Positions 1 through 33,133 of a DNA stretch of 33,133 nucleotides are shown here, piece after piece. The notes beneath the pieces are model-generated. The model saw only the letters and a list, made by a program, of their open reading frames with translations. It was not told where the DNA came from and did no database searches. The stretch is taken from positions 1-33,133 of the forward strand of contig JAILKH010000113.1 in NCBI GenBank assembly GCA_024693925.1, given 5' to 3'. A program made the position numbers and the translations under genes. This DNA is from Lachnospiraceae bacterium. Its GTDB lineage: Bacteria; Bacillota; Clostridia; Lachnospirales; Lachnospiraceae. Numbering within the stretch: the first letter of the stretch is position 1; the number at the start of each line of letters is the position of its first letter.

Positions 1-81
1 TTTGTATGACCCCGAAGCCATACCCGCTTGATGAGAACAACAATTATATTCCTTGTAATATTATATAGTGTTTTACCCACA

Positions 82-218
82 GGTGACGAAGTCGAGACGG
101 TCGCACTTTTGTCCAAACTCTCTGAAGCGAAGCATCATATAGAAGTAAAAGTGGATATGGACGAGGTGGATCTGACCAGTGCTGAGCTAAGGCAACTTAT
201 AAGGAAATACAGGACTGC
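82..218 (+). pseudogene. Remnant of an RNA methyltransferase-like gene, frameshifted
   Basis: The translation from about position 88 contains EVETVALLSKL, HIEVKVDMDEVDLTSAE and, after a one-base frame change near 187-192, ATYKEIQD. This string matches, from memory, the conserved tail HVETVxLLS...HIEVxLDxDELDLTxAEsKATYxEI found at the end of many Firmicutes proteins annotated as 23S rRNA uracil-5 methyltransferase (RumA/RlmD-like). Only this short block is present. There is no start region, no methyltransferase domain before it and no continuation after it, and a base appears to be missing between the SAE and ATY codons. I read it as a decayed fragment and not as a small gene. The family assignment is from recall of the motif and should be confirmed by a protein search. 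Confidence 0.55.
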
Positions 219-287
219 TTAACTTTATGGACAAAGGACCGTAAGTACATTCGGTCAGTAGAGGGGGTGACAAACTGGAACAATCTA

Positions 288-316
288 TTGACTGAAAGAT
301 TCAGATTATCTGATAA
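288..316 (+). promoter_or_regulatory. Probable promoter of the MATE gene
   Basis: TTGACT (288-293) and TGATAA (311-316) are separated by 17 bases, a plausible vegetative promoter about 50 bases before the MATE start. The perfect inverted repeat CAGAT-T-ATCTG (302-312) lies in the spacer and touches the -10 box, so it could be an operator. No regulator gene is adjacent, so this is only a suggestion. Confidence 0.4.
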
Positions 317-365
317 TTATATAATAATTTATTAATCAAATATATATATGGGAAAGGAGTTCGCA

Positions 366-1751
366 TTGGCTCAGGAATCAAAAAACATCACACAACAATT
401 TACAATTGGAAAGCTTTTTATTTATGTTTTACCGACTATTTTTGCAATTCTGCTGGCATCGCTCTATACGATTGTTGATGGTATTTTCGTATCTAATGTA
501 GGCGGAACTACCGCGTTTGCATCGATCAACCAGGTTTCGCCAATTTTCATGATCATTGCGGCCATAGGATTCATGATTGGTACCGGCGGCAGTGCTCTTA
601 TTGGTAAAATTCTCGGAGAAGGAGATGAGAAGAGGGCAAATGGTCTGTTTTCATTTTTTACATATGCATTGATCATTATCGGTATTATATGTTCAGTGCT
701 ACTGTGGGTTTTTCTTGAGACATTTCTTAATGCACTGGGTGTGACACAATCCATGATGCCATTTTGTATTGCCTACAGTCACATCATGATTCCGGCTCTT
801 ACGCTCTTCATGCTGCAGTTCTATTTCCAGAGCTTTCTGGCGACTGCTAAGAAGCCAAGACTTGGCCTTTTGTGCACAATTCTTGCAGGTATAACAAATA
901 CGATAGGCGATGCAGTTCTGGTTGGTGTATTAGCGAAGGGTGATCCCATTAAAGCAGTAGAGGGAGCAGCTATCGCGACGGTTGGAGGTCTTTTGATCGG
1001 TGGAATCGTTCCTCTTATTTATTTCTTTAGCAAAAATTCCAGTCTTCTGCGCCTTGGAAAGCCGGAAAATGACATGAATGCATTTGCCAAGGCTTGTGGT
1101 AATGGTTCTTCTGAATTTTTCACTAATATATCCGGTTCCATAATAAACGTTGTTTACAACAGTCTGTTTTTATACATGATCGGGGATATGGGCGTTGCAG
1201 CCTATGGTACTGTAGGATATGTCAACTCGATATTCACAGCCATTGCTTCCGGTTTTGTGCTTGGAGTTTCCCCACTGTTTTCTTACAACTACGGAGCAGG
1301 TAATACAGTGGAATTGAAGAATCTTTATAAGAAGAGTATGACTCTTGTTGTCATGATCAGCATTGCAGCAACTGTTGTGATCGAAATATTTTCACATCCG
1401 TTGGCATCTGCATTTGCTCACGGAGATGCGAAACTTATGCAGATCACAGTCGATGGTCTTACCATCTTTACATTGTCCTTCCTGTTCAAGGGAATTCCAA
1501 CCTTTGGATCCGGACTCTTTACTGCGTTTAATAATGGTTTGATCTCAGGAATTATTTCAATAGTCAGGACGCTGGTATTTAACATGGCAACTATCATCAT
1601 TGTGCCGGTTATTTTCTTCCATGTTTTTGGATCAAGTTATGAGGCAGCATTCTATGGTGTATGGTATTCCGTTGTATTTTCTGAAATGCTCGCAGTGCTC
1701 ATGACGTTATTCTATTTGTGGAAGTACAGGAAACAATATCAGTATGCATAG
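366..1751 (+). CDS. MATE family efflux transporter
   Basis: This is a polytopic inner-membrane protein of about 461 residues, the usual size for MATE (multi antimicrobial extrusion) exporters, which move cationic drugs or metabolites out of the cell using a proton or sodium gradient. It shows about twelve hydrophobic segments in two similar halves. The early stretch PTIFAILLASLYTIVDGIFV matches the family's first helix with its conserved VDGIFV-type turn, and GTGGSALIGKILGEGD matches the loop after the second helix. I place the start at TTG 366 because GGAAAGGAG (351-359) sits 6 bases before it. The upstream in-frame ATG at 348 abuts that ribosome binding site and would leave itself without one. 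The gene stands alone and its substrate cannot be told from sequence. Confidence 0.9.
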   Translation: MAQESKNITQQFTIGKLFIYVLPTIFAILLASLYTIVDGIFVSNVGGTTAFASINQVSPIFMIIAAIGFMIGTGGSALIGKILGEGDEKRANGLFSFFTYALIIIGIICSVLLWVFLETFLNALGVTQSMMPFCIAYSHIMIPALTLFMLQFYFQSFLATAKKPRLGLLCTILAGITNTIGDAVLVGVLAKGDPIKAVEGAAIATVGGLLIGGIVPLIYFFSKNSSLLRLGKPENDMNAFAKACGNGSSEFFTNISGSIINVVYNSLFLYMIGDMGVAAYGTVGYVNSIFTAIASGFVLGVSPLFSYNYGAGNTVELKNLYKKSMTLVVMISIAATVVIEIFSHPLASAFAHGDAKLMQITVDGLTIFTLSFLFKGIPTFGSGLFTAFNNGLISGIISIVRTLVFNMATIIIVPVIFFHVFGSSYEAAFYGVWYSVVFSEMLAVLMTLFYLWKYRKQYQYA

Positions 1752-1798
1752 TGCATTCTTCGGAGCCCGACGGCCGATGAGTAGCGCATTGTGGCCGT

Positions 1799-2083
1799 TT
1801 AGCTTCGCAGAGGCGGCAGTTGAAGGACACAATATGCAGTATAGCCAAGATTAACAGGCTTTTTGAGTACATTTGCTACTGCATCCGGCGTCATCCTCTG
1901 ATACTGTTCAATATCAATTGCTACATCATCAGGTTTTCTAAAGAAGTTTTCCTGTATCTCAAGTATTTTCCTGATGAAATTTTCCGATAAATGCGCTATA
2001 TTATTTTCATATATAAAGTAGCACCTCTTTCTGTTTGTATTTTTTTCGCTGATTAATACTTTATCACAGAAGAGGTGTTCTTT
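1799..2083 (-). other. Gene-poor stretch with a 95-codon open frame lacking a start
   Basis: Between the MATE gene and the ABC operon (1752-2244) no convincing gene is seen. On the minus strand there is a stop-free run of 95 codons (2083 to the stop at 1799) with a protein-like composition, including DDVAIDIEQYQRMTPDAVA and NLGYTAYCVLQLPPL. It has no ATG with a ribosome binding site at its beginning. I do not recognise a family. It may be a decayed gene end or chance. Confidence 0.25.
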
Positions 2084-2086
2084 TTA
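2021..2086 (+). terminator. Possible long-loop terminator hairpin
   Basis: GCACCTCTTTCTG (2021-2033) can pair with CAGAAGAGGTGT (2067-2078) with one bulged T, enclosing a 33-base loop and followed by TTCTTTTTA. It could end transcripts leaving the MATE gene, but it lies 270 bases past the stop and the loop is long. Confidence 0.3.
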
Positions 2087-2124
2087 TCTGATATTTAATT
2101 TTCCAAGAAGAATTTTATGCTAGT

Positions 2125-2160
2125 ATGGATGCCACCTGTTCAATACAGGATAGCATCCAT
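2125..2160. repeat. Stem-loop downstream of the ABC operon
   Basis: ATGGATGC (2125-2132) pairs with GCATCCAT (2153-2160), with an inner CCTGT/ACAGG stem and a TCAAT loop. It lies 85 bases past the end of the minus-strand ABC operon. No T-run follows on either strand, so it is more likely a 3' stability or processing element than a classical terminator. Confidence 0.45.
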
Positions 2161-2244
2161 GTGTTCAGCCCCCTTTATAAATGTGTGTCCGGGATTTTGG
2201 GTACATATTTATTTTGCACCATTTTTTTATTTGAAATTAACATA

Positions 2245-3201
2245 TCATTTGATGACCGACAGGCTTTCTCTGTCAGCAAACAAAGCTACAAAGATTAAGA
2301 ATACAATTCCCTGTATAAGCTGCATTGCCTGAGTTGTAAGTCCCATCATAATAAGTCCGTTAGTAAGAACTACATACAGAAGAGAACCTACGATCACATT
2401 TTCAAATCTGACCTTTGCCCCTCCGGATATAGGCATTCCGCCAAGTACCAGAGCGATAAGTATCTGAGTTTCGAGCTGATTACCGACATTGGCTGTTGCA
2501 GAGCCGTTTTTTACAATATTTACAAAGGCCGCAAGACCTGTAATGGCTCCGGAAAGAACATAGATCAGAAATTTAACTCTGTCTGTTCTTACACCTGCAA
2601 ATTTTACGGCTTTTTCTCCGGCACCGATAGCCTTTAAGTTAATCCCGAATTTGGTGAATCGAAATACGATAAAGCTGATTATCAGTACTGTCGCGGTAAT
2701 CCCTAGTTTAATGGCTGTTGTATCATAGTCATATATCTTAATGTTCGCCGCAACAGGTGAATTGGAAGCCATGTATTTTATAAAACCCCTAAATAAGAAC
2801 ATGGTACATATGGTTACAATAAATGATTTTATCTTCCTGTTTACATAGAAGTAGCCGTTAAAAGCACCGATAAGTGCCCCGGCAACAATACCTCCGATAA
2901 CAGCTAACAGCATACTTTTTCCGGAAAGCAAACATACGACTATAGATGCTATGCCCAGTATTGAGCCTTGAGAAAAATCAAGACTGCCCATTGACATGAT
3001 GAAGAAAACTCCGGTAGCAGATATCAGGACCACATATACCTGGTTCATGATAAGCTTACGGCTGTTCCACATGCTTCCCTTGGTTAATAAGTTAAAGATG
3101 ATACACATTGCTATAAGACCTATGAAGGGAAGAAGAGAGCGGATCCTGTTTATGAGTGATTGTTTCTTTAGAGCCCTTATTGTAATATCTTTATTATCCA
3201 T
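2245..3201 (-). CDS. Sugar ABC transporter permease (RbsC/BPD_transp_2 family)
   Basis: This 318-residue integral membrane protein is the size of RbsC/MglC-type permeases, which form the translocation channel of carbohydrate uptake-2 (CUT2) ABC importers. It has about eight to ten hydrophobic helices. Family hallmarks are GAFNGYFYVNRKIKSFIVT in the middle, SGAITGLAAFVNI and VLGGMPISGGAKVRFENVIV near the end, the last being the ATPase-contact loop. The start ATG (3201) has AAGGAGGGAAGATC before it. It is the last gene of the minus-strand operon and follows the ATPase gene by 12 bases. A second, different permease is encoded at 4727-5692, so the transporter probably uses a heterodimeric channel. 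The sugar is not determinable from this protein. Confidence 0.9.
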   Translation of the reverse strand: MDNKDITIRALKKQSLINRIRSLLPFIGLIAMCIIFNLLTKGSMWNSRKLIMNQVYVVLISATGVFFIMSMGSLDFSQGSILGIASIVVCLLSGKSMLLAVIGGIVAGALIGAFNGYFYVNRKIKSFIVTICTMFLFRGFIKYMASNSPVAANIKIYDYDTTAIKLGITATVLIISFIVFRFTKFGINLKAIGAGEKAVKFAGVRTDRVKFLIYVLSGAITGLAAFVNIVKNGSATANVGNQLETQILIALVLGGMPISGGAKVRFENVIVGSLLYVVLTNGLIMMGLTTQAMQLIQGIVFLIFVALFADRESLSVIK

Positions 3202-3213
3202 GATCTTCCCTCC

Positions 3214-4713
3214 TTATACCATTTTGGAGATGAGACTGTTCTCATCCATAGCTTTGCTGCGTTTAAGTTCTCCATTGATCTTACCGTCTTTCATGATTAT
3301 TATTCTGTCACACATGCCTATAAGTTCCATCAGCTCTTCGGAAATCATAATGATGGACTTGCCTGACTTACGCATCTTATCCATGAGCTGGTAAATGTCC
3401 TGTTTGACTTTTATATCTATTCCTCTTGTAGGACTGTCAAGCACAAGAATGTCGGAATCCTTGCCTATCCAGCGCGCCAGTACCACCTTCTGCTTATTTC
3501 CGCCGGAAAGATTTGACACAAATTGATTAACGCTCTGCATCTTTGTTGACATCTGTTTCGCATATTTATCGGCAAATTCTTTTAGCTTTTTGTCGTTTAA
3601 AAGGCATGCTTTATTTGAAAGTTCATCCAATGAAGGAAGACAAATGTTATCTCGTATGCTCTGGTTCATTACAAGAGATTCGTTATCCCGGTCCTTTGAT
3701 GTATAAGCAATGCTGTGCGAGATAGCGGTAGGAATGTCATTTATGTTTGTTCCATCGGCAAGACTTACGGAACCTTCTCTGTCATATGACGCACCGAAGC
3801 AGACTTTACCGATTTCATGCATACCCGATTCGGAAAGGCCGCCAAAGCCCAATATCTCTCCTTTGTGAAGATCGAAGCTTATATGAGATATCAGCCCCGG
3901 AACCGATACATCCTGTACTTTTAAGACTATTTCATTTGATATTTCTTCATCGTAATCCGAACGATAATATTTTCCGGTCACATCTCGTCCCACCATGAGT
4001 TTTTTTAACCCATCCTCATCTATATCGGCACTTTTTATCGTATCTATATATACACCGTCTCGTAAAATGGTTATGGTATCCGACATCTTTAGTACTTCCG
4101 GAAGATCATGGGAAATGAATATGACTGTATTGCCTTTATCCCTTATATTGTTCATCTGTTTGTAGAGTTCTTCCCTGCCCTCTCTTGAAAGAGCGGTAGT
4201 GGTTTCATCTATGACAACTATCTTGGGATCAAAATAAGTTGCTTTTACTATCTCCACAAGCTTTCTGTCTTCAAAGTTATAATTTTCTATCATATCGGAA
4301 GGCTTAATACGATCAAAACCGTACTCTGCCAATAGTTCTCCTGCTCGGCGATTCATGGCTGAGGTATTTTTGATCCCTATTTTTACAAATCTGTCCTCAT
4401 GTCCTAAAAATATGTTTTCCGCAACCGTTAGTCCGTCTAAAGTACCAAGTTCCTGTACTATTATTGATATGCCTTCATTATTGGCTTCTACCTGGTTTAC
4501 GGGATTTATTTCTTTACCGTCCAGTATGAAAGTACCGTTGTCCTTTTGATATATTCCGGCAAGAGAATTGGTCAGGGTTGATTTTCCGGAACCGTTTTCG
4601 CCTATAAGGGCGTGTATTTCACCTCTGTTTATATTAAAAGATACGCTTTGCAAGGCTTTGGTTATACCGAAATTCTTGCTGACATTTTTTATTTCCAATC
4701 TTATGTTGTTCAT
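3214..4713 (-). CDS. Sugar ABC transporter ATP-binding protein (RbsA/MglA type, two nucleotide-binding domains)
   Basis: The protein has 499 residues, the standard length for the fused double ATPase of CUT2 importers. Domain 1 carries a normal Walker A, GENGSGKST (residues 38-46), and Walker B IVVIDETTTALS. Its signature region reads YNFEDRKLVEI in place of the usual LSxxxQQxVEI, so the ABC signature is degenerate. Domain 2 has the family's typical degenerate P-loop, GGLSESGMHEI, and an intact signature, LSGGNKQKVVLARW, followed by LVLDSPTRGIDI. The start ATG has GGGAGGAGAAGCAA in front. It lies between the two permease genes with 12-13 base gaps, so translation is probably coupled. It energises uptake on the cytoplasmic face of the membrane. 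Confidence 0.93.
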   Translation of the reverse strand: MNNIRLEIKNVSKNFGITKALQSVSFNINRGEIHALIGENGSGKSTLTNSLAGIYQKDNGTFILDGKEINPVNQVEANNEGISIIVQELGTLDGLTVAENIFLGHEDRFVKIGIKNTSAMNRRAGELLAEYGFDRIKPSDMIENYNFEDRKLVEIVKATYFDPKIVVIDETTTALSREGREELYKQMNNIRDKGNTVIFISHDLPEVLKMSDTITILRDGVYIDTIKSADIDEDGLKKLMVGRDVTGKYYRSDYDEEISNEIVLKVQDVSVPGLISHISFDLHKGEILGFGGLSESGMHEIGKVCFGASYDREGSVSLADGTNINDIPTAISHSIAYTSKDRDNESLVMNQSIRDNICLPSLDELSNKACLLNDKKLKEFADKYAKQMSTKMQSVNQFVSNLSGGNKQKVVLARWIGKDSDILVLDSPTRGIDIKVKQDIYQLMDKMRKSGKSIIMISEELMELIGMCDRIIIMKDGKINGELKRSKAMDENSLISKMV

Positions 4714-4726
4714 TTGCTTCTCCTCC

Positions 4727-5692
4727 CTACTTTACTATCTCGCCCTTGGCTACTTTGGTTGTCAGCATAACAATTATGAGTAGAGCGAAGCCTGTAATGA
4801 CATCCTGAATAGCGGTAGGTGCTCCTAAGGCAATGAAGCCAAAGAAAATTATATTGATTACGAATTCACCTATTACAATAGCAGGAATGGGCATACCGTA
4901 TTTTTTAAAGGCAAGACCAAAAAAGCATCCCATTGTGGGAACAAAATTGCGTGTCATAGATGCCATTCCTGTAACAGCGACCATGGATGAGCCGTAACTT
5001 ATGGTCAAAATTGCCATGATCCCAAAGAAGGCACCGCTTATGATGAAAGCTAAGATTTTATATTTATTTACTTTTATACCCATGTTTTTAGCTACGAATT
5101 CATTGCTTCCTATGGCGTAGGTATAAGTACCGATCTTGGTATAGTTAAGCAGGAGATAGGCTATTGCGAAAGCAATTATGGCAAGGATGATATTCCCCGG
5201 CATCTGACCGAACGCTCTAAGACCGGAGGGGAGTGTCTGTTCTACGCCTCCGGCTATGTAGTTGGCGATGGATTCATAGATCAGAGCTAATCCCGTTGTT
5301 ACGATCATTGATGGGATCCTTAACTTAATATAGAACAACCCGTTAAGCAGACCCACAACGGAACCGGTCACTATAGCGCCGATTATGAGTCCTGCATAAC
5401 CCATTCCGAGACGATTGGCAAAGACACAGCCCACAATTGCGGACAGCATAATGTTGGCTCCTATTGAGAAATCAAACATTCCCATTACCATTACGAAATA
5501 AAAACCCACAGCACCAACTGCCGCTAACAGTGATGCTTCAAAATAGCTCAGCATATTTTGGGCTGAACCAAAATTATTGGGGGTTATCAATTTGAATATA
5601 CCCCATGATATGAAAACCATTATAATAAGCAGCAGGTATCCTTTGAGTTGACCTGACTGTTTTTTTGCGGTTGTTTCATTAGACACATTCAT
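4727..5692 (-). CDS. Sugar ABC transporter permease (RbsC/BPD_transp_2 family), second subunit
   Basis: A 321-residue polytopic membrane protein of the same CUT2 permease family as the gene at 2245-3201 but clearly divergent from it. Visible family features are MGMFDFSIGANIMLSAIVG, GLLNGLFYIKLRIPSMIVT and ISGAFFGIMAIL. I choose ATG 5692 (MNVSNETT) because GAGGTAAAT lies just upstream; a longer in-frame reading up to 5773 would run through the terminator hairpin at 5736-5770 and has no ribosome binding site. It is the first of the three membrane-complex genes after the hairpin, so its expression depends on read-through or stabilisation past that structure. Confidence 0.9.
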   Translation of the reverse strand: MNVSNETTAKKQSGQLKGYLLLIIMVFISWGIFKLITPNNFGSAQNMLSYFEASLLAAVGAVGFYFVMVMGMFDFSIGANIMLSAIVGCVFANRLGMGYAGLIIGAIVTGSVVGLLNGLFYIKLRIPSMIVTTGLALIYESIANYIAGGVEQTLPSGLRAFGQMPGNIILAIIAFAIAYLLLNYTKIGTYTYAIGSNEFVAKNMGIKVNKYKILAFIISGAFFGIMAILTISYGSSMVAVTGMASMTRNFVPTMGCFFGLAFKKYGMPIPAIVIGEFVINIIFFGFIALGAPTAIQDVITGFALLIIVMLTTKVAKGEIVK

Positions 5693-5735
5693 GCGATTTA
5701 CCTCATATTTTAACCTGAAAAATAGGATTTTTTGC

Positions 5736-5770
5736 AAAAAACAGGCCGGTACCGTGTAGCGATACCGGCC
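5736..5770 (-). terminator. Terminator-like hairpin inside the ABC operon
   Basis: Read on the minus strand, GGCCGGTA (5770-5763) and TACCGGCC (5751-5744) form a perfect 8-bp GC-rich stem with an 11-base loop, followed by TGTTTTTT. It begins 13 bases after the binding-protein stop. Partial termination here would give more binding protein than permease/ATPase, a known pattern in binding-protein-dependent importers. Confidence 0.8.
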
Positions 5771-5782
5771 CAAATATTTTGA

Positions 5783-6994
5783 TTATTTACCTGATCTTGA
5801 TGCTGCATCTTCTATAGAAAGTGCTGCTGCTTTTGCTTTAAGTCCTTCCATATCGAGTTTCGACATTTCTTTGAGCTCATCCGGTGTGTAGGGAAGCTGA
5901 TCTACGAAGTACTTCTCATAAGCCTTATAATCTTCAGGTGATGCAACATAGAGGTAAGGGAATTTGATATCTTCAAACTTACCGCCAAAATCTGAGTAAT
6001 TACCCTGAATTGCATTGTATACTGCCATGAAAGCGAAGAGAGGATCACAGTAGTGTCCGCCTGATTCACCGGCCATGGAACCGTTTGCAAGTCTTTCACC
6101 AAGGTCAGGCAAAAAGTCTGTAGAAACGATGTCAATGTCGCCGGTTTTGCCTGCACGTTCAACTGCTGCTATGGCACCCTGGAGAGGATCACCGCCACCA
6201 CCTGCAGGAATAAGAGCATCGAGATCGGGGTTAGCACTCATAAGAGCTTCAGCTGCTTTTGAACCACCTTCAGAAGATGTTCCCGCATACTGAGGTTCAG
6301 ATAAAACTGCCTGGTCATCGGGATGTTCTGCGTTCCATTTTTCAACGCCTGCTTTATAACCTTCCCATCTTCCGAGCCACGTTGCATCACCCTGTTCCCA
6401 TCCTATAAGACCGATATTTCTGTCGCCATTGTCAAGAAGGATCTGAACGAGTTTTTCACCGTTTTCGGGTTCGTTTTCGTGAACTGCCGCTACATAATAT
6501 TCGGAATCAACAGCTGCCTGATAGATATCAGCGCTTGAATCCTGGTTGATAATACGGAAGAATTGTGCAAGATAAACTCCGTTATCATTACAGGTCTTAA
6601 TTGCTGAAGCCATCTCTGTATCGGAAGAGTTACAGATTATGATTCCCTGACATCCGGCTGCACATAACTGCTCTACAGATGCCGTAACTTTTTCAGATAC
6701 GTGTCCCTGGTCAACGTACTGAACCTGAACACCCAGAGCATCGGCAGCTTCATCAAGTATCATCTTGCATTGTGAACCGAGTACATCTGTTGAACTCCAG
6801 ATAGATACACCGATCTTTATGTCACCGCTATCTGTGGGAGCAGATGTTTCAAAAGTCTTGTCATCAGAACTCTTAGCCTCTGTGTCTGAAGTCGTTGATG
6901 GAGCGGCGGGAGCAGAAGCGGCATTGCCGCAACCTACAAGTGATGTTCCAACCATCAACATACTGAGTACCATACTTAACAGTTTCTTTTTCAT
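5783..6994 (-). CDS. Sugar ABC transporter substrate-binding lipoprotein (Peripla_BP_4 type)
   Basis: This is the extracellular binding component of the importer. From ATG 6994 the protein is about 403 residues and begins MKKKLLSMVLSMLMVG followed by the lipobox LVGC, so Cys22 should be lipidated and anchor it to the outer face of the membrane. A Ser/Ala/Thr-rich linker follows, then a two-lobed sugar-binding fold starting IKIGVSIWSSTDVLGSQ with GCQGIIICNSSD and NIGLIGWEQGD later, typical of RbsB-like proteins. The start is fixed by AAGGAGGTAAAG and the signal peptide; upstream in-frame codons lie in the promoter region. The ligand is unknown. It is first in the operon and is separated from the permease genes by a hairpin at 5736-5770. 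Confidence 0.92.
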   Translation of the reverse strand: MKKKLLSMVLSMLMVGTSLVGCGNAASAPAAPSTTSDTEAKSSDDKTFETSAPTDSGDIKIGVSIWSSTDVLGSQCKMILDEAADALGVQVQYVDQGHVSEKVTASVEQLCAAGCQGIIICNSSDTEMASAIKTCNDNGVYLAQFFRIINQDSSADIYQAAVDSEYYVAAVHENEPENGEKLVQILLDNGDRNIGLIGWEQGDATWLGRWEGYKAGVEKWNAEHPDDQAVLSEPQYAGTSSEGGSKAAEALMSANPDLDALIPAGGGGDPLQGAIAAVERAGKTGDIDIVSTDFLPDLGERLANGSMAGESGGHYCDPLFAFMAVYNAIQGNYSDFGGKFEDIKFPYLYVASPEDYKAYEKYFVDQLPYTPDELKEMSKLDMEGLKAKAAALSIEDAASRSGK

Positions 6995-7106
6995 AGAATA
7001 CTTTACCTCCTTAGAGTAATCCCTCTTCAGGACAGATGGACTTATCGGTGCATCTGTCCTGAATATACATTTTGCATTTTTTTGTTCGAGTACTCTTAAC
7101 GACTTC

Positions 7107-7135
7107 ATTATAGGAGTATAATCCAAAAAAAAACA
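7107..7135 (-). promoter_or_regulatory. Promoter of the binding-protein/ABC operon
   Basis: On the minus strand a perfect TATAAT (7112-7107) lies about 113 bases before the binding-protein start. The -35 position at 17 bases spacing (TGTTTT, 7135-7130) is poor, as expected for an activator-dependent promoter, and repeats lie just upstream at 7153-7185. Confidence 0.55.
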
Positions 7136-7152
7136 TGTAATAATTTCGCTCG

Positions 7153-7185
7153 TTTGGTAATATTTTTATTATTTGGAATATTTTT
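7153..7185 (-). repeat. Tandem operator-like repeats upstream of the ABC promoter
   Basis: On the plus strand TTTGGTAATATTTTT (7153-7167) and TTTGGAATATTTTT (7172-7185) are direct repeats 19 bases apart, with a third partial copy TTTGGATA (7183-7190). They lie roughly 53-85 bases upstream of the predicted transcription start of the binding-protein gene, on the same helical face within two turns. They are good candidates for binding sites of the adjacent AraC-type response regulator. Confidence 0.5.
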
Positions 7186-7220
7186 GGATATAAGAAATAA
7201 ATATAAAACAGGTAAAGTGA

Positions 7221-7943
7221 TCAGAGTTCCTTGCGATATTTGCTGGGAGAGATTCCTTCAACCTTTTTGAAAACCTTCGTGAAATAGAAGTAATCATTAT
7301 ATCCTACGATTTCAGCAATCTCCTGGATGGATATACTTTCATCCCTTAAAAGTTCCTTGGCACGTTGTATCCTGAGAGAGGAAATGTAATCGGAAAAATT
7401 AACCTGTATACGTTCTTTTATCATTTTGCTTAAGTGCCCCAGACTTATATTATATTTTGCGGCAAGGGATGTTAAGGATATGTCCTCGGTATAGTGTTCA
7501 CGTATTTCAGATATAACATTATCGATCATCTTGTCATAAGAGGGCATAGTAGTATCATAATCCGGCTTGTCCTTTTTATCATTTAATATGGAGGTCATTA
7601 CCCTTAAAAGATCTTCCTCTTTTATGGGTTTTAAAAGATAATCATAGGCATGATATTTCACTGCTTCCTTTGCATATGAAAATTCGGCGAAACCGGTTAT
7701 GATCACAACCTTGCTCTCGGGAGATACCTCAGGTATGATCTTTAATAGGTCAAGGCCGGAAATTCCGGGCATCCTGATATCGGTAAATACAACATCAGGT
7801 TTGAAAATTTCGATTTCTTCTTTGGCAGTTAAACCGTTATTGGCTATGCCCATGACCCAGGAGTCGATATTAATTTTATCCAGTAATTTTTTTAATCCCA
7901 GTGTGACCCATACTTCGTCATCCGCTATATAAACATTTAACAT
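7221..7943 (-). CDS. Response regulator with AraC-type DNA-binding domain (YesN family)
   Basis: A 240-residue two-component response regulator. The receiver domain (residues about 1-120) has the acidic pair D8/D9, phospho-acceptor D55 in VVFTDIRMPG, and the lysine in YDYLLKPIKEED. The C-terminal 100 residues are an AraC/XylS double helix-turn-helix, with ISLTSLAAKYNISLGHLSKMIKE and the closing signature IQEIAEIVGYNDYFYFTKVFKK. The start ATG (7943) follows GGGGGGAAAA. It pairs with the histidine kinase gene 38 bases upstream and directly precedes the sugar ABC operon, so it probably activates the binding-protein promoter through the repeats at 7153-7190. That target is inferred from position. 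Confidence 0.93.
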   Translation of the reverse strand: MLNVYIADDEVWVTLGLKKLLDKINIDSWVMGIANNGLTAKEEIEIFKPDVVFTDIRMPGISGLDLLKIIPEVSPESKVVIITGFAEFSYAKEAVKYHAYDYLLKPIKEEDLLRVMTSILNDKKDKPDYDTTMPSYDKMIDNVISEIREHYTEDISLTSLAAKYNISLGHLSKMIKERIQVNFSDYISSLRIQRAKELLRDESISIQEIAEIVGYNDYFYFTKVFKKVEGISPSKYRKEL

Positions 7944-7981
7944 TTTTTTCCCCCCGTTACTGTTGCTAAATACCTACATTT

Positions 7982-9661
7982 TTATGTCTCTCTCATATGA
8001 TCCGGTAACGACAGCCTTATTACAGTTCCTTTATCGATAACACTGTCTATGTCGAAAGTGTAATCATCGTTATAAAACAGATGCAGTCTCTGTACAATGT
8101 TTGAAAGTCCGATGCCTCCGTTTTCACGGGGATTAATAATCTGATCTTTAAGACCCACAAGTGTTTCTTCGTCCATACCGCAACCGTCATCTTCGATCGT
8201 GATATTAAGTCTTTCGCCGGAGCTTGTTATTCGAACACAAACAAAGCCGGGTCCCATTTTACGTTCAAGACCATGGAATACCGAATTTTCAACAAGGGGT
8301 TGAAGGAAAAATCTTATGATGGGTTTATCAAGAACATCATTATCCACATCAGTGGTGATCTTTATCTTACCCATGAAGCGATATTCAATGATAAGGGCAT
8401 ATTTGGCTATATATGAAACCTCATCCTGTACCGTGACAATATTGCTGGCTTTGACCGCATATCTGAAAATATCAGATAACGACATTGCCATTTCGGCTAT
8501 ATCGTTCTGGTCATTGATGAGAGCCATATCCCTCATGCATGAGAGGGTGTTGTATAAAAAATGAGGATTGATCTGGTTACGATATGCTAAGATTTCCATC
8601 TTCTGTTGAGCAAGTTCGGTTTCATAAAGACGTATCTTGCCGGCTTTGAGTTCTTCGATCATCCGCTGGTTTTCATCCAGCATATGATCAAGACTTGCGG
8701 CAACGGTGCCGATCTCATCAGTTCTGTTAAGATTGAGTCTCTTGTCGGGATATTCTATGGAATTGTCGATAAAACGATCTATTGCATGTATGGGTCTGGC
8801 CATTTGGAAATACGAAAAGAAAATCATAACAGCCAGAAAGAAAGAGGTAAGAACGGATGCAAGTACGATCATTTTACGAATGGTACTGCTTCCGGAGGTA
8901 TTCCCCGAAATTGATACAGCCACTGTCATACGTACGCCGTTTTGCCAGTTACCTTCTCTGTATACATAGTCTTTATCATGCTTAAGGTCTTCCATGGTAA
9001 GATTTGCGGGAATGTTGCCAAAGGTATGGAAGGAAAGATTAAGTTTATTGGAATCGCTTAACAGCATAGCGGCCATATAGTCATTGATTATGTTATGGAG
9101 TGTACCGTTTATTTTCCACGGTTCGAGAATGAACACACACATCCCCCGGTGTTCGGAATTGTTAATGCTTCCGCTATAGATAGGATAGTAGTAACCGTAG
9201 TAATATTTACCGTCGTCGTAATAGGTGTAAGCGTTAAGATCTTCTTCCTTTCTCGGATAGGTTTGATTTTTTGAAAGCTCTACACGCTTTCCGAGTGAAA
9301 CCAGGATGTTCATATTCTGGTCATATACCACAGCGGAAACGATCTCCCGGTTTTTAAGTGCGATCTGGGAAAAATAAGAAGATAACCTTGCCTGCAAGGA
9401 ATCCTTTGATATAATATCGGTATCATCAAGGATCATGAACTGACATAGGGATTCGGCATTGTATCTGAGGCTTTCTTTATACAGACTCAGTGCGTTGTCA
9501 GACTGTCTGAGAAGACTGTCCGCCAGGGTCTCGGTATAATTCTGAGTGGTCTGCCTCACATAAAGATAGGAAGCATAGAGAGTAACTGTCAAAACAACCA
9601 GTATGGCAAATACAATGCAGATAAACTGAAGAAGCAGACTGTTACGTATCTTCTGTATCAT
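7982..9661 (-). CDS. Sensor histidine kinase (YesM / His_kinase family)
   Basis: A 559-residue membrane sensor kinase. One helix lies at about residues 10-33 and a second at about 264-286, flanking an extracellular sensor domain of about 230 residues of the dCache-like size seen in YesM proteins. A HAMP linker follows (ARPIHAIDRFID onward). The phospho-acceptor is H367 in YRNQINPHFLYNTL, the His_kinase family H-box. The ATPase domain shows the N box QPLVENSVFHG, G1 DDGCGMDEE and G2 GGIGLSNIVQRL. It is the partner of the response regulator at 7221-7943 and probably senses an extracellular sugar or glycan, since the pair sits in front of a sugar importer. The ligand is not predictable. Confidence 0.92.
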   Translation of the reverse strand: MIQKIRNSLLLQFICIVFAILVVLTVTLYASYLYVRQTTQNYTETLADSLLRQSDNALSLYKESLRYNAESLCQFMILDDTDIISKDSLQARLSSYFSQIALKNREIVSAVVYDQNMNILVSLGKRVELSKNQTYPRKEEDLNAYTYYDDGKYYYGYYYPIYSGSINNSEHRGMCVFILEPWKINGTLHNIINDYMAAMLLSDSNKLNLSFHTFGNIPANLTMEDLKHDKDYVYREGNWQNGVRMTVAVSISGNTSGSSTIRKMIVLASVLTSFFLAVMIFFSYFQMARPIHAIDRFIDNSIEYPDKRLNLNRTDEIGTVAASLDHMLDENQRMIEELKAGKIRLYETELAQQKMEILAYRNQINPHFLYNTLSCMRDMALINDQNDIAEMAMSLSDIFRYAVKASNIVTVQDEVSYIAKYALIIEYRFMGKIKITTDVDNDVLDKPIIRFFLQPLVENSVFHGLERKMGPGFVCVRITSSGERLNITIEDDGCGMDEETLVGLKDQIINPRENGGIGLSNIVQRLHLFYNDDYTFDIDSVIDKGTVIRLSLPDHMRET

Positions 9662-9773
9662 GCTTTCCCCCCCTTTCTGTGAATGTTTAAGAATAGAATA
9701 TACTCTGAAGGGGCTAAAATCAATAGAATTTATCGATACCTGTGAAAACTTGATGAACGAAGAATAAGAGGGT

Positions 9774-10703
9774 TTATAATGATGCTTTCCTCTTGAGAGG
9801 TATCTGAGAAATAATGATTGCCAGAAACATAATAATGGCTCCCGTACATTCTTTAAAAGTCATTTTTTCGCCAAGAATAATCCATCCCGAAACAGCTGAA
9901 AAAACACTTTCAAGGCTCATGGCTATTGATGCAATGGTGGGGTTTAATCCCTTCTGTCCAAGGATCTGAAGTGTGTAGGCGACACCACTGCTGAATATTC
10001 CTGCATACAGGATTGCAGGAAAGGCATTTATGATATTTTCGGCAGTAACCTGTTCAAAAATAAACATCACAATAGTCGATACTATGGCAGTAAACAGAAA
10101 CTGGGTCCAGGAAAGGATTAAGGCATTTATTTTTCTGACAAAGTAATTAACGGTAATTATCTGCAGGGTAAAAAAGAAAGAACTGATCAATATAATACCA
10201 TCTCCAAAATTAAGAGATAAGGTATCGTTCATACACAATAAATATAATCCGATCACAGCCATAATCACACATAACCAGATTTTTGAGGATACTTTTCCAC
10301 CTGTGAATAAATATGCAACAGGTACGAATACTACATATAAAGCCGTAATAAAACCGGCTTTTGCAGTTGTAGTATATGCCATTCCTATCTGTTGTAGACC
10401 ACTGGCCGTAAAGAGGAAAAGTCCGCAGGCGCACCCTCCGATAAGCTTATATTGAATTCTTGAAAGTCTGATCTTTCCAATATTGAATTCTTCCTTTTCA
10501 TAGGAAACAGGGTCTTCTTTCCCAAAAATCTTCATTACCGGGAGCAGAACTGCTACAGCTATCCAGCTTCTGGATGCCAGATAAGTATAGGCTCCTACAT
10601 AGTCTGCGCCTATACTTTGTGCCACAAAAGTGGTTCCCCAAAAAAATGCGGCCATGACAAGCATTAGTGTGTGTATTATATCGTATTTCTTTTCTGATAC
10701 CAT
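9774..10703 (-). CDS. DMT superfamily transporter (EamA domains)
   Basis: A 309-residue protein with ten predicted hydrophobic helices arranged as two EamA repeats. The first contains MAAFFWGTTFVAQSIGADY and the second ILYAGIFSSGVAYTLQILGQ followed by PTIASIAMSLESVFSAVSG, the standard closing motif of the drug/metabolite transporter family. It probably exports a small metabolite or amino acid, but the substrate is not determinable. The start ATG (10703) follows GGAGAAGAGA. It is divergent from the O-acetylhomoserine sulfhydrylase gene across a 208-base region; this arrangement is compatible with, but does not prove, a role in sulfur amino acid export. Confidence 0.88.
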   Translation of the reverse strand: MVSEKKYDIIHTLMLVMAAFFWGTTFVAQSIGADYVGAYTYLASRSWIAVAVLLPVMKIFGKEDPVSYEKEEFNIGKIRLSRIQYKLIGGCACGLFLFTASGLQQIGMAYTTTAKAGFITALYVVFVPVAYLFTGGKVSSKIWLCVIMAVIGLYLLCMNDTLSLNFGDGIILISSFFFTLQIITVNYFVRKINALILSWTQFLFTAIVSTIVMFIFEQVTAENIINAFPAILYAGIFSSGVAYTLQILGQKGLNPTIASIAMSLESVFSAVSGWIILGEKMTFKECTGAIIMFLAIIISQIPLKRKASL

Positions 10704-10810
10704 TCTCTTCTCCGAACAAAAATTTATACATTATTTCAAAAGATATATTATGCTAAATGTTTTCAAAATACAATAACAGCGACTGTTGATACATTCTTGA
10801 TCTGTTTCCG

Positions 10811-10831
10811 GTAATAAGCGAAAGCTATTAC
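10811..10831. promoter_or_regulatory. Inverted repeat in the divergent intergenic region
   Basis: GTAATAAGC (10811-10819), a GAAA loop and GCTATTAC (10824-10831) form an 8-bp inverted repeat with one bulged A, between the DMT transporter and the sulfhydrylase gene. It may be an operator or an RNA hairpin in the leader of the sulfhydrylase transcript. It does not resemble the Rrf2-associated motif near 14440. Confidence 0.35.
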
Positions 10832-10911
10832 AAATGAAATAATTTAACAATTATTCAAATGGAAAAATGAGTGATATTATGATTGCATCAAAAGCAAAGG
10901 AGATGACTAGA

Positions 10912-12195
10912 ATGAGCAATTACAAATTTGAAACATTACAGTTACACGTTGGACAGGAACAGGCAGATCCGGTTACAGATTCCAGAGCTGTACCGATTTA
11001 CCAGACAGCTTCATATGTATTCCATAACAGTAAGCATGCGGCTGACCGATTTGGACTTGCGGATATAGGAAATGTTTATGGAAGGATTACAAATTCAACC
11101 CAGGAAGTGCTTGAGAAAAGACTTGCAGCGCTGGAAAGAGGAAGTTCGGCATTGGCTGTTGCATCAGGCTCTGCGGCAATTGCATACACGATTGAGGCTC
11201 TTGCTTCAAACGGTGGCCACATTGTAGCACAAAAGACGATTTATGGTGGAAGTTATAACCTTTTGGCTCATACACTTCCCCAGTATGGTATTACGACAAC
11301 GTTTGTGGATGCGCATAACCTTCAGGAAGTAGAGGCTGCGATCCGGGAAAATACTAAAGCTGTGTATCTGGAAACCTTGGGAAATCCCAATAGCGACATT
11401 CCGGATATTGATGCAATCGCTCACATTGCACATGAATACGGAATTCCCGTAGTAGTCGATAATACCTTCGGAACACCTTATCTGATAAGACCCATTGAGC
11501 ACGGCGCAGATATTGTCGTACATTCAGCTACCAAGTTTATTGGCGGGCATGGAACAACTTTGGGAGGAGTGATCGTAGAGGCAGGAAAGTTTAACTGGAA
11601 GGAAGGCGGTAAATATCCCAACCTGACAGAGCCAAATCCTAGTTATCATGGATTATCATTTTATGATGCTCTTGGACCGGTCTCTTTTACAACCTACATT
11701 AGAACAATTTTACTCAGAGATACAGGAGCAGCAATTTCTCCTTTTAATGCATTTCTTCTGTTGCAGGGAGTAGAGACTCTTTCTTTACGAGTTGAAAGGC
11801 ATGCAGAGAATACAAAAAAGGTTGTTGAATTCCTAAATAATAACCCAAATGTCGAAAGAGTTAATCATCCTCTACTGGAGGATCATCCGGATCATGAACT
11901 TTATGAAAGATATTTCCCTAATGGAGGAGCATCTATTTTTACCTTCGATATAAAAGGAGGCAAAGATGAGGCATGGAAGTTTATTGATAACCTTAAGATA
12001 TTCTCCCTTCTTGCAAATGTGGCCGATGTAAAGAGCCTTGTGATCCACCCTGCATCGACTACACATTCACAGCTTTCCGAAGAGGAACTTGAAGCTCAGG
12101 AAATTCATCAGAATACTATTCGTCTTTCTATCGGGACAGAACATATTGATGATATAATTTCGGATCTTGAAAATGGATTTGCAGCGATAAAGTGA
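10912..12195 (+). CDS. O-acetylhomoserine aminocarboxypropyltransferase (O-acetylhomoserine sulfhydrylase)
   Basis: A 427-residue, PLP-dependent Cys/Met metabolism enzyme that joins O-acetylhomoserine and sulfide (or methanethiol) to make homocysteine (or methionine) in the cytoplasm. The length and the opening [15 protein letters not shown] with [13 protein letters not shown] are typical of the MetY subgroup and longer than cystathionine gamma-synthases. The PLP lysine is K208 in [18 protein letters not shown], and VVDNTFGTP holds the cofactor-ring aspartate. I use ATG 10912 because AAAGGAGATG (10895-10904) precedes it; an in-frame ATG at 10867 has no ribosome binding site. It heads a plus-strand series continuing with the SGNH hydrolase 18 bases later. 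Together with the downstream cysK block it points to a sulfur assimilation neighbourhood. Confidence 0.92.
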
Positions 12196-12213
12196 TGGAG
12201 AGGGGTTGGAACG

Positions 12214-12843
12214 ATGGAATCTATACTTGTATATGGTGATTCTAACACCTGGGGGTTGATTCCCGGTTCCAGCCCCCATAAAAGATACCCGTTTGATATC
12301 AGATGGACGGGAGTATTACAGAAGAAACTGAAGGGAATAAGGATTCTGGAGGAAGGGTTGTGTGGGAGAACAACTGTTTTTGATGATAAATTGAGAGCAG
12401 GGAGAAATGGCTTCTATGTACTTCCTGTTATTTTGGAAAGTCAATGTCCGATAGATAATGCAATTATCATGTTGGGTACAAATGATTGTAAAAGAATTTA
12501 CGGAGCAACATCTTATGTTATAGGAAAAGGTATGGAAAGATGTTTGGATGTATTGGAATCATACGTGAGAAAAGAAAGGATTCTATTAATATCGCCCATA
12601 GAGTTGGGCGGTAATGTATGGCGGCCGGAAAAAGATCCGGAGTTTGATGAACGATCCGTTCGGACAAGTAAGGAATTAAAGGCGATATACGAGGGAATTG
12701 CAAAAAAAAGGGGTATAAATTTTTTGGCTGCATCAGATTATGTTGCTGCGGATGATAAAGATGATGAACATTTAAACGAAGATGGTCATGTTATATTCGC
12801 AAACGCAGTGTACGAAAAATTAAAAGCGATGGGTGTGTTATGA
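12214..12843 (+). CDS. SGNH/GDSL-type hydrolase
   Basis: A 209-residue cytoplasmic serine hydrolase of the SGNH fold, close in pattern to arylesterase/acyl-CoA thioesterase I-like proteins. Block I is ILVYGDSNTWG with nucleophile Ser10; block II has the glycine in GLCGRTT; block III is MLGTNDCK with the oxyanion-hole Asn; block V is HLNEDGH with the catalytic Asp/His pair. The start follows GAGAGGGG. It is 18 bases after the sulfhydrylase gene, so the two are probably co-transcribed, although an esterase has no obvious step in the sulfur pathway; removal of O-acyl groups is one possibility. Its stop overlaps the point where the truncated alcohol dehydrogenase reading begins. No signal peptide is present. 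Confidence 0.85.
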   Translation: MESILVYGDSNTWGLIPGSSPHKRYPFDIRWTGVLQKKLKGIRILEEGLCGRTTVFDDKLRAGRNGFYVLPVILESQCPIDNAIIMLGTNDCKRIYGATSYVIGKGMERCLDVLESYVRKERILLISPIELGGNVWRPEKDPEFDERSVRTSKELKAIYEGIAKKRGINFLAASDYVAADDKDDEHLNEDGHVIFANAVYEKLKAMGVL

Positions 12844-12852
12844 GTTTTACAA

Positions 12853-13419
12853 TTGGAAAGGTATTTCTCGGATGAAAGAAACTCAGATACTACAGATTAT
12901 CTGATTGAAGGAGCAATTAAGGCTTTGCTGTTAAATGCGGAAAGATTAAAGAAAGATATTTCCGATTTAAATGCAAGGGCAGAGATACAATGGCTTGCAA
13001 GTGTTGCACATAATAATTTTTTGGATGCGGGAAGAAAAGCAGATTGGGGATCGCATCGTATAGAACACGAATTGTCTGCACAATATAACATTACTCATGG
13101 TGAGGGTATGGCTGTTGTAATGACAGCGTGGACAAAGTATATGGCAAGACATAAGCCATGGAGACTGGCGCTTTTGGCCGTCAGAGTTTTTAATATAGAT
13201 CCTTATGATTACACTGAAGTGGAGAGAGCGTATATTCTGTCAAATAAATTAAAAGATTTTTTTAAAGGACTTGGCCTTAAAACTACACTAACGGAATTTT
13301 CGATTGATGACAGGGATTTTGAAAGGATGGCATTGCGGGCCACAAAAAAGGGAAATGTAGGGCATTATAAACAATTGGATGCAAATACAATTAAGGAAAT
13401 CTTAAAGTTGGCTATTTAA
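12853..13419 (+). pseudogene. C-terminal half of an iron-containing alcohol dehydrogenase
   Basis: The 188 residues align with the last half of butanol-dehydrogenase-like Fe-ADHs (about 385 residues), beginning at the LERYFS helix. The two C-terminal metal histidines are visible in SHRIEHELSAQYNITHGEG. The whole NAD(P)-binding half is missing, and with it the Asp and His that supply the other two metal ligands (normally a few residues before LERYF). There is no ATG with a ribosome binding site; the only start in place is TTG 12853. Homology begins about ten bases past the SGNH hydrolase stop, so the gene seems to have been cut by a deletion or insertion junction there. The remaining frame is intact with no internal stops, so the event may be recent, but the product could not be a working dehydrogenase. 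Confidence 0.8.
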
Positions 13420-13441
13420 AAAGGAAGGAGATAATAAAACT

Positions 13442-13996
13442 ATGGCTAGAGTAAATTTAAAGTCTGCAGATGAACTTACAGGGGATGCAAGAGCGGCTTA
13501 TGAAAAGCTTAATGCAGCCGGTAAGGTAACAAATATGAAGTTGGTTATGCTTCAGGATTACGGAACATATAAAGCATTTATGGGATGGTATGATTCCTGG
13601 GAAAGCCTTGAAAAGGTTGTAGGGCTTCGTGCGGCAACAATATATGCTCATTCAATTTCGACAACAAACGGATGCCTTTTGTGCTCATTATTTTTTATAA
13701 GTGACTTAAGGGAATTGGGACTTGATCCAAATAACTTTGAAACTTCCGAAAATGAAAGACTTTTGCAGCAGCTTGGTCAGCAGATCGTAAAGGATCCGAC
13801 GAAGGTTTCCGATGGTTTATTGGATGACCTGAGAAAGTTTTACTCGGATGAGGAGATCATAGTTATCGTTGGATTTGGAACACAAATGCAGGCAACCAAT
13901 AATTTTAATTCAGTATTGGGAGTAGATGTTGATGAAAGATTACTCCCGCTGAAAGATAATTTTAAGCCGGTAACCTGGAGACAAAATATTAAATAG
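13442..13996 (+). CDS. Carboxymuconolactone decarboxylase/AhpD-like family protein
   Basis: A 184-residue all-helical protein with the pattern of the carboxymuconolactone decarboxylase (CMD/AhpD) superfamily, many members of which are thiol-redox or peroxidase-reductase proteins. The core is AATIYAHSISTTNGCLLCSL, in which the CxxC pair sits at the expected helix. The histidine usually found four residues after the second cysteine is a phenylalanine here, so AhpD-like proton relay may be altered. RBS AAGGAAGGAG precedes ATG 13442. It follows the alcohol dehydrogenase remnant by 22 bases and converges on the Rrf2 gene; a weak AGAAC/GTTCT hairpin with TTTT (13995-14015) lies between the two stops. 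Its role beyond redox is unknown. Confidence 0.75.
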   Translation: MARVNLKSADELTGDARAAYEKLNAAGKVTNMKLVMLQDYGTYKAFMGWYDSWESLEKVVGLRAATIYAHSISTTNGCLLCSLFFISDLRELGLDPNNFETSENERLLQQLGQQIVKDPTKVSDGLLDDLRKFYSDEEIIVIVGFGTQMQATNNFNSVLGVDVDERLLPLKDNFKPVTWRQNIK

Positions 13997-14013
13997 AACT
14001 TATATTTGTTCTT

Positions 14014-14409
14014 TTATAATAAATCAGTGAGACGCTTACCATAAAAGAAGTTATGAGTCATTTTATCATATTCTTCCCAAAGTGGAAGCGTTTCACAGGT
14101 TGAAGACCTGGGACAGGGGATTGCATTGTCGGCAAGACAGGCAACAGTTGCCAGTGAGCCTTCCATTAATTCTATAATTTCCCCGATTGTGTATTCTTCC
14201 GGATTACGAACAAGCTTGTAGCCACCGCCTTTTCCGCTGGCACCAACAAGTAACCCACCGGAAACCATATCCTTTACAATAATTTCCAGATATTTTTTTG
14301 AAATATTCTGTCTGGCGGCGATATCTTTAAGCGGAATATAACATCCATTATTATGTTTTGTAAGATCCAGCATAACCCGGATCGCATATCGTCCTCGTGT
14401 AGTAATCAT
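14014..14409 (-). CDS. Rrf2 family transcriptional regulator
   Basis: A 131-residue winged helix-turn-helix regulator. The DNA-binding part spans about residues 1-65, with the signature PLKDIAARQNISKKYLEIIV and the wing SGKGGGYKLVRNPEEYTIGEI. Three cysteines, C91, C99 and C105, sit in the position of the IscR [2Fe-2S] ligands, but the spacing is C-x7-C-x5-C where IscR has C-x5-C-x5-C. It may bind an Fe-S cluster, or may act like CymR together with CysK, whose gene is the third in the divergent operon. It reads away from nifS-nifU-cysK, and both promoters share a motif that is a likely binding site. Start ATG 14409 follows AAAGGAGATT. Confidence 0.9.
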   Translation of the reverse strand: MITTRGRYAIRVMLDLTKHNNGCYIPLKDIAARQNISKKYLEIIVKDMVSGGLLVGASGKGGGYKLVRNPEEYTIGEIIELMEGSLATVACLADNAIPCPRSSTCETLPLWEEYDKMTHNFFYGKRLTDLL

Positions 14410-14429
14410 AATAAATCTCCTTTTTCACT

Positions 14430-14458
14430 ATTATAGAGTAGGTAAATAGGTAAATCAA
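14430..14458 (-). promoter_or_regulatory. Promoter of the Rrf2 gene with putative autoregulatory operator
   Basis: On the minus strand TTGATT (14458-14453) and TATAAT (14435-14430) are 17 bases apart. The plus-strand sequence AGTAGGTAAATAGGTAAAT fills the spacer, containing GTAAAT twice. The same AGTAGGTAAATAG is found in the divergent nifS promoter. Confidence 0.65.
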
Positions 14459-14480
14459 TAAGAAATTTACTAATTGCCTA

Positions 14481-14509
14481 ATGACATAGTAGGTAAATAG
14501 AATTATAAT
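14481..14509 (+). promoter_or_regulatory. Promoter of nifS-nifU-cysK with putative Rrf2 operator
   Basis: ATGACA (14481-14486) and a perfect TATAAT (14504-14509) are separated by 17 bases, and the spacer contains TAGTAGGTAAATAG, the motif also present in the Rrf2 promoter. Binding inside the spacer would block RNA polymerase, so repression is the simplest reading. Confidence 0.65.
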
Positions 14510-14540
14510 TCGTGTAAAAGTCAGTAAAGGAGTTCTTAGA

Positions 14541-15725
14541 ATGATTTATGCAGATAATGCAGCTACAACTAAGATGAGTGAATCGGCTGTAAATACTATG
14601 GTTTCCGTGGCAAATATGAGCTGGGGGAATCCATCAAGTTTGTATGCGTATGGGCAGAAGGCAAAGGAAATTCTTGAAAGAGCAAGAGAAGATATTTCCA
14701 GGATTGTCGGAGCGGAGCCGGATGAGATCATATTTACGTCGGGGGGAAGCGAAGCAGATAATCAGGCGATTCGTTCGGCGGCAGAGATCGGTCTCAAAAA
14801 GGGTAAAATGCATATTATCTCTTCTGTTTTTGAACATCATGCCGTTTTGCACACTCTTGAAGCATTAAAAAAAGACGGATTTGAAATTACTCTTTTGGAG
14901 GTTTATGAGAATGGCATAATCATCACGGAGGAGGTGGAGGCTGCGATAAAGGAAAACACCTGTTTGGTTTCGATAATGTATGCGAATAATGAGATCGGAA
15001 CAATTCAGCCGATCCGCGAAATCGGGGAAATATGCAGGAAGAAAAAAGTACTGTTTCATGTAGATGCTGTACAGGCGGTGGGACATATTCCGGTGAATGT
15101 TGTTGAGGATAATATAGATATGTTGTCTGCATCGGCTCATAAATTTCATGGTCCAAAGGGTGTAGGATTTGTATATGCAAGAAAAGGTATTTCGCTTTCC
15201 AGACTTATTGAAGGGGGTGCCCAGGAGAGAGGTAAGCGTGCCGGTACGGAGAATGTTCCCGGTATTGCCGCAATGGCTGAAGCTCTTAAAGAGTCATATG
15301 AAAAGATGGAAGATAATGCTTCACATCTTACAAAGATGAGAGATCGGCTTATCAAAGGTATAGGGGAAATTCCGCATTCTGTTTTAAACGGAGATGCATA
15401 TAAGAGACTTCCGGGAAATGTGAATTATTGCTTTGAGGGTATTGAAGGAGAAGCACTTCTGCTACTTTTGGATGACAGAGGCATTTGTGCATCCTCAGGA
15501 AGTGCCTGTACATCCGGATCTCTCGATCCCAGTCATGTGTTGCTGGCAATCGGAAGAATACACGATGTGGCCCATGGATCTGTCCGGTTTAGTCTCGGAG
15601 AAGATATAGAAGAATCGGATGTTGACGCAATTATTCAATCCGTAAAGGAGGTTGTGGATTATTTAAGGAGTTTTTCTCCCGTTTGGAGAGATCTAATATC
15701 AGGGAAAAAACAGTTTATCCTATGA
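14541..15725 (+). CDS. Cysteine desulfurase (NifS/IscS-like)
   Basis: A 394-residue class V aminotransferase-fold enzyme that removes sulfur from cysteine as a protein persulfide for Fe-S cluster and other sulfur-transfer reactions. It opens with IYADNAATTKMSE, the standard NifS start. The PLP lysine is K201 in SASAHKFHGPKGVGF, and the persulfide cysteine is C323 in SSGSACTSGSLDPSHVL, on the extended loop typical of group I enzymes. Start ATG 14541 follows AAAGGAG. It is the first gene of an operon with a NifU/IscU scaffold and cysteine synthase and is divergent from an Rrf2 regulator, so it is likely regulated by cluster status or cysteine supply. Confidence 0.94.
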   Translation: MIYADNAATTKMSESAVNTMVSVANMSWGNPSSLYAYGQKAKEILERAREDISRIVGAEPDEIIFTSGGSEADNQAIRSAAEIGLKKGKMHIISSVFEHHAVLHTLEALKKDGFEITLLEVYENGIIITEEVEAAIKENTCLVSIMYANNEIGTIQPIREIGEICRKKKVLFHVDAVQAVGHIPVNVVEDNIDMLSASAHKFHGPKGVGFVYARKGISLSRLIEGGAQERGKRAGTENVPGIAAMAEALKESYEKMEDNASHLTKMRDRLIKGIGEIPHSVLNGDAYKRLPGNVNYCFEGIEGEALLLLLDDRGICASSGSACTSGSLDPSHVLLAIGRIHDVAHGSVRFSLGEDIEESDVDAIIQSVKEVVDYLRSFSPVWRDLISGKKQFIL

Positions 15726-15738
15726 GGAGGATATCATA

Positions 15739-16122
15739 ATGGCATTATATAGTGATAAAGTAATGGATCATTTTCGTAATCCCAGGAATGTTGGCATAAT
15801 TGAAAATGCGGATGGTGTCGGAGAGGTTGGGAACGCTAAGTGCGGTGATATAATGAAGATGTATCTGAAAATTGAAGATGACATTGTAAAAGATGTAAAG
15901 TTTGAGACATTTGGTTGCGGAAGTGCTATTGCATCAAGTTCCATGGCAACAGAACTTATTAAAGGACAGCCGGTAAGTGAAGTGAAGAATCTGACAAATA
16001 AAGCAGTTGCAGAAGCATTGGATGGATTGCCTGATTATAAAATGCACTGCAGTGTACTGGCAGAGGAGGCAATTCAGGCGGCTTTAGAGGATTATCAGGA
16101 AAGAATCCGGAAAGGAAAATAA
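15739..16122 (+). CDS. Fe-S cluster assembly scaffold (NifU N-terminal/IscU type)
   Basis: A 127-residue scaffold on which the desulfurase assembles [2Fe-2S]/[4Fe-4S] clusters. The opening [16 protein letters not shown] is diagnostic of the family. The three ligand cysteines are C35 (in NAKCGD, with the adjacent conserved Asp37), C60 (in [13 protein letters not shown]) and C104 (in [12 protein letters not shown]). Its length matches stand-alone IscU-like proteins and lacks the C-terminal Nfu domain of full NifU. RBS GAGGAGG lies 13 bases after the nifS stop. It is followed by cysK with one base between stop and start, so the three genes are surely one transcript. Confidence 0.95.
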
Positions 16123-16123
16123 T

Positions 16124-17056
16124 ATGGCAAAAATATATAAAAGTCAGTTGGATCTTATTGGGAACACACCGTTAGTAGAGGTGATAAATATTGAAAAGTA
16201 TCTAAATCTTGAGGCTACAGTACTGGTGAAATTGGAATATTTTAATCCCGCCGGCAGCATTAAAGACCGAATTGCAAAAGCAATGATCGAGGATGCAGAG
16301 GCAAGGGGACTTTTAAAGAAGGGATCTGTAATAATAGAACCGACCAGTGGAAATACCGGTATAGGACTTGCATCGATAGCTGCATCGAAAGGATATCGTA
16401 TTATCTTAACAATGCCTGAGACCATGAGTGTGGAAAGGAGAAACATTCTAAAGGCATACGGGGCCGAACTGGTGTTGACGGAAGGCGCAAAAGGAATGAA
16501 GGGAGCGATCGCAAAGGCAGAAGAACTTGCAAAGGAAATTCCGGACAGTTTTATACCGGGGCAGTTTACGAATCCGGCAAATCCGGCGATACATAGGGCA
16601 ACGACCGGTCCGGAGATATGGAAGGATACTGATGGAAAGGTTGATGTATTTGTTGCCGGAGTCGGAACCGGAGGAACACTTACAGGTGTGGGAGAATATT
16701 TGAAAGAACAAAACCCTGATATCAGGATTGTTGCGTTGGAACCCGAAGATTCACCGGTTCTTTCGGAAGGAAGGGCAGGATCTCACAAAATTCAGGGTAT
16801 CGGTGCCGGATTTGTACCGGAGATTCTTAATACGGATGTATATGATGAGATTTTTAAAGCTTCAAATAAAGATGCGTTTGAAACAGCAAAATTATTAGCG
16901 AAAAAAGAAGGGATATCTGTAGGTATATCCTCCGGAGCAGCTCTTTACGGAGCGATTACCTTAGCGCAGCGTCCGGAAAATAAAGGTAAGACGATCATAG
17001 CCCTGTTACCCGACAGTGGCGACAGATATTATTCTACAGCTTTGTTTGCGGAGTAA
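16124..17056 (+). CDS. cysK: Cysteine synthase (O-acetylserine sulfhydrylase)
   Basis: A 310-residue PLP fold-type II enzyme making cysteine from O-acetylserine and sulfide. The PLP lysine is K47 in [11 protein letters not shown], the phosphate/substrate loop is [12 protein letters not shown], and the glycine-rich cofactor cup is [27 protein letters not shown] is also typical of CysK. It is the last gene of the nifS-nifU-cysK operon, so cysteine is made beside the enzyme that consumes it for Fe-S assembly. In several Firmicutes CysK also binds the Rrf2 regulator CymR to sense O-acetylserine; whether that holds for the Rrf2 gene here is a hypothesis. No strong terminator follows before the trp leader promoter at 17104. 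Confidence 0.93.
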
Positions 17057-17103
17057 TAATGACACGTGTAGTAAAGTAATTATAAAATTATTATAAAAAA
17101 ATA

Positions 17104-17133
17104 TTGACATGGCATAGCCGTTTATGTTTTAAT
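17104..17133 (+). promoter_or_regulatory. Promoter of the trp T-box leader
   Basis: A perfect TTGACA (17104-17109) with TTTAAT (17128-17133) 18 bases downstream lies just before the T-box stem I. A long leader of roughly 400 bases then precedes trpE. Confidence 0.6.
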
Positions 17134-17149
17134 TACTACAATTAAATAG

Positions 17150-17438
17150 ATTAAACCTGTGAAGCGGAAGAAAAAGTATTTTATCGCCGGAAGTTTACAG
17201 CGAGCCCGGGATGGTGTAAGCCGGGTGGTATGAGGAATACGTGGATTGATTTCCTTATATGGGCCGCGGAGGGCATGGGGAAAGGATTTTATCTTAGTAT
17301 CCGTGACGTGAGGCATACGTTAGTTGTCTGGGGTATGATGGTATCCTGTAAAGAGCACGGTTGTTTCGTGAATCAAGGTGGCACCGCGGATAGATGATTA
17401 TTCGTCCTTGGCAGAGTTTATTCTGTCAAGGATTTTTT
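17150..17438 (+). promoter_or_regulatory. T-box leader controlling the trp operon
   Basis: This leader binds uncharged tRNA and lets transcription continue only when charging is low. The diagnostic T-box AAGGTGGCACCGCGG is at 17375-17389, and the terminator stem it competes with is at 17405-17438. Stem I is visible: AGCGAGCCCGGGATGGTG with GTAAGCCGGG forms the apical hairpin, and GCGG/CCGC closes the base. The downstream genes imply tRNA-Trp, so the specifier should be UGG. UGG triplets occur at 17242-17244 (in ACGTGGATT) and 17260-17262 (in ATATGGGCC), and I cannot decide between them without folding. Class and position are secure; specifier identity is inferred. Confidence 0.92.
17405..17438 (+). 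terminator. T-box regulated terminator
   Basis: TCCTTGGCAGA (17405-17415) pairs with TCTGTCAAGGA (17422-17432) with one G-U pair, followed by TTTTTT. Its left arm overlaps the region that would pair with the T-box to form the antiterminator. Confidence 0.9.
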
Positions 17439-17535
17439 GTTTTCAAAATCCGTAACACATCAGATTGAAAGCAGATTAACTGATGTAAAGGATTAATACA
17501 AAATCATATCAGGTATACAAAAGAAAGGGGGAACC

Positions 17536-19011
17536 ATGAAATTATTGCAAAGTTATTCGGATATCAGAGAAATTTCAGAAAAACAACAGTATAAAGTTAT
17601 TCCCATATGCGGGGAACTTTTATCGGATTTTACAACTCCGATCGAAATTTTAAAAATTCTTAAAAAAGCATCGGGACATGTATATATGCTGGAATCAGCC
17701 AGAGCGGATGACAAATGGGGAAGATATACTTTTTTGGGGTATGATCCGTTGATGTGTATTACTTGCAGGGACGGGGAATTGGTCATCAAAGATAAATCAG
17801 TAAAAACAAATGATCCGTCCGGTTATATAAGGGAGATACTTAAAGATTATACAAGTCCTTTGATGAGCGGATTGCCTCCCTTTACAGGGGGATTGGTCGG
17901 ATATTTTTCCTATGATTATCTTGGATACAGTGAACCCAAAGCCAGAGGAAGATTGAATAAAGAAAATTCGGATGATTTTTATGATGTTGATCTGATGCTT
18001 TTTGATAAAGTCATAGCTTTTGATAATGTGCGTCAAAAGATTCTTCTTATTGCAAATATGAGATGTGAGGATGAAGAAGACGGATATAACACAGCAGTAA
18101 GTGAACTTAAAAGTATGGAATGGCTTATAAAGAACGGAGAAAAATCGGAATTTAATTCCGGATGTCTTTTGGGTGAGGTTACACCTTTGTTTGATAAAGA
18201 AAAATATTGTGAAATGGTAAATAAAGCAAAAGATCATATTAAAGAGGGAGATATTTTTCAAATAGTTTTATCAAACCGGTTAAGTGTCCCGTTTGAAGGA
18301 AGTCTGCTTGATACCTACAGAATGTTAAGAACTGTAAATCCGTCTCCTTATATGTTTTATTTTTCGGGAACAGATATTGAAGTTGCCGGTGCTTCTCCCG
18401 AAACACTGGTTAAGCTTGAAGACGGTGTACTTCATACTTTTCCGTTAGCAGGTACAAGACGTCGGGGAAGTAGCGAAGCAGAGGATGAAGCGTTGGAGAA
18501 AGAACTCCTGGCAGATGAGAAGGAACTGGCAGAGCATAATATGCTGGTGGATCTTGGAAGAAATGATCTTGGAAAGATTTCCGAGTTTGGAACCGTAGAA
18601 GTAGAGAAGCTTCGCAGTATTGAGAGATTTTCGCATGTTATGCATATAGGATCAACGGTAAGAGGAAAAATACGTAAAGATAAAGATGCATTGGATGCAA
18701 TAGAGGCGGTTCTTCCCGCGGGAACTCTTTCGGGCGCTCCCAAAATCAGGGCGTGTGAGCTTATAAGTGAATTTGAAGGAAATAAGAGGGGGATATATGG
18801 CGGAGCCATCGGCTACATAGATTTCAGAGGAAATATGGATACCTGTATTGCAATCCGGCTTATATATAAAAAGGGAGAAGAAGTATTTGTCAGAAGCGGA
18901 GCGGGGATAGTGGCAGATTCCGATCCGGAAAAAGAATTTGAGGAATGTATGAATAAGGCAAGGGCTTCATTAATGTCTTTGGAGCTTGCACAGGAAAAAA
19001 CCGAAATATAA
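17536..19011 (+). CDS. trpE: Anthranilate synthase component I
   Basis: A 491-residue chorismate-binding enzyme that with TrpG makes anthranilate from chorismate and glutamine, the committed step to tryptophan. The N-terminal regulatory region contains MLESARADDKWGRYTFLG (from residue 51), whose LES motif matches the tryptophan feedback site. The catalytic domain (residues about 220-480) has NPSPYMFYF, ASPETLV, PLAGTRRRG, LVDLGRNDLG, PAGTLSGAPKIRA and GGAIGYIDFRGNMDTCIAIR, the full set of chorismate-binding motifs. It is the first gene after the T-box leader, and its ATG follows AAAGGGGGAACC. No PabB features stand out, and the trp context settles the assignment. Confidence 0.96.
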   Translation: MKLLQSYSDIREISEKQQYKVIPICGELLSDFTTPIEILKILKKASGHVYMLESARADDKWGRYTFLGYDPLMCITCRDGELVIKDKSVKTNDPSGYIREILKDYTSPLMSGLPPFTGGLVGYFSYDYLGYSEPKARGRLNKENSDDFYDVDLMLFDKVIAFDNVRQKILLIANMRCEDEEDGYNTAVSELKSMEWLIKNGEKSEFNSGCLLGEVTPLFDKEKYCEMVNKAKDHIKEGDIFQIVLSNRLSVPFEGSLLDTYRMLRTVNPSPYMFYFSGTDIEVAGASPETLVKLEDGVLHTFPLAGTRRRGSSEAEDEALEKELLADEKELAEHNMLVDLGRNDLGKISEFGTVEVEKLRSIERFSHVMHIGSTVRGKIRKDKDALDAIEAVLPAGTLSGAPKIRACELISEFEGNKRGIYGGAIGYIDFRGNMDTCIAIRLIYKKGEEVFVRSGAGIVADSDPEKEFEECMNKARASLMSLELAQEKTEI

Positions 19012-19060
19012 CAAATAATAAAGAATGATATAAAACAAAAAGGAAAAAGGAGGAGACGGA

Positions 19061-19627
19061 ATGGTTTTACTTATTGATAATTATGATAGTTTTTCTTATA
19101 ACCTGTATCAATATGTCGGTGAGCTGGATCCGGATATAGTTGTAATAAGAAATGATGAAAAGACCATTGAACAGATAAGGGAAATGAGACCTAAAAGTCT
19201 TATTATTTCTCCGGGGCCGGGCAGACCGGAGGATGCAGGAATAATAATCGAAGTAATAAGAAAACTTAGAGGGGAAATTCCGATTCTGGGTGTTTGCCTG
19301 GGACATCAGGCCATTTGTTCCGCATTTGGGGCAACAATAACGTATGCTTCCCGGCTTATGCATGGAAAACAGTCATTGGTGCGGATAAATAATGAAGTTC
19401 CGATATTTAAGGGCTTAAATAAAGAAATATATGTGGCAAGGTATCATTCCCTGGCGGTTGATGAAACTACAATCCCAAAGGAACTTATAAGTATAGCCAT
19501 GACTGAAGACAGGGAAGTGATGGGGGTTATGCACAGAGATTATCCGATATACGGAGTCCAGTTTCATCCGGAATCCATAATGACACCGGAGGGGAAAAAG
19601 ATATTGAGGAATTTTATTAATTTATAA
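19061..19627 (+). CDS. trpG: Anthranilate synthase component II, glutamine amidotransferase
   Basis: A 188-residue class I glutamine amidotransferase supplying ammonia to TrpE. The catalytic triad is visible: C79 in LGVCLGHQAI, and H169 with E171 in VQFHPESIMTPEG. The oxyanion/PGPGRPEDAG loop is at residues 51-60. It is a separate gene here, not fused to trpD as in some other bacteria. It lies 49 bases after trpE with AAAAGGAGGAG before its ATG. The same protein may also serve aminodeoxychorismate synthase (PabA role), as is common when only one copy exists, but no pab gene is seen in the window. Confidence 0.95.
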   Translation: MVLLIDNYDSFSYNLYQYVGELDPDIVVIRNDEKTIEQIREMRPKSLIISPGPGRPEDAGIIIEVIRKLRGEIPILGVCLGHQAICSAFGATITYASRLMHGKQSLVRINNEVPIFKGLNKEIYVARYHSLAVDETTIPKELISIAMTEDREVMGVMHRDYPIYGVQFHPESIMTPEGKKILRNFINL

Positions 19628-19659
19628 GGATAGTGTAAAGCAACATATAAAATCATGAA

Positions 19660-19677
19660 CCGGAATAAGGATTCCGG
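19660..19677 (+). repeat. Perfect hairpin between trpG and trpD
   Basis: CCGGAAT (19660-19666), loop AAGG and ATTCCGG (19671-19677) form a perfect 7-bp stem in the 95-base gap between trpG and trpD, the longest gap inside the operon. No T-run follows, so it is more likely an RNA processing or stability element than a terminator. Confidence 0.5.
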
Positions 19678-19722
19678 CAGAAGGCGAGATTAATGTCAAA
19701 TTAAATTTAGGAGGAAAATAAG

Positions 19723-20742
19723 ATGATAAAAGAGGCAATAGTAAAGATTGTTAATAAAGAAGATTTAACTTATGATGAAGCATATGCAGTGATGAATGAA
19801 ATTATGAGCGGTGAAACTTCGGCAACCCAGAATGCGGCTTTTTTGGCATCGTTATCAACAAAAAGTGCAAAGGCTGAGACCACGGATGAAATAGCGGGTT
19901 GTGCTTCGGCGATGAGGGATCATGCAATAAAAGTTGATACAGGAATGGATGTTCTGGAAATAGTCGGAACAGGCGGCGATAATGCCGGAAGTTTTAATAT
20001 ATCTACTACATCGGCTTTAATATGTGCGGCAGGAGGAATAAAAGTAGCTAAACACGGAAATCGTGCGGCATCATCATTATCCGGAACGGCCGATTGTCTT
20101 GAAGCTTTGGGAGTTAATATAGATCAAAGTCCCGAAATGTGTATTAAGCTCCTTAAAGAAGTGGGAATATGTTTTTTCTTTGCGCAAAAGTATCATACTT
20201 CAATGAAATATGTGGGAGCTATCCGCAAGGAATTGGGATTCAGGACGGTATTTAATATATTGGGTCCTTTAACGAATCCCGCAATGCCGTCTATGCAGCT
20301 TCTGGGGGTTTATGATGATTATCTTGTGGAACCCCTTGCCCGGGTACTTGCAAATCTTAATGTTAAACGTGGAATGGTGGTATACGGAATGGATAAGCTT
20401 GATGAAATATCTTTGTCTGCTCCGACAAAAATATGTGAAATAAGGGATGGATGGTATAAAACGTTTATTATAAAGCCTGAGGATTTTGGGTTTGAAAGAT
20501 GTTCAAAGGAAGATCTTAAGGGTGGTTCGCCCAAAGAAAATGCAGAGATCACACGTGGAATTCTTAAGGGTAAGAAAGGGCATAAGAGAAATTCCGTGCT
20601 TCTTAATGCCGGTGCCGGATTATATATCGGAGGGAAAGCGGATAGTTATAAAGACGGAGTCTGTCTTGCGGCAAGTATAATTGATTCCGGTAAAGCAATG
20701 GAAACATTAAATAAATTTATTGCATTAAGTAATGAAAAGTAA
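19723..20742 (+). CDS. trpD: Anthranilate phosphoribosyltransferase
   Basis: A 339-residue enzyme transferring phosphoribose from PRPP to anthranilate. Family hallmarks are the PRPP-binding loop [35 protein letters not shown] for anthranilate contacts, [22 protein letters not shown] and [11 protein letters not shown]. The fold starts with the helical domain including [31 protein letters not shown] precedes ATG 19723. It is monofunctional and separated from trpG by a 95-base gap carrying a hairpin. Confidence 0.96.
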
Positions 20743-20803
20743 TATCTAAGTATATAATTGTGCCGGCAGTAAGATACTGTAGGGCAAAGGATGGAGGTTT
20801 TAT

Positions 20804-21586
20804 ATGAGCATATTGGATGAACTGGCGGCATATGCAAGAATAAGAGTCGAAAAAGCAAAAGAGATAAAATCTTCGAATGAGATATGTCAGGAAGCCTTTA
20901 AAATCGATAAGGGAAATAATGCCTTTGAAAAAGCCGTTAAAAGCAAGGAACTGTCTTTTATATGTGAATGTAAAAAAGCATCTCCTTCAAAAGGGATAAT
21001 AGCCGATGACTTTCATTATTTGGATATTGCACTTGATTATGAAAGAGCCGGTGCGGACGCTATATCCGTATTAACGGAACCTAAGTGGTTTCTTGGACGC
21101 GATGAGTACCTTGAAAAAATATCAAAGGCTGTCAAGTTACCCTTGCTCAGAAAGGACTTTACCGTTGATGAATATATGCTTTATGAAGCTAAGATCATGG
21201 GGGCTTCTGCAGTATTGCTTATCGTTGCCATATTACAGCCTGCGGAGATTAAAAGATACCTGGCGATAAGTGAGGAATTGGGATTATCAGCGCTTGTTGA
21301 ATGTCATGATGAAAAGGAAGTTGATACGGCATTGGAATCGGGAGCCCGTATTGTGGGAGTAAATAATCGTAATCTTAAGGATTTTTCGGTAGATATAACC
21401 CTGGGAGAAAAATTGAGAAAACAAATCCCCGAGTCGGTTGCTTTTGTATCTGAGAGTGGGATAAGAAATGCGGAGGACGTAAGAAGGTTACGAAGTATAG
21501 GTGCAGATGCTGTACTTATAGGTGAAACTTTGATGAAGGCAGAAAACAGAGTTGAAATGTTAAACACTTTAAGGGGAAAATCATGA
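20804..21586 (+). CDS. trpC: Indole-3-glycerol phosphate synthase
   Basis: A 260-residue TIM-barrel enzyme closing the indole ring in tryptophan synthesis. Catalytic residues are seen in the first strand, FICECKKASPSKG (E55, K57), in the strand LLRKDFTVDEYML, in LVECHDEKE, in VGVNNRNLKDFSVD and in the phosphate-binding end AVLIGETLM. It has the normal length of the monofunctional form and is not fused to TrpF. RBS GATGGAGG precedes ATG 20804. Its stop overlaps the trpF start by four bases (ATGA), indicating translational coupling. Confidence 0.96.
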   Translation: MSILDELAAYARIRVEKAKEIKSSNEICQEAFKIDKGNNAFEKAVKSKELSFICECKKASPSKGIIADDFHYLDIALDYERAGADAISVLTEPKWFLGRDEYLEKISKAVKLPLLRKDFTVDEYMLYEAKIMGASAVLLIVAILQPAEIKRYLAISEELGLSALVECHDEKEVDTALESGARIVGVNNRNLKDFSVDITLGEKLRKQIPESVAFVSESGIRNAEDVRRLRSIGADAVLIGETLMKAENRVEMLNTLRGKS

Positions 21587-22194
21587 CCGGGATTAAGTTA
21601 TGTGGTATTAAACGTTTGGAAGATATAAATACAATAAATGATATTAAGCCGGAATATGTGGGATTTGTATTTGCAAAAACCAGTAAGAGGTTTCTTGAAA
21701 AAGATGAGGCGATAAGGTTAAAGAAGGTAATTGATCCCTGTATAAAAACCGTAGGTGTCTTTGTTGATGAAGATATGGAAAGTATATTAAGACTGAGTGA
21801 TGCCGGAATTCTCGATATGGTACAGCTTCACGGATGTGAAGATGAGAAGTATATTTTGAATATCAAAAGAGAAATTAATAAACCGGTTATTAAGGCTTTT
21901 CAGGTTAAAGGAAGGGAAGATGTTGTTGAGGCATCGGAGTGTATGGCAGATCATATTTTGCTGGATGCAGGTACCGGGGATGGAAGAGTATTTGACTGGG
22001 ATCTGCTAGGGGGAATCAAAAGACCTTATTTTCTGGCAGGGGGATTGAATTGTAATAATGTTGTTGATGCTGTTAAACGATTAAATCCTTATGCGGTTGA
22101 TGTAAGCTCCGGAATAGAAACAAACGGTATTAAGGATGCCGTGAAAATGGTTGAATTTGTTAAAAAAGTCCGATCTATAGGACATAAGTTATAA
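21583..22194 (+). CDS. trpF: Phosphoribosylanthranilate isomerase
   Basis: A 203-residue TIM-barrel isomerase converting phosphoribosylanthranilate to the enol-ribulose form. The catalytic cysteine is C7 in GIKLCGIKRLED; the general acid aspartate lies in LLDAGTGDGRVFDWDLL; the phosphate-binding motifs FLAGGLNCNNV and AVDVSSGIETNGIKD close the barrel. The usual GxGxxFDW loop reads DGRVFDW, a modest variation. Its start overlaps the trpC stop by four bases. Confidence 0.95.
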   Translation: MTGIKLCGIKRLEDINTINDIKPEYVGFVFAKTSKRFLEKDEAIRLKKVIDPCIKTVGVFVDEDMESILRLSDAGILDMVQLHGCEDEKYILNIKREINKPVIKAFQVKGREDVVEASECMADHILLDAGTGDGRVFDWDLLGGIKRPYFLAGGLNCNNVVDAVKRLNPYAVDVSSGIETNGIKDAVKMVEFVKKVRSIGHKL

Positions 22195-22254
22195 AAATCA
22201 AGGACAGTTTTATAAGCTATTGTATTTTGGTCTGATAAATTAAGGAGAAAACAA

Positions 22255-23448
22255 ATGAGTGATAAAAAAGGAAGATTCGGTATTCATGGCGGTCAATACA
22301 TACCGGAAACATTGATGAATGCAGTGATAGAATTGGAAGAAGCATATAATAGGTTTAAAGATGACCCGGATTTTATAAAAGAATTGTCAGATCTTTTTAA
22401 TGATTATGCGGGTCGTCCTTCCAGATTATACTTTGCCGAGAGGATGACACAGGACCTGGGGGGAGCAAAGATATATTTAAAAAGAGAGGATTTAAATCAT
22501 ACGGGTGCACATAAGATAAATAATGTCCTGGGTCAGGCGTTGCTTGCAAAAAAAATGGGAAAAAGAAGACTTATAGCCGAGACGGGAGCAGGTCAGCATG
22601 GGGTGGCCACGGCCACGGCAGCAGCGCTTATGGGTTTGGAATGTGTCGTATTTATGGGAGAGGAAGATACTAAACGACAAGCGCTTAATGTATATAGAAT
22701 GAGATTGCTGGGCGCCGAAGTTATTCCGGTTACTTCCGGCACAGGGACACTGAAGGATGCTGTATCGGAGGCTATGCGGGAATGGACCCGAAGAATTGAA
22801 GATACACATTATTGTCTTGGATCGGTAATGGGACCTCATCCCTTTCCTACGATCGTGAGAGATTTTCAGGCGGTTATTTCCAAAGAGATCAAATCCCAGA
22901 TTCTTGAAAAGGAAGGGAAGTTACCGGATGCTGTTATAGCCTGTGTGGGAGGAGGATCAAATGCTATCGGGAGCTTCTATAATTTTATAGAGGATAAATC
23001 TGTTAGGCTGATAGGGTGTGAAGCGGCCGGAAGAGGTGTTGATACTCTTGAAACAGCTGCTACCATCGCTACGGGAAGAGAGGGTATATTTCATGGAATG
23101 AAATCATATTTTTGCCAGGATGAGTTTGGGCAGATAGCTCCTGTATATTCTATTTCCGCAGGTTTGGATTATCCCGGAATAGGTCCCGAGCATGCGTATC
23201 TTCATGATACAGGAAGGGCAGAATATGTTCCGGTTACTGATGAAGAGGCAGTTGAGGCCTTTGAGTATTTAGCAAAAACAGAGGGAATAATACCGGCAAT
23301 CGAATCTGCGCATGCAGTTGCATATGCCACAAAGATAGCACCGGACATGGATAAAGACCGTATAATCGTGATCACGTTGTCGGGACGAGGAGATAAGGAT
23401 TGTGCAGCGATAGCCAGATACCGCGGAGAGGAGAATATTTATGAGTAA
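22255..23448 (+). CDS. trpB: Tryptophan synthase beta subunit
   Basis: A 397-residue PLP fold-type II enzyme joining indole and serine to give tryptophan. The PLP lysine is K87 in [15 protein letters not shown], the substrate carboxylate loop is [13 protein letters not shown] with the catalytic glutamate, and GGGSNAIG binds the PLP phosphate. LSGRGDKD near the C-terminus is also standard. It belongs to the TrpB1 type paired with TrpA. RBS AAGGAGAAAACAA precedes ATG 22255, and the gene overlaps trpA by eight bases, favouring equal synthesis of the two subunits. Confidence 0.97.
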
Positions 23449-24214
23449 TATAAAAAAAGCATTTGAAAAAGGTAAAGCGTTTATTCCGTTTATTACTTGC
23501 GGTGATCCCGATCTTGAAACAACAAAGGCCTGTGTTCTTGCTATGGTGCAAAATGGTGCTGATCTGATAGAACTTGGAATTCCTTTTTCCGATCCTACAG
23601 CTGAAGGACCGGTAATACAGGCGGCAAATGAAAGAGCGCTTCAGGGAGGAGTAACTACAAGTAAAATATTTGAATTTGTAAAGGATTTAAGAAAGACCAC
23701 GGATATACCGATGGTTTTTATGACTTATGCAAATGTTGTGTTTTCATACGGTGCTGAAAAATTTATAAAGCAGTGTATGGAAACCGGAATAGACGGAATA
23801 ATATTACCGGATCTTCCTTTTGAGGAAAAAGAAGAGTTCTTACCGGTATGTCATAAATATGGAGTTGATCTTATTTCTTTTATCGCGCCCACTTCCAAGG
23901 ATAGGATTAAAATGATAGCAAGTGAAGCGGAAGGATTTCTTTACATTGTTTCTAGTCTTGGTGTTACGGGAACAAGAAGTGAAATAACTACAGATATAGA
24001 ATCCATTGTTAAAGCCGTAAGAGAAAGCACGGATATCCCTTGCGCTATAGGGTTTGGTATATCAACTCCTGAGCAGGCAAAAAAAATGGCCGGATTTTCC
24101 GATGGTGCAATAGTGGGTTCTGCTATTATTAAGCTTATCAATGAAGGTAAAGAGGATGCGGCAGCAAGAGTGGGTGAGTATGTTTGCCGTATGAAAGAAG
24201 CAATCGGGGATTGA
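23441..24214 (+). CDS. trpA: Tryptophan synthase alpha subunit
   Basis: A 257-residue TIM-barrel subunit that cleaves indole-3-glycerol phosphate and passes indole through the tunnel to TrpB. The catalytic glutamate is E44 in [12 protein letters not shown]. The second catalytic position, Asp60 in the E. coli enzyme (LADGP), is a glutamate here, E55 in [20 protein letters not shown] and [10 protein letters not shown] form the phosphate site. The acidic group is kept, so activity is expected, and I believe this variant is common in clostridial TrpA. It is the last gene of the trp operon, with its start inside trpB. Confidence 0.95.
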
Positions 24215-24239
24215 CGTTTTCCTATCGATATGTTAGGAT
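24211..24239 (+). promoter_or_regulatory. Possible promoter of the DAHP synthase leader
   Basis: TTGACG (24211-24216) and TAGGAT (24234-24239) are 17 bases apart. The predicted transcript would start near 24246, just before the Shine-Dalgarno sequence TAGGAGA and the ATG of the 38-codon leader frame. The -10 box has two mismatches, so the promoter is tentative. Confidence 0.4.
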
Positions 24240-24263
24240 TTACTTGTTTTTTAGGAGATTGTT

Positions 24264-24380
24264 ATGAGTAAAATATTTTTATTGCCAAATGCATATTTCT
24301 TTTATGGCCTGTATTTTTGCTTTACGGGCTTTTTTGCGTGGTTTATGTTTAAGGATAATTTATATCGGGATAAAGAATAG
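24264..24380 (+). CDS. Aromatic-rich 38-residue peptide, putative leader peptide
   Basis: A short frame starting at ATG 24264, seven bases after a good Shine-Dalgarno AGGAGA, reads MSKIFLLPNAYFFYGLYF then CFTGFFAWFMFKDNLYRDKE. Nine Phe, four Tyr and one Trp make up 14 of 38 residues. It lies between trpA and DAHP synthase and ends 20 bases before a strong terminator. The TAG stop codon (24378-24380) is part of a segment that can pair with the terminator's left arm. I interpret it as a leader peptide whose translation senses charged aromatic tRNAs. The alternative is that it is a chance frame, made Phe-rich by the T-rich terminator-like hairpin at 24307-24335, or a small membrane peptide. Confidence 0.5.
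   Translation: MSKIFLLPNAYFFYGLYFCFTGFFAWFMFKDNLYRDKE
24307..24335 (+). terminator. Terminator-like hairpin inside the small frame
   Basis: GCCTGTA (24307-24313) pairs with TACGGGC (24323-24329) with one G-U pair and a 9-base loop, followed by TTTTTT (24330-24335). It could be the terminator of the trp operon or a first structure of the DAHP synthase leader. It begins about 90 bases after the trpA stop. Confidence 0.6.
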
Positions 24381-24419
24381 ATGCTTTGATGAATATATTG
24401 ATCGGTTCTATCCTTTATC
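24369..24419 (+). promoter_or_regulatory. Putative antiterminator pairing
   Basis: GATAAAGAATAG (24369-24380), which includes the leader stop codon, is complementary to CTATCCTTTATC (24408-24419) at 11 of 12 positions, with one A-C mismatch. This pairing would use six of the thirteen left-arm bases of the terminator at 24401-24432 and so prevent it from forming. Confidence 0.5.
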
Positions 24420-24439
24420 GGATGGAACCGATTTTTTTT
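24401..24439 (+). terminator. Strong terminator upstream of DAHP synthase
   Basis: ATCGGTTCTATCC (24401-24413) pairs with GGATGGAACCGAT (24420-24432) over 13 bp with one G-U pair and a 6-base loop, followed by an eight-T run ending at 24439. It sits 45 bases before the DAHP synthase start, in its leader, which is the position of an attenuator. Confidence 0.9.
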
Positions 24440-24483
24440 GATTCAAGTTTTGTTATAGCTATAAAAAAGGAGGAGATAGTGTA

Positions 24484-25512
24484 ATGAATATGGATTTTGA
24501 AAGACAACTTGCAGTACCTATGGAAGTAAAGGAAATGTACCCGATCACAGGTAAAATGGGTGAAGTGATCGGTGAAAAACGGGCACAGATAAGGTCTATT
24601 TTTGAAGGTAGAAGTAATCGCTTATTGCTTATAATCGGTCCATGTTCTGCGGATAATGAGGATAGTGTGCTGGATTATATTTCCCGGTTATGTCCGCTTC
24701 AGGAAAAAGTAGAGGAGAAGATACTTATAGTTCCGAGAATTTATACAAATAAACCGAGAACTACGGGAGAAGGGTATAAAGGAATGTTGCATCAACCGGA
24801 TCCTTCCGGTAAATCGGATCTGTTTAAAGGAATTGCGGCAACAAGGCATATGCATATCCGTGCCGTTAGAGAGACTGGTTTTGCCTGTGCCGATGAGATG
24901 TTATATCCTGAAAATTATCAATATCTTGATGATCTTCTGGGATATGTAGCTGTGGGAGCACGTTCTGTGGAGGATCAGCAGCACAGACTTGTTGCCAGCG
25001 GTGTGGATGTTCCCGTCGGTATGAAAAATCCTACCAGTGGTGATTATACGGTTATGATGAATGCTATCCTTGCGGCTCAGCATCCGCATACGTTTATCTA
25101 CAGAGGCTGGGAAGTGCGTTCCGGAGGAAATTCACATGCACATGCTATTCTCAGAGGATCTACAGATAAACATGGGCAGCCTCAGCAGAATTACCATTAT
25201 GAAGATCTTATACGTTTGTGTGATTATTACGATAAAAGAGAATTGGATAATCCCGCAGTTATTATTGACTGCAATCATTCGAATTCGGGGAAAAATCCCT
25301 ATGAACAGCCACGTATAATAAAAGACGTGCTTAATTCCGCACGTCATAGTGATCGTATTACCCGGATACTTAAAGGTTTTATGGTAGAAAGCTACATAGA
25401 AGACGGTAGTCAGGAAATTGGAGGCGGGGTGTATGGAAAATCCATAACAGATGCCTGCCTTGGATGGGATAAAACCAGGGATCTTATTTTGAATATTGCC
25501 GAGCATCTGTAA
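24484..25512 (+). CDS. 3-deoxy-7-phosphoheptulonate (DAHP) synthase, type I AroFGH class
   Basis: A 342-residue enzyme condensing phosphoenolpyruvate and erythrose 4-phosphate, the first step of the shikimate pathway feeding chorismate to TrpE. Class I motifs are LLIIGPCSADNEDS, YTNKPRTTGEGYKG, GFACADEML, VGARSVEDQQHR, PVGMKNPTSGD, IDCNHSNSGK and GGGVYGKSITDACLGW, which together carry the metal and substrate ligands. The N-terminal 30 residues correspond to the region that shapes feedback inhibition in E. coli enzymes, but which amino acid inhibits it cannot be told. RBS AAAAAGGAGGAGATAG precedes ATG 24484. It is separated from the trp operon by the 38-codon frame and a strong terminator, so it is likely regulated independently, probably by attenuation. 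Confidence 0.95.
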   Translation: MNMDFERQLAVPMEVKEMYPITGKMGEVIGEKRAQIRSIFEGRSNRLLLIIGPCSADNEDSVLDYISRLCPLQEKVEEKILIVPRIYTNKPRTTGEGYKGMLHQPDPSGKSDLFKGIAATRHMHIRAVRETGFACADEMLYPENYQYLDDLLGYVAVGARSVEDQQHRLVASGVDVPVGMKNPTSGDYTVMMNAILAAQHPHTFIYRGWEVRSGGNSHAHAILRGSTDKHGQPQQNYHYEDLIRLCDYYDKRELDNPAVIIDCNHSNSGKNPYEQPRIIKDVLNSARHSDRITRILKGFMVESYIEDGSQEIGGGVYGKSITDACLGWDKTRDLILNIAEHL

Positions 25513-25519
25513 TAACAGA

Positions 25520-26824
25520 TCAACAATAACTTGAAAACATCATTCCGCTGTAGTTGCTGGTTATGTAAGGCGAAGCAAAATTGTTTGCATTGGGATTTTT
25601 GTATGCAACAATCTTTTTGTTGGTATATTGGAGCGGATCAAGAGAAATTGAATTCGCTTTATCAAGAATATTATTTGCAAATTTTCTGACATTATCAAAT
25701 CTTGTAAGGGAGTCATCTTCCATTGCGGTTTGCTGTATGAGGTTTTTATCAAGTGAAATCAGGCCGTTTGCATCAAAGTTAACGCCCATTGCTTCGAGTT
25801 CATTATTAAAGCCTGCAGATAAACCTGCCATTTCTTTTACCAATGCCTTGGATTGAGGCTGTGATTCAAGGAATTTTGAGGCATTTTGTAAGAAAGAATT
25901 GTAGCCCATTACAAGATTGTTGATGTTGTCGGTTAAAGATTCGACATCAGTTTTAACACCTACGGAAACAGTTTCGCCTTCGGAGGTGGTACCTTTTAAA
26001 TTTATTTCATAAACTTTATCGATCCTTACATTATTGGATGGCGATGAGCTTTCCTTACCGTTAATGGTAAATATTGCATCCGTGGGTGCTTTTTCAACAT
26101 TATCTATGCCAAAATACGTAACGGCTCCCCTCTGTTTGGAGGTTTTATCATCGCTTACAATAAATTGAAGCCCGGAATCACCTTTAACACCCGTATCATC
26201 TGAATTCAACAAAAGAGAAATATTACCATTTTGGTCTGTTGATGTTTCAGCATGAATACCGATGTTTGATCGTGTTATAAGCCTTGCAAGCTTCTCTTCT
26301 ATGGACTTGTTTGTATCTCCTTCATTAATATTAAACTGGAATTCGTAGTCTATATCTCTTGATCTTATATCAAAGGAGTAAGTGTCCGGCGGCAAGCCCA
26401 TTTGATCGGGGGGCAGGCTGTTACCTTTGTTTATCTGACCTCCGGCCAGCTGTTCAATTGTGAGTTCAATCCCAGCGGGGGGATTTTCACCTTTGGTCCC
26501 AATGTAAGAAGCACTTACCAGATCCTCATTACTGCTGGAAACGGTTTTCTTAGACAACATTTCATTATCACTGTCTTCGGATAAAGAGGATATAGTGTTT
26601 TTAAGGGAACGGGCATTTTCTTTTAGACTGATCGCGAAGTCCTTGGTTTCTTTGCTGTTATCAATTAAGAAAACAGGAGCATCCTTATTTAATTTGACAA
26701 TAGAATTAACGACGCCGCGCAACTCACTCTTCTTATGGGTATCATACTTACTGTTTGTACCCGAAGGTGAATACGCCGTCATATAATGGTTATAGACTGT
26801 GTTTAATGATGCTATATCCGCCAT
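25520..26824 (-). CDS. FliD-like flagellar hook-associated protein 2
   Basis: A 434-residue protein with the architecture of the flagellar cap: a helical N-terminus (residues about 40-100), beta-rich middle with IELTIEQLAGGQINKGN (a flagellin hook IN-like motif), a second TYSFDIRSRDIDYEFQFNINEGD segment, and a C-terminal helical region containing LTDNINNLVMGYNSFLQNA and DANGLISLDKNLIQQTAM, the common FliD C-terminal pattern. The usual N-terminal GLASGLDT-type opening is missing; it begins ADIASLNTVYNHYM. It ends in a distinctive GMMFSSYC. It would cap the filament or assist flagellin folding outside the cell. No other flagellar gene is in the window. Start ATG 26824 follows AAAGGAGGGGCACTT. 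Its stop is 7 bases from the convergent DAHP synthase stop. Confidence 0.75.
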   Translation of the reverse strand: MADIASLNTVYNHYMTAYSPSGTNSKYDTHKKSELRGVVNSIVKLNKDAPVFLIDNSKETKDFAISLKENARSLKNTISSLSEDSDNEMLSKKTVSSSNEDLVSASYIGTKGENPPAGIELTIEQLAGGQINKGNSLPPDQMGLPPDTYSFDIRSRDIDYEFQFNINEGDTNKSIEEKLARLITRSNIGIHAETSTDQNGNISLLLNSDDTGVKGDSGLQFIVSDDKTSKQRGAVTYFGIDNVEKAPTDAIFTINGKESSSPSNNVRIDKVYEINLKGTTSEGETVSVGVKTDVESLTDNINNLVMGYNSFLQNASKFLESQPQSKALVKEMAGLSAGFNNELEAMGVNFDANGLISLDKNLIQQTAMEDDSLTRFDNVRKFANNILDKANSISLDPLQYTNKKIVAYKNPNANNFASPYITSNYSGMMFSSYC

Positions 26825-26881
26825 AAGTGCCCCTCCTTTCTTCCTTGATACCTCTCAATAACGATAATGGAACGAGAGTCC

Positions 26882-26954
26882 TAAGCTTTCGAAAATGGTA
26901 AATGAATACCTGTTTTGTATTTCGGTATCGGATCCTTCCGACATTAAGCTTTCG
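26882..26954 (-). repeat. Structured 5' leader of the FliD-like gene with direct repeats
   Basis: The 327-base gap 26825-27151 holds a leader of about 160 bases. On the minus strand CGAAAGCTTA occurs twice (26954-26945 and 26891-26882), 63 bases apart. The first copy sits in the loop of ACATTA/TAATGT (26941-26960). A second hairpin, TCGGA-AGGA-TCCGA (26941-26928), exposes AGGA, and AGGA recurs at 26882-26879 and in the ribosome binding site (26837-26834). Confidence 0.5.
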
Positions 26955-26992
26955 TAATGTAAAAATGGGTACACTATCCTATGCTTGTTTAT

Positions 26993-27021
26993 ATTATACA
27001 ACCAAAAATCACAGAACGCAA
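26993..27021 (-). promoter_or_regulatory. Promoter of the FliD-like gene
   Basis: On the minus strand TTGCGT (27021-27016) and a perfect TATAAT (26998-26993) are 17 bases apart, giving a transcript start near 26986. This is a sigma-A-like promoter; no convincing flagellar sigma-28 promoter was found, although GAAAGCTT with TCCGATAC (around 26950-26926) is a weak partial match. Confidence 0.6.
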
Positions 27022-27151
27022 CATTTGTGACAATAAATAACTTAGTTTTTTTATTAAAAGTGCTGAAAATATATAAATGTTTATAAAATAGTTGACATAA
27101 TCAATATAATGTGGTAGGCACCCTTTGAATACAAAATATTGTGTCCGATCA

Positions 27152-28942
27152 TTATCTGCGCTTGTAAAGCATACCGCAGGGAACGTTTATCTGTTCATAG
27201 TTATTGGAATTTACGTACTCAAGCAGATAACCGTTTATTTCGTTTTCGTTGGGAGCCGGATCGGCTTCAACATCACCGCAGGTAAGATAGCTTCCGTAAG
27301 ATTCATTCAATACAAGGATCATATCGGGTGTCCTGTCGGGGTTCATATCATAGTAAGGTTTTAGGCGTACACTGTTAAATGCGGTTCGCCAGGTTGTAGG
27401 TGCAGCACACTTAAGATCGGTACACATATAACCAAAGGGAAGAAGTTTGGTTATGAATATTGAGTTGTTAACCGGATTGCTTAATTGTGCCGAGGTGCAG
27501 TACTTTTGGAGTGTAGAGTATACAACGTTATAGGAAACATAATGATCTGCAGTGGTATATAATCCTTTTGCAGGACCGTCGGTAATTCTGAAATTTAACA
27601 TTTGAATAGGAGCGTCCCGGTAGACATTGACCATTCTTAACATCATTGTCTGAACAATGACAGTACAGATAACCGCCGTACATCCTACCATAAATACAGG
27701 TTTTAATTTATAGTCGCTAAGGGTTTTTATGAAATTTTCGATTGCCATAAGACAGCCTATGCTTGAAACAAAATGTCCTATGGATAATACGTACAAATAT
27801 CCGTTTGAGGAATAGCTGTATACAAGAGAAAGGATCATTCCGCCCAGGATAAATGTATAAAAGATCTTCAGATCTTTTGCGGGAGTCATAAAATAAAGGG
27901 GTAATGCAAACAAGCACAGGGCTGTCTGTATATATCCCGTATGCCCTATTGAGCAGATAAAAAGATCGATAAATAATAAAAGATCGGCGGTAAAAATAAG
28001 AAGATAACATACCCGGTTTTTAAATATATTAAAAAATGAAGTAAACACACTTGCTATTATCAGAAGATATGCAGCATAGGCACCATATCCGAATACTTCG
28101 TTTATTCCTATAAAGAACTTCTTTATGGGATATATAAATGTGGTTCCATGTTCTTCGTCGGACAGCACGTAGGGAATGCCTTTAATAAAATCGGGAATGG
28201 AAACATGAGTGATAAGATATAAAAGAAATAATACTGCAGGAATGGAAATTCCGATAAAAGTATATTTCAGAATATTTTTAAGTTCCATTGTTACGGGAAT
28301 TGTGTCAGGGTTATCCGAAGTACCGGTTAAATCCGTATGTTTTTTATGGTACAGCATTATGCACGACATTATCAGCACAGCAATAAAATAAGGTATACAT
28401 AAAGTGGGAAGACATAAGACACTTAATGAAAATAAAATTCCCGAAATAATCAGCAGCTTATTGTTATGAATATTTAAATAATGATATATTAGCAACAATG
28501 AGATTAAAAAGAATTGCACGGAAAGAGTATAGTAGGATAATGTTGCTATATTTAAATGAGTGTAGAACATCAGACTGAGAGCACATACAAGAGAAGTAAA
28601 TACGGAGTAGTATTTTTTTGTTATTTTATATAATACGATCGAATTGACGGTGCTCATTATTACAAAAAGTATTCTGAAATACAAAATGATACCATCGGAA
28701 TTTCCTTTTATCATCATACAAAGGCTGTAAAAAGGGAGTAAAACCAGTGACGAAAGCTGAGTGGGGAACCATTCGTGTTTAAAAATGGAGTCACCCATAA
28801 AAAAACGGTGACAGGTTGAAAAATAAAAGGTTTCATCCGACCAGCAAAAACTGTAAAAACATTTTATTATTAAAATAAAAGAACTCAATAATATGGCAAT
28901 ATACGGATATGAATTAAGAAGTTTTTTGTGATTGTTCTTCAT
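27152..28942 (-). CDS. Polytopic membrane protein, probable GT-C type glycosyltransferase
   Basis: From ATG 28942 (MKNNHKKLL, after CAGGAGCTTTTAACA) the protein has 596 residues. It contains roughly eleven to thirteen hydrophobic helices over the first 450 residues and a more hydrophilic extracytoplasmic C-terminal part. After the first helix it reads CWSDETFYF, an acidic DE pair in the first outer loop, as in GT-C glycosyltransferases such as GT39/ArnT-like enzymes that use lipid-linked sugars. HEWFPTQLSSL follows. No precise family could be named. It is divergent from the nucleotide-sugar dehydrogenase gene, consistent with cell-surface polysaccharide or protein glycosylation. A longer in-frame reading up to 29248 overlaps the dehydrogenase gene and is rejected. 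Confidence 0.7.
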   Translation of the reverse strand: MKNNHKKLLNSYPYIAILLSSFILIIKCFYSFCWSDETFYFSTCHRFFMGDSIFKHEWFPTQLSSLVLLPFYSLCMMIKGNSDGIILYFRILFVIMSTVNSIVLYKITKKYYSVFTSLVCALSLMFYTHLNIATLSYYTLSVQFFLISLLLIYHYLNIHNNKLLIISGILFSLSVLCLPTLCIPYFIAVLIMSCIMLYHKKHTDLTGTSDNPDTIPVTMELKNILKYTFIGISIPAVLFLLYLITHVSIPDFIKGIPYVLSDEEHGTTFIYPIKKFFIGINEVFGYGAYAAYLLIIASVFTSFFNIFKNRVCYLLIFTADLLLFIDLFICSIGHTGYIQTALCLFALPLYFMTPAKDLKIFYTFILGGMILSLVYSYSSNGYLYVLSIGHFVSSIGCLMAIENFIKTLSDYKLKPVFMVGCTAVICTVIVQTMMLRMVNVYRDAPIQMLNFRITDGPAKGLYTTADHYVSYNVVYSTLQKYCTSAQLSNPVNNSIFITKLLPFGYMCTDLKCAAPTTWRTAFNSVRLKPYYDMNPDRTPDMILVLNESYGSYLTCGDVEADPAPNENEINGYLLEYVNSNNYEQINVPCGMLYKRR

Positions 28943-28974
28943 TGTTAAAAGCTCCTGATTTATATTTATAAAAA

Positions 28975-28995
28975 ACTGTGCTATTATAGTACAGT
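28975..28995. promoter_or_regulatory. 21-bp near-perfect palindrome, putative operator
   Basis: ACTGTGCTA (28975-28983), TTA, TAGTACAGT (28987-28995) is a palindrome with one mismatch per arm, centred in the 88-base gap between two divergent genes. It overlaps a minus-strand TATAAT (28988-28983). It is a good candidate for a repressor site controlling the membrane protein and possibly the dehydrogenase. Confidence 0.5.
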
Positions 28996-29030
28996 AAATT
29001 TTGGAAAAAAACAATATTCGAGGTAAAGAC

Positions 29031-30350
29031 ATGAATTTATATGAAAAGATAGTATCGGGTGATGAAAAAATTGCACTTGTTGGACTTGGATATGTAGGAA
29101 TGCCTATTGCTGTGGCTTTTGCGAAAAAGGTAAAGGTAATAGGTTTTGATTTGAATAGTGAAAAGATTGAAAAATATAAACAGGGTATTGATCCTACACA
29201 GGAAGTCGGAGATGAGGCGATAGCAAAGACTTTGGTAGAATTTACCAACGATCCGGGGAAGCTTAAGGAGGCTAAGTTTCATATAGTTGCCGTTCCCACG
29301 CCGATTAATCTTGATAAAACGCCGGATCTTCATCCGGTGGAATCGGCAAGCCGGTTATTGGGCAAAAATCTTGTGAAAGGTTCAGTGGTTGTATATGAAT
29401 CCACAGTATATCCGGGTGTAACGGAGGATATATGTATTCCTATATTGGAAGAGGAATCGGGCCTTAAATGCGGAAGGGATTTTAAAGTGGGATATTCACC
29501 GGAAAGAATAAATCCCGGAGATAAAATGCACCGTCTTGAGAATATAAAAAAAATAGTATCGGGGATGGATGCTGATTCTCTGGAGATAATAGCAAAAGTG
29601 TATGAACTTGTTATTGAAGCGGGAGTTCACCGGGCAGGCAGCATAAAGGTTGCTGAAGCGGCTAAGGTGGTTGAAAATTCTCAAAGAGATATAAACATAG
29701 CATTTATAAATGAATTGGCAATGGCTTTTGATAAGATGGGGATAGATACAAATGAAGTGATCGAGGCTATGAATACAAAGTGGAATGCCTTGGGATTCAG
29801 ACCCGGATTGGTTGGGGGACATTGTATAGGAGTTGATCCGTATTATTTTATTTATGAAGCCGAAAAACTGGGTTATCATTCGCGGCTTATATCCTCGGGA
29901 CGACAGATAAATGATGATATGCCGGGATTTGTCGGTGATAATATAATAAAGTATCTGGTTCTGGCAAATAAGCAGGTAAGACAGGCAAAGGTAGTTTTTT
30001 TCGGAGTTACTTTTAAGGAGAATTGTCCGGATGTTCGTAACTCGAAAGTTATTGAGATAGTTAAACACCTGGAACAATATAAAATAACCCCGGTTCTTGT
30101 GGATGAAAGAGCCGATCCGGTGGAGGTTGAAAGAAGTTACGGTTATAAATTGTCGGATGTTAAAGATGCATATGATGCAGATTGTATAGTTATTGCCGTT
30201 GCACATGATGAATATAGGAAAATGGGGCTGGAGAAATGGGATGAGTTTTACAGAAAATGTGACAATAAGGAAAAAGTTCTGATAGATATTAAGTCGATCC
30301 TTGATAAAAAACAGACTGAAGCAAAAGGATACAGATATTGGAGATTGTAG
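29031..30350 (+). CDS. Nucleotide-sugar dehydrogenase (UDP-GlcNAc/UDP-GalNAc type, TviB/WbpA-like)
   Basis: A 439-residue, NAD-dependent enzyme oxidising C6 of a UDP-sugar to the uronic acid for surface polysaccharide synthesis. The Rossmann motif is IALVGLGYVGMPIA (GLGYVG at 18-23). The central domain contains VYESTVYPGVTE, GYSPERINPGD and AEAAKVVENSQRDINIAFINE, the last characteristic of the TviB/VipA/WbpA branch that acts on UDP-N-acetylhexosamines. The catalytic cysteine is C265 in LVGGHCIGVDPYY. The C-terminal domain has FGVTFKENCPDVRNSKV. Start ATG 29031 follows GAGGTAAAGAC. Its stop is one base before the start of the YdjC-like gene, so they are an operon. Exact substrate is not proven. 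Confidence 0.88.
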   Translation: MNLYEKIVSGDEKIALVGLGYVGMPIAVAFAKKVKVIGFDLNSEKIEKYKQGIDPTQEVGDEAIAKTLVEFTNDPGKLKEAKFHIVAVPTPINLDKTPDLHPVESASRLLGKNLVKGSVVVYESTVYPGVTEDICIPILEEESGLKCGRDFKVGYSPERINPGDKMHRLENIKKIVSGMDADSLEIIAKVYELVIEAGVHRAGSIKVAEAAKVVENSQRDINIAFINELAMAFDKMGIDTNEVIEAMNTKWNALGFRPGLVGGHCIGVDPYYFIYEAEKLGYHSRLISSGRQINDDMPGFVGDNIIKYLVLANKQVRQAKVVFFGVTFKENCPDVRNSKVIEIVKHLEQYKITPVLVDERADPVEVERSYGYKLSDVKDAYDADCIVIAVAHDEYRKMGLEKWDEFYRKCDNKEKVLIDIKSILDKKQTEAKGYRYWRL

Positions 30351-30351
30351 A

Positions 30352-31140
30352 ATGGCGTTATTTGTGAATGCGGATGATTATGGAAAAAACAGTTCTGTAA
30401 ATAAAGCTGTATGTGAAGCTTTCGAAAATAAATACATAACATCAACGACTCTGATGATGAATATGCCGGGAGTTGACGAGGCTTATGAGCTTGCGGTTAA
30501 GAACGGTTATGCTGACAGGGTCGGTATACATTTAAATATTACCGAAGGGATACCGATTACAAACGGGATTAAGAATAATCCGCTCATATGCTCTCCGGAT
30601 GGAAGTTTTAATGCGGCATTTTATCATAATACCAAATATCGTTTGTATATGGACAGACAATCCATTGATCAGATCAGGGATGAAATTGATGCACAGATCA
30701 GCCGTTTTCTGGAAATGGGTTTTAAAAAGCTTCACATCGACTCGCATCATCACGTTCATACTAATTATCCGGTGTTCTGTGCGATAAAGGAATTAAAAGT
30801 AAAGTATGATTATGATTATATAAGATTGTCACGTAATTTATACAGAAAAGGTAATTTTTTGAATACTGTCTATAAATTTTTCTATAATTACGGAGTAAGA
30901 AGGCTGGCAAAAGAGTCAGTAGATTATTTCGGCTCTTATGAAGATCTTGTGGCATATCTTGTGGCGGATAATGTAAAGGTTGATAAATATTCCGGGGATG
31001 CGATTAAAGCAATGGAGAAACTGGTCAGTGAAAAGGATATTGAAATAATGGTTCATCCCTTTTATAACAAAGGTGGTATTTTAATGGATACGGACCTTCC
31101 GATGCAGGAAGAGCGTTATCTTGCCATAGGAAAAGATTGA
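30352..31140 (+). CDS. YdjC/ChbG-like carbohydrate deacetylase
   Basis: A 262-residue TIM-barrel-like metal-dependent deacetylase of the YdjC/ChbG family, which removes acetyl groups from N-acetylated sugars such as diacetylchitobiose. The metal site is visible in VNADDYGKNSSVN (D8/D9), GIHLNITEGIP (H60), and LHIDSHHHVHTNYP (H132-H136), with VHPFYN near the C-terminus. Start ATG 30352 follows GGAGATTGTAGA, which overlaps the end of the dehydrogenase gene; an upstream in-frame start at 30301 lies inside that gene and lacks such a site. Its location between a GlcNAc-type dehydrogenase and RmlA suggests action on a lipid- or nucleotide-linked amino sugar of the surface polymer rather than on chitobiose. 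Confidence 0.83.
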   Translation: MALFVNADDYGKNSSVNKAVCEAFENKYITSTTLMMNMPGVDEAYELAVKNGYADRVGIHLNITEGIPITNGIKNNPLICSPDGSFNAAFYHNTKYRLYMDRQSIDQIRDEIDAQISRFLEMGFKKLHIDSHHHVHTNYPVFCAIKELKVKYDYDYIRLSRNLYRKGNFLNTVYKFFYNYGVRRLAKESVDYFGSYEDLVAYLVADNVKVDKYSGDAIKAMEKLVSEKDIEIMVHPFYNKGGILMDTDLPMQEERYLAIGKD

Positions 31141-31219
31141 TGATATAATTTATAATAATATGCTCAAATAACGGAGTGGTATGTTTTGCAGTGATCATTT
31201 AACGTGAAAGGAAGATTTG

Positions 31220-32089
31220 ATGAAGGGAATTATACTTGCCGGAGGTTCGGGCACGAGATTATATCCTTTAACAAAAGCAGTATCTAAACAGATGATGCCG
31301 GTATATGATAAACCGATGATATATTACCCGCTGTCAATTCTTATGCTGGCGGATATCAGAGAAATATTGATCATATCTACCCCCAGGGATCTGCCGGCTT
31401 TTAAAGAATTGTTTGGGACAGGTGAACAGCTGGGATTGAAGATGGAATATGCTGTTCAGGAGCAGCCCAGAGGGCTCGCCGATGCTTTTATTATAGGCGC
31501 GGAATTTATAGGTAACGATAGTGTTGCGCTTATATTGGGAGATAACATATTTTACGGACAGAGTTTTTCAAGATTATTAAGACAGGTTGCTCAAAGAGAA
31601 AAGGGTGCAACAATTTTTGGTTATTATGTAAGGGATCCCAGAGAATATGGTGTAGTCGAGATTGATGAAAAAGGTATGGCAATATCAATAGAGGAAAAAC
31701 CCGAGAATCCCAAGTCTAATTATGCGGTTCCCGGATTGTATTTTTATGATAATGATGTTGTGAAAATAGCGGCAAATGTTAAACCTTCGGCGAGAGGTGA
31801 AATAGAGATAACAAGTATTAATAATGAGTATCTTTCAAGAGGTGAACTTTTCGTTGAAACATTGGGAAGAGGATTTGCCTGGCTTGATACGGGAAATCAT
31901 GATATGTTGCTGGCTGCAGCTGATTTTGTGAGTTCGATCCAGAAACGCCAGGGAATGTATGTTTCCTGTATTGAGGAGATAGCGTTCAGGCGTGGCTTTA
32001 TCACAAGAGAACAGCTTATTAAACTTGCCGAACCGTTAATGAAAACGGAATATGGCAAATATCTGGTAGAGGTGGCCGACGGACTATAA
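31220..32089 (+). CDS. rmlA: Glucose-1-phosphate thymidylyltransferase
   Basis: A 289-residue nucleotidyltransferase making dTDP-glucose from glucose 1-phosphate and dTTP, the first step to dTDP-rhamnose and related sugars. The opening [16 protein letters not shown] is the nucleotide-binding signature. Substrate-binding motifs [45 protein letters not shown] and [12 protein letters not shown] are those of RmlA. Length is typical. ATG 31220 is preceded by GAAAGGAAG at 8-10 bases. rmlB, rmlC and rmlD are not in the window, so they must be elsewhere or beyond the edge. It follows the YdjC-like gene after 79 bases and belongs to the surface-polysaccharide group. Confidence 0.95.
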
Positions 32090-32101
32090 TTCTTTGTTTA
32101 T

Positions 32102-32126
32102 AAAGTGTTCATAAGGGGAGCACTTT
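32102..32126 (+). terminator. Hairpin after rmlA
   Basis: AAAGTGTTC (32102-32110) pairs with GAGCACTTT (32118-32126) with one G-U pair and a 7-base loop, 12 bases after the rmlA stop. The tail is AAGTTTG with no T-run, so termination is weak at best. Confidence 0.35.
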
Positions 32127-32169
32127 AAGTTTGAAACATGGGGATGTTTAAATATTTAGGGAGTGTATC

Positions 32170-33133
32170 ATGGAGAATAACAGAAAAGAGGATAGTAATA
32201 AAAAAACTGTTAAATACAGTGCTATTAACTGGGATGAATATAAAGTGGGCCGTGATGGCAATAAGGATATAAATGCTCCGGAAGGTTTGATTAAAGACAG
32301 TAAGTTAACGGAAAAGGGGAATTTCAGACCGGGCGCTCCGATTGATGATAAAGATGATTTTGATGACAGATTTTTTAAGGAATTAAAAGATGTTTTTTCG
32401 GATGAGAATCAGGAACGGAATTCCGGAAAAGGAAAGAAAAAAAAGAAGTCTGTAAATGAAAAACTTAAAGAAATAAATATAGCCAGGGAACTGAAGGAAA
32501 GCGAGAAAACTCTTTTATCTTCCGGCGAAAATTTTGAGGATCTTGAGAAGAATATAATAAAAACTACGGAAAAAGAGCAGGATAGTATCCTGGAAAATGC
32601 TGCTCAGGAGGTAAGTAAAGCCCTTGCGGAAAATGATGACAGTATTTTTCTTGCCGGTGTGAGGGATACCGGTACCTTTGAGATTCCCAAGCTTGATATA
32701 CACTTTGGTGATACTTCTGAACTTGTAAACATAAGGGAGTCTATAGAAGCAGCGGATCTGGCAAAGCTTATAGATGATGATGCCTTAAGTGCCAAGATAG
32801 AGTCAACAACAGTAGAGGAATTGGTTAAGCAGGCAGAAGAAGCATTGGTAGTTACTCCTATCAAGACGAGTGATAAGCGGGAAATAAAGGAATCCGAAAA
32901 AATCAGTGAAGTAAAGGAATCCGAACAGATACCTGAAGCAAAAGAGCCTGAAAAGATTCAAAAACCAAAGAAATCTGATAGAGTTTGGCAGATAAAGGAA
33001 TCCGAAAAAATCAGTGAAGTAAAGGAATCCGAACAGATACCTGAAGCAAAAGAGCCTGAAAAGATTCAAAAACCAAAGAAATCTGATAGAGTTCGGCAGG
33101 TAAAGGAATCCGAAAAAATCAGTGAAGTAAAGG
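32170..33133 (+). CDS. Acidic, highly charged protein with tandem 36-residue repeats (partial)
   Basis: An open frame begins at ATG 32170, six bases after AGGGAG, and runs off the window after 321 codons without a stop. The visible part is hydrophilic, without a signal peptide or membrane helix. It contains a basic patch (GKGKKKKKS, about residues 98-106), then acidic helical segments, and from residue 239 a repeat of 36 residues made of four 9-residue units: KESEKISEV, KESEQIPEA, KEPEKIQKP, KKSDRVWQI. I do not recognise a family. The heptad-free, Lys/Glu/Pro-rich repeats suggest an extended linker or wall-spanning region. It follows rmlA by 80 bases in the same direction. Confidence 0.75.
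   Translation, partial: MENNRKEDSNKKTVKYSAINWDEYKVGRDGNKDINAPEGLIKDSKLTEKGNFRPGAPIDDKDDFDDRFFKELKDVFSDENQERNSGKGKKKKKSVNEKLKEINIARELKESEKTLLSSGENFEDLEKNIIKTTEKEQDSILENAAQEVSKALAENDDSIFLAGVRDTGTFEIPKLDIHFGDTSELVNIRESIEAADLAKLIDDDALSAKIESTTVEELVKQAEEALVVTPIKTSDKREIKESEKISEVKESEQIPEAKEPEKIQKPKKSDRVWQIKESEKISEVKESEQIPEAKEPEKIQKPKKSDRVRQVKESEKISEVK
32884..33133 (+). repeat. Tandem 108-bp repeats inside the terminal gene
   Basis: Copy 1 (32884-32991) and copy 2 (32992-33099) differ at a single base, TGG to CGG (Trp to Arg); copy 3 starts at 33100 with one difference and is cut by the window end. Each 108-bp unit is itself four 27-bp sub-repeats. Near identity at the DNA level implies a recent expansion. 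Confidence 0.92.

Follow-up and report, generated by a model that had tools for sequence, protein, structure and literature searches.

A putative Phe- and Tyr-sensing leader-peptide attenuator between trpA and a DAHP synthase gene in a Lachnospiraceae bacterium

Background

Descriptions of how low-GC Gram-positive bacteria control aromatic amino acid synthesis usually invoke T-boxes, TRAP or repressors. Classical leader-peptide attenuation of these pathways is represented by E. coli pheL/pheA and trpL, which have the Rfam families Phe_leader and Trp_leader. The DNA analysed here, a stretch of 33,133 nucleotides hereafter called the window, corresponds to contig C24 in a 3.05-Mb Lachnospiraceae genome of 201 contigs. 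It carries the genes trpE to trpA followed by a DAHP synthase gene, and an original prediction, made from the sequence alone, placed a putative ribosome-mediated attenuator in the gap between them.

The trp operon and its downstream gap

The features of the locus are the following:

17150..17412, + strand: T-box leader upstream of trpE (Rfam RF00230, 66 bits, E 5.2e-13)
17536..24214, + strand: trpE, G, D, C, F, B and A (open reading frames, names read by eye from translations)
24211..24239, + strand: possible promoter TTGACG-17-TAGGAT (9/12 matches), overlapping the trpA stop
24484..25512, + strand: DAHP synthase of the aroFGH type, the putatively regulated gene (TIGR00034 aroFGH, 259.8 bits; PF00793)

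The gene order is trpE, trpG, trpD, trpC, trpF, trpB, trpA and DAHP synthase, with trpA ending at 24214 and a gap of 269 bases (24215-24483) before the last gene. The original prediction had described the trp operon as controlled by a T-box. A match to RF00230 does lie at 17150-17412, at a score below the Rfam gathering score (66 vs 93 bits); UGG at 17242-17244 occupies what we take to be the specifier place. This is the only T-box in 17000-24600 (Rfam, E<=5), and the gap itself has none. The Rfam Phe and Trp leader families match neither the window at gathering scores nor 17000-24600 at E<=5. The sole Rfam match in the gap, snoR144 with E 1.6, was judged a chance match.

The possible promoter was also part of the original prediction. 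Its motif is present, and TG precedes the -10 element. However, it is weak, and the region holds no excess of such sites over shuffled sequences (4 observed versus a mean of 7.9). Transcription reading through from the trp operon would do as well.

Leader frame, terminator and competing pairings

Six further features lie within the gap:

24253..24257, + strand: Shine-Dalgarno sequence AGGAG of the leader frame, six bases from the ATG at 24264
24264..24380, + strand: leader peptide frame of 38 codons, 14 of them aromatic (no Pfam match, E<=0.01)
24306..24330, + strand: hairpin within the leader frame that runs into a U run (-10.6 kcal/mol, z -4.3)
24369..24380, + strand: region 2, which forms the antiterminator's left arm and takes in the stop codon (11/12 pairs with 24408-24419)
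24408..24419, + strand: region 3, common to antiterminator and terminator, i.e. the end of the left terminator arm plus the loop (from folding and pair counts)
24400..24439, + strand: intrinsic terminator (stem 24400-24433, T run 24432-24439)

The leader peptide, MSKIFLLPNAYFFYGLYFCFTGFFAWFMFKDNLYRDKE, contains 9 Phe, 4 Tyr and 1 Trp, has a hydrophobic, aromatic core and a charged C-terminus, and ends at the TAG codon 24378-24380. The sequence bears out the frame as predicted, and its composition is rare by chance: a Shine-Dalgarno-preceded frame with at least 14 aromatic residues arose in 15 of 5000 dinucleotide shuffles of the gap. The terminator with its eight T's (24432-24439), followed by DAHP synthase, proved equally sound; its stem has 14 pairs counting G-T, and 24402-24440 folded alone gives -19.6 kcal/mol (z -6.0). 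The pairing claimed between the last twelve leader bases and 24408-24419 likewise holds at 11 of 12 positions, a degree of complementarity that only 9 of 3000 shuffles of the leader end reached.

Folding was run with the free end of the RNA set as if the ribosomal A site were at Phe27 or Phe29, assuming a ribosome reach of about 15 bases. With the ribosome stalled there, the 2:3 pairing forms with P 0.91 before region 4 is transcribed. Once the ribosome is at the stop codon, region 2 is covered, on the same assumption about reach, and only the terminator can form. In the fully transcribed RNA the terminator is more stable than 2:3; therefore, the switch must be kinetic. The antiterminator uses the loop-side six bases of the left terminator arm (24408-24413) together with the loop. 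Part of the rest of that arm is also paired in the predicted fold, and the antiterminator is predicted to exclude the whole terminator stem.

Unlike the sister form described below, the window showed no 1:2 hairpin protecting region 2 in folding. Such a hairpin is common in attenuators of the trp/phe type and is not required for the stall logic. The 2:3 pairing still forms without a ribosome (P 0.91), and thus untranslated RNA would read through unless the hairpin inside the leader frame stops it. This inner hairpin spans 24306-24335 with its U run and has a counterpart (z -3.9) in the leader of the genome's own pheA gene (locus L203, 1073-1098). In both leaders, the hairpin and U run could halt untranslated transcripts or pause the polymerase.

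Proposed mechanism

Anatomy, order of folding (2:3 before the right terminator arm is made) and the relatives described below all support the mechanism originally proposed. We consider it very probable that the gap contains an attenuator of transcription, ribosome-mediated and of the trp/phe type, which senses the charging of Phe- and Tyr-tRNA and follows a Trp-type T-box. RNA polymerase that arrives from the trp operon, starts at the weak 24211 promoter, or both, would transcribe the leader frame with a ribosome following. When Phe- or Tyr-tRNA, and perhaps Trp-tRNA, is scarce, the ribosome would stall among codons 11-29, leaving region 2 free to pair with region 3 once the latter is made. 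The terminator would then be blocked and DAHP synthase transcribed. When charged tRNA is ample, the ribosome would proceed to the stop codon and cover region 2, and the terminator would end transcription. Judging from codon positions, the stall codons are most likely Tyr11 to Phe29; a ribosome halted at Tyr34 would already be covering region 2. Given the T-box upstream, Trp would gate DAHP synthase by way of read-through, and Phe and Tyr would do so locally. The sequences themselves show the frame, that both pairings can form, the kindred elements in relatives and, in the sister form, the match between leader codons and the gene that follows. From the codons, and from that match in relatives, we infer that Phe and Tyr are the amino acids sensed; translation of the leader, ribosome stalling and use of the promoter are predicted parts of this reading.

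Distribution of the arrangement

DAHP synthase was sought in 200 genomes of the family (173 matched), in 37 genomes of the genus (31 matched) and in a named collection, from which the best 80 of 589 relatives were taken. This gave 140 loci with DAHP synthase, 3 of them the window's own. Among the other 137 loci, 132 have the full 500 bases upstream, while L031, L035 and L027 have 195, 124 and 57; 135 upstream ends are distinct. The window leader is present in none of the 137 upstream regions (up to 500 bases). It is also absent from the 600 bases downstream of trpA in all 30 trpA loci other than the window's own, and no other trpA lies directly before DAHP synthase among the loci examined. In L117, both genes are present about 1.4 kb apart. 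Among the genomes examined, the order trpA, leader, DAHP synthase is thus peculiar to the window genome. The check proposed with the original prediction, an alignment of this gap across relatives, thus found no second trpA-DAHP synthase junction to align, and comparative evidence was drawn from pheA and prephenate dehydratase operons instead.

The nearest DAHP synthase relatives, in G233 (91%) and G203 (90%), have different neighbours; in G203, the preceding gene was read by eye as tyrA. In L088 (87%), the contig ends just before prephenate dehydratase and the upstream leader region is missing. Searching with the leader peptide itself gave a best match outside the window's own genome of E 0.036 in the 37 genus genomes (E<=10), and five such matches with E 0.005-0.007 in 397 family genomes (E<=0.01). 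Two of these five were inspected (L199 and L201), and nothing resembling the leader was seen. Loose aromatic reading frames without a terminator in four other loci (L024, L054, L098 and L121) were put down to chance.

Leaders of the window form

The collected loci (2.18 Mb, both strands counted) were scanned for short aromatic-rich frames preceded by a Shine-Dalgarno sequence and followed by a terminator. Ten hits were obtained, the window and nine others, of which seven precede prephenate dehydratase or chorismate mutase-prephenate dehydratase genes; the exceptions are in L030 and L031. One element of this kind is found in the window's own genome, before the chorismate mutase-prephenate dehydratase gene pheA (contig C43, L203 985-1210, about 50100-50330). 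Its leader peptide includes ...SSYIYLCLFTYAGFFAYYYYFINKLKYIV, and its terminator has a left arm like that of the window and a poor U run. A stretch of 13 bases, GGCTTTTTTGCGT, is common to the two own leaders in the same frame. The peptides give no BLASTP hit and no significant similarity. The DNA similarity is modest, being reached by 44 of 2000 shuffles (10 of 2000 under another scoring) and, under the first scoring, by 19 of 1189 real control pieces. These figures are no more than suggestive of paralogy between the two leaders.

Kindred elements of the window form precede prephenate dehydratase genes in L203, L096, L002 and L092. A model, R1, was built from the window, L203, L096 and L002, the last two being near-identical. 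Its strong matches in the 397 family genomes are confined to the own genome and the training genome G120, and in the 37 genus genomes to the own genome. In the 80 named loci it recovered the training member L096 and the unseen L092 (47.5 bits, E 3.7e-5), in which the leader MTTFTFFIVLISIILIFAFTKKGRAR lies upstream of prephenate dehydratase. L092 is also weakly matched by the model of the sister form, R2 (27.5 bits, E 0.0023), and may link the two forms. The 24 non-training hits of R1 in family and genus were taken as plain terminators: 22 have no aromatic Shine-Dalgarno-preceded frame on scanning, L353 and L356 have weak ones, and L345-L348 and L384 were read by eye.

Pairs were counted in five sequences (window, L203, L096, L002 and L092), with the register set by hand. 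For 2:3, they number 11, 9, 10, 10 and 9 of 12, and for 3:4, 10, 10, 10, 9 and 10 of 10. Only 1 of 2000 column shuffles equalled the paired cells of 3:4. The paired cells of 2:3 do not beat column shuffles (204/2000) in these five sequences, two of which are near-identical. Double-change pairs number 2 and 4, and column shuffles reached the 3:4 count in 283 and the 2:3 count in 386 of 2000 cases. In folding, L096 favours another 2:3 register (P 0.27). In this small set of window-form sequences, therefore, there is good support for the terminator, whereas the antiterminator is only consistent with the sequences; support for the alternative pairing comes mainly from the sister form.

A wider survey covered 174 loci with pheA-type genes, scanned for at least four aromatic residues in twelve followed by a terminator. 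Twenty-nine passed; among them are duplicates of the same locus, true sites picked in the wrong frame, L328 and the weak candidate leader of L205. From other genera, 110 loci (L233-L342), which are better-scoring places and not a random sample, contributed 109 scans (L300 was too short) and a single pass, L328. The latter was judged a chance find, with 14 codons, a terminator 104 bases on and a distance of 673 bases to the prephenate dehydratase domain. At the leaders of ten relative loci, no convincing Rfam match was obtained at E<=1, the Phe and Trp leader families included.

The sister form

The sister form (type 1), which is better conserved than the window form, comprises 13 distinct leaders before prephenate dehydratase-DAHP synthase operons. 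Twelve genus genomes carry it, as does G080. Its peptides mostly end in ...F(T)SDRCKGxL. The figure of 12 in 37 genus genomes, counted among the collected loci, is a lower bound; 30 of the 37 have a prephenate dehydratase match. All three helices are well kept. In 1:2, 99.2% of cells are paired, with 1 double-change pair, a number reached by 129/500 shuffles; in 2:3, 98.2%, with 3 such pairs (5/500) and a number of double-change cells reached by 0/500; in 3:4, 98.3%, with 2 pairs (16/500). Kinship alone can beat shuffles without structure in such statistics. Slid versions of the helices drop to 15.6-59.2% paired, a comparison in which the structures are favoured, having been drawn from one member sequence.

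R2, built from the sister form, gave 36 matches in the 397 family genomes (E<=0.1), two of them in the training genomes G193 and G080. Eight others, in seven genomes, have a Shine-Dalgarno sequence, an aromatic leader and a terminator:

G386: leader MNRSNMMTTSFAFFFAFTSNRCKGDL (R2 E 4e-20), before prephenate dehydratase, then DAHP synthase
G413: leader MKQNLFSSSYYYFYFTI (E 5e-7), before DAHP synthase, prephenate dehydrogenase next
G264: leader MKEFDNSTIYFYWFFFAGLTE (E 6e-6), before DAHP synthase, prephenate dehydrogenase next
G251: leader MSTVSFTKAYYYYRNLT (E 2e-5), before DAHP synthase, prephenate dehydrogenase next
G254 C40 (L370): leader MKRLYDIANKFWWRLTKY, with Trp-Trp (E 2e-4), before a TrpB-like gene
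G361 C6 (L371): leader MNIFASERYYYSYVPTQYLRG, Tyr-rich (E 1e-3), before a sodium:solute symporter
G254 C12 (L390): leader MNRKYNFTYYYFYFNFTDRK, Phe/Tyr (E 5e-3), before DAHP synthase
G053 C31 (L397): leader MNKTHSFAFSFSFFFSFTDDDGRVDLRC, Phe-rich (E 5e-2), before a phenylacetate-CoA-ligase-like gene

Six of the eight leaders precede aromatic-synthesis genes, and in these the codons agree with the gene: Phe codons stand before prephenate dehydratase, Tyr or Phe/Tyr codons before DAHP synthase (four cases) and Trp-Trp before the TrpB-like gene. In G254 there are two copies, which differ in their codons, and each suits the gene behind it. The exceptions are G361, whose symporter is possibly an aromatic amino acid transporter, and G053, whose ligase-like gene scores 503.8 bits against a cut-off of 646.3. 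The remaining 26 matches have no aromatic leader (23 read by eye; L379, L381 and L383 scanned). Among loci already collected, R2 found real leaders in L092 and L099, a terminator in L124 and a lost leader in L038/L222. In the latter (both G212 C83), region 3 and the terminator are kept, and, as read by eye, the end of the upstream gene seems to have taken the place of the leader frame. The peptide and terminator of L397 resemble those of L099, which lie upstream of prephenate dehydratase.

An alignment (A8) of eleven members with Phe, Tyr or Trp leaders contains a motif close to GGUURAUUUGYGAUGC after the 1:2 hairpin. In Phe leaders the motif lies in frame, in L367-L370 and L390 it is found past the stop codon, and in L371 across it. 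We give an even chance to the possibility that these elements constitute a modular aromatic attenuator of some Lachnospiraceae. It would have a single RNA core (1:2 hairpin, the motif, antiterminator and terminator) into which Phe, Tyr, Phe/Tyr or Trp-Trp leaders are inserted, with the window as a divergent offshoot. Under such modularity, the motif, being kept even beyond the stop codon, would have an RNA role of its own.

Alternative explanations

One alternative is that the trp operon simply ends in an ordinary terminator without regulation, that DAHP synthase is transcribed from elsewhere, and that the frame is a chance reading frame in T-rich DNA. The terminator is indeed strong by itself, the neighbourhood is not conserved, and a Shine-Dalgarno-preceded frame of at least 38 codons appeared in 147 of 5000 shuffles of the gap. 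However, chance accounts poorly for the aromatic content and for the complementarity of the leader end, or for kindred parts before Phe-pathway genes in relatives, and the promoter scan of the stretch from 24439 to 24484 found nothing promoter-like on the + strand. We regard this explanation as improbable. Even smaller is the chance that a leader-peptide attenuator is present but responds to another cue, such as a general slowing of translation, an inhibitor or the untranslated inner hairpin. The occurrence of that hairpin and its U run inside both own leaders, and the formation of 2:3 without a ribosome, would suit such a cue, whereas the fit between codons and pathway in six of the eight sister-form finds argues for sensing of the amino acids themselves.

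The hydrophobic aromatic core, charged C-terminus and good Shine-Dalgarno sequence would also befit a functional small membrane protein, the RNA pairing being secondary. Yet the frame has no Pfam match and overlaps the antiterminator, the peptides of relatives are alike in little beyond their aromatic content, and sister-form leaders differ in their aromatic residue according to the gene behind. A membrane protein is in our view very improbable indeed.

Relation to known systems

Like the E. coli pheL/pheA and trpL attenuators, the window element has a leader rich in end-product codons, a 2:3 antiterminator competing with a 3:4 terminator, and a region 2 located where the frame ends. Unlike them, it has a longer leader with mixed Phe, Tyr and Trp codons and without an Rfam match, its gene is a DAHP synthase behind a T-box trp operon, and no 1:2 hairpin was found. 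The kind is thus already known from E. coli pheL.

By their published descriptions, it is known also from DAHP synthase genes of other lineages. In Corynebacterium glutamicum, an actinobacterium, a leader with Phe-Tyr-Phe and a predicted attenuator is described for aroF (PMC4046766), likewise upstream of DAHP synthase. The Acholeplasma aroF candidate uORFC-13-1, as described, has the same layout as the window in another lineage: a uORF with at least one Phe codon, an intrinsic terminator and then DAHP synthase (PMC8632094). According to a figure legend, uORFs with Phe and Tyr codons, like the window's, adjoin genes of shikimate metabolism (PMC6429828, Fig. 6). Classical leader-peptide attenuation, at histidine genes, was reported in Firmicutes in 2010 (PMC2965389) and extended in 2022 in a paper that names the B. 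cereus group, Peptostreptococcaceae with Lutispora, and Erysipelotrichales (PMC9413887). With the His leaders, the Phe/Tyr uORFs before shikimate genes and the Corynebacterium aroF leader in print, as far as these descriptions go, the original statement that a peptide attenuator would be unusual in Firmicutes was too strong. No report of aromatic leader peptides in Lachnospiraceae was found in a literature search whose scope mostly excluded subscription journals.

The sister form can also be compared, by description, with SRC-39-1, a motif sometimes located before trpB (PMC11109978). It consists of two hairpins: the right shoulder of the first holds the antiterminator, and the second is a terminator. 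Its authors regard it as a riboswitch candidate and do not rule out a classic attenuator. The sister form shares this layout and has one member before a TrpB-like gene, and the trpB candidate may be the same element. The aromatic attenuators described here offer a way into the RNA motifs that have been reported close to trpB and to shikimate genes.

If the modular attenuator is real, the set would fill the role that the T-box has elsewhere, and the window offshoot, placed in series behind a Trp T-box, would let Trp and Phe/Tyr act separately on one DAHP synthase. Lachnospiraceae leader attenuators, with codons mostly following the regulated branch, would represent a second sensor of tRNA charging, here in series with a T-box. 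The window system would allow the integration of three end products at a single DAHP synthase to be tested in a simple way.

Taxonomic labels of close DAHP synthases

DAHP synthases 71-79% identical to that of the window occur in seven loci (L089, L092, L094, L095, L098, L100 and L118) of assemblies labelled Treponema or other spirochaetes. These may be either mislabelled bins or cases of gene transfer.
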